A stretch of 64,000 bases of DNA, taken from Hymenobacter sp. CRA2. GTDB taxonomy: Bacteria; Bacteroidota; Bacteroidia; Cytophagales; Hymenobacteraceae. Under the pieces are notes generated by a model, which saw only the letters and a program-made list of their open reading frames with translations, ran no database searches and was not told the origin of the DNA. Below, one piece after another: positions 1 to 64,000 of this stretch (position 1 is its first letter; each line of letters opens with the position of its first letter). Where the stretch lies: the NCBI RefSeq assembly GCF_002007105.1, contig NZ_MVBC01000004.1, positions 62,001-126,000 on the forward strand, written 5' to 3'. The translations under genes and the position numbers were made by a program.

Positions 1-130
1 AGTAGGGGCGCTGCTGCTGTGGCTGCTCGGCGCCATTCCCATCACGCTGGCCCTGTACGCGCTGCTGTTGCCCTTGTTCCGGCGGGTAGAGCGTCGGCAG
101 GCCGAGAAGGCTGCCCTGGAAGCCGAATAA
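1..130 (+). CDS. C-terminal end of a membrane protein (partial)
   Basis: Only the last 42 codons are inside the window, ending at TAA 128-130. They encode one hydrophobic segment of about 20 residues (ALLLWLLGAIPITLALYALL) followed by a short charged tail rich in Arg, Glu and Lys. This is the usual end of an integral membrane protein with a cytoplasmic C-terminus. The family cannot be named from so little sequence. A perfect 13-bp hairpin follows the stop and probably ends its transcript. Confidence 0.55.
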   Translation, partial: VGALLLWLLGAIPITLALYALLLPLFRRVERRQAEKAALEAE

Positions 131-146
131 CGAGTGGCTCCCAAAA

Positions 147-185
147 AGAACGTCATTCCGAGCTGAGGGCCTGGAATGACGTTCT
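147..185. terminator. 13-bp perfect stem-loop between convergent genes
   Basis: AGAACGTCATTCC (147-159) pairs perfectly with GGAATGACGTTCT (173-185) across a 13-nt loop. An A-run precedes the left arm, giving a T-run on the minus strand. It lies between the end of the membrane protein gene and the end of the leftward sseB-like gene, so it could serve both. It carries the GTCATTCC...GGAATGAC ends seen in other repeats of this window. Confidence 0.6.
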
Positions 186-208
186 GCATTAGCGAGGCAC
201 GAAAGCCT

Positions 209-1216
209 TTAGGCCTGCACGCGGCGGTAAATGGCCTCCTGCTGGCTGAAGAACTGCGTGAGCGGCTCGTTGGGGTCGGGGCTGAGACGGGCCACGTCGA
301 TGGCGTCCTGCTGCAGGTGCGCCTGAATCACCGGGCCGAGCTCCTGCAGGAAGTCCATGTCTTCGCCATCGACGTTGAAGGCGAGTAGTAGGCGTGAAGG
401 AGCGTCTTCGCCTTCGATGACTACCCCGGCCAAGTAAGCAGCCTCGATGTGGGCGTGCTGGGCGCAGAAATCACGCAGGGCGGTCTGCAGTTCCTCCGGC
501 ACCTCCGCGAATGGCACCAGCTGGGCCTGCGGGCCTTGCTCAGCGCCTTCGGGTACGGAGAAGATGCGGCCCGACAGCAGATCAGCAATTTCCGGGGCTA
601 CCAGCAGCTTGCCGAACGGCGAGAAGGGGTTGAGCACGCACTCCGCGTCGTTGATCATGCGGAAGAAGCCTTCGCCCGGCACGCGCAGGAACGATACTTC
701 GCCCTGAATGGCACCGCCATCGTAGACGCGCGCTTCGGAGGAGAAAACCGGGATGCGGCCGTCGTGGAGCACGTGCAGCTGCACCTCGGTGCCCTCGGTC
801 ACGGTCACTTCGCCGGGTTCGGCACCTTCCGGGGCATTGGTCAGCACGATGAGTTCGGCGTGCAGCAGCTCGTGGTAGAAGGCGAGGCGGTACTGCGGGT
901 CCTGCGCGGCCATCAGCAGCGCATTTTCCAGGTTGTTGCTGGGCTCGAAGGGCAACGGCATCGGCTCCGGTTCCGACATGGGCGGAATCATGGGCGCCGG
1001 CGTGTGTTCGAAGCTGGGCTGCATCTCAGCCGCGCTCTTGGCCGCGAAGGCCGGGCGCTGGTAACGCGGGCCGCCGGCCGCCGGCTTGGGCGCTTCGGGT
1101 TGGGCGCTTTCGGTAGGAGCGGCGGGCGAAGCCGGTGTAGCAGGTTGCGAATTGGCAGGCGGCGTAGCGGCGGGCTCGTCGCCGGGTTTTTTCTTTAGAA
1201 AGTCGAACAGACCCAT
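209..1216 (-). CDS. SseB-family protein with Pro/Ala-rich N-terminal linker
   Basis: 335 residues. The protein starts MGLFDFLKKKPGDE, then has about 75 residues rich in Pro, Ala, Glu and Gln that look disordered. Two globular parts follow. Residues ~95-205 resemble the SseB N-terminal domain (start ENALLMAAQDPQYRLAFYHE, later FRMINDAECVLNPFSPFGK). The remainder resembles the SseB C-terminal domain (EVPEELQTALRDFCAQH). SseB of E. coli is linked to serine sensitivity, but its biochemical role is poorly defined and no catalytic motif is visible here. It ends close to the hairpin at 147-185. No signal peptide is seen, so it is probably cytoplasmic. The family assignment rests on the pattern of the two domains. 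Confidence 0.7.
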   Translation of the reverse strand: MGLFDFLKKKPGDEPAATPPANSQPATPASPAAPTESAQPEAPKPAAGGPRYQRPAFAAKSAAEMQPSFEHTPAPMIPPMSEPEPMPLPFEPSNNLENALLMAAQDPQYRLAFYHELLHAELIVLTNAPEGAEPGEVTVTEGTEVQLHVLHDGRIPVFSSEARVYDGGAIQGEVSFLRVPGEGFFRMINDAECVLNPFSPFGKLLVAPEIADLLSGRIFSVPEGAEQGPQAQLVPFAEVPEELQTALRDFCAQHAHIEAAYLAGVVIEGEDAPSRLLLAFNVDGEDMDFLQELGPVIQAHLQQDAIDVARLSPDPNEPLTQFFSQQEAIYRRVQA

Positions 1217-1325
1217 GATGCGGTAATCGAATGAAGATGCAAACTAATCAGGATTGGGCGAACAACCAGCCGATGAGCTGGCAAACCCAGCGGCAAGCTG
1301 CTCCAGGGCGTGAAAGAGCCCGGGT

Positions 1326-1769
1326 TTAGCGTCCGTCGGAGCCGTTGCACGGGCCCAGCAGCTCGCTGACTTCCCGGATGGTGTGCTTGGCGCCGCGGTT
1401 GCCCCAAGCCGTGTGCAAGTAATTGAGCAGGTTGGTAATCTGCGAGTCGGTGAGGTCTTCGTGGCCGGGCATCACCTGGTTGTAGCCCACGCCATTGACC
1501 ACGATGGGCCCCTGCTGCCCGCGGCGGATCAGGCAGGGCAGCTGGTTGCGGTGCTTGGCGAGGTAATCCGAGCCGGCCACCGGCGGTATCAGGCGCTTCA
1601 GCCCCTGGCCCTGCTCGCCGTGGCAGCTGGCGCAGTGCGTAGCGTACAGGCGCTGCCCCTCGTTCTGGCGGTCGGTGAAGCAGGCCGGCAAGGCCAGCGT
1701 CACGGCGGCCAGCGCGGCAACCGGGCGCAGCAATGCGGTGGTAGGGCGGAGCGAAAGGCGGAAGGGCAT
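1326..1769 (-). CDS. Lipoprotein cytochrome c, class I
   Basis: About 147 residues. The N-terminal hydrophobic stretch ends in LALPAC, a lipobox, so the protein is probably anchored in a membrane facing the periplasm. The haem-binding motif is CASCH, and a Met in VMPGHEDL is a plausible sixth ligand, followed by the helix LTDSQITNLLNYLHTAWGN typical of class I cytochromes c. It probably shuttles electrons. It is the last gene of a leftward cluster behind a SCO1 protein, which suggests a link to respiratory oxidase assembly or copper handling. I chose the ATG at 1769; a GTG lies two codons upstream. Confidence 0.85.
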   Translation of the reverse strand: MPFRLSLRPTTALLRPVAALAAVTLALPACFTDRQNEGQRLYATHCASCHGEQGQGLKRLIPPVAGSDYLAKHRNQLPCLIRRGQQGPIVVNGVGYNQVMPGHEDLTDSQITNLLNYLHTAWGNRGAKHTIREVSELLGPCNGSDGR

Positions 1770-1835
1770 AGGCACGTGGGAGGTCAGCCCCCAGACGGCG
1801 GCGTTGCAGTAGCCGGCCGGGGGCGAGCCGGCGGA

Positions 1836-2513
1836 TTACTTGGCGGCGGTGGCTTTGGCCGGGGCTACTTCCTCGAGCAGGCGCGGCAGATCCTGCAGCA
1901 GGCGGTCCACTTCCTGCGCGTTTACGCCGTCGTACATCCCCCGGATGTGGCGCTGCGGGTCCACCAGCACGAAGGCACCGCTGTGCACCGCGCCGCCGGG
2001 CGCCGAGGCATCGCGCTGGGCCGCTACCATGTACTGGCCGGCCAGGCGGAAAATGGTGTCGCGCGGGGCGGTGGCGAAGTGCCACTGCTGGGCCGTGGGC
2101 ACCCCGAGGCGCTGGGCGTAGTCGCGCAGCACGGGCAGCGTGTCGTGCTCCGGGTCGATGGTGTGCGAAAGGAAGGCTACGCGCGGGTCATTCTTGTATT
2201 TCTCGTACACGCGCAGCATCTGGCTCTGCATCTTGGGGCAGATGCTGGGGCAGGTGGCGAAAAAGAAGTCGGCGATGTACACCTTGCCGGCAAACGTAGC
2301 CGGCGTAACGGTGACGCTGTCCTGATCAAGCAGGGTGAAGGCCGGCACCTTGGGGTACACCGTGTCGCCGGGAGCCAGCACTTCCGGCTCGCCCAGGATG
2401 GGCAGGCGGGCCGCCTGAGCGGGTTTGTCGGCGTTGAGCTGGCAGGCGGGCAGCAACATGGCAGCCAGGGCCACGCCCAGCAGGGGGCGTAGAAGCGAGA
2501 ATCGAAGCATCAT
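1836..2513 (-). CDS. SCO1/SenC family copper chaperone / thiol-disulfide protein
   Basis: 225 residues with a lipoprotein-type N-terminus (lipobox-like MLLPAC). The thioredoxin-like domain carries CPSICPKM, the CxxxC copper/redox motif of SCO proteins, and the distal His in FLSHTIDPEHD. SCO proteins deliver copper to, or reduce the CuA site of, cytochrome c oxidase subunit II in the periplasm. The first ATG overlaps the stop codon of the upstream lipoprotein gene by one base (TGATG), so the two are probably translationally coupled. The cytochrome c gene lies 66 bp downstream on the same strand. A second ATG follows the first directly. Confidence 0.92.
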   Translation of the reverse strand: MMLRFSLLRPLLGVALAAMLLPACQLNADKPAQAARLPILGEPEVLAPGDTVYPKVPAFTLLDQDSVTVTPATFAGKVYIADFFFATCPSICPKMQSQMLRVYEKYKNDPRVAFLSHTIDPEHDTLPVLRDYAQRLGVPTAQQWHFATAPRDTIFRLAGQYMVAAQRDASAPGGAVHSGAFVLVDPQRHIRGMYDGVNAQEVDRLLQDLPRLLEEVAPAKATAAK

Positions 2514-2935
2514 CAGTGGGTGGGGCCGGTGGCACGAAGCACCACGCGGGCCGAGTCAATACTCTGTTGCATCAGAACACCCACCGAGTCGATTCGGTGC
2601 TGCTGCGCGGCCAGATAAGCCATGGCCCGCTCGTGGCGCGTCGTGTCGGCGGGGCGGTGGTACTGGTGCATCCACTGCATCATGCCTGCGTCGGCCGCCT
2701 GCAGCGCCTGTCGCCGGCGCCCGGCCAGCACGGTATCGGGTACCTTGGTTAGTTGCTGGCGCAGCTGGTAAAGCTCGTCCATGCGGGCCATCAGCTCGTC
2801 GTGGCGGGCCATAAGTTTCTGCTCGGCAAAGGCGCGCTTTTCTTCGTCGCTTTGCAGCTGCAGGCAGCCCGCTACAAGCAGGCCCAGCAGCGGCAAGGCC
2901 TGCCGCCAGCCCAAGGTACGTTGGTGGGTATTCAC
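2513..2935 (-). CDS. Small lipoprotein of the SCO1/cytochrome c cluster, unknown function
   Basis: 140 residues beginning with GTG. The hydrophobic N-terminus ends in LLVAGC, a lipobox. The rest is highly charged and predicted helical, with repeated short acidic-basic stretches (HDELMARMDELYQLRQQL) suggesting a coiled coil. I do not recognise a family. It is the first gene of the operon with SCO1 and cytochrome c, overlapping SCO1 by one base. Bacteroidota respiratory clusters often contain small uncharacterised lipoproteins of this kind, so a role near cytochrome oxidase is inference from context only. Confidence 0.7.
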   Translation of the reverse strand: MNTHQRTLGWRQALPLLGLLVAGCLQLQSDEEKRAFAEQKLMARHDELMARMDELYQLRQQLTKVPDTVLAGRRRQALQAADAGMMQWMHQYHRPADTTRHERAMAYLAAQQHRIDSVGVLMQQSIDSARVVLRATGPTH

Positions 2936-3014
2936 GGCCGCAAAGGTAGCCCACCGCGACGGATGTTAGCCCGCCCAGTAATGATTTACCCCGTGTGCCG
3001 CGCAGGGCGCAGGT

Positions 3015-4757
<1,743 letters not shown>

Positions 4758-4794
4758 CCCCGTGCACGATCAGCCAGCAGCGACGGCACGGGCT

Positions 4795-4947
4795 GTCATT
4801 GCGAGCAACGCTACATCTGGTAGAATCTAGAAAACGACCCCGCCCGAAACTGGTAATGCTAGTTTCGGGCGGGGTCGTTTTTGGTCAGTAGGTATTGCGT
4901 CGGCAGTGCTGCTAGAGGAAGGATTGCTTCGCTCTGCTCGCAATGAC
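4795..4947. repeat. 153-bp element with 13-bp terminal inverted repeats and internal terminator
   Basis: Perfect terminal inverted repeats GTCATTGCGAGCA (4795-4807) and TGCTCGCAATGAC (4935-4947) enclose a 21-bp hairpin. A related element lies at 52681-52865, with the same ends (GTCATTGCGA...TCGCAATGAC), the same GATTGCTTCGC next to the right end and a CCGCCCGAA...TTCGGGCGG hairpin. It has no coding content. It looks like a dispersed, non-autonomous repeat used as a transcription end point. Confidence 0.7.
4831..4883. terminator. Strong bidirectional terminator after the aldo/keto reductase
   Basis: A 21-bp perfect stem (4831-4851 with 4861-4881) with a 9-nt loop. An A-run leads and a T-run trails, so it can act on both strands. 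It separates the rightward aldo/keto reductase from the leftward DAC-like gene. Confidence 0.85.
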
Positions 4948-5010
4948 TGCCGGTGCTGCCGCTGATTGCGGCAGCACCAGATACTCTCAACAGGCATTTA
5001 CGGGTCGTTA

Positions 5011-6462
5011 CTACTTCTTCGAGGGAAGCAGGTCAATCCAGCCGTCTTCGCTCACTACCACGGCCAGCGTGGCGTAGCGGGCCGATTCCACGTAGCGCAA
5101 GGCCGAGTTGTAGCGCGAGCCGCGCGAGGAGTCGCCCTTTTCCGTGGCCAGGCCGTCCAGAATGGCCCCAATGGCGAAGCAGGTGCCGCGCGGGTCGATG
5201 AGTACAGCCCCGTCGATGTTGGTGACGAGGCGCAGCACGGAGGGCGTCATGAAGCGCGGCGCCACCCGGAAGCTTTGGCGCGTGAGGCGCTGGGCTTCCA
5301 GGCCGGCGTTGTCGGAAACCACCAGAATGGTGCCGTGCGACTGGGTGGTGGCCTGCAACGTCAGCTCCCACAGGTTCGTGACGGCGTTGTCGTCCAGGGC
5401 GGGCCAGAGGCGGCGGATGGTGTCGGCAAAGGTCTGCTCGTTGATGCGGCTTTTCGGCAGCCGCGGCGTGCCCGATACCACGCGCATCATCACGTGGTCG
5501 GCGTAGCTCAGTTCCCAGTTGTGGTGGGTGGTAAAGCGCACCTGAAACAGCGGCTCGTACAGGGCATCGGAGGGCTCCACCAGGTAGCCGAGGCCGAATA
5601 CGTGGGCCGCGTCGGACACCAGTGCCGTGCGACCTTCGCTCATCTCCAGGAGCTTGCGGATGGAACGATGGTCGCGCAGGGGCACCGGCATTTCCAGCGT
5701 CAGCACCGGCACCACGGCTGGGTGGTTGCGCCGCGCGATGAGCATGGTGCCGTGCACTTCCTGGCCTTCGTGGCGCAGGGCGGCCACGCCGTTGCAGGCG
5801 TCGTAAAGGCCGTGGTTGCCGCCCGCGGGGCCCTGCATAAAGCGCCGGCCCGCCGCGCGCAGCAGCTCGTTGTAGTCGCGGTCGAGGATGGGGCGGTCTT
5901 CCTCCTGGTCGAGGTCGGAGCCGCGCAGGGCCTTGCTGCACTCCAGCAGGAACTCGCGCACCACCGCGTGCAGCAAGGATTGCGCCCGGGACTCGTGGCT
6001 GACCTCGCCCGGCAGGCGGTAATACGTTTTGAGCGCCTCCGTAGAGAGCTGCAGCACGGACATGATGAGGTAGCCGTTGATGAGCACCGGCAGCGAGCAG
6101 AACACGCGTTTGCCGTCTTCCTCGGCCAGCGGAGCCAACTCCAGTTCGATGGCGCGGCGCAGCATGCTGTACCAGCGCAGCTTCTCGAAACGGTCCTGGT
6201 CGTCGTGCTGCAGGTGATACACCAGCTCCCGGGCACCGTCGAGCTCCAGGGCGGCGGCGCGTTCCTTCACCCGGGCGAAGTGCTCGGGCTGGTAGCGGTG
6301 GGTGGGCGGCTCCACACGCACTGCCCCGGGCACATCGGTTTCGCGCGCCGCCGCCATCCCGACGAGCAGCACTTCCGGGCGCAGGTTGCGGTCTAGCAGA
6401 TTAAAAACTCCCTCGGCGAACAGTTGAGCCGAGACCCGGAACAAACTTTGGTATTCCCACAT
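5011..6462 (-). CDS. Putative sensor protein with a degenerate DisA_N/DAC-type domain
   Basis: 483 residues from the ATG at 6462 (the frame opens further upstream but without a good start). The last ~150 residues follow the diadenylate-cyclase pattern: a beta strand HGTILVVSD, then TNIDGAVLID with the DGA motif at about 417-419, then GSRYNSALRYVES where active enzymes have RHR, then VVVSEDGWIDLL, which matches the VVSEE strand. The RHR triad reads R-Y-N (about 450-452), so the catalytic motif is incomplete. The N-terminal ~270 residues are helical and unassigned; the middle (~255-345) is beta-rich. The nearest named family I recall is 'putative sensor domain DACNV'. It may bind a nucleotide rather than make one. 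It stands alone between two terminator-like regions. A second such protein lies at 42196-43329. Confidence 0.7.
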   Translation of the reverse strand: MWEYQSLFRVSAQLFAEGVFNLLDRNLRPEVLLVGMAAARETDVPGAVRVEPPTHRYQPEHFARVKERAAALELDGARELVYHLQHDDQDRFEKLRWYSMLRRAIELELAPLAEEDGKRVFCSLPVLINGYLIMSVLQLSTEALKTYYRLPGEVSHESRAQSLLHAVVREFLLECSKALRGSDLDQEEDRPILDRDYNELLRAAGRRFMQGPAGGNHGLYDACNGVAALRHEGQEVHGTMLIARRNHPAVVPVLTLEMPVPLRDHRSIRKLLEMSEGRTALVSDAAHVFGLGYLVEPSDALYEPLFQVRFTTHHNWELSYADHVMMRVVSGTPRLPKSRINEQTFADTIRRLWPALDDNAVTNLWELTLQATTQSHGTILVVSDNAGLEAQRLTRQSFRVAPRFMTPSVLRLVTNIDGAVLIDPRGTCFAIGAILDGLATEKGDSSRGSRYNSALRYVESARYATLAVVVSEDGWIDLLPSKK

Positions 6463-6692
6463 GCGGCGCAAAACAAGCCTGCCGGCCGCGGTGGACCGCC
6501 GGCAATGGCCTAGCTTACGGGAAAGGTACTTCAGAAGGTGCGTGCCCGCGCCAAGGCGCCGACTGGGCCCCAACTTTTCTCCCCGGCATGAGTTGTCAGG
6601 AAAGCGACGCAGGGCAAGTACTGGTTGCGTAGTGGGTTCGTTTCCCGTAACTTAGAAGAGCAGGTCTGCCCGTTGTTGTCACGCCGCCGAGT

Positions 6693-6947
6693 ATGTTGGT
6701 TGATTTACTGTTTGGAGCGTTGTGTGGAATACTGTGGCTGCCGCTGGTCACGGGCTACTGCGCTTATAGCCACGAACGGTCGTTCTGGCTTTGGTTTGGG
6801 CTGGGGTTCCTGCTGCCAGGCGTATCCTTTGTGGTACTGCTGGTGCTGCTGTGGCGCGAGCAGCGCAGCCCGGGCTACCGGTTGCTACGCGAAGCCAAAC
6901 GCATTCTGGCCGAGGCCGAAGCGCACGAGGTGGAGCCGTACGAGTAA
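6693..6947 (+). CDS. Small membrane protein, two transmembrane segments
   Basis: 84 residues: two hydrophobic segments (LLFGALCGILWLPLVTGYCAY and FWLWFGLGFLLPGVSFVVLL) joined by a short polar turn, then a charged C-terminal tail with an Arg/Glu-rich helix (LLREAKRILAEAEAHE). No family recognised. It stands alone, convergent with the flavoprotein gene whose stop lies 36 bp downstream. Confidence 0.6.
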   Translation: MLVDLLFGALCGILWLPLVTGYCAYSHERSFWLWFGLGFLLPGVSFVVLLVLLWREQRSPGYRLLREAKRILAEAEAHEVEPYE

Positions 6948-6983
6948 TAACCACTGCGGGCTAGGCTCACAAGCTGGGCGCGC

Positions 6984-8207
6984 CTAGCCTTGCAGCCACT
7001 GCCGAATGCCCAGCGCGGCCCAGGCCCCCGTGCTAAAGCAGCCCTGCAGCAGGTAACCACCCGTGGGGGCCTCCCAGTCCAGCATTTCGCCCGCCACGAA
7101 GGTGCCGGGGCGGCTGCGCAGCATCAGGTGGCCATCCACCGCTGCGAAGGGCACCCCCCCGGCCGTACTGATGGCCTCGTCCAAGGGGCGCAAGCCGGTT
7201 AAGAGCAGGGGCACGGCCTGCAGCAAAGCAGCGAGTTGCGCCGGCTCGGTTGGCACGGCGGGTACGGCCTCGCGCAGCAGCGTGGGCACGGGCGGGCCCA
7301 GGCGCAGCGTTTGCCGCAGCACTTCTGCCCCCGACAAGCCCCGCCGGGCCTGTTGCAGACGTTTTGCCACGGCCTCCACCGGCAGCTCGGGTTTGAGGTT
7401 GAGCAGCAGTTGGGCCGGGGCGCCAGCCGCCAGTGCCTCGCGGATGGCCGGGGTCAGCGCGTACACCGGCGTGCCTTCCAGGCCGTATTCCGTCAGCATG
7501 ACTTCGCCTCGGGCGGTGGCGCTGCCGCAACTCAGGGCCACGTTCTTAAGCGGGCTGCGGCCTACTTTTGCCCGAAAAAAATCCGACCACGGCACTTCCA
7601 CCCCGCAGTTGCTCGGCGCGAAAGGCGTCAGGGCCATGCCCGTGTGCGCGGCTAACGATTGGCTCCACGCACCGTCGGAACCCGTCTTGGCCCAGCTCGC
7701 GCCGCCGAGGGCCAGCAGCGTGGCCCGCGGCTCGATGGTAAACTCAGTGGACTGCTGCTCGTCGCGCAGCCGCAGACCCGTGGCGCCGTCGAAGCCCAGC
7801 CAGCGGTGCCGGGTGTGGAGGCGCACGCCGAGGTCGGCGAGGCGCTGCAGCCACGCACGGAGCAGGTGCGCGGGCTTGTGCTCGGGCGCCGGAAACACGC
7901 GGCCGCTGCTGCCCACGTAGGTGCTGATGCCCAAATCGGTGGCCCAGCGGCGCAGCTCTTCGGGACCGAAGTGGGCGAGGAATTGCTCGAAGACCGGTTG
8001 CTGCGCGCCGTAGCGGGGGCCGAAGGCGGCGGTCGGTTCGCCGTTGGTCAGGTTGAAGCCGCCGTGCCCGGCCACCAAAAACTTGCGGCCGGGCGTGGCC
8101 TGAGCCTCAAACACGGCCACCCCGGGCACGCCGGCTTCGGCCAAATGCTGGGCCGCCAGCAGGCCCGCGGGCCCCCCGCCGATGATGGCTACGGTCGGAT
8201 TCTGCAT
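6984..8207 (-). CDS. HI0933/BaiN-type FAD-dependent flavoprotein
   Basis: 407 residues from the ATG at 8207, chosen because the Rossmann FAD-binding motif VAIIGGGPAGLLAAQ starts five residues later. The pattern fits the HI0933-like (TIGR03862/BaiN) family of NAD(P)/FAD-dependent oxidoreductases: GRKFLVAGHGGFNLTN near residue 50, a long insertion domain, and the C-terminal GGVPFAAVDGHLMLRSRPGTFVAGEMLDWEAPTGGY-type FAD-binding end that closes the fold. The physiological substrate is unknown for most members. It is divergent from the antiporter gene at 8306, with about 100 bp between the starts. Confidence 0.9.
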   Translation of the reverse strand: MQNPTVAIIGGGPAGLLAAQHLAEAGVPGVAVFEAQATPGRKFLVAGHGGFNLTNGEPTAAFGPRYGAQQPVFEQFLAHFGPEELRRWATDLGISTYVGSSGRVFPAPEHKPAHLLRAWLQRLADLGVRLHTRHRWLGFDGATGLRLRDEQQSTEFTIEPRATLLALGGASWAKTGSDGAWSQSLAAHTGMALTPFAPSNCGVEVPWSDFFRAKVGRSPLKNVALSCGSATARGEVMLTEYGLEGTPVYALTPAIREALAAGAPAQLLLNLKPELPVEAVAKRLQQARRGLSGAEVLRQTLRLGPPVPTLLREAVPAVPTEPAQLAALLQAVPLLLTGLRPLDEAISTAGGVPFAAVDGHLMLRSRPGTFVAGEMLDWEAPTGGYLLQGCFSTGAWAALGIRQWLQG

Positions 8208-8305
8208 GCAGGAAAGGAAAAAAGCCGGGCTTGGCCGCTCGCAAAAGTAACGCCCGCCCGGCACCGCTCGACAGCGTTTTGCCGGGAAGTTCGTAGCATC
8301 GGGGC

Positions 8306-9505
8306 ATGGGACCCTACTCCATCCTGATTTACCTCAGCATTGCCGTCATCCTGTCGTACCTGTTCGACATTGCCGCTCGGGCCACCAAAATCCCCTCGGT
8401 GCTCATGCTGTTGCTCACCGGCATTGCCCTCAAGCAAGCCGTCGATTACACGGGTGCCCAGGTCGCCCTGCCCGCCGTCACGCTCCAGTTGCTCGGCATC
8501 GTCGGGCTGATCATGATAGTGCTCGATGAGTCCCTGAACCTGAAAATCAGCCCCGATAAGGGGCCGTTGATCCGGCGGGCATTTGTCGCGGCGGCCGTTA
8601 TGTTGCTGGGGCAGGCTTTTGCCATTGGCGGGCTGTTGCAGTGGTACCTGGGGCCGAACGTGCCGTTTCAGAGCTGCCTGCTCAACGCGGTGCCGCTGGC
8701 CGTCATCAGCTCGGCCGTGGCTATTCCGAGCGTGGCTGGCCTAGGGGGCGAGAAGCAGGAGTTCATCGTGTACGAAAGCACGTTTTCGGACATTCTGGGC
8801 ATCATGCTCTTCAACTTCGTGGCCCAGGACAACTTCGCGCAGGGCATTTCGGCTCTCACCTTTACCCGCGACCTGCTGGCCATCCTGGTCGTATCGGCCC
8901 TGGCCACGGCCATCCTGGCCTTTCTGCTCCACCGCATCCGGCTGCACGTGAAGTTCTTCTTAGTGCTGGCCTTTCTGGTGCTGATTTATTCGCTGGCCAA
9001 AAAGCTGCACCTGTCCTCGCTGCTGGTGGTACTGGTGTTCGGGCTGGTGCTCAAAAACGCCGACCTGTTCCTGCGCGGGCCGCTACGGCGCTGGTTTCAG
9101 CTGGAGCGTCTGCAGGACGAACTGCGGCAGCTGCAGAGCATTACCGCTGAGTCGGCCTTTCTTATCCGCACGTTCTTCTTCCTACTCTTCGGCTTTTCCA
9201 TTTCCCTTAGCAGCATTCTCGATGCGCGCCTGCTGCTGCAGGGCCTGCTCATCGTGGGCGTGCTCACCTTGCTGCGCTACTTGTACCTGCGCTACGTGGC
9301 CCGCACCAGCCTCATTCCGGAGGTATTCATCGCCCCCAAAGGTTTGATTACGGTGCTGCTATTCTACAGCATTCCGCAGAAGCAGCTTATCGGTGAAGTC
9401 AGCGAAAACATCCTGTTCGTGGTCATCCTGCTCACGGGCGTGCTCATGCTTATCGGGCTGCAGCTGCCCAGCCGGGAAGCCCCGCCGGAACTTAATGAGT
9501 ACTGA
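8306..9505 (+). CDS. Sodium/hydrogen exchanger family protein (cation:proton antiporter)
   Basis: 399 residues with about 11-12 hydrophobic helices. The start ILIYLSIAVILSYLFDIAARATKIPSVLMLLLTGIAL matches the N-terminal helices of the Na+/H+ exchanger superfamily, where PSVLMLLLTGI corresponds to the conserved P(S/R)xxGxxxxG segment. Further in, LDESLNLK and SAVAIPSVAGLGGEKQEFIVYESTFSDI resemble the central ion-binding helices, with Glu and Asp at the transport site. The C-terminus is short, without a TrkA domain. It likely exchanges Na+ or K+ for protons at the inner membrane; the ion cannot be told from sequence. Confidence 0.85.
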   Translation: MGPYSILIYLSIAVILSYLFDIAARATKIPSVLMLLLTGIALKQAVDYTGAQVALPAVTLQLLGIVGLIMIVLDESLNLKISPDKGPLIRRAFVAAAVMLLGQAFAIGGLLQWYLGPNVPFQSCLLNAVPLAVISSAVAIPSVAGLGGEKQEFIVYESTFSDILGIMLFNFVAQDNFAQGISALTFTRDLLAILVVSALATAILAFLLHRIRLHVKFFLVLAFLVLIYSLAKKLHLSSLLVVLVFGLVLKNADLFLRGPLRRWFQLERLQDELRQLQSITAESAFLIRTFFFLLFGFSISLSSILDARLLLQGLLIVGVLTLLRYLYLRYVARTSLIPEVFIAPKGLITVLLFYSIPQKQLIGEVSENILFVVILLTGVLMLIGLQLPSREAPPELNEY

Positions 9506-9526
9506 GGCGCAACAAGCAGGGCAAAA

Positions 9527-9573
9527 ACACATGCCCCGCCCAGCCGCTGTAAGCGGCCGCGCGGGGCATGTGT
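9527..9573. terminator. Stem-loop between convergent antiporter and TetR genes
   Basis: ACACATGCCCCGC (9527-9539) pairs with GCGGGGCATGTGT (9561-9573), 13 bp, with a smaller CCGC/GCGG hairpin in the loop and an A-run on the left flank. It sits in the 97-bp gap between two convergent genes and can end both transcripts. Confidence 0.8.
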
Positions 9574-9602
9574 CTTGAGGTGAGCAGAAGCCAGATAGAT
9601 AC

Positions 9603-10139
9603 CTACTGCGGCTGGTACTTGCGTTTGATAAAATCAAGCATGTCGGGCACGTGCTCGTCGGTTTTGTTGGCTTCGATCTTCCACAGCGCTTCCACCAGCA
9701 GCAGCAGCAGGCTGGCTTCTTTGTCGGGTTCGTCGTAGCCCAACGCCTGAAAGGCTTTTTCCAGCAGGGCCGGCACCGGCTGCATAAACCGCTCGTGCTG
9801 TTGCCGCGCCGATTCCACGTTGGCCAGCCGGTACTGCAGCTTCCAGAAGTGGGGCTCGGCCTGTACCAGCTTCACTGGCAGGTCGATAACGGCGTGAATG
9901 AAGGTGAGCGGGTCCTGTTCGGAAAGCCACCCGCGGTTTTCCTCGATGATGCGCTTGTAGCCACTGCGGATAACAAAGTCCAGTAGTTGGTCTTTGGAGC
10001 CGAAGTGTTTGAAAATAAGAGCTTCCGAAACGCCGGCTGCCTTCGCAATTTGCTGCGTGGAGGCGTTTTCGAAGCCTTTTTCCCCAAAGAGCTGCAAGGC
10101 TACCTGAGCGATGTGCTGTTTGCGGTTGACTGTGGACAT
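9603..10139 (-). CDS. TetR/AcrR family transcriptional regulator
   Basis: 178 residues. The N-terminal helix-turn-helix is clear: IAQVALQLFGEKGFENASTQQIAKAAGVSEALIFKHFGSKDQLLDFVI, including the family hallmark KHFGSKDQL. The C-terminal ligand-binding domain is all-helical and not specific to a known inducer. TetR proteins usually repress a neighbouring transporter or their own gene, but no adjacent efflux gene is seen; the convergent antiporter at 8306 is only a weak candidate target. A 620-bp noncoding stretch lies upstream. Confidence 0.92.
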   Translation of the reverse strand: MSTVNRKQHIAQVALQLFGEKGFENASTQQIAKAAGVSEALIFKHFGSKDQLLDFVIRSGYKRIIEENRGWLSEQDPLTFIHAVIDLPVKLVQAEPHFWKLQYRLANVESARQQHERFMQPVPALLEKAFQALGYDEPDKEASLLLLLVEALWKIEANKTDEHVPDMLDFIKRKYQPQ

Positions 10140-10762
10140 GGAGCTGGATGTTCGGCTGAAAACCGACGCGCTAGGTTATTAGCGGCCAAAGATGGCTAAA
10201 ACGCTGCAAGTTCGCCGCAATTAGGATTAGTTGCGCGATTTTTTTAGCTCGCCAGCGGCTCCAGCACTTAGCGATACTTTGTAGATGCCGCGAGCGGACC
10301 ACGCGCGCCGCAACGAGTAGGCATAAAAAGCGGCCGGCCGACTCGGGGTTTCCGAATCGGCCGGCCTTGGGGTTCGATAGGTCAGCTCTGCCTAGGTTGG
10401 CGACTGATTCTCGATGGGTTCCGGATGGGGTGGGACAACATCCGGTAGAACAGAACGTGGTAGTAAGCTAACTAGCAACTAGTGGGAGTCATTGCCCGTT
10501 AGCGAGAGCAATATTACGCAAAGGTTTGCATACGATAGTAAGTGTTAGCTTACTTTTTTTTGTGAGTAGTCACTCACCTTTGGTTTGTAGGCTGTGTAAT
10601 GCATTGGGAGTAAGATTTATAAGCAGCTGAAAAATTTTTCATAGTTGCGCAATAAATTCAAGGTCGAGAATACTGTATGAAGCAACTCAATAGAGCTGGC
10701 GCCAAAAAAGCCCCAACGCATTGCGCCGGGGCTTAGGAAAAGCAAGGAAGCTTCGGGGTTAC
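10140..10762. other. Noncoding region between tetR and argH
   Basis: No believable coding frame. It holds a hairpin at 10332-10366 (15-bp stem with one G-T, 5-nt loop), an AT-rich stretch at about 10490-10690 that is unlike the surrounding GC-rich DNA, and the argH terminator at 10702-10734. The AT-rich part could contain the tetR promoter region or an RNA gene, but I find no clear TAnnTTTG element on the minus strand. Confidence 0.5.
10702..10734 (-). terminator. argH transcription terminator
   Basis: Arms 10708-10719 and 10723-10734 pair over 10 of 12 positions around a 3-nt loop. Read on the minus strand the hairpin is followed by a run of six T. It lies 29 bp beyond the argH stop, as expected for an intrinsic terminator of the leftward arginine operon. 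Confidence 0.8.
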
Positions 10763-12073
10763 TTAATTAGGCCGCTTGGTCAAGGAGCTGCGTGCGACCA
10801 GTTGGTCGCGCTTGGCACGGATTTCAGCCAGCCCCAGATTGTGGACGCTGCCCAAGTGCGTCGTCTGAAATTCGCGGTGGGGCTGGTAGCTGCCGTCCTC
10901 CACGGCGTGGCCTACCTGCTTATAAGCCTCCCGAAATGGCGTGTCGCTTTGAATCAGCTGGTTGATGTTTTCGACGGTGAAAATAGCGTCGTACTTGGCC
11001 TGCTCCACCAGGTTCGGCTTGATCTTCAGCTCGGGCAGGGCAAAGAGTACAATATCGAGGATGTCCAGAAACTGCGTGAGCGGCTCGAAGAGCAGTTCCT
11101 TCAGAATCTGGAAGTCGCGATGGTAACCGCTGGGCAGGTTGTTGGTCGCCAGAATGATGGTATTGGGTACGCCCTGCAGCGCGTTGCAGCGGGCCCGGAT
11201 CAGCTCAAACACGTCCGGATTTTTCTTGTGCGGCATGATGCTGCTGCCCGTGGTAAAGGCCGCCGGCAACTCCACGAAGGCCAAGTCCTGAGAGTTGTAA
11301 AGCACCAGGTCATAGGCCATTTTCGAGAGGGTAGCTGCGGCGCCCGCCAGGGCAAAAGCCACCGTTTTCTCGGTCTTGCCGCGCAGCATCTGGGCGCCCA
11401 CGCTGCTCACCGCCAGGCTGCCGAAGCCAATTTCCTGGGTGGTCTGTTGCCGGTCGATGGGAAAGGAGGAGCCGAAGCCGGCACCCGAGCCCAGCGGGTT
11501 TTGGTCGGCCACGGTGTGAGCCGCCTCGAACAGAGCTAGATCCAGCAACAGGTGCTCGGCGTAAGCCGAAAACCACAGCCCGAAGGAGCTGGGCATGGCC
11601 GCCTGAAAGTGCGTGTAGCCCGGCATCAGGTCCGTCTGGTGCTGCTCGGCTTTCTGCAGCAGCACCTCCACGAGTTGCAGCATTTTGGCCGCGGCGCGCT
11701 CGGTGTAGTCCTTCAGAAACAGCTGAATGGCCGTCAGCACCTGGTCGTTGCGCGAGCGGGCGGTATGAATCTTCTTGCCCGCGTCGCCGAACCGCTCGGT
11801 GAGGTAGTACTCGATCTTGGAGTGCACGTCCTCGAAGCTCTCGTCGATGGTGAACGTGCCCTGCTCGATGTCGACGGCCAGTTCCGCCAGACCCTGCTGC
11901 AACTGCTCGTTTTCGGCGGCCGAAATCAGGCCCACCCGCGCCAGCATGCTGGCCTGCGCCTTCGAGGCCTGCACATCGAACTGCGCCAGGTACATATCCA
12001 GCTCCCGGTCGCGGCCGACGGTGAACTGCTCAATCTTCTTATCGACGGCAATGCCTTTGTCCCAGATTTTCAT
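10763..12073 (-). CDS. argH: Argininosuccinate lyase
   Basis: 436 residues. It cleaves argininosuccinate to arginine and fumarate, the last step of arginine synthesis. The fumarase/aspartase-superfamily signature GSSIMPHKKNPDVFELIRA is intact, as are HTARSRNDQV and the His of LMPGYTHFQAAMPSSFG. The N-terminus MKIWDKGI matches the short Bacteroidota form. It is the last gene of the leftward argB-deacylase-argH group (84 bp after the deacylase) and is followed by a good terminator. Confidence 0.97.
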   Translation of the reverse strand: MKIWDKGIAVDKKIEQFTVGRDRELDMYLAQFDVQASKAQASMLARVGLISAAENEQLQQGLAELAVDIEQGTFTIDESFEDVHSKIEYYLTERFGDAGKKIHTARSRNDQVLTAIQLFLKDYTERAAAKMLQLVEVLLQKAEQHQTDLMPGYTHFQAAMPSSFGLWFSAYAEHLLLDLALFEAAHTVADQNPLGSGAGFGSSFPIDRQQTTQEIGFGSLAVSSVGAQMLRGKTEKTVAFALAGAAATLSKMAYDLVLYNSQDLAFVELPAAFTTGSSIMPHKKNPDVFELIRARCNALQGVPNTIILATNNLPSGYHRDFQILKELLFEPLTQFLDILDIVLFALPELKIKPNLVEQAKYDAIFTVENINQLIQSDTPFREAYKQVGHAVEDGSYQPHREFQTTHLGSVHNLGLAEIRAKRDQLVARSSLTKRPN

Positions 12074-12157
12074 GTGTCAGTGGTGGAGTTCCGGGCGTGA
12101 ACCGGAGTTCGGTGCGACGTAATTAATGGCTTCGCCGCGGAAGGCCAGCACCCTGCG

Positions 12158-13228
12158 CTACAGCTGCAGCCCTTCCAGCAGCTCGATGTAGCCACGAATA
12201 CCGCCGCGAATTTCGCTGAGCAGGATGTATTCGTCGGGGGTGTGGGAGCGAGCGGAGTCGCCAGGACCGATTTTGACCGTGTCGAACGGCATCATCGACT
12301 GATCCGACAGCGTGGCCGATCCGAATGTTTGGCGGCCTAGCGCTACGCCGCGGCGCACCAGCGGGTGCTGCGGCGAGATGCGCGAGGAGTTCAGGTGGGT
12401 CGAGCGGGGCTTTACTTCGGCTTGCACGTGCTGCTGCACCAGCTCGACGACCTGCTGATTGGAGTAGCACTCGTTGGTGCGCACGTCGACCACGAAGCTG
12501 CAGCGGTCGGGCACCACGTTGTGCTGCGTGCCGGCCTGCACCTGCGTTACGGTCAGCTTCACCGGTCCGAGCAGGGGCGATACTTCCGAAAACTGATAGC
12601 TGCGCAGCCAGTTAATATCGTCTACGGCTTTGTAAAGCGCGTTGTCGCCTTCGTTGCGGGCCGCGTGGCCGGTACGGCCGTGGGCCGTGCAGTCGAGCAC
12701 TACCAAGCCTTTTTCGGCAATGGCCAGGTCCATCTGCGTCGGCTCACCCACGATGCCCAACGCCAGCGGCGGCAGCAGGGGCAGCACGCTGCGGATGCCG
12801 CCGCCGCCCGAAATTTCTTCTTCGGCCGTGATGGCGCAGATGAGGTTGTAGGCCAGGTCGGTACGCTCGTAGAAGTGTAGGAACGTGGCCAGCAGACTCA
12901 CGGCCGAGGCGCCCGCGTCGTTGCTGCCCAGGCCAGTAAGCTTGTCGTCCTCCACTACGGCCCCGAACGGATCGTAGGTCCACGACGCGCCGGCTTTTAC
13001 CGTGTCGTGGTGGGAGTTGAGCAGGATAGTAGGGTTGGCGGGGTCGAAATGACGGTTTTGGGCCCACACGTTGTGGCCCACCCGCTGGGGCTCCACGCCG
13101 TGCCGGCGCAGGAAAGTCACCAGCAACTCCGCCGTTTGCGCCTCTTCCCGCGACAACGACGGCGTTTGGATCAGCGCGATGAGCAGCTCGATGGCCGCGT
13201 CCTCCAGCGCCTCGGTTAGCTGCGGCAT
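12158..13228 (-). CDS. M20 deacylase of arginine synthesis (N-acetyl-/N-succinyl-citrulline or -ornithine deacylase)
   Basis: 356 residues of the M20/ArgE-DapE-LysK metallopeptidase family. The metal-site motifs are present: NSHHDTVKAG, GSNDAGASAVSLL, ITAEEEISGGGGI with the catalytic Glu, and a C-terminal His region. The gene overlaps argB by 13 bp and precedes argH. Since the window carries an N-acylornithine carbamoyltransferase (27237-28181), the likely substrate is N-acylcitrulline, giving citrulline for ArgG. That is how Bacteroides and Xanthomonas pathways are described; here it is inference. The acyl group, acetyl or succinyl, cannot be read from this protein. Confidence 0.9.
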   Translation of the reverse strand: MPQLTEALEDAAIELLIALIQTPSLSREEAQTAELLVTFLRRHGVEPQRVGHNVWAQNRHFDPANPTILLNSHHDTVKAGASWTYDPFGAVVEDDKLTGLGSNDAGASAVSLLATFLHFYERTDLAYNLICAITAEEEISGGGGIRSVLPLLPPLALGIVGEPTQMDLAIAEKGLVVLDCTAHGRTGHAARNEGDNALYKAVDDINWLRSYQFSEVSPLLGPVKLTVTQVQAGTQHNVVPDRCSFVVDVRTNECYSNQQVVELVQQHVQAEVKPRSTHLNSSRISPQHPLVRRGVALGRQTFGSATLSDQSMMPFDTVKIGPGDSARSHTPDEYILLSEIRGGIRGYIELLEGLQL

Positions 13229-13998
13229 AGCACAGTTTTGACGGGCGCGTTGATTTTCAGCGCGTGCTCAATGACAACTTTTTCTACGCCGGCTTCCAGC
13301 GCCGCAAAAGCGTTGTCCAGCTTCGGAATCATGCCCGCGGCAATGACGCCTTCGGTCTTGAGCTGCTGGTACTGCTCGGGCCCAATCTGGGGAATGACCG
13401 AGCTTTCGTCGTTCAAGTCGCCCAGTACGCCGTCCTTTTCGAAGCAGAAATGCAGCTCGACCTCGTAGGCCGCGGCCAGGGCCCGGGCCACGGTGCTGGC
13501 AATGGTGTCGGCATTGGTGTTCAGCAGCTGGCCGTGGCCGTCGTGGGTGATGGCGCAGAGCACGGGCGTCAGGCCGGTTTCCAGCAGCGTGCTGAGCAGC
13601 GTCGCATTGACGCTGTTTTCGGGCAGGTCGCCCACAAAGCCGTAATCAATGTCCTTGACCGGCCGCTTCACGGCGCGGATCACGTTGCCGTCGGCCCCGC
13701 TGAGGCCCAGGGCGTTGGTGCCAGCGGCCTGCAACGCGGCCACCAGTTGCTTGTTGGTTTTGCCGGCGTAAAACATCGTCACCACGTCCAGCGTGGCCGC
13801 GTCGGTGATGCGGCGGCCCTGCACCATCTGCGGCTCAATGCCCAGATCTTTGAGCATCTGGCTGGCGCCCTTGCCGCCGCCGTGCACCAGCACTTTACGG
13901 CCCTGAACCCGGCCAAACTCCTGCACAAAACGCTGCAGCTGCGCCTCGTCGTCGAGCACGCCGCCGCCTATCTTAAATACTTTGAGTACTTCCTTCAT
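13216..13998 (-). CDS. argB: N-acetylglutamate (or N-succinylglutamate) kinase
   Basis: 260 residues of the amino-acid kinase fold. The N-terminal phosphate loop VFKIGGGVLDD and the LVHGGGKGASQML glycine-rich loop are intact, followed by the substrate region GRRITDAATLDVVTMFYAG. It phosphorylates the gamma-carboxyl of N-acylglutamate, the second step of the pathway. It is the first gene of the leftward operon and overlaps the deacylase by 13 bp. The start ATG at 13998 is about 860 bp from the GNAT start on the other strand, with long noncoding leaders between. Confidence 0.95.
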   Translation of the reverse strand: MKEVLKVFKIGGGVLDDEAQLQRFVQEFGRVQGRKVLVHGGGKGASQMLKDLGIEPQMVQGRRITDAATLDVVTMFYAGKTNKQLVAALQAAGTNALGLSGADGNVIRAVKRPVKDIDYGFVGDLPENSVNATLLSTLLETGLTPVLCAITHDGHGQLLNTNADTIASTVARALAAAYEVELHFCFEKDGVLGDLNDESSVIPQIGPEQYQQLKTEGVIAAGMIPKLDNAFAALEAGVEKVVIEHALKINAPVKTVLCRS

Positions 13999-14852
13999 GT
14001 GCGTGAACAGACGCCTGCTGGCGTGTGATGTCGGTGCTGATATGGTAAGGGCAGAGCCGCGGGGCAGGGTAGAGGTGCCGGGATGCTCCCGAGGCCCGCA
14101 TTACTCGCAAAACGGCCGCAATACTACGGGAGTTTTGAAACGATTTTTCAGCGTTTAAACGTTATGGCGGCAGAATGAACACTTGCCTGTCGGCTTTCGC
14201 CCAGCCCCGTCGCCTCCTGCTTTCTGCGCTGCTCTCCGGCTCGAACCGGATGAGGCAGCCCCAGGCGAATTCGTCGCGGTTCTCGACCCCGATTTGATAC
14301 CCCAAGCGGGCGGTTGGTTGCGTTAATTTTTCGCTCTGCCCTGCTTTTTTCGACGTAGGTTTTCAGTCGCAAAACGCCGGTCTCCGTAGAAGTTAGCCAG
14401 ATTTCTGGCTCAGGTTGCCCGGCCAATGGACGTCTCGTCGCTGCGTGCGGCGCAAAAGTACGTTTGCATTGTAAAGACTGACGAGTATGTTTGCGAAAAA
14501 TTTCAGGAGTGGTACTCGTTGTCGCTGTCGACAACGCCCATGAACGGAGAGGACTCTAACGACACAAACTGGCTGCACGAGTGTAGGACGCGGTACATGT
14601 ACTGATGGTGGGTTGACCTGGTCCCCGCCTGAGCGACGCCCCAAGGGCGCGTTGCCCGCCCCAGCCAATCCTCCCCAACTGGCACTTTTCCCGGATACCG
14701 GCCGCTCATCGGAGCCGACTGGTCGTTGCGACAACTCCCCGGGGAGCTGCTTCGCGCCGCGTACCGCTAGCGTACATCTGCTGTTTTCCTGAACTCCCGA
14801 CTTTCTTGCCGCGCCCGTTTTGCGAGTGGCCGGTACCATTGTCTCCTTCCCG
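13999..14852. other. Divergent noncoding region between the two arginine operons
   Basis: No gene is recognised in these 850 bp. The middle holds a good Bacteroidota promoter facing right (14463-14493) and a TACTTTTG element facing left (14453-14460, minus strand) without a clear -33 box. If both are used, argB has a leader of about 450 nt and the GNAT gene one of about 350 nt. The right leader contains a 7-bp hairpin (14518-14535), a 21-codon ORF starting at ATG 14539, a GACGCC/GGGCGC hairpin near 14635, and the 12-bp palindrome CTCCCCGGGGAG (14735-14746). The palindrome CGTTTAAACG is at 14152-14161. Confidence 0.5.
14463..14493 (+). promoter_or_regulatory. Bacteroidota-type promoter for the GNAT-argG-argC operon
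   Basis: TTTG at 14463-14466, a 19-bp spacer, then TATGTTTG at 14486-14493. This matches the Bacteroidota sigma consensus TTTG-N19-21-TAnnTTTG exactly. Transcription would start near 14500, about 350 nt upstream of the first start codon. Confidence 0.65.
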
Positions 14853-15488
14853 ATGATCCTACGAGTTGCTGATGCTGCCGACGTGCAGTATGTGGACACG
14901 CTTTGTCAATGGTACGAGGAATCGGCCAAGCAGCGGGGTGTGGGTATTGCCAAGCGCGACCCCAACTACCTGAAAAAGAAGATGGAAACCGGTAACTCCA
15001 TCATCGCCTTTATCGGCGAGCAGCTGGCCGGTTTCTGCTACATCGAGACCTTCGAGGACAACAAATTTGTTGTCAACTCGGGCCTGATTGTCAACACGCA
15101 ACTGCGTAAGGAGGGCCTGGGCCGCGCCATTAAGCACGAGGTGTTCAAACTCTCGCGCTCCAAGTACCCGCAGGCCAAGCTGTTCGGCATTACCACCTCG
15201 GCGGCGGTGATGAAGATGAACACCGAACTGGGCTACAAGCCGGTAACCTTCCCCGATCTGACCCACAGCGACGATTTCTGGAAGGGCTGCGCGAGCTGCA
15301 AGTACTACCCCATCCTGCAGGAAAACGAGCGCCGCATGTGCCTCTGCACGGGCATGGTGTACGACAACCTGAACGACGAGTACGGGCAGGCGGCCAAGGC
15401 GCAGGAAACCATCGACTTCCTTGACAAGCCAGCGGAAACTGGCGCTGCAACGCCCGCGCTGGCGCCCAACACTGATTTTACGATCTGA
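14853..15488 (+). CDS. GNAT acyltransferase, likely N-acylglutamate synthase of the arginine pathway
   Basis: 211 residues from the ATG at 14853. The GNAT fold is visible: MILRVADAADVQYV, the central beta strand SIIAFIGEQLAGFCYIETF, the acetyl-CoA loop VNTQLRKEGLGRAIKHEV (an R/Q-x-x-G-x-G variant), then the C-terminal strand and helix. A distinctive C-terminal part has CASCK and CLCTG, which could hold a metal or form disulfides. It is the first gene before argG and argC, so it is the best candidate for the first step, acylation of glutamate, in place of argA or argJ, neither of which is seen. The function is inferred from position; the fold is fairly clear. Confidence 0.8.
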   Translation: MILRVADAADVQYVDTLCQWYEESAKQRGVGIAKRDPNYLKKKMETGNSIIAFIGEQLAGFCYIETFEDNKFVVNSGLIVNTQLRKEGLGRAIKHEVFKLSRSKYPQAKLFGITTSAAVMKMNTELGYKPVTFPDLTHSDDFWKGCASCKYYPILQENERRMCLCTGMVYDNLNDEYGQAAKAQETIDFLDKPAETGAATPALAPNTDFTI

Positions 15489-15599
15489 GTTAGCTGCCGG
15501 AGCGGGTGCTTCCGCTCCGCCACGGCTTGGATACTGCATACCGAAGCGGCAAGGTCAGCCGCGCCACACCTTCTTCTCTCAAGAACCCCTTCAGCGCTA

Positions 15600-16787
15600 A
15601 TGAAAAAGGTAGTTCTCGCCTATAGCGGCGGCTTGGATACGTCCTACTGCGTCGTGTATCTGACGAAGGAACTGGGCCTGGAAGTCCACACGGTCATCGT
15701 CAACTCGGGCGGCTTCTCGGCAGAGGAGCTGGCCGGCATCGAAAAGCGCGCCTACGAAATGGGCTCCAAGCGCCATGAGGTCATCGACGTGACGGAGCGG
15801 TTCTATCAGCAGTGCCTGCGCTACCTGCTGGCGGGGAATGTTCTGAAGAACGATACGTACCCGCTGAGCGTCAGCGCGGAGCGCATGTTTCAGAGTCTGG
15901 CGCTGGCCGAGTACGCCCGCGAAAACAAGGCCGACTACATTGCCCACGGCAGCACCGGCGCCGGCAACGACCAGGTGCGCTTTGATGTGGCATTTTCGGT
16001 CATCTCGCCTAACACCGAAATCCTGACGCCCATCCGCGACCTGCGCCTTTCGCGCCAGCAGGAAATCGAATACCTGCAGGCCAACGGCGTGGAGATGAGC
16101 TGGGAAAAAGCCAAATACTCCATCAACAAGGGCATCTGGGGCACCAGCGTGGGCGGCGTCGAGACCTTGACCTCGCGGCAGGGCCTGCCCGAATCGGCCT
16201 GGCCGACCCAGCTGAGCAAGCAGGAGCCGCAGGAAATCAGCATCACCTTCGAGAAAGGCGAACCGGTGGCCCTGAACGGCGAAGCCATGAAGCCGGTGGA
16301 CCTGATTGTGGCCCTTAACGAGCTGGCCGGGCAGTACGCTATCGGCCGCGACACCCATGTGGGCGACACCATCCTGGGCATCAAGGGCCGCGTGGGCTTC
16401 GAGGCGCCGGCGCCGCTCATCCTCATCAAGGGACACCACCTGCTGGAAAAGCACGTGTCGTCGCGCTGGCAGCTGCTGCACAAGGACTACATCGCCAACT
16501 GGTACGGCACGCTGCTGCACGAGGCGCAGTATCTCGACCCGGTGATGCGCGACATGGAAGCCTTCCTGGAGTCGTCGCAGGAGCGGGTGTCGGGTACGGT
16601 GTACGTGTCGTTGAAGCCCTATCAGTTTGAGCTGCTGGGTATCGAGTCGAAGTTCGACATGATGCAGTCGAAGGTAGCGACCTACGGTGAAGAGAACAAC
16701 GCCTGGGATTCGCGCGACGCAAAGGGCTTCATCAAGATTTTCAGCAACCAGCTGCGCATTCACGCTTCCTTCAATGAGCAAGATTAA
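15600..16787 (+). CDS. argG: Argininosuccinate synthase
   Basis: 395 residues. It joins citrulline and aspartate with ATP. The N-terminal PP-loop VVLAYSGGLDTSYC is intact, as is IAHGSTGAGNDQVRFD and the C-terminal region SVGGVETLTSRQGLPESAW. The last 14 bp overlap the argC start, so argG and argC are coupled. It lies 111 bp after the GNAT gene. Start at the ATG at 15600, directly before KKVVLAYSGG. Confidence 0.97.
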   Translation: MKKVVLAYSGGLDTSYCVVYLTKELGLEVHTVIVNSGGFSAEELAGIEKRAYEMGSKRHEVIDVTERFYQQCLRYLLAGNVLKNDTYPLSVSAERMFQSLALAEYARENKADYIAHGSTGAGNDQVRFDVAFSVISPNTEILTPIRDLRLSRQQEIEYLQANGVEMSWEKAKYSINKGIWGTSVGGVETLTSRQGLPESAWPTQLSKQEPQEISITFEKGEPVALNGEAMKPVDLIVALNELAGQYAIGRDTHVGDTILGIKGRVGFEAPAPLILIKGHHLLEKHVSSRWQLLHKDYIANWYGTLLHEAQYLDPVMRDMEAFLESSQERVSGTVYVSLKPYQFELLGIESKFDMMQSKVATYGEENNAWDSRDAKGFIKIFSNQLRIHASFNEQD

Positions 16788-17757
16788 GGTTGGCATCGTC
16801 GGCGGGGCCGGCTACACGGCGGGCGAGTTGATTCGCATCCTGCTGCACCACGAGTTCGTGGAGTTGGGCGCCATCGTTTCGTCGTCGAGCGCAGGCAGCC
16901 CGGTGTACCAGGTGCACGACGATTTGGTGGGCGAAACGGAGCTGCGGTTTACTGCCGAACTCGCCGGTGATGAGGACGTGGTGTTCCTTTGCCTGGGCCA
17001 CGGCAACTCACGGGCGTTTCTGGAGAAGCACCCGCTGCCGGAAACCACCCACGTCATCGACCTCAGCAACGACTTCCGCCTGAGCGCCGACCGGGAGTTT
17101 CAGGACCGGGAGTTCGTGTACGGGCTGCCGGAGCTGAACCGGACGCGCATTGAGCAGGCGCAGAGCATTGCCAACCCCGGCTGCTTTGCCACGGCCATTC
17201 AGTTGGCTTTGCTGCCGCTGGCCCAGGCCGGCAAGCTGACCGACGACGTGCACGTATCGGCTATTACCGGCTCGACGGGCGCGGGGCAGAGTTTGTCGGA
17301 GACGGTGCATTTCTCGTGGCGCGCCAACAACGTGTCCATCTACAAGCCCTTCACGCACCAGCATTTGGGCGAGATAGGGGAGAGCCTGACGCAGCTGCAG
17401 CCGGAGCTGGCAAACGAGGTGCACTTCATCCCGTACCGCGGCAACTTCACCCGCGGCATCTTCGCCACGGTCTACACGCCGTCGGATTTGACGCAGGACG
17501 AGGCGCGGGCTCTTTATAAGGAGTTCTACGCCGACGCGGCGTTTACCACGGTGTCGGACGCGGAAGTGCATCTGAAGCAGGTAGTCAACACCAACAAGTG
17601 CTTGCTGCACGTGCAGAAATTCGGCAAGCAGTTGCTTATCACCTCGGTAATCGACAACCTGGTGAAGGGCGCTTCGGGTCAGGCCATCCAAAACATGAAC
17701 CTGCTCTTCGGCCTGCCGGAGACGACGGGGCTTCACCTCAAATCGGTGCTTTTCTAA
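16774..17757 (+). CDS. argC: N-acetyl-gamma-glutamyl-phosphate reductase
   Basis: 327 residues from the ATG at 16774. The N-terminal NADP-binding loop VGIVGGAGYTAGELIR, the catalytic Cys in SIANPGCFATAIQLAL, and the GSTGAGQSLSE and HQHLGEIGE motifs are all present. It reduces the acyl-phosphate made by ArgB to the semialdehyde. The start lies inside the last codons of argG (14-bp overlap). A GTCAT-type palindromic repeat separates it from argD. Confidence 0.96.
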   Translation: MSKIKVGIVGGAGYTAGELIRILLHHEFVELGAIVSSSSAGSPVYQVHDDLVGETELRFTAELAGDEDVVFLCLGHGNSRAFLEKHPLPETTHVIDLSNDFRLSADREFQDREFVYGLPELNRTRIEQAQSIANPGCFATAIQLALLPLAQAGKLTDDVHVSAITGSTGAGQSLSETVHFSWRANNVSIYKPFTHQHLGEIGESLTQLQPELANEVHFIPYRGNFTRGIFATVYTPSDLTQDEARALYKEFYADAAFTTVSDAEVHLKQVVNTNKCLLHVQKFGKQLLITSVIDNLVKGASGQAIQNMNLLFGLPETTGLHLKSVLF

Positions 17758-17769
17758 TGAATTGGTAAT

Positions 17770-17880
17770 GTCATGTCGAGCTTGTCGAGACATCTCGCTC
17801 GGGTAGTAATTCCCTCGTTGATCGGCGATTTTAATACCTGACATCAGCACGCGAGATTCCTCGACTTCGCTCGGAATGAC
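17770..17880. repeat. Imperfect palindrome with GTCAT...ATGAC ends between argC and argD
   Basis: The left arm at 17770-17798 (GTCATGTCGAGCTTGTCGAG and on) pairs with the right arm at 17851-17880 (ending CGCTCGGAATGAC) over about 29 bp with a few mismatches. It belongs to the set of GTCAT-bounded repeats in this window. A 14-bp direct repeat CTCAGTTCTAACTT follows at 17906-17919 and 17927-17940, just before argD. Confidence 0.6.
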
Positions 17881-17942
17881 GTTCTACTAGCTGCCGGCGC
17901 AGCGTCTCAGTTCTAACTTCTCAGCTCTCAGTTCTAACTTAA

Positions 17943-19082
17943 ATGGAGCTTTTCAACGTCTATCCGCTCAACGACATCACGCCGGTGCGCGCCCTCGGGG
18001 CGCAGCTCTGGGACGACAAGGGCGAGCAGTACCTTGACTTCTACGGCGGCCACGCGGTCATCAGCATCGGCCACTCGCACCCGCACTACGTGCAGCGCAT
18101 CACCGAGCAGGTGCAGCAGATCGGCTTCTACTCGAACTCGGTGCACATCCCGATTCAGCGCGAGCTGGCCCGGAAGCTGGGTGAGGTGTCGGGCTACGCA
18201 GATTACACGCTGTTCCTGTGCAACTCGGGTGCCGAGGCTAACGAGAATGCGCTGAAGCTGGCGTCGTTTCACACCGGCAAAAGCCACGTCATTGCATTTA
18301 AAGGGGCTTTCCACGGCCGCACCTCGGGCGCGGTAGCCGCCACCGACAACCAGAAAATCGTGGCGCCCTTTAACGCCGGGCACCAGATCAGCTTCCTGCC
18401 TTACGAGCTGGCGGACGTGGAGCGGGTGTTGCAGGCAGGCCAGACCTGCGCCATCATCATTGAGCCGATTCAGGGCGTGGGCGGCATAATTATGCCTTCG
18501 GATGAGTTTCTGCAGGGGCTGGAGCAGCTGTGCCGGCAGTACGGCGCCGTGCTCATTGCCGACGAGGTGCAGAGCGGCTACGGGCGTAGCGGTAAGTTCT
18601 TCGCGCACCAGCACGCCGGCGTGCGGCCGGGCATCATCTCGGTGGCCAAGGGCATGGGCAACGGCTTCCCCATCGGCGGCATCCTGATTGCGCCGGAGTT
18701 CAAGGCCTCGTACGGGCTGCTGGGTACTACTTTCGGCGGCAACCACCTGGCCTGCGCCGCCGCGCTGGCCGTGCTGGAAGTCATCGAGCAGGAAAACCTG
18801 CTGGCCCACGCCACGGAAATGGGCGAGTACCTGCGTACTGAATTGCTAGCCAACGCCGGCGCCCAGGAAGTGCGCGGCCGCGGCCTGATGGTGGGCATTA
18901 AGTACGATTTCCCCATCAAGGACCTGCGCGACAAGCTGCTGACGGAATACCACATCTTCGTGGGCAACGCCTCCGACCCCGGGGTGCTGCGCCTGCTGCC
19001 GCCCTTGAACATCAAACGCGAGGAGGTAGACCTGTTTTTGCAGGCGCTGTACGCAATTATTCCGGCTCAGGTAAGGAGTTAA
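17943..19082 (+). CDS. argD: Acetylornithine/succinylornithine aminotransferase
   Basis: 379 residues of the class III PLP aminotransferase family. The motifs are NSGAEANENALKLA for phosphate binding, IIEPIQGVGG, LIADEVQSGYGRSGKFFAHQ, and the PLP lysine in ISVAKGMGNGFPIGG. It converts N-acyl-glutamate semialdehyde to N-acylornithine with glutamate as amino donor. It follows argC after 185 bp that contain a palindromic repeat, so it may be partly separate in expression. The start ATG at 17943 lies three bases after a direct repeat. Confidence 0.95.
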   Translation: MELFNVYPLNDITPVRALGAQLWDDKGEQYLDFYGGHAVISIGHSHPHYVQRITEQVQQIGFYSNSVHIPIQRELARKLGEVSGYADYTLFLCNSGAEANENALKLASFHTGKSHVIAFKGAFHGRTSGAVAATDNQKIVAPFNAGHQISFLPYELADVERVLQAGQTCAIIIEPIQGVGGIIMPSDEFLQGLEQLCRQYGAVLIADEVQSGYGRSGKFFAHQHAGVRPGIISVAKGMGNGFPIGGILIAPEFKASYGLLGTTFGGNHLACAAALAVLEVIEQENLLAHATEMGEYLRTELLANAGAQEVRGRGLMVGIKYDFPIKDLRDKLLTEYHIFVGNASDPGVLRLLPPLNIKREEVDLFLQALYAIIPAQVRS

Positions 19083-19570
19083 GCAACTCGTGGCCTAACT
19101 TGCGGCCTTAATGAGTGGCACGACGAGGTTCCCGAGCAAAGCTCACCTTCTGATCAGCTGCACGCTGCCGTTTCCTACAATTGCGCAGCCCTTGGCCGGT
19201 TCTTTCCCTGAAAGTGCGGCCACCCAATCTTCTTTCCAGCAGTCGTGCCCACCCGATTTTCCGATGCCTGACATCTGGGAGCGGCAGGGCGCGGGACCGA
19301 TTGATTTACCTTCTTTCGCTCCCGTTTGGCTTAAGTCCTCATTCGGCTGGAATAGACCTCTACTGTTTGGTTCTGTTCCAGCCGAAATTGTATCCGGCCG
19401 GTTCCAACAGTGGGCCGAAGCCACGCCGCACCTCCGCCTAGTTACTGTTCAGCCAATAGAAATGGCTGATACGATTTCCCGCCAGGCTCTCCCTCTCTTT
19501 TGGAGAGGGGGCCGGGGGTGAGGCGCACCGCAGAAAATCAACAGAGTAAACCCTTTTTTCGCACAACAGA
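19083..19570. other. Noncoding gap before carA, with a widespread palindromic repeat
   Basis: About 490 bp without a convincing gene; the open frames there have no family-like composition. At 19487-19522 lies the sequence CTCTCCCTCTCTTTTGGAGA followed by GGGGGCCGGGGGTGAGGC. A CCCTCTC/GAGAGGG hairpin with this flank is a repeat I recall from many unrelated genomes. The carA promoter must lie in this gap, but no clear TAnnTTTG element is seen. Confidence 0.5.
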
Positions 19571-20656
19571 GTGGAAAACGCTAAATCGGTGAAGCTGGTG
19601 CTCGAAGACGGCACCGAAATTCAGGGCCAATCTTTCGGCGCATTCACCTCGGCCGCGGGCGAAGTGGTGTTCAGCACGGCCATGACCGGCTACCCCGAAA
19701 ACCTCACCGATCCGTCCTTCGCCGGGCAGATTCTGGTGCTGACTTACCCCATCGTGGGCAACTACGGCGTGCCGGGCGAGGAGCTGTACGAGTCGATTTC
19801 CAAGATTTTCGAGTCGGACAAGATTCACGTGGCGGGCCTGGTGGTCAACTACTACTCCGAGGAGCACAGCCACTGGCACGCCGCCAAGAGCCTGGGCGAG
19901 TGGCTGGCCGAGTACAACATCCCCGGCATCTTCGGCGTGGACACCCGTATGCTCACCAAGAAGCTGCGCGAGAAGGGCGCCATGCTCGGCAAAATCGTGG
20001 CCGAAGAGGACGTGCCCCTGCACGACCCCAACCAGGACAACCTGGTGGCCCAGGTGAGCCCCGACGGCGTGCAGCACTACGGCACCGGCAAAAACAAGAT
20101 CGTGCTGGTGGACTGCGGTACCAAGACCAACATCATCCGCTGCTTCCTGGAGCGCGACGTGGAGCTGATCCGCGTGCCCTGGGACTACGACTTCACCCAG
20201 CTCGACTACGACGGCCTATTCCTGAGCAACGGCCCCGGTGACCCGAAAATGTGCACGCCCACCATCGAGCACCTGCAAAAGGCGCTGCAGCAGGACAAGC
20301 CCATCTTCGGCATCTGCCTGGGCTCCCAGCTCATGGGCCTCGCGGCCGGCGGCGACACGTTCAAGCTCAAGTACGGCCACCGCAGCCACAACCAGCCGGT
20401 GAAGCTCACCGGCACCCAGCGCAGCTACATCACCAGCCAGAACCACGGCTTCGCGGTGGACACCGCCACGCTGCCCGCCGAGTGGGACATGCTCTTCGAG
20501 AACCTGAACGACGGCACCTGCGAAGGCATCAAGCACAAGACCAAGCCCTTCTTCTCCACCCAGTTTCACCCCGAAGCCGCCGGCGGCCCCCAGGACACGG
20601 AGTTTCTGTTCGACCAGTTCCTGGACGAGGTAGAGAAGTACAAGGCTGGTAAGTAG
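19571..20656 (+). CDS. carA: Carbamoyl-phosphate synthase small subunit
   Basis: 361 residues, the usual length, beginning with GTG at 19571. The N-terminal CPSase small-chain domain (VLEDGTEIQGQSFG, GEVVFSTAMTGYPENLTDPSF) precedes the class I glutamine amidotransferase domain, with the catalytic Cys in PIFGICLGSQLMGLA and His/Glu in TQFHPEAAGGP. It supplies ammonia from glutamine to CarB. The product carbamoyl phosphate feeds ArgF' and pyrimidine synthesis. It is unusual that two unrelated genes lie between carA and carB. Confidence 0.96.
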   Translation: MENAKSVKLVLEDGTEIQGQSFGAFTSAAGEVVFSTAMTGYPENLTDPSFAGQILVLTYPIVGNYGVPGEELYESISKIFESDKIHVAGLVVNYYSEEHSHWHAAKSLGEWLAEYNIPGIFGVDTRMLTKKLREKGAMLGKIVAEEDVPLHDPNQDNLVAQVSPDGVQHYGTGKNKIVLVDCGTKTNIIRCFLERDVELIRVPWDYDFTQLDYDGLFLSNGPGDPKMCTPTIEHLQKALQQDKPIFGICLGSQLMGLAAGGDTFKLKYGHRSHNQPVKLTGTQRSYITSQNHGFAVDTATLPAEWDMLFENLNDGTCEGIKHKTKPFFSTQFHPEAAGGPQDTEFLFDQFLDEVEKYKAGK

Positions 20657-20692
20657 CCGAACGGCAAGCTCCGCACGGCAGCACCCCAGCAC

Positions 20693-20720
20693 GTCATGCT
20701 GAGCTTGTCGAAGCATCTCT
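20693..20720. repeat. Half copy of a GTCAT-type repeat after carA
   Basis: GTCATGCTGAGCTTGTCGAA and the following GCATCTCT match the left arm of the repeat at 17770. No right arm is found before the next gene starts at 20758, so this is a solo or truncated copy. Confidence 0.5.
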
Positions 20721-20757
20721 ACCGCTTCGTCTAAGTTTTAAAAAGCCCATTTGCAAT

Positions 20758-21567
20758 ATGGCCGAGATAGAGGACCAAGACTCTGTAATTGGACGAATAG
20801 TCAATTCTGAACTTGTTCTTCAGCATTTCGGCTATTGGCCGAGTTTTCACGACGCCGGTATTGGCAAAGTGACCTTTGAAGTTCATCCTTCATTTGGGGC
20901 GGCAGTGACGCTTGTAATAGAAGCTTGTGAAACGACCGATGAAGTCACAGAACAAGGCTACTATAAACAGGTAAAGCACTGCGACATCGAGCTTCAATTT
21001 CTTGGTATCCAAGAAATGGTTTTGGGCTTCGACCATAAACCGACCATTTTCGGCCTTGACTTCGAAGAGCGCGGCAAACTCATAGAATGTGGACTGGCTT
21101 CCTCTGCCGATACCCGGTTAATAGTAGCAGAGAACGTGTCGGTCTTGCGCTTGACGCCGACCGTTCCTCCTGTGGATGAGCCAAAGAAAATTGAGCAGGT
21201 AAACCCGGACGAGCCAATGGATTCAAGAAACATATTCATTTCTAGCCAGCATCGACTAAATGATGTCAAGTGGTCAGACCTGATTTATGTTGGCTTAGAC
21301 CATGCTCAGGCCAATGAATACAAGGCAGAGAAAGTCGCCGAATATGCTCATGCACTCTTCGATGAAGAAGATGTGTATGTCGTCATCGGACGCCACGACT
21401 CTTACTTGTCGGCATTAGACGAAGCCTTAGAAAGAATAAGCACACTGCTGAAAACAACGGACGTTCTGCTCTGCAACACTGCTTTTACAAAGGCCATGAA
21501 GTTCAACCAAATCGGGGTCATGTGCTACGGGCAGAAGCCTAAACAATCTTCTGCAACGGATCAGTAA
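20758..21567 (+). CDS. Imm50-like immunity-type protein with an unassigned C-terminal domain
   Basis: 269 residues. The N-terminal ~125 residues resemble the Imm50 family, whose hallmark is a WPSFHDA-type motif (LQHFGYWPSFHDAGIGKVTFE at about residues 20-40). The C-terminal ~110 residues (WSDLIYVGLDHAQANEYKAE and on, with VYVVIGRHDSYLSALDEALERI) form an alpha/beta domain I do not recognise. Imm50 proteins are predicted immunity proteins against polymorphic toxins. No toxin gene is adjacent, so it may be an orphan. The gene is visibly richer in A and T than its neighbours and lies between carA and carB, which suggests later insertion. Confidence 0.6.
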   Translation: MAEIEDQDSVIGRIVNSELVLQHFGYWPSFHDAGIGKVTFEVHPSFGAAVTLVIEACETTDEVTEQGYYKQVKHCDIELQFLGIQEMVLGFDHKPTIFGLDFEERGKLIECGLASSADTRLIVAENVSVLRLTPTVPPVDEPKKIEQVNPDEPMDSRNIFISSQHRLNDVKWSDLIYVGLDHAQANEYKAEKVAEYAHALFDEEDVYVVIGRHDSYLSALDEALERISTLLKTTDVLLCNTAFTKAMKFNQIGVMCYGQKPKQSSATDQ

Positions 21568-21627
21568 GACGCTTCCACTTCGCTTCACCTCACTCGATAA
21601 ATTCGCTCCCTCAAACGCACTGTCCAT

Positions 21628-22032
21628 ATGCCAGAAAAACGTAGAGGTCTGCCGAATTGGGTGTTTATCGTGGCCGGCGCACTGGTGCTTGCCGTGTACT
21701 TGTTCAGCAAATTCCTGGGCCAGAAGACCATTTTGAAAGCGGTGCTCGGGGAGCCGGGCGACTTGGTGGCTCGGGCCATGAAGTCGGCCAAATACTCCCC
21801 GCGCATCACCAGCCGCATCGGCGAAATAAGCGGCACCAACTTCAAGGTAAAGCAGCTCGGGGCCAGGAAAGATACCTCCGTCTTTCAGTTTCTGCTGCAA
21901 GGCGAGCGGGGCAATGCGTCCATCAAGCTCTGGATGGTCAAGCGGCCGTCCGGGCAATGGGACCTGATCAAAACCGACACGCTCTTCAGCACGGAGCGGA
22001 CCGTTCCGCTCACGCAACTCGATAAGCTGTAG
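21628..22032 (+). CDS. Small membrane-anchored protein, possibly Coa1-like
   Basis: 134 residues: a basic start (MPEKRRGLPNW), one transmembrane helix (VFIVAGALVLAVYLFSKFL), then a ~100-residue domain with the pattern ISGTNFKVKQLG, VFQFLLQGERGNASIKLWMV and SGQWDLIKTDTLF. This alternation, a strand, a G-x-x-G-x-A strand, then G-x-W, is like the Coa1 family (cytochrome oxidase assembly factor 1) and like many bacterial one-helix proteins annotated that way. Similarity is by eye and weak. It lies 59 bp before carB and may be co-transcribed with it. Confidence 0.55.
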   Translation: MPEKRRGLPNWVFIVAGALVLAVYLFSKFLGQKTILKAVLGEPGDLVARAMKSAKYSPRITSRIGEISGTNFKVKQLGARKDTSVFQFLLQGERGNASIKLWMVKRPSGQWDLIKTDTLFSTERTVPLTQLDKL

Positions 22033-22091
22033 TCAGCTTCACAAGACTTTTAATCCGACTCCCGCGCGGGTCTGGTACTCTAACTCCTAGA

Positions 22092-25000
22092 ATGGAAAAA
22101 CCCAACAAAGTTCTCATCCTCGGTTCCGGCGCCCTCAAAATCGGGGAGGCCGGTGAGTTCGATTACTCCGGTTCGCAGGCCCTCAAGGCGCTGAAAGAGG
22201 AAGGCATCCGCACCATCCTCATCAACCCCAACATTGCCACCGTGCAGACGTCGGACGACATTGCCGACGACGTGTACTTCCTGCCCGTGACGCCCTACTT
22301 CGTGGAGGAAGTCATCAAGAAGGAGCAGCCCGACGGCATTCTGGTGGCTTTCGGCGGCCAAACGGCCCTGAACTGCGCCGTGGCCCTGTACCGCGCCGGC
22401 GTGTTCGAGAAGTACAACGTGCGCGTGCTCGGCACGCCCGTGCAGAGCATCATCGACACCGAGGACCGCGACATCTTCAAGGAAAAGCTCGACCAGATCG
22501 GCGTGCTCACGGCCCGCAGCGAAGCCGTGACCACGATGGAAGACGCCTTAGCCGCGGCTGAGCGGATTGGCTTCCCCATCATCGTGCGCGCCGCCTTTGC
22601 CCTGGGCGGCCTGGGCAGCGGCTTCGCCAACAACATGGAGGAGCTGCGCACCCTGGCCCAGAAATCCTTTTCGACCTCGGACCAGATTCTGGTGGAAGAG
22701 TCCTTGAAAGGCTGGAAAGAGGTGGAGTACGAGGTGGTGCGCGACCAGTTCGACAACTGCATCACCGTCTGCAACATGGAGAACTTCGACCCCATCGGTA
22801 TCCACACCGGGGAGAGCATCGTGGTGGCCCCGTCGCAGACCCTGAGCAACCGCGAGTACCACAAGCTGCGCAGCATCGGCATCAAGACCATCCGCCACCT
22901 GGGCATCGTGGGCGAGTGCAACATTCAGTACGCTCTCGACCCGTTCTCGGAGGAATACCGCGTGATTGAGGTGAATGCCCGTTTGTCGCGCTCCTCGGCC
23001 CTGGCTTCCAAGGCTACCGGCTACCCGCTGGCTTTCGTGGCCGCCAAGCTCAGCCTGGGCTACTCGCTGGCCGAGCTGAAAAACAGCGTGACGCAGACCA
23101 CTTCGGCCTTCTTCGAGCCTTCCCTCGACTACCTGGTGGTGAAGCTGCCGCGCTGGGACTTGAGCAAGTTTGCGGGCGTGCAGCGGCAGATTGGCTCGGC
23201 CATGAAGAGCGTGGGCGAGGTTATGGCCATCGGCAAAACCTTCGAGGAAGCCGTGCAGAAGGGCCTGCGCATGCTCGACACCGGCCGGCGCGGCTTCGTG
23301 GCCAACAAGCCCGAGCCCATTGACCTCGCGGACCTCGACCGGCTGCTGAGCGAGCCGAACGAGGAGCGCATCTTCGCCATCAACGAGGCCTTCCAGGCCG
23401 GCTACGACGTGGAGCGCGTGTACGAGCTGACGCGCATCGACCGGTGGTTTTTGCAGCGCCTCTACGGCATCTACCAGCTGGGCCTGCAGCTCGGCGAAAA
23501 GCGCCAGCAGGGCGGCCTCGATGCCCTCGACACCGACCTGCTGCGCCAAGCCAAAAAGCAGGGCTTCTCGGACCAGCAGCTGGCCGTGCAGCTGCTCGGT
23601 CCGGCCGAGGTGAAGGCCAACGAAATGCTGGTACGCGCCCGCCGCAAGGCCCTGGGCGTGGTGCCCGTGGTCAAGCAAATCGACACGCTGGCGGCCGAAT
23701 TTCCGGCCCAGACCAACTACCTCTACCTCACCTACCACGGCACCGAAAACGACCTGGAGCCGGAAACCGACAAGTCGGTGGTGGTGCTGGGCTCGGGCGT
23801 GTACCGCATCGGCTCGTCGGTGGAGTTTGACTGGTGCGGCGTAAACGCGGCCCAGACGGTGAACGAGGAGGGCTACAAGTCCATCATCATCAACTACAAC
23901 CCCGAAACCGTCTCGACCGACTACGACGTGTCGGACCGCCTGTACTTCGAGGAATTGAGCTACGAGCGGGTGATGGACATTCTGGACTTCGAAGCGCCGC
24001 AGGGCGTGATTCTGAGCACCGGCGGGCAGATTCCGAACAACATTGCCACCCGCCTCGAAGCCGCCGGCGCGCCCATCCTGGGCACCGGTGCCGCGCGCAT
24101 CGACGAGGCCGAAAACCGCCACAAGTTCAGCAGCATCATGGACGAGCTGGGCATTGCCCAGCCGCGCTGGAGCGAGCTGACCACCATGGAGGCCATCTAC
24201 GACTTCGTGAAGCAGGTGGGCTTCCCGGTGCTGATCCGCCCGAGCTACGTGCTGTCGGGCGCGGCCATGAACGTGGTGTCGAACCCGCGGGAGCTGGAGG
24301 AGTACCTGAAGCTGGCCGCCGAGGTCAGCGCCGAGTACCCGGTGGTGGTGTCGCAGTTTATCCAGGATGCCAAGGAAATCGAGCTGGACGCGGTGGCCGA
24401 TAAAGGGGAAATTGTTTCCTATGCTATATCGGAACACGTCGAGTTTGCCGGCGTACACTCGGGCGACGCCACCATGTATTACCCGCCGCAGCGCGTGTAC
24501 GTGGGCACGGTGCGCAAGCTCAAGGTCATTGCCGAGAAGATTGCCAAGCGTTTCCAGATCAGCGGGCCGTTCAACATCCAGTTCCTGGAGAAAAACCGCG
24601 AAATCCGCGTCATCGAGTGCAACCTGCGCGCCTCGCGCAGCTTCCCGTTCGTGAGCAAGGTATCGGGCAACAACCTGATCAAGAAGGCCACGAAAGTGCT
24701 GCTCGGGCAGTCGGTGGAGCGCGACGCGAGCGAGCTGGTGTACGACCTGCCCTTCGTGGGCGTGAAAGCCTCGCAGTTCTCCTTCACCCGCCTGCAGGGC
24801 GCCGACCCGGTGCTGCGCGTGGACATGACCAGCACCGGCGAAGTGGGCTGCCTGGGCGACACGGCCGAGGAAGCGCTGCTGAAGTCGCTGCTGTCGGTGG
24901 GCTACCGCATCCCGGAGAAGACGGTGCTGATGTCCAGCGGCCCGCTGACGTCCAAAGTGGCCCTGCTGGAATCGGCCCAGGTGCTGGTGCAACGCGGGTA

Positions 25001-25340
25001 CACCATCTACGCCACGCACGGCACGCACAGCTTCTTCGCCGAAAACGGCGTGCCCAGCTCCCTGGTCTACTGGCCCGACGAGCTGCAGGAGCCCAACGCC
25101 CTGACCTACCTGCGCGAGCGGAAAATCGACCTGGTCATCAACATTCCCAAGAACACGACCAAGGGCGAGCTGGACAACGACTACAAAATCCGCCGCACGG
25201 CCGTCGACTTCAACATCCCGCTCATCACCAACGCCCGCCTGGCCAAAGCCTTCATCCACGCCTTCACCACGCTGAAGCTGCAGGATCTGAGCATCAAGAG
25301 CTGGAAGGAGTTCAAGGCGCAGACCGAGCCGGTGCTGTAA
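22092..25340 (+). CDS. carB: Carbamoyl-phosphate synthase large subunit
   Basis: 1082 residues, full length. Two homologous halves are seen, each with an N-terminal glycine-rich loop (KVLILGSGALKIGEAGEFDYSG and VVVLGSGVYRIGSSVEFDWCG) and an ATP-grasp domain. Between them is an oligomerisation domain, and at the C-terminus the methylglyoxal-synthase-like regulatory domain (VALLESAQVLVQRGYTIYATHGTH). The enzyme makes carbamoyl phosphate from bicarbonate, ATP and ammonia from CarA. It is followed by the 42-bp repeat array, whose first hairpin can serve as terminator. Confidence 0.97.
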   Translation: MEKPNKVLILGSGALKIGEAGEFDYSGSQALKALKEEGIRTILINPNIATVQTSDDIADDVYFLPVTPYFVEEVIKKEQPDGILVAFGGQTALNCAVALYRAGVFEKYNVRVLGTPVQSIIDTEDRDIFKEKLDQIGVLTARSEAVTTMEDALAAAERIGFPIIVRAAFALGGLGSGFANNMEELRTLAQKSFSTSDQILVEESLKGWKEVEYEVVRDQFDNCITVCNMENFDPIGIHTGESIVVAPSQTLSNREYHKLRSIGIKTIRHLGIVGECNIQYALDPFSEEYRVIEVNARLSRSSALASKATGYPLAFVAAKLSLGYSLAELKNSVTQTTSAFFEPSLDYLVVKLPRWDLSKFAGVQRQIGSAMKSVGEVMAIGKTFEEAVQKGLRMLDTGRRGFVANKPEPIDLADLDRLLSEPNEERIFAINEAFQAGYDVERVYELTRIDRWFLQRLYGIYQLGLQLGEKRQQGGLDALDTDLLRQAKKQGFSDQQLAVQLLGPAEVKANEMLVRARRKALGVVPVVKQIDTLAAEFPAQTNYLYLTYHGTENDLEPETDKSVVVLGSGVYRIGSSVEFDWCGVNAAQTVNEEGYKSIIINYNPETVSTDYDVSDRLYFEELSYERVMDILDFEAPQGVILSTGGQIPNNIATRLEAAGAPILGTGAARIDEAENRHKFSSIMDELGIAQPRWSELTTMEAIYDFVKQVGFPVLIRPSYVLSGAAMNVVSNPRELEEYLKLAAEVSAEYPVVVSQFIQDAKEIELDAVADKGEIVSYAISEHVEFAGVHSGDATMYYPPQRVYVGTVRKLKVIAEKIAKRFQISGPFNIQFLEKNREIRVIECNLRASRSFPFVSKVSGNNLIKKATKVLLGQSVERDASELVYDLPFVGVKASQFSFTRLQGADPVLRVDMTSTGEVGCLGDTAEEALLKSLLSVGYRIPEKTVLMSSGPLTSKVALLESAQVLVQRGYTIYATHGTHSFFAENGVPSSLVYWPDELQEPNALTYLRERKIDLVINIPKNTTKGELDNDYKIRRTAVDFNIPLITNARLAKAFIHAFTTLKLQDLSIKSWKEFKAQTEPVL

Positions 25341-25356
25341 GCCGGTGCCAACTGGC

Positions 25357-25566
25357 TAAAACGCATGGTTTCCGGACACCTTACCCGTGTGAGGTGTTCG
25401 GAAACCATTGTTTTTGCCCTACTTCCACTAAGAAGGAGCCCGGAAACCATTCGTTTCGGCCTCCTTCTTAGTGGAAGCGGCTCAGAAACCATTGTTTATG
25501 TGCTCATGCCACTGGGAAGTTGCTCGGGAACGATGGTTTTCGAGCACTTTGCATGTGTACTGAGTT
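25357..25566. repeat. 42-bp tandem repeat array (4-5 degenerate units) after carB
   Basis: Units begin at 25399, 25441, 25483 and 25525, exactly 42 bp apart, each opening with a form of CGGAAACCATTGTTT. A weaker fifth unit starts near 25357. The units are diverged. Parts of adjacent units are also inverted: 25365-25381 pairs with 25392-25408, and 25422-25438 pairs perfectly with 25461-25477. Because 42 is a multiple of 3, both strands can be read as 14-residue repeats (such as SETIVFALLPLRRS). Confidence 0.75.
25365..25415 (+). terminator. Probable carB terminator inside the repeat array
   Basis: A 17-bp stem (25365-25381 with 25392-25408, one G-T wobble) and a 10-nt loop are followed by TGTTTTT. 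It starts 25 bp after the carB stop. Confidence 0.7.
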
Positions 25567-25570
25567 CTGG

Positions 25571-27070
25571 CTATTTGGCTATTGGCAACCAAGCTTGCAG
25601 CAAAAGTCCGCCGTTATTCGGGAGCATAAACTGCTGTTCACCCAGCTGGACAGATTTGCCGCCGTACCCTGAAAAAACGCCCCGAATGTAGAGCTGCGAG
25701 CCGGCCAGCGAGAAGTCCAGTAGCTCATCCTTATGGGTGCCGCCCAGGCGTTGGGCCCAGTCGAAGCGGCTGGCCGGTCCGGTATCGGTGAGTTGCGCCA
25801 CAAACAGGTCGGACCCGTAAACGTTCAGGCGACCGGGTGGTTTGGGCGGAAGCACCGTGGCGCCGATGGTCAAGCTCGGCGTGCCGAAGGTGCCCGCTAC
25901 AAATACGTGGCGGCCGTTTACAACTACACGGGATACTCCGGCATCTTCATCGTGGCCGGTGCCGCGCAGACGCTGTACCCAGACCGGACGCACCTTGGTA
26001 CCAGCCACGACCAGCTTGGCCACGAACAGGTCGCCCGGAACGTCCTGCGCGTTTGGTGGTTGGCTGGCCCGCCCGAACGCCTGGTCGGCATCCTCACGGC
26101 CCACGACGTAGAGGGAATTGCCACTGACGGCTACGCTGGTAACCAAGCCAGCTTCCGTGTGGGTCCAGTCGGGACGGTAGCTGTTTCCCTGGTCGCTGAG
26201 TTGGGTAAGGTGCAGGCGGTAGTTGGCGTGCCTGGGTAGGGCGCCCAGTTCCAGGGTGCTCGTTGGTTCTTCCCGGAGCGGCGTGTACTGCCAGGCGTTG
26301 GCAGCCAAGTACAGCTTGCCTTGCTGGCTAGCCAAGGTCACGACTCTGTAGTTGTCGGCGTTGACTAGCCAGGTGTGCTGCCAACTCGGAGTAGCCCGGG
26401 TTCCCGCATCGGTCAGCTTGGCGACGAAAGCCAGCGTGACGTTCGGGGCTTTATTGCCGGTGGCTGGGTCCCAGGTGCGGGATTCCGTTTCAATGGCTCC
26501 AGTCACGTAGAGGGCGGCCCCGTCGCAGACCAAATGCTGGGCTCGTGGGGTAACGCCTTCAATTTCATTACTGACAGCATAGCCCAGGGCCTGCGTCCAC
26601 TCGGCGCTGGCGCGGTTGCCATGGTCGGTGAGCTTGGCCACAAACAGGTCGCCAAACCCCGGGGTCTTTATCGGATGGCCGAAGCCTTCCGACTCCTTCT
26701 CAAAGCGCCCCAGCACGTACACGCTGCTGTCTTGGATAACTAGAGCAGATGCGTAATCCTTGCTGTTGTAGCGTTGACTCATTTTCACCAGCCAGACAAG
26801 CCGGCGCGTGGCGGGGTCCCATTTGGCCACAAAGGCGTTGTGGCCAGTGGAAGCTGGGCCGCTTTCCGGGTCAACATGACCTTCTTCCCAGTGGGTCTGA
26901 CTGCCAGCTACATACACGTACCCATTGGTCGTTACCGTAGCAAAAACATTCCCGGGAACTTCCAGCGGATGGATGTTCTGAAAGGACGGGGCCTGCGCCC
27001 AGGCGTCCGTGCCAGCAAGTACGCCGAACAAGGACAGTAAATAATATAAGCAGAAACCTAGGAGGCGCAT
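25571..27070 (-). CDS. Secreted beta-propeller-like repeat protein, unknown function
   Basis: 499 residues with a signal peptide (LLGFCLYYLLSLFGVLAGTDAWAQ). At least five imperfect repeats of 50-80 residues contain the signature DLFVAKLTDxGxxxxxxW (for example FVAKLTDHGNRASAEWTQALG, FVAKLTDAGTRATPSWQHTW, LFVAQLTDTGPASRFDWAQRLGG) together with strands of the type LYVxGxF. This is the layout of SBBP-type beta-propeller proteins that are common on the surface of Bacteroidota. No sorting domain is seen at the C-terminus. It is convergent with carB and runs into the repeat array. It is a little less GC-rich than its surroundings. Confidence 0.7.
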   Translation of the reverse strand: MRLLGFCLYYLLSLFGVLAGTDAWAQAPSFQNIHPLEVPGNVFATVTTNGYVYVAGSQTHWEEGHVDPESGPASTGHNAFVAKWDPATRRLVWLVKMSQRYNSKDYASALVIQDSSVYVLGRFEKESEGFGHPIKTPGFGDLFVAKLTDHGNRASAEWTQALGYAVSNEIEGVTPRAQHLVCDGAALYVTGAIETESRTWDPATGNKAPNVTLAFVAKLTDAGTRATPSWQHTWLVNADNYRVVTLASQQGKLYLAANAWQYTPLREEPTSTLELGALPRHANYRLHLTQLSDQGNSYRPDWTHTEAGLVTSVAVSGNSLYVVGREDADQAFGRASQPPNAQDVPGDLFVAKLVVAGTKVRPVWVQRLRGTGHDEDAGVSRVVVNGRHVFVAGTFGTPSLTIGATVLPPKPPGRLNVYGSDLFVAQLTDTGPASRFDWAQRLGGTHKDELLDFSLAGSQLYIRGVFSGYGGKSVQLGEQQFMLPNNGGLLLQAWLPIAK

Positions 27071-27236
27071 GATAGTCAGTATTCAAAGTGCCATTGCTCA
27101 CTGCGGTGAGTTTACCGATTTATTTTACCCTACTGCACCGTTGTTCTAACTCCTAACGGAATAAACGTGCCTAGACGGGGCGCTTCTGTTTCCTTTGTAC
27201 CCCAAACCGCGAAGTAAGCTTCGCGCTACACCCCCC

Positions 27237-28181
27237 ATGAAAAAATTCACCTCGTTCGCCGACGTACCGGATTACAAAGCCCTGCTGCAGCAGGCGCTGG
27301 AGATTAAGCAGAACCCCTTCGGCTACCAGCACCTGGGTAAGAACAAGACTGTCGGACTGATTTTCTTCAATCCCAGCCTGCGCACCCGCCTGAGCTCCAT
27401 CAAGGCGGCCTACAACCTCGGCGCGCAAGCCTGGGTGCTCAACGCCGGCGCCGACTCCTGGACCCTGGAAATGGCCGACGGCGCGGTGATGAACGGCTCC
27501 ACCCAGGAGCACATCAAGGAAGCCATTGCCGTGATGAGCCAGTACTGCGACGTGCTGGGCGTGCGCACCTTCCCCGGGCTCAAAGACCGCGACGAAGACT
27601 ACAACGAGGTAGTCTTCAACAAGATTCTGCAGTACGCCACCGTGCCCGTCATTAGCCTGGAAAGCGCCACCCTACACCCGCTGCAAAGCTTCGCCGACCT
27701 CATCACCGTGGCCGAAACCAAGCAAACCGAACGCGTGAAAGTGGTGCTGACCTGGGCTCCGCACGTGCGCGCCCTGCCCCAGTGCGTGCCCAACTCCTTT
27801 GCCGACTGGTTTTCGGAAGTCGACTGGGTGGACTTCGTCATCACTCACCCCGAGGGCTACGAGTTGGCCGAGCAGTTCACCAAGGGCGCCCGCATCGAGT
27901 ACGACCAGGCCAAAGCCCTGGAAGGCGCCGATTACGTGTACGCCAAGAACTGGAGCTCCTACCGCAACTACGGGCAGGTCATCACCCAGGACCCGAGCTG
28001 GATGGTGGACGCCCGCCACATGGCCCTGACCAACAACGGCAAGTTCATCCACTGCCTGCCGGTGCGCCGCAACGTGGAAGTCGGCGACGCGGTGCTGGAC
28101 TCGTCCAACTCCCTGGTCATTCAGGAAGCCGGCAACCGCGTGTTTTCCATGCAGACGGTGCTGCACGAGATGCTCAAGTAG
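27237..28181 (+). CDS. argF': N-acetyl-/N-succinyl-L-ornithine carbamoyltransferase (ArgF')
   Basis: 314 residues from the ATG at 27237. Carbamoyltransferase motifs: FFNPSLRTRLSS for carbamoyl phosphate, ESATLHPLQSFADL, and FIHCLPVRRNVEVGD. The catalytic segment HCLPVRRN is the form used by AOTCase/SOTCase rather than HCLPA of classical ArgF. It carbamoylates N-acylornithine to N-acylcitrulline. From the literature, one residue in the loop near residue 90 distinguishes acetyl (Glu in Xanthomonas) from succinyl (Pro in Bacteroides fragilis). The equivalent loop here appears to be MNGSTQEH, so neither residue is clearly present. A strong terminator follows. Confidence 0.92.
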   Translation: MKKFTSFADVPDYKALLQQALEIKQNPFGYQHLGKNKTVGLIFFNPSLRTRLSSIKAAYNLGAQAWVLNAGADSWTLEMADGAVMNGSTQEHIKEAIAVMSQYCDVLGVRTFPGLKDRDEDYNEVVFNKILQYATVPVISLESATLHPLQSFADLITVAETKQTERVKVVLTWAPHVRALPQCVPNSFADWFSEVDWVDFVITHPEGYELAEQFTKGARIEYDQAKALEGADYVYAKNWSSYRNYGQVITQDPSWMVDARHMALTNNGKFIHCLPVRRNVEVGDAVLDSSNSLVIQEAGNRVFSMQTVLHEMLK

Positions 28182-28260
28182 CGTCATAAGGCGCTAAAGC
28201 AGAGCGGCGTCCTGAGGCGCTACCACACCTCAGGACCCTTCGCGTTCTGTACCGGCTGAA

Positions 28261-28311
28261 AAGCGCAGCCCCCAACTCCTCGTGCAGGAGTTGGGGGCTG
28301 CGCTTGTTTTT
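28261..28311 (+). terminator. Strong terminator of argF'
   Basis: A 20-bp perfect stem (28261-28280 with 28286-28305) with a 5-nt loop CGTGC is followed by GTTTTTG. A second smaller hairpin (GTCCTGAGG/CCTCAGGAC, 28209-28236) lies between it and the stop codon. Confidence 0.9.
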
Positions 28312-28312
28312 G

Positions 28313-28548
28313 TTAGCAGCAGCGTATCGTGCCTGGATTCCGTCGGCGGTGCACAGGGTTTGGGCAATGGCTTTCCATGAACTCAAACGCGGCCCTGAGG
28401 GCCCAGCGGTGCTCCAGAGAGTGAAAGCCGGCGGGCGTCATGTGCTTGCCGTCCATGGAGTAGGGCCGCTCGTCTTCCGCGATGATGACGTCCAGGCCTC
28501 GGTGTAGCTGAGAATGATGGGCATGCAGTGCGGGCTGGACACGCCGCT
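28313..28548 (-). pseudogene. Remnant of a PLP-dependent class V aminotransferase-like gene
   Basis: Minus-strand reading frames give SGVSSPHCMPIILSYTE, then, after a one-base frame change, GLDVIIAEDERPYSMDG, MTPAGFHSLEHRWALRAAFEFM, and stop TAA at 28313-28315. The segment GFHSLEHRWALRAAFEF resembles the conserved GGF-x-FEHRWAL region of class V aminotransferases (isopenicillin-N-epimerase type). The flanks show no more of the protein, so this looks like a truncated, frameshifted fragment of less than 80 codons. The family assignment is by memory of the motif and is moderate. Confidence 0.45.
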
Positions 28549-28781
28549 TTAGAGGTTGCTTACTTGGGTTTATTATAGTTGAGCTTGAATAATACCGTGA
28601 AAATTAGCTTGACTTTGCCCGGATTTGTAGATAACGTTACGCTATACTCTGCCTGCTGCTGCAGACGGTCCGCGGCCCTTTCTCAGTCCCCGCCGCCCAC
28701 CTCCGCCAGTTTTTCGCTCCCGGATGCCAATGCACCGCGGCCCTTTTATAGGCCAGGATGGTCGTTTGGCGCAAGTAGTAA

Positions 28782-28795
28782 TGCAAACGTTTCCA
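28782..28795. promoter_or_regulatory. LacI-family operator 1 upstream of susC
   Basis: TGCAAACGTTTCCA fits the LacI/GalR consensus TGNAANCGNTTNCA, with the central CG typical of the family. An identical 14-mer lies 46 bp downstream and a one-base variant precedes the GH43 gene at 39389. The cognate regulator is probably the LacI protein at 40520. Confidence 0.75.
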
Positions 28796-28827
28796 TCGCG
28801 CCGGCGTGCCAGCGCCGATGACTGCAA

Positions 28828-28841
28828 TGCAAACGTTTCCA
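28828..28841. promoter_or_regulatory. LacI-family operator 2 upstream of susC
   Basis: An identical 14-mer to operator 1, centre to centre 46 bp, on the same face of the helix within about half a turn. It lies 37 bp before the susC start codon. Confidence 0.75.
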
Positions 28842-28878
28842 CTGCCTCGCTTCCCGCAACCAATTCATACGCATTCCT

Positions 28879-31800
28879 ATGAAAGACTCCTTACTCAGAA
28901 TACGGAGGCTCGCTGTGCCTTCGTCGCTCTGTGGCCTGTTGCTGCTGCCAGTCGCAACTACCCTGGGGGCTAGCCACGTGCTGCCGACGGAGCCGGCCTG
29001 GCGCGGTGCCGTGCCGGTGGCCACACCCGTAACCGGGCGGGTGCTCGACGAAAAAGGCCAGCCCATGCCCGGCGTGACGGTGCTGGAAAAAGGCACCAAC
29101 AACGGCGCCAGCACCGATGCGGACGGGCGCTACTCGCTCACCGTGGCCGATAATGCTACGCTCACATTCTCCTTCGTGGGCTACGTGACGCAGGAGGTGG
29201 CCGTGGGCGGCCGCAGCACGGTGGACGTGTCGCTGGTGGTAGACGCCAAGGCCCTGCAGGAAGTAGTGGTGGTGGGCTACCTCACCCAGGAGCGGCAGAA
29301 CGTGACCGGTTCGGTGGCCAGCATAGATGCGCAGGAGGTGCGCCGGGCGCCGGTGGCCTCGGTGGGAGAGGCCATTCAGGGCCGGCTCACGGGCGTGCAG
29401 GTGACCAACTCCGGCCAGCCCGGGCAGGCGCCCAACATCAACATCCGCGGGCTGGGCACCATTGCCAGCGGCAGCGGTCCGCTCTACGTCATCGACGGCC
29501 TGTGGGTGCAGAACCAAAGCGGACAGCGTGACTTCAACCCCGCCGACGTGGAATCGGTGCAGGTGCTGAAGGACGCGGCCGCGCTGGCTCCTTACGGCGC
29601 CTCGGGCGCCAACGGCGTTATCATCATCACGACCAAAAAAGGCAAATCGGGCACTACGGCCGTGAACTTCAACGCCCTGGCCGGCGTGCAAAACCTCGTG
29701 CGGCGCCTCGATCTGATGAACGCCGCGGAGTGGGCCGTCATCAACAACCAGGCGTACACCAACGCCGGCCTGACGCCGCAGCCCTACGCGGCCAACCTGC
29801 CCGGCATCGATACCGACTGGCAGGAGGAGTTTTTCAAGCAGGGCCGGGTGCAGGATTACAACCTGGGCTTCTCGGGCGGCGGGCCCAACTCCACGTTCAA
29901 CGTATCGGGCGGCTACTTCAACCAGACGGGCACGGTGCGCGGGCCGGAGTTTGAGCGCTACAGCTTCCGGGTGAATACCAGCTTCAACCTCGGCCGCTTC
30001 CGCTTCGGCGAAAATGCCCTGCTCACGCGCGCCAACCAGACGCGCCTGAACGTGATTCCCTTCTACGGTTCGCCGTTTTACAACGTGGTGCAGATGCTGC
30101 CCGTCAACCCGGTGTACGACCCGACGGTGCCCGGCGGCTTCGGTATCGGCAACGGCAACGCCAGCACCTTCGGCCTGAACCCCGTTGCCTCGCAGGATTT
30201 GCTCAACGATACGGGTACTTCCAACCGCCTGCAGGGCAATGTGTACGGCGAGGTGTCGATTTTCGACTTTTTGCGCTACCGGCTGAACCTGGCCACCGAG
30301 TTTCACGCCTTCCACGACCAGCAGAAGCGGAAGTACGGCGTCTGGCGCCAAAACGACATCACGCAGCTCTCCAACTTCGGCGAAAACCAGGGCAACGAGC
30401 TCTTCGGCATGGCCGAAAACACGCTGACCTTTGACAAAAGCTTCGGGGACCATAACCTGACGGTAGTGGGCGGCTACAGCCAGCAGCGCTTCCGCCAAGA
30501 GTTTACCCGGGGCGTGAACTTCGGCTACGGCACCGGGCCCACGTACTTCTGGCAGCTGAGCGCGGGCACCACCACGCCGCAGGCCATCGGCTCGGCTTAC
30601 GAGTGGGCCAAGCAGTCGTTTTTTGCGCAAGCCACCTACGATTACAACCAGCGGTACCTGCTGACGGCCGCCTTCCGCCGCGACGGTTCCTCGCGCGTGG
30701 AGCGGGCCAACCGCTGGGGCAATTTCGGCGCTGCCTCCATCGGCTGGCGGGTATCGAAGGAAGCCTTCTTTGATGGCGTCACCAGCATTTCGGACCTGAA
30801 GCTGCGCGCTTCCTACGGCCGCCTGGGCAATGATCTGCTGGGCGGGGCCTATGGCGGCTCTTACAACTCGCAAGGCTTCCTGAACACCAACGCCAACTAT
30901 GTGCTGGGCGGCGCCATTCAGAACGGGGCCATTCAGACCAACTACGCCAGCACCGGCATTCGGTGGGAGGACCGGCGCACCACCAACGTGGGCTTCGACC
31001 TGGGCGTGCTGGACAACCGCCTGACCTTGTCGGCCGACTACTACGTGTCGCAGACCTACAACGCGCTGATCAACCCGCCGCTGCCCCTGACGCTGGGCAA
31101 CGCCGCCGACAACCCCTACCGCAACCTGGGCAAGCTGGAAAACAAGGGCTTGGAGCTGGTGCTGGGCTACAACGACGACCGGCACCCCTTCCGCTACGGA
31201 GCCACGGCCAACCTGACCACGCTCAAAAACGAGGTGCTGGACCTGGGCACCACCGGCGCCGAGGGCACCGGCGCGCCGAACTTCTTCAACGGCGGACCGC
31301 GCGACATTACCCGCACCGAGGTGGGCTACGAAGTGGGCTCGTTTTACCTCTACCAGTTCGACGGCATCTACCAGACCGGCGACAGCAACATCCCGGCGGG
31401 GCTGAGCGCGGGCGACGTGCGCTACAAGGACCTCAACGGCGACGGCAGCATCAGCGACCTGGACCGGGCGCACGTGGGGCGGGTGTTTCCCAAGCTGCAG
31501 TACGGCCTGAACCTGAACTTTGGCTTCGGCCCGGTGGATCTGACGGCCTTCTTCCAGGGCGTGCAGGGCAACGACGTGATGAACCTCGGGCGCTTCCTGA
31601 CCGACAACACCGCCGACAACAGCAACTACCGCGCGGACTTCAGCCCCTGGACGTCCACCAACCCCTCGACCACCACGCCGCGCGCCATCAAGTCGGGCGG
31701 ACCGCAAAACGGCGACGCAGCCGGCAACAATGCCCGCTTCAACAGCACGCGCTGGCTGGAAAACGGCTCCTATCTGCGCCTGAAAAACCTGCAGTTGGGC

Positions 31801-32028
31801 TTCACGGTGCCCAAAGCCGCCCTGCTGCGCACCAAGTACGTGGCCTCATTGCGCATCGTGGCCACGGCCCAGAACCTGTTCACGATAACCGACTACACCG
31901 GCTACGACCCCGAAACGGTGGGCAGCGGCGTGTTCAACACCATCGGCAACAACCTGGCCCGCGGCGTCGACGAGGGCTCGTACCCGAACCTGCGCACCTT
32001 CTCGCTGGGCGTACAAGCCGGCTTCTAG
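28879..32028 (+). CDS. SusC/RagA family TonB-linked outer membrane transporter
   Basis: 1049 residues. After a signal region, a carboxypeptidase-like regulatory domain is seen at about residues 50-125 (GRVLDEKGQPMPGVTVLEKG through LTFSFVGY). Then comes a TonB-box-like stretch EVVVVGYLTQERQNVTGSV, a plug domain (GLGTIASGSGPLYVIDGLW, KDAAALAPYGASGANGVIIITTKKG) and a long beta barrel ending in Phe (LGVQAGF). It imports oligosaccharides across the outer membrane with its SusD partner, powered by TonB. It opens the polysaccharide locus, with two LacI operators upstream. Confidence 0.96.
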   Translation: MKDSLLRIRRLAVPSSLCGLLLLPVATTLGASHVLPTEPAWRGAVPVATPVTGRVLDEKGQPMPGVTVLEKGTNNGASTDADGRYSLTVADNATLTFSFVGYVTQEVAVGGRSTVDVSLVVDAKALQEVVVVGYLTQERQNVTGSVASIDAQEVRRAPVASVGEAIQGRLTGVQVTNSGQPGQAPNINIRGLGTIASGSGPLYVIDGLWVQNQSGQRDFNPADVESVQVLKDAAALAPYGASGANGVIIITTKKGKSGTTAVNFNALAGVQNLVRRLDLMNAAEWAVINNQAYTNAGLTPQPYAANLPGIDTDWQEEFFKQGRVQDYNLGFSGGGPNSTFNVSGGYFNQTGTVRGPEFERYSFRVNTSFNLGRFRFGENALLTRANQTRLNVIPFYGSPFYNVVQMLPVNPVYDPTVPGGFGIGNGNASTFGLNPVASQDLLNDTGTSNRLQGNVYGEVSIFDFLRYRLNLATEFHAFHDQQKRKYGVWRQNDITQLSNFGENQGNELFGMAENTLTFDKSFGDHNLTVVGGYSQQRFRQEFTRGVNFGYGTGPTYFWQLSAGTTTPQAIGSAYEWAKQSFFAQATYDYNQRYLLTAAFRRDGSSRVERANRWGNFGAASIGWRVSKEAFFDGVTSISDLKLRASYGRLGNDLLGGAYGGSYNSQGFLNTNANYVLGGAIQNGAIQTNYASTGIRWEDRRTTNVGFDLGVLDNRLTLSADYYVSQTYNALINPPLPLTLGNAADNPYRNLGKLENKGLELVLGYNDDRHPFRYGATANLTTLKNEVLDLGTTGAEGTGAPNFFNGGPRDITRTEVGYEVGSFYLYQFDGIYQTGDSNIPAGLSAGDVRYKDLNGDGSISDLDRAHVGRVFPKLQYGLNLNFGFGPVDLTAFFQGVQGNDVMNLGRFLTDNTADNSNYRADFSPWTSTNPSTTTPRAIKSGGPQNGDAAGNNARFNSTRWLENGSYLRLKNLQLGFTVPKAALLRTKYVASLRIVATAQNLFTITDYTGYDPETVGSGVFNTIGNNLARGVDEGSYPNLRTFSLGVQAGF

Positions 32029-32058
32029 GCCCGCTCCACCTTTAAATCAGCTTCTGAT

Positions 32059-33633
32059 ATGAAAACGTTTCTGACGCGGGTGGGCCTGGCGGGTGCTTTG
32101 CTGCTGAGCGCCACTGCCTGCGAAAAAAACCTGCTCGACCAAACCAACCCCAACCTGCCCCTCACGGAGCTGTCGTGGACCACCAGCGACGACGCCGTGC
32201 GCGGCTCGGTGGCCTGCTACGCCGGCCTGCAGGGCCTGGGCATGTACCGCCGCTGGCTCAATTTTGCCTTCGATCTGCGCGACGACACCGGCTTCAGCCA
32301 AAGCCCCTGGGGCGAGCTGGCCGACTTCACGCACTTCATCCAGGTGAACTACAACTTCGAGGTGTCGAACAACATCTGGCGCGACCATTACCGCACCATT
32401 TTCCGCTGCAACCAGGTCATCGACCGCGTGCCCACCATTCAGGGCATGGACGCCACGCTGCAGCGGCGCATTGTGGCCGAGGCGCGCTTCCTGCGGGCCC
32501 TGAGCTACTTCAACCTGGTGTCGCTCTACGGCAACGTGCCGCTGATGCTGCAGTACTCCACCGACCTGAACCAGGCCGCGCCGCAGGGCACCGAGGCCCA
32601 GGTCTGGACCCAGGTCATCACGGATTTGCAGGCCGCGCAGGCCGATTTGCCGGTGAGCTACCCGAGCGCCGACGTGGGCCGGGCCACCAAAGGCGCCGCC
32701 ATTGCGCTGCTGGGCAAGGCCTACATGCAGAACCGCCGCTGGGCCGACGCGCAGGCGCAGTTTGCGCAGCTGATCAACTCCTCGACCTACAACTACCGTC
32801 TCACGGCCAACTACACCGACAACTTCCGCCACACCACCGAAAACAACTCGGAGTCCATCTTCGAGGTGCAGTTTTCGGACGAGAAGAAGGGCGGCAACGA
32901 CGCAGGCAACGGCCCAGATGCCACCTCCTCGCAGGGCGGGCAACGCTCGCAGTTCTGGGGCGTGCCGGGCTTCGGCTTCAACGATGGCGAGGTGCGGCCC
33001 TGGGTGGTGCGCGAGTTTCTGCAGGAAGGCACCGCCACCGGGCAGCGCGACCCGCGCCTGGCCGCCACCGTGTTCTACAACCGCCGCGACCTGACCCAAT
33101 TCCCCACGCCCCTGGCCTCCGATGCCGACACGCTGGTTTATGGCACCGGCTTTCTCACCCGCTACGGCCGCAACGCCCGCGACCGTTCCCGCGTGTACTG
33201 GCGCAAGTACCAGACCGACTACTACCGCACCTTCGAGGATTTCGACTCGCCCATCAACCAGCGCGTAATCCGCTACGCCGACATCCTGCTGCTCCAGGCC
33301 GAAGCCCTGAACGAGCAGAACCAGCCGGCCACCGCCATTCCGCTCATCAACCAGGTGCGGCAGCGCGCCGGGCTGGCCCCGCTGCCCACGACCCTGGGCC
33401 AGACCGCCCTGCGCACCCAGATTATGCACGAGCGCGTGACCGAGCTGACTGGCGAAGGCGTGCGCTGGTTTGACCTGCAGCGCTGGGGCCTGCTCGACAA
33501 CCCGGCCACGGTGGACCAGCTCAAGCAGCGCGACCCGGACTTCAACAACTTCGTGGTGGGCAAGTCGCGCCTGCTGCCGCTGGTGCAGAGCGACGTGGAC
33601 CTGAACCGCCTGCAGCAGAACCCGGGCTACTAG
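32059..33633 (+). CDS. SusD/RagB family glycan-binding lipoprotein
   Basis: 524 residues. The signal peptide ends in a lipobox (LLLSATAC). TPR-type helices contain ARFLRALSYFNLVSLYGNVPL, a SusD hallmark. The C-terminal region with RYADILLLQAEALNEQNQP, INQVRQRAGLAPL and LTGEGVRWFDLQRWG is typical of RagB. It sits on the cell surface and delivers glycans to SusC. It starts 30 bp after susC. Confidence 0.96.
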   Translation: MKTFLTRVGLAGALLLSATACEKNLLDQTNPNLPLTELSWTTSDDAVRGSVACYAGLQGLGMYRRWLNFAFDLRDDTGFSQSPWGELADFTHFIQVNYNFEVSNNIWRDHYRTIFRCNQVIDRVPTIQGMDATLQRRIVAEARFLRALSYFNLVSLYGNVPLMLQYSTDLNQAAPQGTEAQVWTQVITDLQAAQADLPVSYPSADVGRATKGAAIALLGKAYMQNRRWADAQAQFAQLINSSTYNYRLTANYTDNFRHTTENNSESIFEVQFSDEKKGGNDAGNGPDATSSQGGQRSQFWGVPGFGFNDGEVRPWVVREFLQEGTATGQRDPRLAATVFYNRRDLTQFPTPLASDADTLVYGTGFLTRYGRNARDRSRVYWRKYQTDYYRTFEDFDSPINQRVIRYADILLLQAEALNEQNQPATAIPLINQVRQRAGLAPLPTTLGQTALRTQIMHERVTELTGEGVRWFDLQRWGLLDNPATVDQLKQRDPDFNNFVVGKSRLLPLVQSDVDLNRLQQNPGY

Positions 33634-33724
33634 CGTGGCGGCCCCGGTTTCGCTCGCGGAGCCGGGGCCGCCGTTTCCGGCCGACCAACCTCGGCTGCTT
33701 CTCCACCCGTTTTTGCCTCTACCC

Positions 33725-34783
33725 ATGTTCGTCTCCCGCAGGTTCCTTCTGGCCGCGTGGCTGCTGCTAAGCCTGCCTGGCTGCTCCAACGGCCCCGGTT
33801 CAGGCGGCAGCCCCGTCACGCCCCAACCCACCGGCACCACCTACACCAACCCGCTGCTCAGCTCGGGCGCCGACCCCTGGGTGACGCAGAAAGACGGCTT
33901 CTACTACTACATGCACACCACCGGCAACAACCTCACGCTGTGGAAAACGGCGAAGATGTCGGAGCTGGGCTCGGCGGTGAGCCGCGTGGTGTGGACGCCG
34001 CCGGCCACCGGCGCGGCCTCGCACGACATCTGGGCGCCGGAGCTGCATTTTCTCGACGGCAAGTGGTACGTGTACTTCACCGCCGGCCCCGGCAACTGCT
34101 GCGGCGGACAACGGCTGTGGGTGATGGAAAACGCGGCCGCCGACCCTACCACCGGCACCTGGAGTACGCCCTCGGCGCTGGCCGTGCCGGGGCAGGACGT
34201 GTGGGCCATCGACGGGACGGTGCTGGAGCAGAACGGCAACCGCTACTTCATCTGGTCGGGGCAGGAGCTGGGCTCCGAGCAGCAGAACCTCTACATCTGC
34301 CGCATGGCCAGCCCGACTTCGCTCATGGGCCAGTGGGTGCAGCTGAGTCAGCCGCAGTACGCCTGGGAACTGTACGGCACGCCCAAAGTGAACGAGGGAC
34401 CGGAAATCCTGCGCCACGGCGGCAAAACCTTCCTGGTGTACTCGGCCAGCCACTGCAGCACCGACGACTACGCTCTGGGCCTGCTGACTACCAGCAATAC
34501 CGCCGACCCGATGGACCCGGCCGCCTGGAGCAAGTCGCCGAACCCGGTGCTGACCAAGGACCCCGCCGACCGCGCCTACGGCCCCGGCCACTGCTCGTTT
34601 TTTACCTCCCGCGACGGGCAGGAAACCTGGATACTCTACCACGCCAACCTCGCCGCCGGCCAGGGCTGCGGCAACGCCCGCAACCCGCGCATGCAGAAGC
34701 TGGAGTGGAACGCCGACGGCTCGCCCAACTTCGGCACGCCCGCGCCCACCGGCACGCCCTTGCCTCGTCCGGCCGGGGAGTAG
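33725..34783 (+). CDS. GH43 family glycoside hydrolase, lipoprotein
   Basis: 352 residues from the ATG at 33725. A signal peptide ends in LSLPGC, a lipobox. The five-bladed propeller carries the three acidic residues of GH43: general base Asp in SGADPWVTQ, pKa-modulating Asp in VWAIDGTVLEQ, and acid Glu in KVNEGPEILRHG. GH43 enzymes are arabinofuranosidases, xylosidases or arabinanases; subfamily cannot be assigned by eye. The gene follows susD, so it is likely to act on the same glycan at the surface or in the periplasm. Confidence 0.9.
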   Translation: MFVSRRFLLAAWLLLSLPGCSNGPGSGGSPVTPQPTGTTYTNPLLSSGADPWVTQKDGFYYYMHTTGNNLTLWKTAKMSELGSAVSRVVWTPPATGAASHDIWAPELHFLDGKWYVYFTAGPGNCCGGQRLWVMENAAADPTTGTWSTPSALAVPGQDVWAIDGTVLEQNGNRYFIWSGQELGSEQQNLYICRMASPTSLMGQWVQLSQPQYAWELYGTPKVNEGPEILRHGGKTFLVYSASHCSTDDYALGLLTTSNTADPMDPAAWSKSPNPVLTKDPADRAYGPGHCSFFTSRDGQETWILYHANLAAGQGCGNARNPRMQKLEWNADGSPNFGTPAPTGTPLPRPAGE

Positions 34784-34867
34784 AACGCCGGAACCCGCTT
34801 TCTTAGCCCGCACAAGCTGTTGTTATCCGCCGGCCAACGCCTGCTTTGACCTACACCGCCCCGTCGA

Positions 34868-36529
34868 ATGACACTTCCCACCAAGTATTCGTTGCTGACC
34901 TGGGGGCTGGCCCTGAGCCTGCTCGGCGCCTGCCAGCAGGCCAAAAAGACCACCGCCGTCAGCACGCCCACGGCCAACACCGCCGAAACCAAGGCCGAGG
35001 CCGATGCGCCGCCCATCAACATCGTTAACCCCGTCCTGCCCGGTGACTTTCCCGACCCGTCGATTACCAAAGTGGGCGACACGTACTGGGCCACGGCCAC
35101 ATCCTCGAACTGGGGTCCGGCATTTCCGCTGCTCAAATCGACCAACCTGACCGACTGGGAGCTGGTGGGGCACGTGTTTCCCGGCAAGCTGCCCGACTGG
35201 GCCGACTACTACTTCTGGGCGCCCGAAATCAGCGAGGAAAACGGCAAAATCTACGTCTACTACACGGCCCACAAGAAAAGCGGCAACCTGTGCGTGGCCG
35301 TAGCCAGCGCCGACCGCCCCGAAGGCCCCTACACCGACCACGGCCCGCTGGTGGGCCAGCCCGACGGCTCCATCGACGGCTTTCCGATGCGCGACGAAAA
35401 CGGGCAGCTCTACCTGGTGTGGAAGGAAGACGGCAACAGCGTGCAGCAGCCCACGCCCATCTGGGCGCAGCGCCTGAACGAGCAGCGCACGGCCCTGGTA
35501 GGGGAGAAGAAGGAGCTGTTTCGCAACACCGCGCCCTGGGAGGGCAACCTCGTGGAAGGCGTGTGCATGATCCGGCGCAACGAGTACTTCTATGCTTTTT
35601 ACGCCGGCAATGGCTGCTGCGGGCACACCTGTACCTACGGCATGGGGGTGGCGCGGGCCAAGAGCCTGCTGGGCCCCTGGGAGAAGTACGAGAAGAACCC
35701 GGTGCTCACCAAAAACGAGAAGTGGGCCTGCCCCGGCCACGGCACGGTGTTCAACCGCGGCAAGCGCTGGTACATGCTGCACCACGCCTACGACACGCGC
35801 AGCTTCGAGTTTGTGGGCCGGCAGGGCGTGATGAGCGAGTTTGACTGGACCGCCGACGGCTGGCCTGACTTCCGCAGCGGCGGTACCATTCCGGCTAAGG
35901 GCAACCCACCCGCCGCCGCCCGCAACTTCGACGACAACTTCGACGGTAAGGCCCTCGCGCTGAGCTGGCAGTGGCCCGTGCAGGAGCCGCCCACCCTGGC
36001 GGTGCGCGGCGGCCAGCTGCTGCTCACGGCCCGGCCCCAGCACAGCGGCGCCGTGCTCGGCCAGCACACCTACACCGCCGATTACATAGCCAGCGTCACC
36101 CTGCTCAACCCCGCCAAACTGCCCGCCGGCACGCAAGCCGGCCTGGCCGCCCACGGCGACCCGGAAAATACCCTGGCTCTGACGGCGGGCGGCGGCAAGC
36201 TGCAGCTTTGGCAATTGGAAAAGGGCAAGCAGAAAACCCTGAGCGAAACCAAGCTGCCGGCTACCGACGCGCTAGCCCTGCGCCTGCAAGCGCAGAATGG
36301 CAGCCAATTTCGCTTCGAGTGGAGCGCCGACGGGGGCAAAACCTGGCAGGCCATGCCCGGCGTGAACGGGCCCATCAACGCCGCCTACCTGCCGCCCTGG
36401 GACCGGGGCGTGCGCGCCGGCGTGCTGGCCAAGGGCCCCGCCACGGCTACCGTCGCCTTCGACAACTTCAGCCTGCGCAGCCAGCTGGTGACGGCCCAGG
36501 CCGAGGACCGCAAATCCGACGCGAAATAG
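34868..36529 (+). CDS. GH43 family glycoside hydrolase with C-terminal beta-sandwich, lipoprotein
   Basis: 553 residues with a lipobox (LSLLGAC). The GH43 domain covers about residues 55-340, with Asp in DFPDPSITKVG, Asp in GSIDGFPMRDENG and Glu in LVEGVCMIRRNEYF. A C-terminal domain (about 355-545, NFDDNFDGKALALSWQW onward) is a concanavalin-like sandwich of the kind attached to beta-xylosidases and arabinofuranosidases. It is in the same operon as the preceding GH43, 84 bp after it. The two GH43 enzymes are clearly different proteins, suggesting different linkages. Confidence 0.9.
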   Translation: MTLPTKYSLLTWGLALSLLGACQQAKKTTAVSTPTANTAETKAEADAPPINIVNPVLPGDFPDPSITKVGDTYWATATSSNWGPAFPLLKSTNLTDWELVGHVFPGKLPDWADYYFWAPEISEENGKIYVYYTAHKKSGNLCVAVASADRPEGPYTDHGPLVGQPDGSIDGFPMRDENGQLYLVWKEDGNSVQQPTPIWAQRLNEQRTALVGEKKELFRNTAPWEGNLVEGVCMIRRNEYFYAFYAGNGCCGHTCTYGMGVARAKSLLGPWEKYEKNPVLTKNEKWACPGHGTVFNRGKRWYMLHHAYDTRSFEFVGRQGVMSEFDWTADGWPDFRSGGTIPAKGNPPAAARNFDDNFDGKALALSWQWPVQEPPTLAVRGGQLLLTARPQHSGAVLGQHTYTADYIASVTLLNPAKLPAGTQAGLAAHGDPENTLALTAGGGKLQLWQLEKGKQKTLSETKLPATDALALRLQAQNGSQFRFEWSADGGKTWQAMPGVNGPINAAYLPPWDRGVRAGVLAKGPATATVAFDNFSLRSQLVTAQAEDRKSDAK

Positions 36530-36578
36530 CGCCGCTCTCCATAGATTGCCCTTCGTCTCCATCTTCCGCTCCGCCTCT

Positions 36579-37793
36579 ATGACCCCTTATTCCCGCTACG
36601 GCGCCGTGGCCGCGCTGCTGGCCCTGGCCGCCTGCAACCAAACCAAAACCACCGACCAGGCCGCTGGTACCGCCCCGCCCGCCGACTCTACGGCGGCTTC
36701 CCAGGCCGCGCCAGCTGATGCAGCGCCTACCTCGGCCTCCTTCGGCAAAACCGCCGACGGCACCGAAGCCCAGCTCTACACGCTCACCAACGCCCACGGC
36801 CTGCAAGCCACCATCTCCAACTACGGCGGCACACTTACCAGCCTGCTCGTGCCCGACAAGAATGGCAAGCTCGGTGACGTAGTGCTCGGCTTCGATGACC
36901 TGGCGGGCTACACCAGCGCACAGTACCTGCAGGAAGGCCCGTATTTCGGCGCACTGATTGGGCGCTACGGCAACCGCATCAAGCAGGGCAAGTTCACCCT
37001 CGACGGCAAGCAGTACACCTTGGCTACCAACAACGCCCCCAACCACCTGCACGGCGGCAAGCGCGGCTTCGACAAGGTGCTGTGGCAGGCCCAACCCGGC
37101 ACCTCCGCCGATGGACAGACGCTCACGCTCAGCTACCTAAGCAAGGACGGCGAGGAAGGCTACCCCGGCAACCTGCAGGTGAAAGTGGTGTACACCCTCA
37201 CCAACAACGACGCGCTGCGTCTGGAATACACCGCCACCACCGACAAGCCAACGGTGCTGAACCTGACCAACCACAGCTACTTCAACCTCAACCACGGCCA
37301 GGCCAAAAACGCCCTCGACCACCAGCTGACGCTGAACGCCGACCGCTACACCGTGGTGGACAACACCGCTATTCCGACCGGCGAGCTGCGCGCGGTGCAG
37401 GGCACCCCGTTTGACTTCCGCCAGCCCCATGTCATCGGGGAGCGGATCAAGCAGGTGGGCGGCGGCGGGCCCGGGGGCTACGACCACAACTGGGTGCTGG
37501 CCGACCAGATGCGCGCCGAGCCCGTGGCCACTGCTGCCGTGTTCGAGCCCGTCACCGGCCGCACCATGGACGTGTACACCGATCAGCCCGGCGTGCAGTT
37601 CTATTCCGGCAACTTCCTCAAGGGCAGCCTGAAAGGCAAAGGCGGCACTGCCTACGTGCAGAATTACGGCTTCTGCCTGGAAACCCAGCACTTCCCTGAT
37701 TCGCCCAACCAGCCCAAGTTTCCCAGCACCACGCTGCGCCCCGGCGAGACCTACCACACCGTGACGGAATACCGTTTCGGCGTGCGCAAATAA
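36579..37793 (+). CDS. Aldose 1-epimerase (galactose mutarotase), lipoprotein form
   Basis: 404 residues from the ATG at 36579. An N-terminal lipobox (LALAAC) and a ~45-residue low-complexity linker precede the mutarotase domain. The catalytic residues are present: His in NHLHGGKRGFDK, His in NLTNHSYFNL, and Glu in FCLETQHFPDSPN. It interconverts alpha and beta anomers of released sugars outside the cytoplasm. Last gene of the susC operon; a short hairpin and a palindromic repeat follow. Confidence 0.94.
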   Translation: MTPYSRYGAVAALLALAACNQTKTTDQAAGTAPPADSTAASQAAPADAAPTSASFGKTADGTEAQLYTLTNAHGLQATISNYGGTLTSLLVPDKNGKLGDVVLGFDDLAGYTSAQYLQEGPYFGALIGRYGNRIKQGKFTLDGKQYTLATNNAPNHLHGGKRGFDKVLWQAQPGTSADGQTLTLSYLSKDGEEGYPGNLQVKVVYTLTNNDALRLEYTATTDKPTVLNLTNHSYFNLNHGQAKNALDHQLTLNADRYTVVDNTAIPTGELRAVQGTPFDFRQPHVIGERIKQVGGGGPGGYDHNWVLADQMRAEPVATAAVFEPVTGRTMDVYTDQPGVQFYSGNFLKGSLKGKGGTAYVQNYGFCLETQHFPDSPNQPKFPSTTLRPGETYHTVTEYRFGVRK

Positions 37794-37802
37794 TGAATGA
37801 GG

Positions 37803-37821
37803 CCCGCCGAGACGCGGCGGG
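37803..37821 (+). terminator. Short hairpin after the mutarotase gene
   Basis: CCCGCCG (37803-37809) pairs with CGGCGGG (37815-37821) over a 5-nt loop, 10 bp after the stop codon. The T-tract is weak. Confidence 0.45.
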
Positions 37822-37850
37822 TTCTGGAAATGCTCCGGCGGCCCACAGAA

Positions 37851-37957
37851 CTGTCATCTGAGCCGCAGGCGAAGGACCTTACCGCGCAGGAACGAGTCTT
37901 GTCAATGATTATCGTTCTGCGGTGAGAAGGTCCTTCGCCTGCGGCTCAGGATGACAG
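37851..37957. repeat. 30-bp inverted repeat with GTCAT ends between convergent genes
   Basis: The left arm at 37851-37880 pairs with the right arm at 37927-37957 at all but one position (a single-base bulge). The arms end in CTGTCATC and GATGACAG. The 46-nt middle holds no other symmetry of note. It lies between the mutarotase and the leftward GH5 gene, where it could act as a transcription barrier. Confidence 0.75.
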
Positions 37958-37988
37958 ACGGGCGGCGAGAAAAGCTTTCCAAACCGCT

Positions 37989-39089
37989 TCATTTCTTGCC
38001 GTTCAGCTTCCGAACCAGGTCTACTTCGTCTTGCCGGTAGGGCGTGCCGTCGCGGCGGAATACCTCGTGAAACCACTCGGCCGGCTCGCTGCCGTCGGGC
38101 AGGGGCGTTTCCCATTGGTACTTGGTGTTGGTTTTGCCCTCCACCAGGCCCCAGTTGATGGCACCCACGTTCATCTTGCGCAGCATGGGCATCACGGTGG
38201 CAAAGCGCGAGTTGCGCGGCCGGGCCATGTACTCAGTGCAGATGAGCGGCCGGCCGTGGGTTACCAGCATATCCACCAGCCGCTGGTGCACCACCACGTC
38301 GTCGTAGCTGTGGTAGGTGATGACGTCGGAGTGCAGGGCCTGGTAGGTGTTCAGCGCCTGGAAGTCGTAGGACCACAGGCCCACGCTCAGCGGCTGGCTG
38401 GGATTCACCTCGCGGGCCCAGGCAAAGACGTTGCGCAGCAGGGGCAGCGAGGCGGTGAGCTTGCCCGAGTTGCCAGGCTCGTTGTACAGGTCCCAAAGCA
38501 GTACGCGCGGGTCGTTCTTGAATGTGTTCAGCACGTCCTGCACGTAGGGCTTGAGCTTGACGAAGGTAGCCGAGTCGCGCGAGGCCGGGTCGCCGGGGTC
38601 CTGCAGCCAGCCGGAGTTGTGAATGCCCACCTTGGGCGCCGGTTGCGGGCCGGTTTGGGCGGTTTTGTTCCAGCAGTCATCAAAGAACACGAACATCGTC
38701 TGGATGTGGTGCTTATCGGCAATGGCCAGGTAGCGCCCGACGCGTTCCTTGAAGCCCTTGGGGTCCTGCTGCCAGGCCAGGCTATGCAAGAACACCCGCA
38801 TCGTGTTGAAGCCGATGCCCGCGGCGTAGCCCAGCTCCCGGTCGATGGTGGCCGGGTCGAAGGTGTCGGCCTGCCACATTTCCAGCTGGTTGATGGCCGT
38901 GCTGGGAATGAAGTTGGTGCCGCTCAGCCACGGATGGGCGCGGTACCAGGTCCGGGCCTTTTCGATGGGCCAGCGCTGGTCTGCTACGCTCGTCGCCGCC
39001 GCTCGTTTGGTTTTGACCTTGACTTTTTGCGCGAACATCGGCTGCTGGGCCAGCAGCAAAACCAGTAGCAGCAGGATGCATTTCTTCAT
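37989..39089 (-). CDS. GH5-like glycoside hydrolase, secreted
   Basis: 366 residues with a signal peptide (KCILLLLVLLLAQQPMFAQ). The (beta/alpha)8 fold of clan A is suggested by LWDLYNEPGN, whose Glu would be the general acid, and PLICTEYMARP, whose Glu would be the nucleophile, at the normal spacing. Other markers are GFNTMRVFLHSLAWQ and ITYHSYDD. Such enzymes are endo-acting beta-glycanases (mannan, xylan, glucan). It is divergent from the GH43 gene at 39389, and a LacI operator lies in the gap, so it is probably co-regulated with the locus. Confidence 0.85.
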   Translation of the reverse strand: MKKCILLLLVLLLAQQPMFAQKVKVKTKRAAATSVADQRWPIEKARTWYRAHPWLSGTNFIPSTAINQLEMWQADTFDPATIDRELGYAAGIGFNTMRVFLHSLAWQQDPKGFKERVGRYLAIADKHHIQTMFVFFDDCWNKTAQTGPQPAPKVGIHNSGWLQDPGDPASRDSATFVKLKPYVQDVLNTFKNDPRVLLWDLYNEPGNSGKLTASLPLLRNVFAWAREVNPSQPLSVGLWSYDFQALNTYQALHSDVITYHSYDDVVVHQRLVDMLVTHGRPLICTEYMARPRNSRFATVMPMLRKMNVGAINWGLVEGKTNTKYQWETPLPDGSEPAEWFHEVFRRDGTPYRQDEVDLVRKLNGKK

Positions 39090-39311
39090 GACGCAGGGTG
39101 GGAGTAAGGTCGGGCAAAGCCGCCGGGCGAAGGAAAACTGCCCACGGCGCAGTTGGGACTGTCCAGGCCGGGATACGGGCCGAAAAATGCGCGCTGACGT
39201 TGCTGCTGCGGCGTGTTGGTGGCTCGGCTAGTCGGCCGGAAACGTGGCCGTCGGGAGCAGCAATTATTTGCGGCGCCTGGCTATTGCAAACTAAGCGTAG
39301 GAGTGAGCCAA

Positions 39312-39325
39312 TGCAAACGCTTCCA
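39312..39325. promoter_or_regulatory. LacI-family operator 3 in the GH5/GH43 divergent region
   Basis: TGCAAACGCTTCCA differs by one base from the two operators before susC. It lies 3 bp upstream of the putative -33 element of the GH43 promoter. Confidence 0.72.
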
Positions 39326-39328
39326 TCT

Positions 39329-39357
39329 TTTGTGCATATAAATTACCGGTAGGTTTT
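39329..39357 (+). promoter_or_regulatory. Probable Bacteroidota promoter of the third GH43 gene
   Basis: TTTG (39329-39332) and TAGGTTTT (39350-39357, one mismatch to TAnnTTTG) are separated by 17 bp, slightly short of the usual 19. The predicted start near 39365 is 24 bp before the ATG. Confidence 0.4.
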
Positions 39358-39388
39358 CTCCCATTCGCGCCTGATAATCAGCTCTGCC

Positions 39389-40456
39389 ATGCCTTCTCGT
39401 CGTGATTTTCTGCAGCAGGCCGCCGCTGGTCTGGCCACCCTCGCCATCCAGCACCAGGCCCTGGCTGCCGCGCGCACCTACACCAACCCCGTGTACGCCG
39501 GGCAGTTCCCCGACCCCTTCGTGCTGCGCCACCAGGGCCGCTACTACGCCTTCGGCACCACCGGCAGCGGCCGCACCACCGACGGGCGCATCTTCACCCT
39601 GCTCACCTCCACCAACCTCGTCGACTGGAAAAGCGCCGGCGGCGCCCTCACGCCGCCGGTCGGGGCCGAGGGAGCCGAGTTCTGGGCCCCTGAAGTGGTG
39701 TACCACAAGGGTACGTTCTACATGTACTACTCCATGGGCGGCGGGGCCATCGGGGCGGCCGTGGGGCACCGCCTGCACGTGGCCACCAGCACCAAGCCCG
39801 AGGGCCCGTACCAGCAAGTGGCCCTACTCGACGTGCCCGACAGCAAGTTTACCATCGACGCGCACCCGTACCAAGATACTGACGGCACGTGGTACCTGTT
39901 CTACGCCCGCGACTTCATCGATTCCGACCACGGTTACCGCCCCGGCACCGGCCTGGCCGTGGACCGGCTGCTGGACATGACCCGCCTGGCCGGCGAAAGC
40001 CGCACCGTGATGCGCGCCCGCCACGATTGGACGGTATTCGAGAAAAACCGCACCATGCCGCTCTATGACAACCGCACCTTTCCCGAGTGGCACACCCTGG
40101 AAGGACCTTTCGTGCGCAAGCACGCCGGCAAGTACTACTGCTTCTACAGCGGGGCCAACTTCCTGACCACCCGCTACGGCGTCGATTTCTGCGTGGCCGA
40201 TTCCATCCTGGGCCCTTACTCCGATGCCGGGGCCGGCAAGGGCGCCCGCGTGCTCCACGCCGTGCCCGGCCACGTGCGCGGCCCCGGCCACCACTCGCAC
40301 GTGCTCAGCCCCGATGGCAAGACCGAATATCTCATCTACCACGCCTGGAACGAAGCCATGACCGAGCGGCAGCTCTGCATCGACCGGCTGACGTGGACGG
40401 CGCAGGGGCCGCGCTGCCTCGGGCCCACCTATACCCCGCAGCCGCTGCCGACGTAG
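39389..40456 (+). CDS. GH43 family glycoside hydrolase with Tat-like signal
   Basis: 355 residues. The N-terminus MPSRRDFLQQAAAGLATLA has a twin-arginine SRRDFLQ motif and a hydrophobic run, so export through Tat is likely. GH43 acidic residues: Asp in GQFPDPFVLRHQG, Asp in KFTIDAHPYQDTDG, Glu in HTLEGPFVRKHAG. The C-terminal GHHSHVLSPDGKTEYLIYHAWNE segment is typical of arabinofuranosidase/xylosidase-type GH43. It is preceded by a LacI operator and followed 63 bp later by the lacI-type gene, so the two may share a transcript. Confidence 0.9.
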   Translation: MPSRRDFLQQAAAGLATLAIQHQALAAARTYTNPVYAGQFPDPFVLRHQGRYYAFGTTGSGRTTDGRIFTLLTSTNLVDWKSAGGALTPPVGAEGAEFWAPEVVYHKGTFYMYYSMGGGAIGAAVGHRLHVATSTKPEGPYQQVALLDVPDSKFTIDAHPYQDTDGTWYLFYARDFIDSDHGYRPGTGLAVDRLLDMTRLAGESRTVMRARHDWTVFEKNRTMPLYDNRTFPEWHTLEGPFVRKHAGKYYCFYSGANFLTTRYGVDFCVADSILGPYSDAGAGKGARVLHAVPGHVRGPGHHSHVLSPDGKTEYLIYHAWNEAMTERQLCIDRLTWTAQGPRCLGPTYTPQPLPT

Positions 40457-40519
40457 GCCGCCCGACCGTAAGGCCAGCGCAGCCGTAGTATCCGTTTTTC
40501 CACTCATCATCGCATCACC

Positions 40520-41551
40520 GTGGCCCGGGCAAAAGCTTCCATCACTGATCTGGCCAGGCAGCTCGGCGTGTCGGTGTCGACGATTTCGCGGGCGCTGAAC
40601 GACCACCCCAAGACCAGCGACGCTACCAAGCAGCGGGTGTGGCAGCTGGCCCGGGAGCTGCAGTACCAGCCCAATCACCTGGCCGCCGGCCTGCGCAAGG
40701 GCCGTAGCAACCTGCTCGGCGTGATGGTGCCGCACATCGACGGGCATTTCTTTACCATGGTCGTGAAGGGCATCGAAACGGTGGCCAGCAAGGCCGGCTT
40801 CAACGTGATGATCTGCCAGTCGAACGAAGACGTGCGCCACGAAAAGAAGAACATCGAATCCTTGCTCAGCGCGCAGGTAGAGGGCATTCTGGTGTCCCTG
40901 GCCCGCACCACCCGCGACTTCCGCCACTTCGAGAAGGTGCACAAGCAGGAAATTCCGCTGGTGTTTTTCGACCGCGTGCTCGACGGGCTCGACGTCTCGG
41001 CCGTGGTGCTCGACGATAGGGAAGGGGGCTATCGGGCTACCCGCCACCTCATCGAGCAGGGCTGCCGCCGCATTGCCCACTTCGGCGGTCCGCAGCACCT
41101 GAATATCTACAAGAACCGCCGCCTGGGTTACGAGGACGCCCTGCGCGAAGCCGGCTTGCCCCTCGACGACGCACTGATTTACTACTGCGATATGACCTTG
41201 GAAGACGGCGTGGCCGGCATGCAGTACCTGCTGCAACTGCCCTGGCCTCCCGACGCCGTGTTTTCGGCCAGCGACTTTTCGGTGGTGGGCGCCCTGCAGG
41301 AGCTGAAAGTCCACGGCCTGCGCGTGCCGCAGGACCTGGCCCTGAGCGGCTTCAGCAACGAAACCTTCACTTCCTTCACCGAGCCCATGCTCACCACCGT
41401 GGACCAGCACTGCGAGCAGATGGGGCAGGACGCGGTGCGCCTGTTTCTGGAAATGCGGCACGCGCGCAGCCCCGGCGCGTCGCCGCGTCGCATCGTGCTG
41501 CAGCCCGAGCTGCTGGTTCGGGGCTCTTCCCGCCGCACCGACCCCAACTAA
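40520..41551 (+). CDS. LacI family transcriptional regulator of the glycan locus
   Basis: 343 residues with GTG start at 40520. N-terminal HTH: ASITDLARQLGVSVSTISRALNDHPKTSDATKQRVWQLARELQYQPN with the hinge helix HLAAGLRKGRSNLLGV. The periplasmic-binding-like sugar domain follows (LGVMVPHIDGHFFTMVVKGIE). LacI proteins bind TGnAAnCGnTTnCA palindromes, three of which lie in this locus (28782, 28828, 39312). The inducer is probably a released mono- or oligosaccharide. Whether it represses or activates here is open. Confidence 0.95.
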   Translation: MARAKASITDLARQLGVSVSTISRALNDHPKTSDATKQRVWQLARELQYQPNHLAAGLRKGRSNLLGVMVPHIDGHFFTMVVKGIETVASKAGFNVMICQSNEDVRHEKKNIESLLSAQVEGILVSLARTTRDFRHFEKVHKQEIPLVFFDRVLDGLDVSAVVLDDREGGYRATRHLIEQGCRRIAHFGGPQHLNIYKNRRLGYEDALREAGLPLDDALIYYCDMTLEDGVAGMQYLLQLPWPPDAVFSASDFSVVGALQELKVHGLRVPQDLALSGFSNETFTSFTEPMLTTVDQHCEQMGQDAVRLFLEMRHARSPGASPRRIVLQPELLVRGSSRRTDPN

Positions 41552-41609
41552 GCCCGGCCGCATTCCGTTTGTGGATGGTTGAGCTTCGATTCACGGGCTT
41601 GTTTCGCGT

Positions 41610-42041
41610 ATGAATTCACGTTGCTGTCTGATCAGTGCCGAAGGGCTGTCGGTGCACTACGACGCCGTGCAGCAGTGCCTCTTCAGCGAATGGACAGGCC
41701 GCCACGACCAAGCCTCGGTGCGCAAGTACTGCGAGCAGATTCTCAGCTGCCTGTACGCGCATCCTGTAGGCAAAATTCTCAGCGACCATAGCCAGCTGCA
41801 GGGCGAGTGGCATGAAGCAGCCTCGTGGGTGGGCACGCGCATGTTCAGCCGTTTTGCCGCGCTGGGCGTGGGCCATGTTGCCTGGGTGGCGGCGCAGCAA
41901 AACCAAGCTGACCGCTCCGCCATGGAAGCAGCCCTGCGCGCGGCTGATTACCCCGTGGTATCCATCTTCGACGACGTAGATTCGGCTTATTCCTGGCTCT
42001 TGCAGGCCCCGCAGCAGCTCACCCGGCCCTTTTTGGCTTGA
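41610..42041 (+). CDS. STAS/SpoIIAA-like hypothetical protein
   Basis: 143 residues. Pattern: a short strand pair (LSVHYDAVQQCLFSEWTGRH), a helix (SVRKYCEQILSCLYAHPVGKILSDHSQL), a central strand and helix (VGHVAWVAAQ), and a C-terminal VVSIFDDVDSAYSWLLQ. This is the layout of the SpoIIAA-like/STAS proteins that are frequent in Cytophagales. A clear relative is the protein at 56170 (HVYRVFNNAQEAAAWL-type end). No phosphorylated Ser motif is seen. It lies directly after the LacI gene on the same strand and 154 bp before a DAC-like gene; function unknown. Confidence 0.55.
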   Translation: MNSRCCLISAEGLSVHYDAVQQCLFSEWTGRHDQASVRKYCEQILSCLYAHPVGKILSDHSQLQGEWHEAASWVGTRMFSRFAALGVGHVAWVAAQQNQADRSAMEAALRAADYPVVSIFDDVDSAYSWLLQAPQQLTRPFLA

Positions 42042-42195
42042 ACGTCGCCCCCAGAACCTTAGCTGAGCAAGCCACAGCAGACGGCTAGCTGGCGGCGGCT
42101 GAACCGTAGCCGCGGTTATTGGTTGATGTTGGGCTTTGCCCGTTGTCTTCCTGCCCGATTCACCGTAGGTTGCTGCTCCCGTGCTTTTATCGCCC

Positions 42196-43329
42196 ATGCT
42201 CTCTGAACCAACCTACCTCGCTGCCCGCATGGCAGCGCCCACCATCGAAGCCCACTTTGCCGAGCACCGCCTCCTGGCTACTCCCCAACAGCGGCCCCGG
42301 CTGGCCCCGGCGCCACTGGCAGCCGTAATAGAGGCCATTATCGACGTGGCATTCTGGGCCAGCCTGCGGCGTGAGGAAGGCCACCCGCCCAAAATCACGC
42401 TGGCCCTGCTGCCGCCTGCCGAAGCGCTGCAGCCCCTGGTGTTTGGGCAGCGCAAGCGCCTGACGCCCCACAACCTCATCAAGCTGGCCCCGGCCGTGGA
42501 GCAGCCCGGCATTCACCTGGGCGTGTGGCACGACGCGGATGGCCTGCATGTGTGGGGCACCGTCACGGAGCTACCGCCGCTGTGCTTCGTGCTCGAAGTC
42601 ACCGAGCCCGGTCTGCTGGTGGTGAAGCACCCGCGCGCCGACGGCTTCGGCAAATTCGTGAACGTGGCCATCATGCGCGGCGACCAGCTGCAGGTGGTCG
42701 ACGCCGACAACTCGGCCATTGCCGATTGCCGGGCGCTGCGCCGTTTTCTGCCGGGCGGCGCGCTGCCCGGCACCCCCGAAGAAACCGATGACGTGCTGGT
42801 GGAGCTGGCCGCCGTGATGCGGGCCCACGGCCGCGGCGGCTTGGTGCTGGTGGTGCCCGAAAACTCGGACCTCTGGCAGGCGTCCATTGTGCAGCCTATG
42901 TCTTACCCGGTGGCCCCGGCCTATACCGGCATTACGGACGTAATGAATCAGCGGCACAGCGCGCCGGACTGGCAGAAAAACCTGCGGCGGGCCATCAATA
43001 TCGTGGGCGGGTTTACCTCCGTCGACGGCGCCACTGTGATTACGCAGGATTATCGGTTGCTGGCTTTCGGGGCCAAAGTTGCCCGGGCCAAGGGCAGCGT
43101 AGCGGTGGAAGAAATGCTGATAACCGAACCCGTGGTGGGCAGCACGGCTCGGCCCGCGCACCCCGCCCAGAACGGCGGCACACGGCACCTGGCCGCTGCG
43201 CAGTTCGTGCACGACCAGCGCGACGCCTTGGCGCTGGTAGCCTCGCAGGACGGTTTTTTTACCGTCTTTGCCTGGTCCTCCGAATGGAACAAGGTGCACG
43301 CCCACCGCATCGACGTGCTGCTGCTCTGA
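42196..43329 (+). CDS. Putative sensor protein with a DisA_N/DAC-like domain (second copy)
   Basis: 377 residues from the ATG at 42196 (a GTG lies 15 bp upstream). The C-terminal ~160 residues show the diadenylate-cyclase pattern: GGLVLVVPENSD, a helix, TSVDGATVITQDYRLLAFGAKV with the DGA motif at about 277-279, then GGTRHLAAAQFV where active enzymes have TRHRAA, and ALALVASQDGFFTVF. The triad is R-H-L (about 330-332), so the second Arg is lost. The N-terminal ~180 residues are beta-rich, with PLCFVLEVTEPGLLVVKHPRA. The layout, beta-rich part plus DAC-like part, parallels the protein at 5011-6462. I recall the NCBI name 'putative sensor domain DACNV' for such proteins. Confidence 0.72.
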   Translation: MLSEPTYLAARMAAPTIEAHFAEHRLLATPQQRPRLAPAPLAAVIEAIIDVAFWASLRREEGHPPKITLALLPPAEALQPLVFGQRKRLTPHNLIKLAPAVEQPGIHLGVWHDADGLHVWGTVTELPPLCFVLEVTEPGLLVVKHPRADGFGKFVNVAIMRGDQLQVVDADNSAIADCRALRRFLPGGALPGTPEETDDVLVELAAVMRAHGRGGLVLVVPENSDLWQASIVQPMSYPVAPAYTGITDVMNQRHSAPDWQKNLRRAINIVGGFTSVDGATVITQDYRLLAFGAKVARAKGSVAVEEMLITEPVVGSTARPAHPAQNGGTRHLAAAQFVHDQRDALALVASQDGFFTVFAWSSEWNKVHAHRIDVLLL

Positions 43330-43350
43330 GGCCGCGGCACCGGTCACAAT

Positions 43351-43389
43351 GCAACAGCCGGAGTACCCCGTGGGCGCTCCGGCTGTTGC
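43351..43389. terminator. Bidirectional terminator between DAC-like and CHU-domain genes
   Basis: GCAACAGCCGGAG (43351-43363) pairs with CTCCGGCTGTTGC (43377-43389), 13 bp perfect, 13-nt loop, followed by GTTTC. It lies between two convergent genes. Confidence 0.8.
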
Positions 43390-43413
43390 GTTTCAATCAA
43401 TACCTGGTCCGGC

Positions 43414-46299
43414 TCAGCGCATCAGCTCCAACCAGCCTTTGTAAGTCTGGCGGGTGTGGTTCGGGTCGGCAAATTCCACTTCGATCAGGTAGAAGTAAGT
43501 GCCGGCCGAGGCCTTAGCGCCGGCGTCGCGGCCGCCGCTTTCGGGGCTGCGGGCCCCGCCGCCGTCCCAGAGCGTGAGGTCGTTGCCGGCGTGGCCGCTG
43601 TACACCTGCGCGCCCCAGCGGTTAAAGATCTTGACCTGCGCCCCCACGATGGGACTGGCAAAAATGGGCCGGAACGTTTCATTCCGCTGGTCGCCGTCGG
43701 GCGAGAAAATGTTGGGCAGCACGAAGATGCGGCAGTCCTCCCCGCGCACGATGTTGCTGGCGGCCGTAGCCCCGGCCGAATCCACGGCCAGCACCCGGTA
43801 GCACCCGGCGGCCGAGGTCAGGTTGGGGTGCGCGAAGCTGTTGCCGCGGGTGCGGCCGACCTCCAGGAAGGCGCTGCTGTCGCACTGGGCACTGTAGAGC
43901 ACACGGTATTCCACGATGCGGGCGTTGCAGCCTTCGGGGCGGCGGCTGAGCGCCCAGCTCAGGTTATTGGTGTAGGTCAGCGGCTTGGGCAGGGGCGAGG
44001 GGTACTGCTTGGCCTGCGCGTTCAGCGCTTCGCAGTCGGGGCCCTGCAGCGTGAGCACCGGGCGGCAGGGCGCCTGCGTCAGCGCCACGCATAGTTCCTG
44101 GCTGCGGTTGATGAGGTCCTGCGGTTGCTGCGGGGCGTCGTAGCCACCCACCGTTTCCACGTAGTAGCAGTAGGTCTCGTTCATGCGTAGCACCGGGTCG
44201 TTGTCGAGGTACACGCCGCCCGTGCTGGTGCTGGTGGCGCTGCTGCTGATCAGTAGGTACGTGGTGCTGCGCGGGTCTTTGCGGTAAATGCGCGTACGGC
44301 TGCCGCTGTTGTTCCACGGCACGCTGTAAGTCCAGCGCACCACTATGCTCGGCCGCAAGCCCGGGTTGGGTGTCGCCTCTACCCGCACGCTGCTCGCGGG
44401 CCCGGCCGTTTCGATCAGCACCGCCGAGTTGGGCTGGGTTGATACGTTGCTGAAGAATTCCAGGCGGTAGCCATACGTCAGGTCGCGCGTGTTCAGGTTG
44501 GGGTCTACGTGCACGATATCAGCCAGCGAGTTGAACGTGCGCACGAGCGTAAACGGCGCCCCGGCGGCGCTGCGGAAAAGGCGGTAGCCCACGGGCGGAT
44601 TGAAGCCGGAGGAGCTGGCGGGGCTGGTCCACTTCACCGTGATTTGGCCGGTGGTGGCGTCGGTGCGGTCGACGGTGACGTTGGTGAAGAGGGCGGCGCG
44701 GCCCTGCAGGGTGACGCAGGCTTCGCGCGAGGCCAGGCTGGCCCCGCCGGCCGGGCGGGGAAACTCGGCGTAGATGCGGTAGCAGTAGGTCTTGCCCCGG
44801 TCCAGCCCGCGCCCGGCGTTGTCGTCGAGGAAGGTCTGCAGGTTGGCCGCCACCGTGCCCACCTGCACGTAGCCCGCGCTGGCCGGGATGCCCACGTCGC
44901 AGGCCCCCGACGGGTTCCAGGTGGACGGGTTCTCCTTGCGGTAGATCAGCAGCCGCGAAGCGTTCTGGCACACGTACCGGTCCCACGTCAGCTGCACCGT
45001 GCTGCCCTGCGCCGCGGCCCGCAGGTTCGTCGGCGCAGGGCCGACCACCGTGATGCGCCACGGTCGCTCGTCAATCAGCACCGGCCCGCTCGTGGGCTGG
45101 TCTTCGGCCTTGAACACAACCAGCTTGGGGTCTGAAGCAACATCGGAGCAGTTCGTGGACCACGTAAACACGCCCTCGGCGCGCCCGGCTTGGTTGACCG
45201 TTTGGCGGAAAGTAGCCGGCGGGAAAATACCGCCGTACGCCGTCAGCCGAATAGCATTGTTGTCCGGGTCGGTGGCCTCAATGGTGCGCGTGATAGTGGT
45301 ACCTGCTACCACGCACGTATCACGCGGCACTACTATCAGGGGGCGGTTATTGGCCGTAGCCAGCACCGTAATCTGCATGTCGCGCAGCACTTCCCCGATT
45401 TTGAGGCGGCTCCCGTTGGGCATGCGGCGCCACTCTTCCACTTTAAAGGCCACGTTGTAGCTGCCCACCGTGTTGGGCGCGTTCCACACGAGCTGCCCGG
45501 TGCGCGCGTCAATTTCCAGGATAGCCAAAGCGCCTACCTGCGGTACCGGTGGGCCGGCGTAAGCTACCTGAACGCTGCCGGGTGAAACGCTCTGCTCATT
45601 GGGGTATACATAGCCGGGCAGAACCACCGGTTGGGGACGGTTCCGGTTGGTGCTGGCACACAAAATGGCTTCTATGCCGCGCGGTTCGTACAGGCAAACC
45701 ACTTTCTGGTAGGCCAGCGAATCCCCGTCGGCATCTGATGCAGCAGGATTGTGCAAAAACACCTTGCCGACGGCGGCCCGGTCAACGGCCGGCGCGTTGA
45801 GCACCGGCGAATGATTTACCCCAACGGTGGGGTCGATGGTAATTAGCGTATAAATGAGGAAGCTACGCTGGTCGGACGACGGCACATTGCTGATGTTCTC
45901 GTCGCGGAATTCGCCGATAAAGGATACCGTGTAGCGCCCCGGCGCATTGTAGGTATGCTCGAAGTAATAGACGTTGCGGTTGGTTCCGTTACCGATGTTG
46001 ACCCGACTGGCGCGGGTAATTCCCCCACGGTTACAGCCGGTGGCGCTGCTGGTCCCGTCGCCGAAAAAAATCGTTTCGTCGTTGGCGTTATCCGCCGGTG
46101 AGCCAGCATCGGTATAAGTTACCATCTTGAAAAAGATGCGTAACGGGTTGCGGGCCGAGGTCGTGTCGCTTTTCGCCTGAATGTCGCCCGCCCGAATATG
46201 GGAAGCCCGCGCCGGGGTGGCCAGTAACCCCAAAAGCGACAGGGCTAAGCCTGCCAGAAACCTTGCCCAAACCAATCGATAGGGTAATGGAAATGCCAT
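43414..46299 (-). CDS. Large surface protein with fibronectin-type repeats and CHU-type C-terminal sorting domain
   Basis: 961 residues from the ATG at 46299 (a TTG lies two codons upstream). Signal peptide LAGLALSLLGLLATPARA. The N-terminal part begins with SHIRAGDIQAK, common in Cytophagales PKD-like surface proteins, and contains cadherin-like text (NHSPVLNAPAVD, AASDADGDSLAYQK). Several fibronectin type III-like modules follow (TNLRAAAQGSTVQLTWD, TTGQITVKWTSPAS). The C-terminal ~95 residues, FVLPNIFSPDGDQRNETFRPIF through VKIFNRWGAQVYSG and GTYFYLIEV, are the gliding-motility-associated (CHU/type B) domain that directs type IX secretion. It is probably an adhesin or gliding component. Confidence 0.9.
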   Translation of the reverse strand: MAFPLPYRLVWARFLAGLALSLLGLLATPARASHIRAGDIQAKSDTTSARNPLRIFFKMVTYTDAGSPADNANDETIFFGDGTSSATGCNRGGITRASRVNIGNGTNRNVYYFEHTYNAPGRYTVSFIGEFRDENISNVPSSDQRSFLIYTLITIDPTVGVNHSPVLNAPAVDRAAVGKVFLHNPAASDADGDSLAYQKVVCLYEPRGIEAILCASTNRNRPQPVVLPGYVYPNEQSVSPGSVQVAYAGPPVPQVGALAILEIDARTGQLVWNAPNTVGSYNVAFKVEEWRRMPNGSRLKIGEVLRDMQITVLATANNRPLIVVPRDTCVVAGTTITRTIEATDPDNNAIRLTAYGGIFPPATFRQTVNQAGRAEGVFTWSTNCSDVASDPKLVVFKAEDQPTSGPVLIDERPWRITVVGPAPTNLRAAAQGSTVQLTWDRYVCQNASRLLIYRKENPSTWNPSGACDVGIPASAGYVQVGTVAANLQTFLDDNAGRGLDRGKTYCYRIYAEFPRPAGGASLASREACVTLQGRAALFTNVTVDRTDATTGQITVKWTSPASSSGFNPPVGYRLFRSAAGAPFTLVRTFNSLADIVHVDPNLNTRDLTYGYRLEFFSNVSTQPNSAVLIETAGPASSVRVEATPNPGLRPSIVVRWTYSVPWNNSGSRTRIYRKDPRSTTYLLISSSATSTSTGGVYLDNDPVLRMNETYCYYVETVGGYDAPQQPQDLINRSQELCVALTQAPCRPVLTLQGPDCEALNAQAKQYPSPLPKPLTYTNNLSWALSRRPEGCNARIVEYRVLYSAQCDSSAFLEVGRTRGNSFAHPNLTSAAGCYRVLAVDSAGATAASNIVRGEDCRIFVLPNIFSPDGDQRNETFRPIFASPIVGAQVKIFNRWGAQVYSGHAGNDLTLWDGGGARSPESGGRDAGAKASAGTYFYLIEVEFADPNHTRQTYKGWLELMR

Positions 46300-46446
46300 A
46301 CGCAAAGGAGGTTAGCGCCGCTGAAAGAGAATGGTAAGCCGGATGATGAACGGGCAACGGACGGCCTTACAAAAATCGTACATGTTCATCCCGGATTTTT
46401 TAAATTCCTGTCAGCGCCCTCCGATTGGCGGCGTACCGGAGGGCCG

Positions 46447-47262
46447 CTAGTGCACGGTACTAACCGCTAGATGCACCGGCGCCGAAAAATTCACATCCAA
46501 GGCCGCAATCTGGGCCCGGTAGGCGGCCGGCAGCAGGCTCACCCGCGCCCATTGGCTGAGGGCGAAGTCCCCAACGCGCCGGTACACGAAGATAATGGGG
46601 CGTAACGCGGCGCCCGACCCCAGGGTGAGCATCTGGCGCACCGGCTCAGGCGTCACCAGGCCTTGGGCATGCCGCAACAGGTGGTAGCGCACCGGCCCGA
46701 GGTGCCGGCGGTACTGGTGGTAGAGGTCGGCGGTGTAGCGGCTCGGGGCCATGTCGTCGGCCAGGTGCTGGGCCCGCACGGGCAGCCACGTGGCGTAGGA
46801 AGTGGGCAAATCGGGAATGCCCATACGCTGCCCCACGCGCGTGAATACCTCAAATACTTCCTCTTTTTCCGGCAGCGTCAGGGGGCGCTCCAAGGCTTCA
46901 AAGGCGCGGATGGAGTAATCAATCAGCATGAAAAGCACGTCGCGGTAAGCCCAGGCTGGAATGCTCATGCCGCGCTTGGCCTCCACTGCGGCGTGAATGG
47001 CGGCAATGGTATCGATGGCGCGCTCGGCGGCCACTTGCTCGGCAAAGACGATCTGCCGGGCATAGGTGACGGTGGAAAACAGCCGGCCCAGCGGGTCGGC
47101 GGGTAGGCGGCCGGTGAAGTACAGCCAGTCCACGGCCTTGTTCAAGGCAAACTCGGCCGCGGCCCCGGCAAAGATGAAGAGGATGGTGTCGGCCTTGCCC
47201 CAGATGCGGCGGACGACGGAATCGGGCGAAACGAAATAATGCGGGCTGGCAACAGAAACCAT
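46447..47262 (-). CDS. DUF2236 / MpaB-family oxygenase-like protein
   Basis: 271 residues. The N-terminus VVRRIWGKADTILFIFAGAAAEFALNKAVDWLYFTGRLPADPLGRLFST fits the DUF2236 (ER-bound oxygenase mpaB/B'/rubber oxygenase Lcp) family, which binds haem b and has conserved Arg and His in helices. ADTILFIFAGAAAEFALN is the family start. The bulk is helical. Function in Bacteroidota is unknown. It is divergent from the DUF2809 gene, 182 bp between starts in an AT-richer gap. Confidence 0.8.
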   Translation of the reverse strand: MVSVASPHYFVSPDSVVRRIWGKADTILFIFAGAAAEFALNKAVDWLYFTGRLPADPLGRLFSTVTYARQIVFAEQVAAERAIDTIAAIHAAVEAKRGMSIPAWAYRDVLFMLIDYSIRAFEALERPLTLPEKEEVFEVFTRVGQRMGIPDLPTSYATWLPVRAQHLADDMAPSRYTADLYHQYRRHLGPVRYHLLRHAQGLVTPEPVRQMLTLGSGAALRPIIFVYRRVGDFALSQWARVSLLPAAYRAQIAALDVNFSAPVHLAVSTVH

Positions 47263-47444
47263 AAGGCAGGAAGAAGAAGCAACGCTTGCTTAACCCCAGG
47301 CAAGCAGGGCAGGTGCCGGTATGCGGTGCGAAGAATTTGTAAAAGTACTTTGTTATTCAAAGTTAATAATTGATTTGATTTGCCAACGCTTACCCGCCCA
47401 ACCATTCGTGGAGCAACGTTGCTTCCGTTAGTTCTACTTCGCTT

Positions 47445-47906
47445 ATGCTTCCCGCACGTTTGCGCACCCAGCCGCTTGCCGCCCAACGCCGTGGCGCTTT
47501 CCTCGGGCTGGCAGTGGTTACGGCCCTATTAGGCTGGTCGTCAAGGCGCTTCCGGGCCTATCTGCCCGCGTGGGTGGGGGCCTACGCCGGCGACGCTTTA
47601 TGGGCCCTGATGGTGTTTTGGCTGCTTAGTAGCGCCTTGCCGCAGGCAAAACGGGGACGGCGGGCCAGCGCGGCGTGGCTCTTCGCCGTGGCCATCGAAG
47701 TCAGCCAGCTATACCATGCGTCGTTGCTCGACGCGCTACGCCGCACCACCGTGGGCGCTTTGGTATTGGGCCGCGGCTTCCTGTGGTCCGACATCGTCTG
47801 CTACACCATAGGCATAGCGGCCGGCTGCGGACTGGAATGGTGGGTGGAGCGGAAGGGAGCTGTTAAGGCGACGAGGTCGTTGCCAAAACGGTCAGCTACT
47901 GAGTAG
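47445..47906 (+). CDS. DUF2809 membrane protein
   Basis: 153 residues. The pattern GWSSRRFRAYLPAWVGAYAGDALWALMVFWLL, then FAVAIEVSQLYHASLLDALRRTTVGALVLGRGFLWSDIVCYTIGI, matches DUF2809, a four-helix membrane protein of unknown function. The conserved E-x-S-Q-L-Y and W-x-D motifs are present. It ends 8 bp before the stop of the convergent chloride channel gene. Confidence 0.88.
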   Translation: MLPARLRTQPLAAQRRGAFLGLAVVTALLGWSSRRFRAYLPAWVGAYAGDALWALMVFWLLSSALPQAKRGRRASAAWLFAVAIEVSQLYHASLLDALRRTTVGALVLGRGFLWSDIVCYTIGIAAGCGLEWWVERKGAVKATRSLPKRSATE

Positions 47907-47914
47907 AACCGGGC

Positions 47915-49693
47915 TTACTCGCTTTCCTTGATGAGCTGCTTGCGGTAGCCCGCCAGAATGGACGATTTGAGCAGGAAGCCCACGTAGCGGCCGTTTTTGA
48001 GCACTGGCAGGGCCCATACGTTCAGCTGCTCCATGCAGCGCAGCGTGTCGAGCAGGGTGTCGTCCACGTTCACGGTGGCGGGCGGCTCGCTCATCAGGTC
48101 GCTCACGCGGGTGGTGGTGTAGTGGGCCTCGTCGAAGAGGGCGTCGCGCACCTGGTCCAGCGAAATGATGCCCACCAGGGCGCCGTCCTCGTCTACCACG
48201 GGGAAAAGGTTGCGGGTAGCGTGGCGGAAGATGTCGACCAGCTCGCCCAGCGTAGCCTCAGGCTGCACCGGCTCAAAGTCCGTCTCGACGAGGCGCGAGA
48301 GGTCCAGCTGCGCCAGCAGGCCCCGGTCGCGGTCTTGGTGCACGTACACGCCGCGCTGCACCAGTTTGCGCGTGTACACCGAGTAGGGCTCGAAGTAGCG
48401 GGTGATGAGGTAGGAGCAGCTGGTCACGAACATCAGCGGCACAAACAGAGCGTAGCCGCCGGTGATTTCGGCGATGAGGAAGATGGCCGTCAGCGGGGCG
48501 TGCACCACGCCGGCCAGCACCCCGGCCATGCCCAGCACTACGAAATGCACTTCCGGCACCACAAACAGGCCGCTCACGTTGATCAGCCGCCCGATGATGA
48601 ACCCGAGCAGCGCCCCCGAAAACAGCGAGGAGCCGAACATGCCCCCGTTGCCTCCCGCGCCAATGGTAATGCAGGTAGCAAACACCTTCAGCAGCATGGA
48701 GCACAGGGCCACGGTGAGCAGGATCCACACGTTTTCGTCGCGGTACACCGAGAAAATACTCGCGTCGAGCAGGTGCTGCGGCTCGCCACTGAGCAGGTTT
48801 TGCACCACGTTGTAGCCCTCGCCATAAAGCGTGGGAAAAAGAAATACCAGCACGCCCAGCCCCACGCCGCCCAACACCACCTTGCGGAAGGTGCCGCGCC
48901 AGCGTTCAAATATCTTGTCGGCCGCGAAGTACATGCGGATCATGTACACCGAGAGCAAGGCCGCGCCCAGGCCCAGCACCAGATAAAACGGGATGGTGTC
49001 GATGGACCAGCTGGTGGTGATGAGCACGAAGGGCTGGCCCGAAAACAGCAGCTTGGACACCACCGTGGCCGTGGCCGAGGAGATGAGCAGCGGAATGAAA
49101 AACGGCGCCGACAGCTCGCTCAGCACCACTTCCACCGCAAACAGCACCCCGGCAATAGGCGAGTTAAAGATGGCCGCCACGCCCGCCGCCGCCCCGCAGC
49201 CCACCAGCAGGCGCCGTTCGCGCCGGCTCACACGCAGGATGCGGGCCGTGTTGGAACCGATGGCCGAGCCGGTCACGGAAATCGGGGCTTCCAGACCGGC
49301 CGAGCCGCCGAACGTGACCGTGAGCAAGGAGCTGACCCACTGCGAGTACAGCTTGGAGCGCGGTACGATGCTACCCTGCCGGGCCACCGAGTAGATGATG
49401 GGCCCGATGCCGCGGCCCAGGTTGCCGTGCAGCCCGTAGCGCGTAAACAGCACCGTCAGGCCGATGCCGATGATGGGGTAGAGGAAGAGTGCGAAGACGC
49501 GGTTCTGCTCCGGAATCCAGCCGTAGAGCAGCTGCTGGCCCCAATGCACGCTGTTTTTGAGCAGCACGGCCGCCAGCCCCGCCAGCATCCCGACGATGAT
49601 GCTCACCAGAATCAGGTATACCCGGTCGCTGACGTGGCGCAGGCGCCAGAGCAGCAGTGGGCTCAGGATTCGGTGGATTACGCTTTTGGCCAT
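47915..49693 (-). CDS. ClC-type chloride channel/transporter with two CBS domains
   Basis: 592 residues. About ten hydrophobic helices to residue ~430 carry ClC-family features: GSAGLEAPISVTGSAIG in place of GSGIP-GxExP, the helix RRLLVGCGAAAGVAAIFNSPIAGVLFAVEV, and GAGGNGGMFGSSLFSGALLG, the third conserved motif. Two CBS domains follow at about residues 455-515 (ATRNLFPVVDEDGALVGIISLDQV) and 525-585 (MEQLNVWALPVLKNGRYVGFLLKSSIL). It moves chloride through the inner membrane, with the CBS pair probably sensing nucleotides. It stands as a single gene. Confidence 0.95.
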   Translation of the reverse strand: MAKSVIHRILSPLLLWRLRHVSDRVYLILVSIIVGMLAGLAAVLLKNSVHWGQQLLYGWIPEQNRVFALFLYPIIGIGLTVLFTRYGLHGNLGRGIGPIIYSVARQGSIVPRSKLYSQWVSSLLTVTFGGSAGLEAPISVTGSAIGSNTARILRVSRRERRLLVGCGAAAGVAAIFNSPIAGVLFAVEVVLSELSAPFFIPLLISSATATVVSKLLFSGQPFVLITTSWSIDTIPFYLVLGLGAALLSVYMIRMYFAADKIFERWRGTFRKVVLGGVGLGVLVFLFPTLYGEGYNVVQNLLSGEPQHLLDASIFSVYRDENVWILLTVALCSMLLKVFATCITIGAGGNGGMFGSSLFSGALLGFIIGRLINVSGLFVVPEVHFVVLGMAGVLAGVVHAPLTAIFLIAEITGGYALFVPLMFVTSCSYLITRYFEPYSVYTRKLVQRGVYVHQDRDRGLLAQLDLSRLVETDFEPVQPEATLGELVDIFRHATRNLFPVVDEDGALVGIISLDQVRDALFDEAHYTTTRVSDLMSEPPATVNVDDTLLDTLRCMEQLNVWALPVLKNGRYVGFLLKSSILAGYRKQLIKESE

Positions 49694-49924
49694 GCGGGGA
49701 CACTCAGGTCTAGGACGGGCGGGGCCGCAAACATCCGGCCACTCTGGTCACTCGCATGATACGCAGAAAGGGTTGTTCGCAGGCTTATCGGGGCGAAAAA
49801 ATGCTTCCCGAAGCACTAAAGCCCCTTAACTAAGTAGCCGGCCGGCAGAATAAAATTCTGAGTAACAGCACTTGCCCTAGCGGTTAACCCAATCGGAGCG
49901 TTCTGCGGCCAGGCGCAGCAAGCG

Positions 49925-50764
49925 CTACTGCACTGCGGCCGGGTGCGGGTAGCCCTGCTGGAGCAGCAACTCGCGGATGCCCTGCATCAGCTCGCTTTTC
50001 AGCTCCTGGGTGCCGCGGCGGTAGTCCTCCGAAAACGTCCAGAAGTACACGTGCAGGGTGGCCACGGTGCCGTCGGTTTTCTCCAGGATGATGTAGGGCC
50101 GGTGGCCTTCTTCGTCTTTGACATCCTTGAAGCGGCGCACGAAGTCGAGGATCAGGTCGCGCAGCTGCTCGGGGCCGCCCTTGCCTTCCATGTCCACGGC
50201 CACCAGAAAATCCTGGCGGATGTGGCCGTCGCGGGTGAAGTTGATTAGCGGCTCGCGCAGCACCAGAGCGTTGGGCAGGTAAATGTCCTTGCCGTCAAAG
50301 GTCTTGATAAGAGTGGTGCGCAGGTTCAGGGCCTCCACCCGGCCCATCAAGGTCTGGTTGTCCTTGATCTGAATGGTGTCGTGGATGCGGAAGGGGCGGT
50401 TGAAGGCCAGCACCACGCCGGCCAGGAAATTTTCGGCAATGTCCTTCAGAGCAAAACCGACCACGAAGGCCGTCAGGCCCGCGCCGGCCACCATGCCGCT
50501 CACGATGCCCGTGAGGCCGATAACCTGGAGCACAAGCGTGAGGCCGAGCAGGATGAAAGCCCACTTGGTGAGGCGAGTCAGGAACTCGGCCAGCAGCGGG
50601 TCGTGGGAGCGGGCGTGCAGCCGCCCGCCGATGAGGGAGCTGAGGCGGTTGGCGAGAAAAACGGCAATGACCAGCAGGATCAGGGCTACTGCGAGCTTGG
50701 GCAGCAGGTACAGAAACTGTGTCCAGTAAGTGGAAAGGACCCGGTGGAGGTCGTTGAGCAGCAT
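49925..50764 (-). CDS. Small-conductance mechanosensitive channel, MscS family
   Basis: 279 residues from the ATG at 50764. Three hydrophobic helices come first (LLPKLAVALILLVIAVFLANRL, KWAFILLGLTLVLQVIGLTG and the pore helix MVAGAGLTAFVVGFALKDIAENFLAGV). The beta domain follows (RPFRIHDTIQI, VEALNLRTTLIKTFDGKDIYLPN), ending with the alpha/beta domain. It opens on membrane tension to release osmolytes. The 231-bp gap to the ClC gene holds no gene. Confidence 0.94.
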   Translation of the reverse strand: MLLNDLHRVLSTYWTQFLYLLPKLAVALILLVIAVFLANRLSSLIGGRLHARSHDPLLAEFLTRLTKWAFILLGLTLVLQVIGLTGIVSGMVAGAGLTAFVVGFALKDIAENFLAGVVLAFNRPFRIHDTIQIKDNQTLMGRVEALNLRTTLIKTFDGKDIYLPNALVLREPLINFTRDGHIRQDFLVAVDMEGKGGPEQLRDLILDFVRRFKDVKDEEGHRPYIILEKTDGTVATLHVYFWTFSEDYRRGTQELKSELMQGIRELLLQQGYPHPAAVQ

Positions 50765-50852
50765 AGGCGGAGAATTTCGGGAATGGAAAAGCCCGCCGTG
50801 CACAGGGCGCGGCGGGCAGCATTGGGTTCTACGCGAAAGGTCGGGGTTAGGG

Positions 50853-51227
50853 TTAGCGGCGGCCGGTCGGGCCCGGGCCGTTCAGCCAACGCCGAAAAGC
50901 CCAGGTGCCCGCGGCATAGGCCAGCACGTCGAGCCCGTCGGCGGCGTAGCGGGCGGGCAGCAGCCACGGCGCCAGCAGCTCAAACCACAGGCTGACGTAC
51001 AGCCAGCTGGCCACCAGCCACGCATCGGGTAACACAAACCGGGGCTGGCGGCGCAGTACGCGCTGCGCCACCAAAGCCAGCGTAAGCACCACGGGCACGC
51101 ACAGCGCATCGGCCAGCCAGCTGGAAACCCAGGTGGGAAAGCGGTAGCCAAAGCCGCGCGTGAGCAGCTGAAAAGCGCTGTACGCGACGCACGCCGCCGC
51201 GAACAACGGCTGCCGCAGCGGCGCCAG
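50853..51227 (-). CDS. Small membrane protein (family sometimes named magnesium citrate secondary transporter)
   Basis: About 124 residues. The open frame runs on upstream, but only the part after about 51227 looks real: PLFAAACVAYSAFQLLTRGF, LADALCVPVVLTLALVAQRV, LVASWLYVSLWFELLAPWLLP and LDVLAYAAGTWAFRRWLN, three or four membrane segments. No ATG or GTG is found at the expected start; CTG at 51227 or TTG at 51206 is possible. The previous gene's stop (51230) is just upstream, so coupling by reinitiation is likely. The family name in databases is doubtful: the protein is far too short for a citrate transporter. Confidence 0.6.
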   Translation of the reverse strand: MAPLRQPLFAAACVAYSAFQLLTRGFGYRFPTWVSSWLADALCVPVVLTLALVAQRVLRRQPRFVLPDAWLVASWLYVSLWFELLAPWLLPARYAADGLDVLAYAAGTWAFRRWLNGPGPTGRR

Positions 51228-51229
51228 GG

Positions 51230-51535
51230 CTAGCCGGCAATGGCCGTGATGAGCCACAGGATAAATGATACGGTGGCCGCAAACAGCAGCTGCCCGCCGC
51301 GCACTAGGTACTTTAAGCCGCGCAGCCAAGCCGGGTCGGTCGGCGGGATGGGAATGAGCATCGCGGGGGGCATTTCCCATTTCCAGGCCTGCTGCAGCTT
51401 CGCCTCGCGCTCGGGCCCCAGCGGGTCGAGCAGTTCGTGGCAATGCTCGCACCGGTCGTCGGGGCGGTGCTGATGGTCCGACCAGAGCCCGCAGTGCGGG
51501 CAGCGTTTGGAGGCGAAAAGCCGGGGCGGTTCCAT
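51230..51535 (-). CDS. Zinc-ribbon membrane protein, unknown function
   Basis: 101 residues from the ATG at 51535. An N-terminal zinc-ribbon-like module has two CxxC pairs (CPHCGLW and CEHCHELL). A charged linker (GPEREAKLQQAWKWEMP) and one C-terminal hydrophobic segment (GGQLLFAATVSFILWLITAIAG) follow. No named family. It sits directly before the small membrane protein at 50853, and the two are probably one transcription unit. Confidence 0.7.
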   Translation of the reverse strand: MEPPRLFASKRCPHCGLWSDHQHRPDDRCEHCHELLDPLGPEREAKLQQAWKWEMPPAMLIPIPPTDPAWLRGLKYLVRGGQLLFAATVSFILWLITAIAG

Positions 51536-51632
51536 GCCCAAACATACGCCCCGGCGCCCGAAAGCCCACTCACACAAACATGTGAAGGGGCCCGCCGGAC
51601 GCCGGGGCGCAGTAGTAAAGTAGCAGGCTGAT

Positions 51633-52067
51633 TTACAGCTCCATGATGTCCTCGTTCCAGAGCGTGGGCTCGGCTTCGATGAACTCCTGCATCATGTCCA
51701 CGCACTCCTGCAGGTCGAGGATTTCTACCTCCACGCCGTGGCTCTCCAGGAACGCCTTCGACTCGCCGAAGGTGCGGGCTTCGCCCACCACCACTTTGGG
51801 AATCTTGAACTGCACGATGGTGCCGGCGCACATGTAGCAGGGCATCAGGGTGGTGTAGAGCACCGTGTCGCGGTAGGTGCGCTGGCGGCCGGCGTTGTTG
51901 AGGCAGTCCATTTCGCCGTGCAAAATGGGGTTGAGCTCCTGCACGCGCTTGTTGTGGCCGCGGGCTACGATTTCGTCATTGCGCATGAGCACCGAGCCGA
52001 TAGGAATGCCACCTTGCGAGCGGCCCAGGCGGGCTTCGTCGATGGCGGCTTGCATGAATTCGTCCAT
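51633..52067 (-). CDS. Cytosine deaminase-like nucleoside/base deaminase
   Basis: 144 residues of the zinc-dependent cytidine deaminase fold: catalytic HGEMD (His ligand and proton-shuttling Glu) and PCYMC with the two zinc Cys. The N-terminal QGGIPIGSVLMRNDEIVARGHN, the LYTTLMPCYMCAG stretch and the end LWNEDIMEL closely resemble yeast-type cytosine deaminase (FCY1), which converts cytosine to uracil, more than tRNA adenosine deaminases. It is a salvage enzyme in the cytoplasm. Substrate is inferred from the overall resemblance. Confidence 0.85.
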   Translation of the reverse strand: MDEFMQAAIDEARLGRSQGGIPIGSVLMRNDEIVARGHNKRVQELNPILHGEMDCLNNAGRQRTYRDTVLYTTLMPCYMCAGTIVQFKIPKVVVGEARTFGESKAFLESHGVEVEILDLQECVDMMQEFIEAEPTLWNEDIMEL

Positions 52068-52210
52068 GGGAGGAAGAGAGGGAATGAGAAAATGGGAGGC
52101 AAAGCTACGGCGTAAATGACCGTTGCGCGGCTGCTCGGGCCGTGGTCAGGCCAAGATAGCAGCACGCCCGACAACTTCCCTGCGACCCCGGCGAGCCAGC
52201 GCATACGGGC

Positions 52211-52600
52211 TCAGCTCGGTACGTTGGCCGCTGCGGACTCTTCGCCGCGGGCCCAGGCTTCGGCCACGGCCAGCTGTTCCAGCGGAAAATGGCGGAAGGT
52301 GGCCGGCACGAGGCCCCCGGCAAAGCCCACGGCCGACTTGATGAGGGCGTTGTCGGCGCTGAGCACGGCCACGCGGTGGAAGTGGGTGTAGTGCTTCACG
52401 TCCTGCTTGATGTCCTCCCAGAGCGCCCGCAGCGAAATCCCGTCGAAGCCACGTACCTCCACGCAGACGTTAGCCTTGCCGTAGCGGGCAATTTTTTGCT
52501 CCAGCAGGGGTACTACCTGGTCGTAGTCGGCTTTCGAGACGGCGCCGTCGAGGGTGAGCGTCAGCAGGTTTTGGTCGGGGTGGTCGAGGGCGCGCAGCAT
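52211..52600 (-). CDS. SpoIIAA-like (STAS superfamily) protein
   Basis: 129 residues with the pattern NLLTLTLDGAVSKADYDQVVPLLEQKIARYGKANVCVEVRGFDGISLRALWEDIKQDVKHYTHFHRVAVLS, the SpoIIAA-like family (PF11964 type). The DGxxSxxDYxxxxP start and the HFxRVAVLSD-type central strand are characteristic. The function in bacteria is unknown; the fold is that of lipid-binding or anti-anti-sigma proteins. It stands alone between the deaminase gene and the repeat element at 52681. Confidence 0.85.
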   Translation of the reverse strand: MLRALDHPDQNLLTLTLDGAVSKADYDQVVPLLEQKIARYGKANVCVEVRGFDGISLRALWEDIKQDVKHYTHFHRVAVLSADNALIKSAVGFAGGLVPATFRHFPLEQLAVAEAWARGEESAAANVPS

Positions 52601-52680
52601 GGCAGGGAGTCGAGGATGGATGATGCGTTTACTACGCGCCTTGGGGTTGGGGGTTAGTCCAGTGACGGCAACACTCTGCT

Positions 52681-52865
52681 GTCATTGCGAGGAGGCACGA
52701 TACTCCGCGCATCAAGCGGCGTCAATCCTTAGTAGCACCGTTGAGACAATGCTTACCAACCGAAAACAGCACCGCCCGAAGCCGGCAGACATCGGGTTCG
52801 GGCGGTGCTTATATGACGGTCAGCACACTGTACAGGCCCGATTGCTTCGCGTTGCTCGCAATGAC
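52681..52865. repeat. 185-bp element related to the one at 4795, with internal hairpin
   Basis: Ends GTCATTGCGA (52681-52690) and TCGCAATGAC (52856-52865). Inside is a 13-bp hairpin AGCACCGCCCGAA (52768-52780) / TTCGGGCGGTGCT (52797-52809) that is the counterpart of the hairpin in the first element. The text before the right end (GATTGCTTCGCGTTGCTCGC) is nearly identical in both. The gap 52601-52897 contains no gene. Confidence 0.7.
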
Positions 52866-52897
52866 AGCCGGTTTTGCCGCTGTCGTGCTGGCCAGTG

Positions 52898-55800
52898 CTA
52901 GCGCGCGCAGATGCCCTTGTAGGGGCAGTACTGGCACACATTCAGGTCGTCGGTTTTGCGGATGGGCTCCTCCGGGTCCAGCATGCGGTCCACCAGGCGC
53001 GTCATAGCCTGCAGGCTGGTCTCCTCGAATAGCAGGCCCTCGGCAGTCATAAACGAGAGGTCGGCTTCAAGGGGCTTCGGGTCGGGGCTGCGCAGGGGGA
53101 TGATGGCGGCTTCGGCGGCCGCGTAGCCGCGCTGAGCCAGCATGAGGCGGTAGAGCCAGAGCTGGCGGACCTTATCAGTGCCGCCGCCGGCCTCGGAGAC
53201 GAGGCGCTCCAGGGCTTCGGTAGGGCTGTATTTCTTGCGGGCGCTGCCCAGCAGGTTCAGCCCGCCACCGTGCACCGCGCCGGTTTTGTAGTCGATGATG
53301 CGGCGGCGGCCGTCGGGCAGCTCGTCCACGCGGTCGGCGTAGCCCACCAGGCGCACGGCCACCCGCTCGCCGTCCTTGGTATCCACGAACACCGTGCCGT
53401 GCAGCTCCTCTTCCAGGCCCACCACCTTCAGCGGGCCGGTTTCTGTGATTTGCTGCGTGAGCGTGTCGAGGTAGCGCTCCACCAGGCGCACGCCCACGCC
53501 GCGCAGCACGTGATTGAGGCCTTCGTCGGGCAGCTGCTGGCGCGGGTTTTCGGTTTCGGCCCCGTCGTCGAGGGCAAGGCCGCGCTCCAGCAGGGTCGGA
53601 ATCTGTGGCAGCCAGCTGGCTACGTCCTCGGCCGTAATGGGGTGGCCGGCCGCCACGAAGGGCGTCATCAGCTGCTCCAATACGTAGTGCACGGCCGTGC
53701 CAAACACGTCGGCCCCCAACTCCTCCCGCACGCCTTCGGTTTCCTGAAACTTGGCAATGCGCGAGAAGTAGAACTGCAGCGAGCAGGTCAGGTATTGATT
53801 CAGCCCCGAAGCCGATAGGCCGCGCTCCAGCAGGCCGCGGATAGCGCCGCGCATTTCGTAGTCCTTTTCCAGCACCAGGTCGCCCTCGTATTTCTGCGCG
53901 GTAGTGGGCTTCGGGGAGCTTACATCGGGTTGGGGGCTGAACAGGCTTTGCTGCGCGGGTGCCGTGGCCGAGCCGCGGGCTATTTCGCCGCCTACCAGCT
54001 GCCCGTTGGGCAATACCGTGGCCGAAGCCGTCAGGTCGAGCAGCTCCAGCCCGGGGTTCTGGTCGCGCAAGTCATTCTCGATCTGCAGCAGAAAGCGACT
54101 CCGCTCACCGGCCTGCACGCCTTCGGAGCCGGGCAGGATGTGCACCAGATCCACGCGCCGGGCGCGCTGCAACAGGCGCCAGAACTGGTGCGAGGTGGCG
54201 GCTTCGTGCTCGGCGTAGGTGGGCATGCCGTACTTGGTGAGCACGTCGTAGGGGAAGAGCGAGTTGTTGCGCTTGGGGGCGGGCAGAATCTGCTCGTTGC
54301 AGCTCAGGATGATGATGTGGTCGAAGTCCAGGGCGCGGGTTTCCAGCAGGCCCATCACCTGCACCTGCGCAATCGGCTCACCGGAAAAGGGCAGGCGCGT
54401 GCGCGTCATCTGCTCGTACAGAAAACGGCGGAAGGAGCGCACCGAGGGGCGCTGGGCGCGGCAGTCGAAGGCCGAATCGAGCTGGCGCACCAGGGTGTAA
54501 AACAGGTACAGGTACTCGGCTTCGATGGCCGTGTGCTCCTGCCGGTACACGTCGCGCAACAGCTCGATGACCTCGTAGCAGGCGCGCACCACGTCGTCGC
54601 AGTTGCGCCAGGGGCGAAACAGGGCCTCCACCAGCGGGTGGTGCCGGCCCAGCTCGCGCAGCTCGTCCTCGGTAAGGAGCACGGCGTTGCGCTGGATGAT
54701 CTGGCGGCAGAGCTGGTCGAGCACGCCGTGAAACTGCTCTTGCTCGGGCTGCTGGTCAATCCAGTGCTCGTAGCGGCGCAGGAAGGGGTGGGCCAGCAGC
54801 TTGGTCACGGTGAGGTGGTGGTAGCGCCGCACGCCGTAGTCGGAGGCGGTTTCGCCCTCCCGAATGCCCGTCAGGTGCACCTCAAACAGCAGGTCGATGA
54901 GGTTGAACAACGGGGTGCTGCGGAAGCTCAAGCCCATGGTCACGTTGAACTGCGGCACCTGCTCGGGTGGCAGGCCGTGGAGCACGGGCAGCAGCAGCGT
55001 CTCGTCGGGCAGCACCACGGCCACGGAGCCGCGCGGGTTCAGTTGCAGGCCTTCCACCACCAGCTGCCCGGCCACCTTGCCCTGCATGGAGTTGTTGGCC
55101 ACCCCGATCATGCGAATCTGCCGCGGCAGGGTGCGCAGCAGGTCCACGGCGCCGGTTTCGGCAAAGCCAAAGGCCTCGACGCCCAAATCCAGGTACTCGC
55201 GGATGCGGCTGAAGGGCAGGCCGGCGCGGTTGGGCGAGCCTTGCAGGTAGAACTGGTCGGTGTCGAAGCGCACCTCGGCCTTGCCCGCCTTCAGCAGCTG
55301 GCGCAGCAGGTATTGCTCGGCGCGCGAGAGGATGCCCAGGCCCAGACACACGTGCTGCGGCACCTTGCTTTCGTCGTCCTTCAGGCGCTTCTGCATGGCA
55401 TCCACGGCGAGGCGGTAGGCCAGGCCGGGGTAGGCGAGGTTGTCCTGCTTAAGGCGACGGCGCAGGCGGCGGTACACCTTTTCCAAGTCGTCCCAGAAGC
55501 GGAACCACGCCGCCGTGGCTGAGGCCGGCGCGGGCGAGTCCGATAAGTCCCAGCGCTCCAGGGCCTTGGCTTCGGAAAGGTACTCGAAGAGGTTGGCCGG
55601 ATCGGCCAGGTTCTGGTCGAGGTTGGAGAAGTCGTCGAGCAGCAGGCGCGACCAGCCCGTGAACAGGTCGAAGTCCAGGTTGGGGTCCAGCTCGCGCAGG
55701 ATGTCGTAGAGCAGCAACTGCAGGGCAATGGGCTCCTCCACCTGCACGCCGGCCAGGTCCACCATGTAGTCCTCCATCGACGTCACGCGCGGGCTCCAGA

Positions 55801-56014
55801 GGGCCTCGCCCACGGGCGCCGCCAGGGCCAGCTCGTTTTTGAGGTACACCACGGCCCGGCGCGTGGGCACCACCACCACCAGGTCCGACAGCTCGGTGCC
55901 CGAGTAGCGGCTCAGCAGGTTTTGGGCCGCTTGGCGCAGAAAGGGTTGCAGGGCCGCCGGGTCGAGGGCAGGAGCGGAGGCGGGCGGGGCGGCGGGGGAA
56001 ACGTGGGGCGTCAT
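52898..56014 (-). CDS. addB: AddB-like subunit of the AddAB helicase-nuclease (PD-(D/E)XK family)
   Basis: 1038 residues from the ATG at 56014. The N-terminal half is helicase-like but degenerate (LVVVVPTRRAVVYLKNELAL takes the place of the Walker A region). The C-terminal PD-(D/E)XK nuclease has RVDELPDGRRRIIDYKTGAV, with catalytic Asp and Lys. Four Cys are placed as in the AddB iron-sulfur staple: one in LTCSLQFYF before the nuclease and three in the end CQYCPYKGICAR. It processes double-strand breaks for recombination together with AddA, the C-terminal part of which lies at 62694. Normally the two genes are adjacent; here about 6.7 kb separates them. Confidence 0.88.
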   Translation of the reverse strand: MTPHVSPAAPPASAPALDPAALQPFLRQAAQNLLSRYSGTELSDLVVVVPTRRAVVYLKNELALAAPVGEALWSPRVTSMEDYMVDLAGVQVEEPIALQLLLYDILRELDPNLDFDLFTGWSRLLLDDFSNLDQNLADPANLFEYLSEAKALERWDLSDSPAPASATAAWFRFWDDLEKVYRRLRRRLKQDNLAYPGLAYRLAVDAMQKRLKDDESKVPQHVCLGLGILSRAEQYLLRQLLKAGKAEVRFDTDQFYLQGSPNRAGLPFSRIREYLDLGVEAFGFAETGAVDLLRTLPRQIRMIGVANNSMQGKVAGQLVVEGLQLNPRGSVAVVLPDETLLLPVLHGLPPEQVPQFNVTMGLSFRSTPLFNLIDLLFEVHLTGIREGETASDYGVRRYHHLTVTKLLAHPFLRRYEHWIDQQPEQEQFHGVLDQLCRQIIQRNAVLLTEDELRELGRHHPLVEALFRPWRNCDDVVRACYEVIELLRDVYRQEHTAIEAEYLYLFYTLVRQLDSAFDCRAQRPSVRSFRRFLYEQMTRTRLPFSGEPIAQVQVMGLLETRALDFDHIIILSCNEQILPAPKRNNSLFPYDVLTKYGMPTYAEHEAATSHQFWRLLQRARRVDLVHILPGSEGVQAGERSRFLLQIENDLRDQNPGLELLDLTASATVLPNGQLVGGEIARGSATAPAQQSLFSPQPDVSSPKPTTAQKYEGDLVLEKDYEMRGAIRGLLERGLSASGLNQYLTCSLQFYFSRIAKFQETEGVREELGADVFGTAVHYVLEQLMTPFVAAGHPITAEDVASWLPQIPTLLERGLALDDGAETENPRQQLPDEGLNHVLRGVGVRLVERYLDTLTQQITETGPLKVVGLEEELHGTVFVDTKDGERVAVRLVGYADRVDELPDGRRRIIDYKTGAVHGGGLNLLGSARKKYSPTEALERLVSEAGGGTDKVRQLWLYRLMLAQRGYAAAEAAIIPLRSPDPKPLEADLSFMTAEGLLFEETSLQAMTRLVDRMLDPEEPIRKTDDLNVCQYCPYKGICAR

Positions 56015-56169
56015 GTAGGGTAAAGATACGGCGGGGACGGCCAGTTTCGCCGCTCTCCCGCCGTGCCCGTAAGCAGGAGCAGACCGGCGGGCCAATAGGA
56101 ACTTAACCTCGACCGCTCTAGTTTTGCCACCTGGTTGCCGCGCCGATTCTTCCTACTTGCCTTGTTTGC

Positions 56170-56589
56170 ATGCTAATTCTTTCGGGCCTGCCGCTATATT
56201 TTGAAAATCCTATCGGGCGCCTCTACGAGCACCCCGACGGCTACGTCATCGTGGACTACAACGCCGGTCCGCGCCTGCTCAGCAACTACCAGGCATTCCT
56301 GAACCACCTGGAGATGCTGCTGAAGCGCCGCGGCTGGAACAAGATGCTGGCCAACCAGCGCCTGCTCGACCCGTTTACCGACGAAGAGCGCACCTGGATC
56401 AAGGAGCAGTGGCTGCAGGTAAGCCACGCCCTGCAGCGCGAAATGATTGCGGCCGTGCTCCTGCCCAACGACGTGTTTGCCCGCCTCGCCATGAGCACGC
56501 TGATGCAGGGGGCCCGCGAAGGCGCCCTGCACTACCGCGTGTTCAACAACGCTCAGGAAGCGGCCGCCTGGCTGCGGGAGCTGGCGTAG
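56170..56589 (+). CDS. STAS/SpoIIAA-like protein, unknown function
   Basis: 139 residues. It begins LILSGLPLYFENPIGRLYEHPDGYVIVDYNAGPRLLSNYQAFLNHLEMLLKRRGWNKMLANQRLLDPFTDEERTWIKEQW in pieces that match the arrangement of the protein at 41610: a strand pair, a helix with LLKRRGWNKML, a central strand, and the end YRVFNNAQEAAAWLREL. It stands alone, divergent from addB. A TAGTTTTG (56119-56126) lies upstream as a possible -7 element, without a -33 box. Confidence 0.6.
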   Translation: MLILSGLPLYFENPIGRLYEHPDGYVIVDYNAGPRLLSNYQAFLNHLEMLLKRRGWNKMLANQRLLDPFTDEERTWIKEQWLQVSHALQREMIAAVLLPNDVFARLAMSTLMQGAREGALHYRVFNNAQEAAAWLRELA

Positions 56590-56697
56590 CCTCCGGTGGC
56601 ATGGCCTCGGCTGCCCGGGGCCGCAGCCGGCCGGCTGAAAAGGCATAGGCCGGAACCCGGGTTGTCTACCTTGGCGGCGCTTAGATCTTGCCCCGCT

Positions 56698-57254
56698 ATG
56701 TCTCAAAACGCGCTGGTTTCGCTTCTCTGATTTCCCCTGTGCTGCTCACGGCTTGTGGTTCGCCTGCGGGCGAGGACGCCGCCCGGTCAACGGCCGCCCC
56801 AGCCGTGGTGCCCGTCGCTGCTGCCAGTGAAACCGACGCGGCCGACCTGGCCGCAGCGGATACCGCCGACCAGTACGCCACCATGTACGTGGTGGTAGCC
56901 GATACCAACCTGCACTACCGCCCGCTACACCGGCAGATGCTGCGCCTGCATGCCGCCACTGGCCAGCGACACACTGGGCCGCTTCTTTGACGAGCAGAAA
57001 AACCTGATCCGGCTGCCCGATGACGACGAAGACGAGCTGTACGCCGGCGACTATTTTCCGCGGCGCTGCCCGATGCCACGCTGAGCCTGGAATACACCGA
57101 CCTCTACACCCGCAGCCGACCCCAAAGCATGGCCCTGGTAGCCGGCATCTACCAGGAGCCCGCCCGCGCCGATAGTGCGCTGGCCATGGTGCGGCAAGCC
57201 GTGTCCACGGCTTTTCGGGTGAAGACGCGCCTGTACATGGGCTGCATGCACTAG
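56698..57254 (+). pseudogene. Frameshifted lipoprotein gene (three frame changes)
   Basis: A coding signal moves between two frames. ATG 56698 opens MSQNALVSLL, then SPVLLTACGSPAGED (lipobox) and TMYVVVADTNLHYRPL lie in the second frame, then LASDTLGRFFDEQKNLIRL and LPDDDEDELYAGDYF in the first, then LEYTDLYTRSRPQSMALVAG to RLYMGCMH and TAG at 57252-57254 in the second. Joined, these give a plausible secreted lipoprotein of about 180 residues. No single frame codes for more than about 100 residues. Either it is a true pseudogene or the assembly has indel errors. No family recognised. Confidence 0.6.
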
Positions 57255-57356
57255 CGGCGAGCTATTACACAAATTCTTTCAGGCAGCGAGGTGATTGACT
57301 ATGCGGACCGGAGGAATAATAACGTTGCTGCTGCATCCGATTCCTCATCTGCGTAA

Positions 57357-58100
57357 ATGAGCAAACTCCTTCTGTATCTGGTTCTTTTTGCCTGGCCAGG
57401 TGGCTTGTTTCAGACCGGTATGCCGCGCAAGGCCGAGCCGACACAGCCGTCGGCGGCGCGGCAGCTGCAGGTCTACACCGACGTGCTCAATCAGCTGGTG
57501 GAGCAGCGCTGGAATGACCGCTACCTGGGGCCCGACGAGCGGCGCATTTCCCAGGTCCGCACCGACGCCTACCTGCACCATGCCGATACCACCGGGCTGC
57601 AGCGCGAAGTCAACCGCTTGCGCCAGAATCTGATGCAACAACCGGAGCGGCAAAGTGCCGTTTGTCTACAAGCTGAGTTTCGCCCTTTTCTGCCACCATG
57701 GTCTTACTTCCAGGGCGAAGGTGTGCTGACGCCAATCGGCGGTAGATTGATGGGCATGCTTCAATCCGTGGCTGGCGCGGCAGTTCGCACCGCGCTGGAC
57801 AGCCTGCGCACCGGCCAGAGGCAGCTACGCGCCGCGAACCTACGGCTGCGCACAGCCCGCGTGCAGTCCGCGCCGACCCCGGCGCCCGGTTCCTCTGCCA
57901 ACAAGGAGTGGTACCTGAAGCCCTGTTCCATCGGCATGGTCAGCCTGTCGCGGCTGGTGTTCAACACCTCCAAAACCAAGTGCCTGCTGGCCTATAACTT
58001 CTACTGCGGCGGCAAGTGTGGGCAAGGCGAGCTACTGGTGGCCGAAAAGCGCGGCGGCCGCTGGGTAATCGTAGCGGCCGAGGAGTGCTGGGTGTCCTGA
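57357..58100 (+). CDS. Secreted hypothetical protein
   Basis: 247 residues with an N-terminal hydrophobic stretch (LLLYLVLFAWPGGLFQ). The central part is variable and charged. The C-terminal ~70 residues (SRLVFNTSKTKCLLAYNFYCGGKCGQGELLVAEKRGGRWVIV) resemble a small strand-rich module that I have seen at the end of many Bacteroidota hypothetical proteins, with a paired Cys (CGGKCGQG). Not assignable to a named family. It follows the broken lipoprotein gene with a 102-bp gap. Confidence 0.6.
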   Translation: MSKLLLYLVLFAWPGGLFQTGMPRKAEPTQPSAARQLQVYTDVLNQLVEQRWNDRYLGPDERRISQVRTDAYLHHADTTGLQREVNRLRQNLMQQPERQSAVCLQAEFRPFLPPWSYFQGEGVLTPIGGRLMGMLQSVAGAAVRTALDSLRTGQRQLRAANLRLRTARVQSAPTPAPGSSANKEWYLKPCSIGMVSLSRLVFNTSKTKCLLAYNFYCGGKCGQGELLVAEKRGGRWVIVAAEECWVS

Positions 58101-58228
58101 AGCCCGACCACGTGAGCCGCCCCAGCCAGGATTGTGGCTAATAGCTGCTGCTGGCCGCGCATATCGCGCCAGCGAGGAATACCGGCTGCGGCGGGAAAAG
58201 CTGGGCTAAACCGGCCTCCGAAGCAGCT

Positions 58229-58549
58229 CTAGCTCAGGTTATAAATATCGGCCCATTCGGCCGGTAGCCAGATTTCCGTGCCCACGGGCAGCTCGCCCAC
58301 GGCGTCGGAGTCGAGTAGCAGGACGTAATCGGCCGGGGCATCGGCATCGGGAGTGTCGGCGGGGCGCTGCAGCTCCTCCACGGTGGCGGGCACTTTCAGT
58401 GGGCCATGGGGCAGGCGCAGCTCTACTTCCAGGTTGGCATGCAGCGGAAAGCGGCGCAGCGCGGCGTCGTGGCGGCCAGCGCCAGCCAGCGTGCCCAGCC
58501 CGGGCAGGCGCAGGCTGGTCTCGACGGTTATCAGTAGCTGGTCGGGCAT
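58229..58549 (-). CDS. Small hypothetical protein overlapping a GNAT gene
   Basis: 106 residues from the ATG at 58549. No transmembrane segment or signal. Strand-rich text (LLITVETSLRLPGLGTL, VELRLPHGPLKVPATVEEL, YVLLLDSD, VGTEIWLPAEW) suggests a small beta-barrel. The ATG overlaps the stop of the upstream GNAT gene by one base (TGATG), so the two are probably translated together. Family unknown; real coding status is supported by this overlap and by codon-like composition. Confidence 0.6.
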   Translation of the reverse strand: MPDQLLITVETSLRLPGLGTLAGAGRHDAALRRFPLHANLEVELRLPHGPLKVPATVEELQRPADTPDADAPADYVLLLDSDAVGELPVGTEIWLPAEWADIYNLS

Positions 58550-59082
58550 CAGGACTGCGGGGCCGCGGCGGCAGCCTGCGGGTTGTCGATGGTATAGAAG
58601 CGTTGCTCGGCGCCGTAGTAGTGCGCCATGTGCTGGTAGCGCAGCCCGCACTTCTCCAGCACGTGCTGCGAGGCCACGTTGGTGGGGGAGGTGATGCCCA
58701 CGATCTGCCGCAGGCCGAGCTGCTGAAAGCCGTACTGCACCAGGGCGCGGCCCATTTCGGTGGCGTAGCCGTGGCCCCAGTACTCGGGCAGCAGGCGGTA
58801 GCCCAGCTCGATGTGCGCGGAGGTATCCAGCGGCTTGAGCAGGTGAATGCCGACCACGGCGCCCGTGGCCTTGTCCACCGTAAACCAGCGGCCCATGCCC
58901 GGCCACCGCTCGTAGTCGTGCGGCATGTTGTCGAGGTACTGCTGCACCACGGCGGCGCTGCGCGGCGGCCCGATGTGCTGCAGCACCTGCGGGTCGGTCT
59001 GGAAACGGAAGTACAGCTCGAAGTCGGCGGCGGTGATGGGGCGCAGGGCCAGGCGGGCAGTTTCGGGCAAGGCGAAGGGCAT
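58549..59082 (-). CDS. GNAT acetyltransferase, RimJ/RimL type
   Basis: 177 residues. The N-terminus LPETARLALRPITAADFELYFRF and the acetyl-CoA motif HIELGYRLLPEYWGHGYATEMGRALVQYGFQQL are typical of the RimJ/RimL-like group, followed by SQHVLEKCGLRY. It transfers an acetyl group, possibly to a protein N-terminus or to a small amine; the substrate is not predictable. It is coupled to the small gene at 58229 by a one-base overlap. Confidence 0.9.
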   Translation of the reverse strand: MPFALPETARLALRPITAADFELYFRFQTDPQVLQHIGPPRSAAVVQQYLDNMPHDYERWPGMGRWFTVDKATGAVVGIHLLKPLDTSAHIELGYRLLPEYWGHGYATEMGRALVQYGFQQLGLRQIVGITSPTNVASQHVLEKCGLRYQHMAHYYGAEQRFYTIDNPQAAAAAPQS

Positions 59083-59198
59083 GGGCCAAAGCTACGGCCA
59101 AACCCGGCAGGCAGCGCCCCGTCGGGGCAAAAACCTGCGCCGGTAGCCTGCGTACCTGAAAGCTACCCGTTTCACGAGTCCTTATCAGCCCGACGCCT

Positions 59199-59726
59199 AT
59201 GAACCCTACCCAACTCAGCCGCGAGCTGCGTACTGCCCAAACGCCCGACCTCAAGCGCCGCCGCTGGATCATTGGCCTTTCCCTGGTTGGGGCGGCACTG
59301 GGGCAGATTGTCACGCTCTACCAAACCGGCATCATCAAGCACCTGCCCGATCCGCCCGTGGGCCCCTTCGACTCGGACAAGGTAGACGCCTCCGACTATG
59401 GCTACAAGCGCCTCGACACGCCCGACGCGGCCGGCATGCTCATCACCTACGGCCTGACCACGGCCCTGGCCTCGGCCGGCGGCAAGGACCGGTCCCTGAT
59501 GAAGCCCTGGCTGCCGCTGGCCATGGGCGCCAAAATCCTCAGCGACGTGGTGACGAACATGACCCTGGCCCGCGAGGAATGGAAGGAAAACAAGGCACTG
59601 TGCTTCTACTGCCAGATGGCCAACGTGGTGTCGGTGGCCTCGCTGGCGCTGGCCGTGCCGGAAGTGGTGCGCACCGTCAAAAACCTGCAGCAGGGTACTG
59701 GCCCCAACAGCGTGGCGCAAGTGTAG
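59199..59726 (+). CDS. VKOR-like (vitamin K epoxide reductase family) membrane protein
   Basis: 175 residues. A first helix (WIIGLSLVGAALGQIVTLYQTGIIKHLPDPP) is followed by FDSDKVDASDYGYKRL, then two more hydrophobic segments and a terminal CFYCQM, the CxxC motif of the VKOR active site. The DPPVGPFDSDKV piece resembles the VKOR-like bacterial proteins with a conserved Asp-Ser. It would oxidise a quinone or transfer electrons to a thioredoxin-like partner; no such partner is fused or adjacent. A terminator follows. Confidence 0.75.
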   Translation: MNPTQLSRELRTAQTPDLKRRRWIIGLSLVGAALGQIVTLYQTGIIKHLPDPPVGPFDSDKVDASDYGYKRLDTPDAAGMLITYGLTTALASAGGKDRSLMKPWLPLAMGAKILSDVVTNMTLAREEWKENKALCFYCQMANVVSVASLALAVPEVVRTVKNLQQGTGPNSVAQV

Positions 59727-59756
59727 CGCCGGATTGCCGGAAACTCCGCAATATTG

Positions 59757-59801
59757 AAGCCCCGCGTGCCGGTCCGACCTACGGACCGCGGCGGGGCTTT
59801 C
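59757..59801 (+). terminator. Terminator after the VKOR-like gene
   Basis: AAGCCCCGC (59757-59765) pairs with GCGGGGCTT (59791-59799), with an inner GGTCCG/CGGACC hairpin (59771-59776 with 59782-59787) in the loop. It ends four bases before the next start codon. Confidence 0.75.
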
Positions 59802-59804
59802 GTT

Positions 59805-61019
59805 ATGTCGATAAAATATTTCGGGCCTTTGATCTGCGTGGCGCTGCTGGCCTGCGAATCGCGTCAGCCGAATGCTGCCAATACTGAAGCGCCGACCAGC
59901 AAACCTGCCCCGGCCGCCGTGCCAGCGCCGATACTGCCGGTGATGGCGGATACGACCAGCGAGTTTGTGCGCCTCGGCGAGCGGATTGATTCCGTGGGCG
60001 GGCTGCCGGCCGTGCACATCGGCGGACAGACGTACCGCATCCAAACCAGCGCCCGGCCCGACCGCACCCGCCGCCTGATCAAGCCCGAGCCCATCCACAT
60101 GCGGCCCCTCGACTCGGCCGACTACGACCCCAAGTACGACCTGCAGCGCGACTCGATTTACGAGGCCAACGGTTACGGCTACGACGCCATTTACACCGTG
60201 CAGCTGCTGGCCCCCAACGGCCGGCCGAAGTTTACCACCACCCTGCGCAAGCCGGATTTTGCCGGGCCCATGGGCGGGCTGGAGCACGTAGCGCAGTCCA
60301 TGGTGCTGGCGCCCGACTTTCTGGGCTACTTGCCCCAGTTCAACGCCCTGGCCTTCGACGTGACCATGATGCTCGACGAGACTGACGACGGCGGCGCGGC
60401 GATGCTGCTGCTCGACGCCGGTACCGGCAAGGTGCGCTACCTCACCGAGCATAACTACTACGGCGACGCCCTCAGCCCCGACGTGCTGACGCCAGACGGC
60501 CGCACCCTGCTGTTGGGGCAGGAAATCCTGCACGCCGACGGCCGCCACGTGCCGTTGGTGCGCAAAAACCTGGCGGTGGCGGGCACCGTGCTGCTGAACG
60601 ACCGCACCGCCCTGGTAGTGTATGAGGGCGCTTACGACCCCGTGAAGGAGACGGAAATACCCGTGCGCGGCGCCAACGCCCACATTATCGACCTGCGCGG
60701 CCGGGAGCTGGGGAGCTTCCGCTTCCACGGCACTGCGGGCGCCATTGGCTACATGATCAACCACAGGTACCTGGCCCCGACGCGCACCCACTACCTCTAC
60801 GACAACACCAACCAAACCCTGCACCTCATCCCGCGCAACGCCCCCTTGCAGCACCGCGAGTTGCCATTGCGGAAGCTGCCCAGGTTCCGGCCGCCACAGC
60901 GCCCCGGTGAAGTACGCTGCCACATCAGCCCCGAAGCAGGCGGCGAGCTGACGCTGTACGTCGACCGGACCACCGGCGCCGTACGCTACCGCTTGCAGCA
61001 GTACGGCGGGGATGAATAG
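59805..61019 (+). CDS. Lipoprotein of an unnamed family, first of a tandem pair
   Basis: 404 residues from the ATG at 59805. Lipobox LICVALLAC. After a Pro/Ala-rich linker comes a repeated-strand protein with blocks GGLPAVHIGGQTYRIQTSARPD, GYDAIYTVQLL, GRPKFTTTLRKPDF, LLDAGTGKVRYL, LTPDGRTLLLGQE, LNDRTALVVYEGAYD, YLAPTRTHYLYDN and LPRFRPPQRPGEVRC. The next gene has the same blocks in the same order. The strands and the DGRTLL motif suggest a beta-propeller. I do not recognise a family. Probably surface- or periplasm-exposed. Confidence 0.75.
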   Translation: MSIKYFGPLICVALLACESRQPNAANTEAPTSKPAPAAVPAPILPVMADTTSEFVRLGERIDSVGGLPAVHIGGQTYRIQTSARPDRTRRLIKPEPIHMRPLDSADYDPKYDLQRDSIYEANGYGYDAIYTVQLLAPNGRPKFTTTLRKPDFAGPMGGLEHVAQSMVLAPDFLGYLPQFNALAFDVTMMLDETDDGGAAMLLLDAGTGKVRYLTEHNYYGDALSPDVLTPDGRTLLLGQEILHADGRHVPLVRKNLAVAGTVLLNDRTALVVYEGAYDPVKETEIPVRGANAHIIDLRGRELGSFRFHGTAGAIGYMINHRYLAPTRTHYLYDNTNQTLHLIPRNAPLQHRELPLRKLPRFRPPQRPGEVRCHISPEAGGELTLYVDRTTGAVRYRLQQYGGDE

Positions 61020-61209
61020 GTGCCCGGCTGCCCCGTGGGGCTGATTCGTGACGAAACCTGCCGGGCGCAGGAGGCCGGGGCTGCGGCACTGCTACGCAGC
61101 GGCTTCAATAGAGCCCCTGAGCGAGCTGCCAGCTGATTCGTTACAGGACTTTCCGCGCCATCATTGCATCTTTGCGGCCCGAATTCGGCCTGGGGCGGGC
61201 CGGTGTGTT

Positions 61210-62379
61210 ATGACGAAGCTGCATATCTGTGCCATTGGGTTGCTGTGGGCGCTGGTGCTGGCTGGCTGTGAGCCCAGCCGGCAGCGCCATGCCACCCCAG
61301 CCGATGACTCCCAGCGCCTGGCCGCTGCCAGTCCCGGCGCCGCGGCCGATACCGTAGCGCCCTTCGCGCAAGTGCCGCCACTGGCCGCCGTGCCCCGAGC
61401 CGTGCAGATTGATGGGCAGCTGTACCGCGCCGAAGCCACAGCCCGCGCCGATGCGCACCGCCAGCTGATTATGCGCGACTCGCTGGCTGGCCACCTCGCC
61501 AACGAAGCCGCGCTCAACACCCTGCGCACCGTCGGTGCCGGCTACGATGCCGTGTACACGCTGCGCCTGCGCCGCGCCGACGGCCGCGAGCAATTCCGGA
61601 CGGTGCTGCGCAAACCCGACTTCTTTGCTGCGCTTGGTCAGGAGCTGGTGACCGAGAGCGTACCCGCCACGCCGGTGTTTTGTGGCTACCTGCCCCGTTT
61701 GCACGTGCTGGCCTACACCGTGTGGTTTCAGGCCTACGACACCGACTGGGCGGCCTCCGCGCTGCTGCTGCTCGACGCCGGCACCGGCCAGGTACGCTAC
61801 CTCGGCCTGAACCAGCGCGCCGAAGACCAGCCGGCCGAAAACCGCCTGACGCCCGACGGCCGCACCTTGCTCACCCGCTACGCCGTGGTGGCGGCCGGGC
61901 GCAAGCCCGTGGCGCTGGCCTTGCCCGACCTACTGGTGGCCGGCACGCGCCTGATCAGCGCCCGCACCGCCCTCGTCGTCTACGACCATAGCGTGGACGA
62001 GCAGGGCCTGCCGCGGCCCATGCCCCGCGCCAATGCCCTGCTGCTCGACCTCGTCGACGGCCGCCTGCTCACGCGCTTTCACCTCGGTGCCAGCCGCACC
62101 GGCTACCAGGATGGCCGGGCCGTCAATTACCAGTACCTGGCCCCGACGCGCACGCATTACTTCTTCAGCCCCGACGACGAAACACTGGTGCTCATTCCGC
62201 GCGAGAAGCCCACCGCCCTGCGCCGCCTGCGGCTGGGTGCGCTGCCGAAGTTTCGCCTGCCCCAGCGCCCCGCCGAAGTCCGTTTTCGCTTGCCGGCGGG
62301 TGTGGGCCAGCATCTGGCCCTGTTTGCTGATACCGTGACCGGTACCCTGCGCTATCAGCTGCTCAAGCCGGTACAGTAA
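61210..62379 (+). CDS. Lipoprotein of the same unnamed family, second of the tandem pair
   Basis: 389 residues from the ATG at 61210. Lipobox ALVLAGC. It shares with its neighbour the blocks GYDAVYTLRLRRADGREQFRTVLRKPDF, LLDAGTGQVRYL, LTPDGRTLLTRY, SARTALVVYDHSVD, QYLAPTRTHYFFSPDDET, LPKFRLPQRPAEVRF and GTLRYQL in the same order. The two probably arose by tandem duplication and have diverged. The 190 bp between them hold no gene. Function unknown. Confidence 0.75.
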   Translation: MTKLHICAIGLLWALVLAGCEPSRQRHATPADDSQRLAAASPGAAADTVAPFAQVPPLAAVPRAVQIDGQLYRAEATARADAHRQLIMRDSLAGHLANEAALNTLRTVGAGYDAVYTLRLRRADGREQFRTVLRKPDFFAALGQELVTESVPATPVFCGYLPRLHVLAYTVWFQAYDTDWAASALLLLDAGTGQVRYLGLNQRAEDQPAENRLTPDGRTLLTRYAVVAAGRKPVALALPDLLVAGTRLISARTALVVYDHSVDEQGLPRPMPRANALLLDLVDGRLLTRFHLGASRTGYQDGRAVNYQYLAPTRTHYFFSPDDETLVLIPREKPTALRRLRLGALPKFRLPQRPAEVRFRLPAGVGQHLALFADTVTGTLRYQLLKPVQ

Positions 62380-62693
62380 GCCAGGCAGGCGCCGGAAAAT
62401 CAACGCTGACAAGCGACGCCGCCGCATTACGCAATTGGTATGCTATCCTACCGGTAGCAGTGCTGGTGCTCAGTGAAAACGTGATAAAAATCGGACGCGG
62501 AAACTTGTATGCTGGAACCGTGGGCCACAGCGCCGAAACGCTGACGAAAACCATGCAGGCCGTGGTCGTCATGCAGATTTTAGGACTGCCCTTACCTCCG
62601 TTGGCTCCTTTCGAGAAATCATTATTTGCTGAATGCTACGGCTGGGGCAATCGGGTAGACCGTGCCTTTTTTGTCCAAGTATAAAGCCAAGAC
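62380..62693. other. Noncoding gap before the addA end
   Basis: 314 bp without a recognised gene. The composition is slightly AT-richer. A 74-codon open frame (62460-62684) has no family-like features and is left out. Confidence 0.5.
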
Positions 62694-64000
62694 TCAGCAC
62701 CCAAACTCCACCACTTCCTCCTTCTCGAAGTAGTACACCAGCCCGCGCACATCGGTGTAGCCCAGGCGCTTGAACAGCTGTCCGTACTGGCGTAGCATCC
62801 CCTGGTGCCGGTCCTCGGGCGGGGGCACGCGGAAGTCGATGAGCGTCACGCGGCCCGGGCCCAGGCCCGCGGTGGGTTCGAACACCACCCGGTCGGGCTT
62901 GTAGTCCTCGCGGGGGGCCCCGCCGACGAGGATTTCCCGCTCGGTTTCGGCAATGACGTCGGGTCGGAAGTAAGGGGCCAGCTGCGCATTGGTCACCACC
63001 TGTCGCAGCCGCTGCAGCAGCTCGGGCTGCTCGCGGCGGCTCACCAGGCCCTCGGCCGTGAGCTGGCCAGCCACGCGGTCTACATCGGCGGCCGTGATGA
63101 CGCGGCGCAGGGCGAAGTGCAGCTTGCGGTTCCAGTCGCGCTGCTGCTGCTGCTCCGAGAAGTCGAACACCGTGCTGGCGTGCCGCCGCAGCCGCAGGCG
63201 CTGCTCCCAGTCGGCGGTGGCCAAGTTGCGCAGGGGCAGCAGCCGGTCTGTCACCTCCTCATTCTGCCTTCTTGCTTCCTCGTTTTCAATTGGGGCCGGG
63301 GCACCTTCGCTGAGCACGTAAGTCAGTTGCTCCTCGTTCCACTGACCCAGATCCACGAGGTAGCGGTGCAGCAGCTGGGCCACGTTGCTGGCCGGGGCGG
63401 AGGTATCTTCCTTGGCGGCGCGGGCCGCGTCGGGGCGGCGGGTGAGGATGTAGAGGCGGTGGCGCGGGCGGGTGAAGGCCACGTAAAGCAGGTTCAGCGC
63501 CTCCACGAAGGTTTTTTCGCGCTCCTCGGCGTACTGCTCGGCCAGCACCGTCTGCTGCAGCTCCTTGCGCTGCTTCACCACGGCCACCGGCGGCATGTCG
63601 GCTACGGGCTTGTCCTCTTCGCCGAGGCGGCCCCAGAGGTAGGAGCCCCCGAAAGCCGAGGTCGGCTCCAGGCTCCAGTCAGCCCAGGGCACGATGACCA
63701 CGCCGTAGGCCAACCCCTTGGCTTTGTGAACGGTAGTAATGGTCACGGCCCCGCCGCGGCCCGCCGGCGCGTTGATGCTCAGGTTGCTCTTGCGCTGGTC
63801 CCAGTAGGCGAGGAAGTTGCCGAGGTTGTTGCCGAAGCGCAGGGAGTATTCCAGCGTCAGGTCGAGGAAGCGGAAGAGGTACTCGCTTTCCTCGCGGCGG
63901 TGCAGCAGCCCAAACAGGCCCATGAGCTTCTCGCTCAGCTCGTACAAGTCGAGGTTGCCGGTTTGTCGTTCCTGCACGTCGTAGCCCAAGCGGCGCAGCT
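62694..64000 (-). CDS. addA: AddA-like helicase-nuclease, C-terminal part (runs off the window)
   Basis: The last ~435 residues of a UvrD-family helicase. Motif V is visible as VTITTVHKAKGLAYGVVIVPWAD and motif VI as EALNLLYVAFTRPRHRLYILT. The C-terminal PD-(D/E)XK-like domain has DYKPDRVVFEP, then RVTLIDFRVP, then HQGMLRQYGQLFKRLGYTDVRGLVYYF, which is the AddA/RecB order. Where the catalytic Lys is expected (DYK/DFK) this protein has Arg (IDFR). The N-terminus, with Walker A and helicase motifs I to IV, is beyond 64000. It would pair with the AddB protein at 52898 to process double-strand breaks. Confidence 0.88.
   Translation of the reverse strand, partial: LRRLGYDVQERQTGNLDLYELSEKLMGLFGLLHRREESEYLFRFLDLTLEYSLRFGNNLGNFLAYWDQRKSNLSINAPAGRGGAVTITTVHKAKGLAYGVVIVPWADWSLEPTSAFGGSYLWGRLGEEDKPVADMPPVAVVKQRKELQQTVLAEQYAEEREKTFVEALNLLYVAFTRPRHRLYILTRRPDAARAAKEDTSAPASNVAQLLHRYLVDLGQWNEEQLTYVLSEGAPAPIENEEARRQNEEVTDRLLPLRNLATADWEQRLRLRRHASTVFDFSEQQQQRDWNRKLHFALRRVITAADVDRVAGQLTAEGLVSRREQPELLQRLRQVVTNAQLAPYFRPDVIAETEREILVGGAPREDYKPDRVVFEPTAGLGPGRVTLIDFRVPPPEDRHQGMLRQYGQLFKRLGYTDVRGLVYYFEKEEVVEFGC

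Follow-up and report, generated by a model that had tools for sequence, protein, structure and literature searches.

An RYN-type diadenylate cyclase-like protein of Hymenobacter with an invariant and apparently rewired nucleotide pocket

The window analyzed here, a 64,000-nucleotide stretch of the Hymenobacter sp. CRA2 genome, carries on its minus strand a gene (5011..6462, ATG to stop) for a protein of 483 amino acids, P0001, in which the domains DACNG, DACNH and DAC follow one another in that order, all three above the Pfam cut-offs; the ORF list also holds a longer reading of this frame from a TTG start at 6573. DACNG occupies residues 1-209 (E 1.4e-69), and the DACNH match covers residues 217-321 (E 4.8e-32) within a domain that we take as 217-330 (5473..5814, minus strand) and that includes a pair invariant in DACNH, Arg269-Lys270 (5653..5658, minus strand). 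The C-terminal DAC domain, residues 342-483 (5014..5439), matches Pfam DAC (PF02457) over residues 372-475 (E 4.9e-10) and carries, likewise on the minus strand, DGA at residues 417-419 (5206..5214), ILDG at 434-437 (5152..5163), RGSRYN at 447-452 (5107..5124) and SED at 471-473 (5044..5052). RGSRYN places RYN at the RHR position and brings an extra invariant arginine, Arg447, while SED is the counterpart of SEE in CdaA, with Asp473 at the metal-binding Glu position, where the acid is thus retained as Asp and the Glu replaced. An AlphaFold2 model of the protein (pLDDT 88, pTM 0.84) has the DAC fold; the first 25 Foldseek matches listed for it were DAC proteins, as were the best 40 of the 50 VIA rows in a structure comparison. 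Profile alignment against 28 CdaA sequences set GLRHRAA opposite GSRYNSA with an hhalign probability of only 2.8% (E 0.016), a low value; the assignment of RYN to the RHR position is carried by the Pfam DAC match and the fold. The earlier note on this DNA had read the motif order of a diadenylate cyclase here, with DGA kept and RHR changed to RYN, and had proposed looking for the fold in a predicted structure; the Pfam match, the predicted fold and the motif positions bear this reading out. Set against the canonical cyclases, the protein therefore has the DAC fold and DGA and lacks RHR.

Beyond the DAC gene lie, on the plus strand, an 84-residue ORF (6693-6947) with only sub-cut-off Pfam matches and a counterpart in one of seven same-genus regions, and, past the HI0933-like gene that follows it, a Na+/H+ exchanger gene (8306-9502). 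The remark that no other c-di-AMP gene is nearby agrees with the annotated neighbors from 212 to 12073, among which the 84-residue ORF and a 140-residue ORF have no Pfam family above cut-off. The surroundings are largely kept in the window's genus and its sister genus, where other 18-kb regions include the HI0933-like gene (13/13), a DUF4112 gene (10/13), the exchanger (10/13) and an aldo/keto reductase gene (9/13). The DAC gene itself is present in all eight genomes of its genus (seven others and its own) and in 41/41 of the sister genus, and both genera carry a second paralogue at roughly 36-42% identity. Family-wide it was found in 126 of 200 genomes, in three of six genera; in a sample of the phylum DACNG occurs in 4/395 genomes, all from the window's family, and a scan of public genomes also turned up members here and there, for instance in Flavobacterium and Pedobacter. 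Compared with its three closest orthologues the gene has a dN/dS of 0.11-0.14, lowest in the DAC domain (0.04-0.07); seven more distant orthologue pairs have values of 0.21-0.45, and among these the DAC domain is not the lowest in every pair. A house role for the window gene would be the simpler reading, as a defense gene fixed in this way would be unusual.

The public-genome scan confirmed 411 relatives, and the best 80 of these, joined with members from neighboring genomes, plasmids and E. coli, formed a motif set of 116 distinct proteins that spans archaeal and cyanobacterial members; 115 were informative, the remaining one (L073) being a fragment of a split gene. The tree has 114 rows, with L073 and L125 excluded; both are family copies split into two adjacent ORFs that are either broken or mis-sequenced. 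At the RHR position the 115 proteins read RYN (98), RFN (13) or RLN (4), and none reads RHR. Identical in all 115 are D417, G418, G432, I434, L435, D436, G437, R447, G448, R450, N452, S471 and D473. Since the scan patterns include the RYN motif itself, we sorted the rows by source: 36 rows obtained by whole-protein similarity, with no motif pattern, read RYN (33), RFN (2) and RLN (1), and 69 scan rows that fit the ILDG pattern read RYN (55), RFN (11) and RLN (3). The DACNH model used alone recovered nine genes in 5/395 genomes of the phylum. Eight of these, which the set already contained, are pairs of copies in four genomes from the window's family and read R-Y/F-N; the ninth, from a genome without a DACNG match in the phylum sample, also reads RYN. 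RHR was found in all 30 CdaA loci (the best-scoring PF02457 matches, including that of the window's own genome); for 28 of these it holds by construction, as the selecting pattern requires RHR, and the other two have it as well. Those 28 CdaA proteins, from related genomes, carry Pro at the Asp436 position, Met, Leu or Phe at that of Arg447, and Glu at that of Asp473.

According to PMC7288161, the Asp of DGA contacts the ribose, metal is bound by the second Glu of SEE, and the contacts to the phosphates come from the first Arg, the His and the Ser. On these assignments the family has kept the ribose Asp, the first Arg, the Ser and the metal acid, has lost the His and second Arg of RHR, and has gained a new Arg and Asp. 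Going by the sequences, the change looks like a rewiring of the pocket, with loss of function a possible outcome. In M. tuberculosis DisA, replacement of RHR by AAA abolished both ATP binding and c-di-AMP synthesis (PMC3328451, available sections), so a pocket that lacks the His and second Arg may have weaker DAC activity or none; no product assay of an RYN protein was found in the parts of the literature consulted. The earlier note had, however, taken RYN as a change in this one protein that implied lost synthesis, and that part of its interpretation is not supported, whereas the fold, DGA and RYN were correctly recognized: R-Y/F/L-N is invariant among the members examined, and the same holds for the DG pair, the first Arg, the Ser and the acid of the metal site. 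The note's other suggestion, a domain with a different product, may still apply. Because this pocket is invariant in the 115 members, we propose that the RYN proteins are a distinct active-site class and not decayed c-di-AMP synthases, and such a pocket could possibly serve a nucleotide signal that has gone unrecognized. The window's own genome encodes a canonical CdaA with DGA and RHR, and its c-di-AMP supply therefore does not depend on the window gene.

DACNH has in the model a DAC-like fold that lacks DGA (R278-T279-A280 is found there) and the helix that follows RHR. On this model and on custom profile tests, we read DACNH as a putative degenerate second DAC copy in the same chain; hhalign gave that assignment no support, with a score of 17.09 (from another alignment) that 5 of 100 column shuffles exceeded, the maximum being 20.81. 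L073, L076 and L125 were omitted from this shuffle test and from the DACNH residue comparison. A more far-reaching reading, which we offer tentatively and consider doubtful, is that the DACNG-DACNH-DAC family is a single-chain pseudo-heterodimeric cyclase, in which a dead DACNH would face a live RYN DAC and the rewired phosphate loop would consist of Arg447 and possibly Arg269-Lys270 contributed by the dead half. With a single live site and such a loop, the product would not be symmetric 3',5'-c-di-AMP but another signal, such as a dinucleotide that is linear or mixed. One branch of the family would feed this signal into CBASS, and two copies would have been domesticated as core genes in the Hymenobacteraceae. 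Such dead and live halves in one cyclase would resemble the C1 and C2 halves of mammalian adenylyl cyclase. If DACNH is indeed a dead DAC half, the name "probable sensor" given by Pfam would have to change and a one-site mechanism becomes directly testable.

One branch of the family is linked to defense. The available sections of PMC13092281 describe DS-2 as a three-gene E. coli system of a phospholipase, a cGAS-like protein and a DAC, which possibly employs two different cyclases; mutation of two predicted catalytic residues of the DAC ended defense, and 15 of 30 DAC homologues adjoined a CBASS. In our set the E. coli DS2_3 protein (locus L039) reads RYN, scores 818.8 against the NF053872 cut-off of 630 and adjoins DS2_1 and DS2_2 genes, with all three families above their cut-offs; the NF053872 cut-off was also passed by the Citrobacter (803.8) and Gluconobacter (712.2) members, and 18/5426 E. 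coli genomes contain DNA with about 85% identity to the Citrobacter gene. At L039 (4069-13746) the DS-2 genes adjoin a second CBASS (phospholipase, DncV, E2/UBC and Cap3) followed by Cap15-receptor and mCpol genes, which places three nucleotide-signaling sets in a row. In Methylomonas (L060:7297-7980) a gene for a Cap15 cyclic-dinucleotide receptor lies just upstream of an RFN-type DAC, in a stretch without a CD-NTase match; this DAC-Cap15 pair is a hint. A C-terminal extension of about 80-110 residues is present in 80 of the 114 tree rows and absent from the window protein and the other Hymenobacteraceae rows.

For the window gene and its relatives in Hymenobacteraceae, searches for such partners returned nothing in the regions and genome covered. 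Neither the CD-NTase nor the patatin HMMs matched anything in twenty 18-kb regions, 16 around orthologues and 4 around paralogues, which include those of the window gene and its paralogue. The search of the own genome for a CD-NTase covered the SMODS Pfam model and the DS-2 cyclase. The SMODS model had no match there, and as it scores the E. coli DS-2 cyclase at 24.5, below its cut-off of 26.5, a cyclase of that kind could escape it; the DS-2 nucleotidyltransferase as query, in a search run without a positive control, likewise had no match. Among operon neighbors of members without a CD-NTase, 20 of the 169 script-called genes were looked up.

We consider it somewhat probable, at roughly 55%, that the window protein is a nucleotide cyclase or transferase with a remodeled phosphate loop, gated by DACNG. 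Working from the computed fold, motifs, invariance, neighborhood, selection and partner searches, we infer catalysis, substrate, product and input, as well as the pseudo-dimer role of DACNH considered above. DACNG would take in an input signal, DACNH would be a second, degenerate DAC-like unit of the polypeptide, and the C-terminal DAC domain would hold the working site, retaining Asp417-Gly418, Arg450, Ser471 and Asp473 for a metal-dependent attack of the 3'-OH on the alpha-phosphate. The phosphates would be bound differently: Tyr and Asn take the place of the His and second Arg of RHR, and Arg447 and Asp436 have been gained. On input the enzyme would make a nucleotide signal, probably an adenine dinucleotide, which need not be 3',5'-c-di-AMP. 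Members of the DS-2 branch act together with CBASS genes; in the window's lineage the gene and its sister copy became fixed in the chromosome. Given that no CBASS partner was found for the window gene in the searches above, its signal would most likely serve the cell's own physiology.

Three other explanations compete with this reading, and since they overlap with it, their probabilities need not sum to one. We think it somewhat unlikely that the protein is a non-catalytic nucleotide sensor, whose RYN pocket binds a nucleotide (ATP, c-di-AMP made by CdaA, or another) and signals by change of shape only. The lost His and second Arg would suit such a protein, as would the need for RHR in ATP binding by M. 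tuberculosis DisA (PMC3328451, available sections), the canonical CdaA in the genome and the Pfam naming of the domains ahead of DAC as probable sensors; against this, all 115 members keep both the Asp-Gly on the ribose side and the acid on the metal side, where one of the two would be expected to drift in a pure binder, and the predicted-catalytic mutants of DS-2 lose defense, though binding could account for that too (PMC13092281, available sections). A further ordinary c-di-AMP synthase, with RYN as good as RHR and extra c-di-AMP made under an input of its own, is unlikely in our view. Na+/H+ exchangers can be c-di-AMP targets, and the exchanger past the next gene, which recurs in 10/13 other regions from both genera, would offer a possible link to ion control; the fold and the conserved Asp, Arg, Ser and acid are also those of a synthase. 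CdaA is already in the genome, however, and RHR in all 30 CdaA loci versus R-Y/F/L-N in 115 family members means that the pocket is consistently different.

NCBIfam calls the family DS2_3_antiphage, but we believe it quite unlikely that the window protein acts in phage defense on its own. The NF053872 match is strong (E 2e-138), DS-2 defends in E. coli (PMC13092281, available sections), and a CD-NTase gene lies within the stretch read for at least 40 of 115 relatives, a lower bound in view of HMMs whose seeds were two E. coli proteins, of short contigs in some cases and of flanks of 1.5 kb for most Hymenobacteraceae rows. Yet the NF053872 scores of the window protein (462.3) and its paralogue (458.7) fall below the curated cut-off of 630, the protein has no PADLOC match (among the 48 script-called ORFs of the window, PADLOC matches at E up to 1e-5 were limited to a dCTPase and a GajB helicase, one each), the C-terminal extension of the DS-2 branch is missing, and no partner emerged from the SMODS, DS-2 nucleotidyltransferase and 18-kb region searches. 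Mobile defense genes would also not be expected to keep a stable neighborhood or to occur in all searched genomes of two genera, as this gene does.

The family was already known through its Pfam and NCBIfam names and through DS-2. As far as could be checked, the new findings are the unvarying RYN pocket, the resemblance of DACNH to a DAC and the domesticated two-copy state; the literature searched, to which an earlier survey of DAC architectures does not belong, held no fitting paper on DACNG, DACNH or DACNK, on Hymenobacter and c-di-AMP, on a tandem or pseudo-heterodimeric diadenylate cyclase, or on a probable sensor joined to a DAC domain. All searched genomes of two genera hold this gene as a solitary chromosomal form, accompanied by a single sister copy, and this offers an opportunity that defense operons do not, namely that deletion combined with metabolite profiling could expose the signal without CBASS toxicity.

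Comparison with known systems places the window protein among several relatives. Its own genome has at least four DAC-related genes, namely CdaA, the two RYN proteins and L003; the second RYN protein (L023/L173, contig C45) is 39% identical, has RYN and ILDG intact and lies in a partly conserved neighborhood of its own. L003 (contig C40, 210906-214022, outside the window) likewise sets a probable sensor domain ahead of a DAC-like region, but that domain is a different one, DACNV, and L003 keeps DGA and RHR, with SQD for SEE and a DAC match of 26.4 bits against a cut-off of 27 (27 bits, over the cut-off, in another search). The DS-2 DAC (NF053872) shares with the window protein the order DACNG-DACNH before the DAC-like region, RYN and ILDG, and the window protein is about 30% identical to the E. 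coli member over the whole length. The two differ in that the window gene is a chromosomal core gene, scoring below the curated cut-off and with no phospholipase or CD-NTase neighbor found, whose product lacks the extension of about 82 residues and has DGA and SED where the E. coli protein has DGT and SDD. With CdaA and DisA (PF02457) the window protein shares the DAC fold, DGA, the first Arg of RHR, the Ser and an acidic residue at the metal site. Its differences from them are that RHR has become RYN, that Asp stands in place of the second Glu of SEE, that Arg447 and Asp436 are invariant, and that DACNG and the DAC-like DACNH precede its DAC domain.
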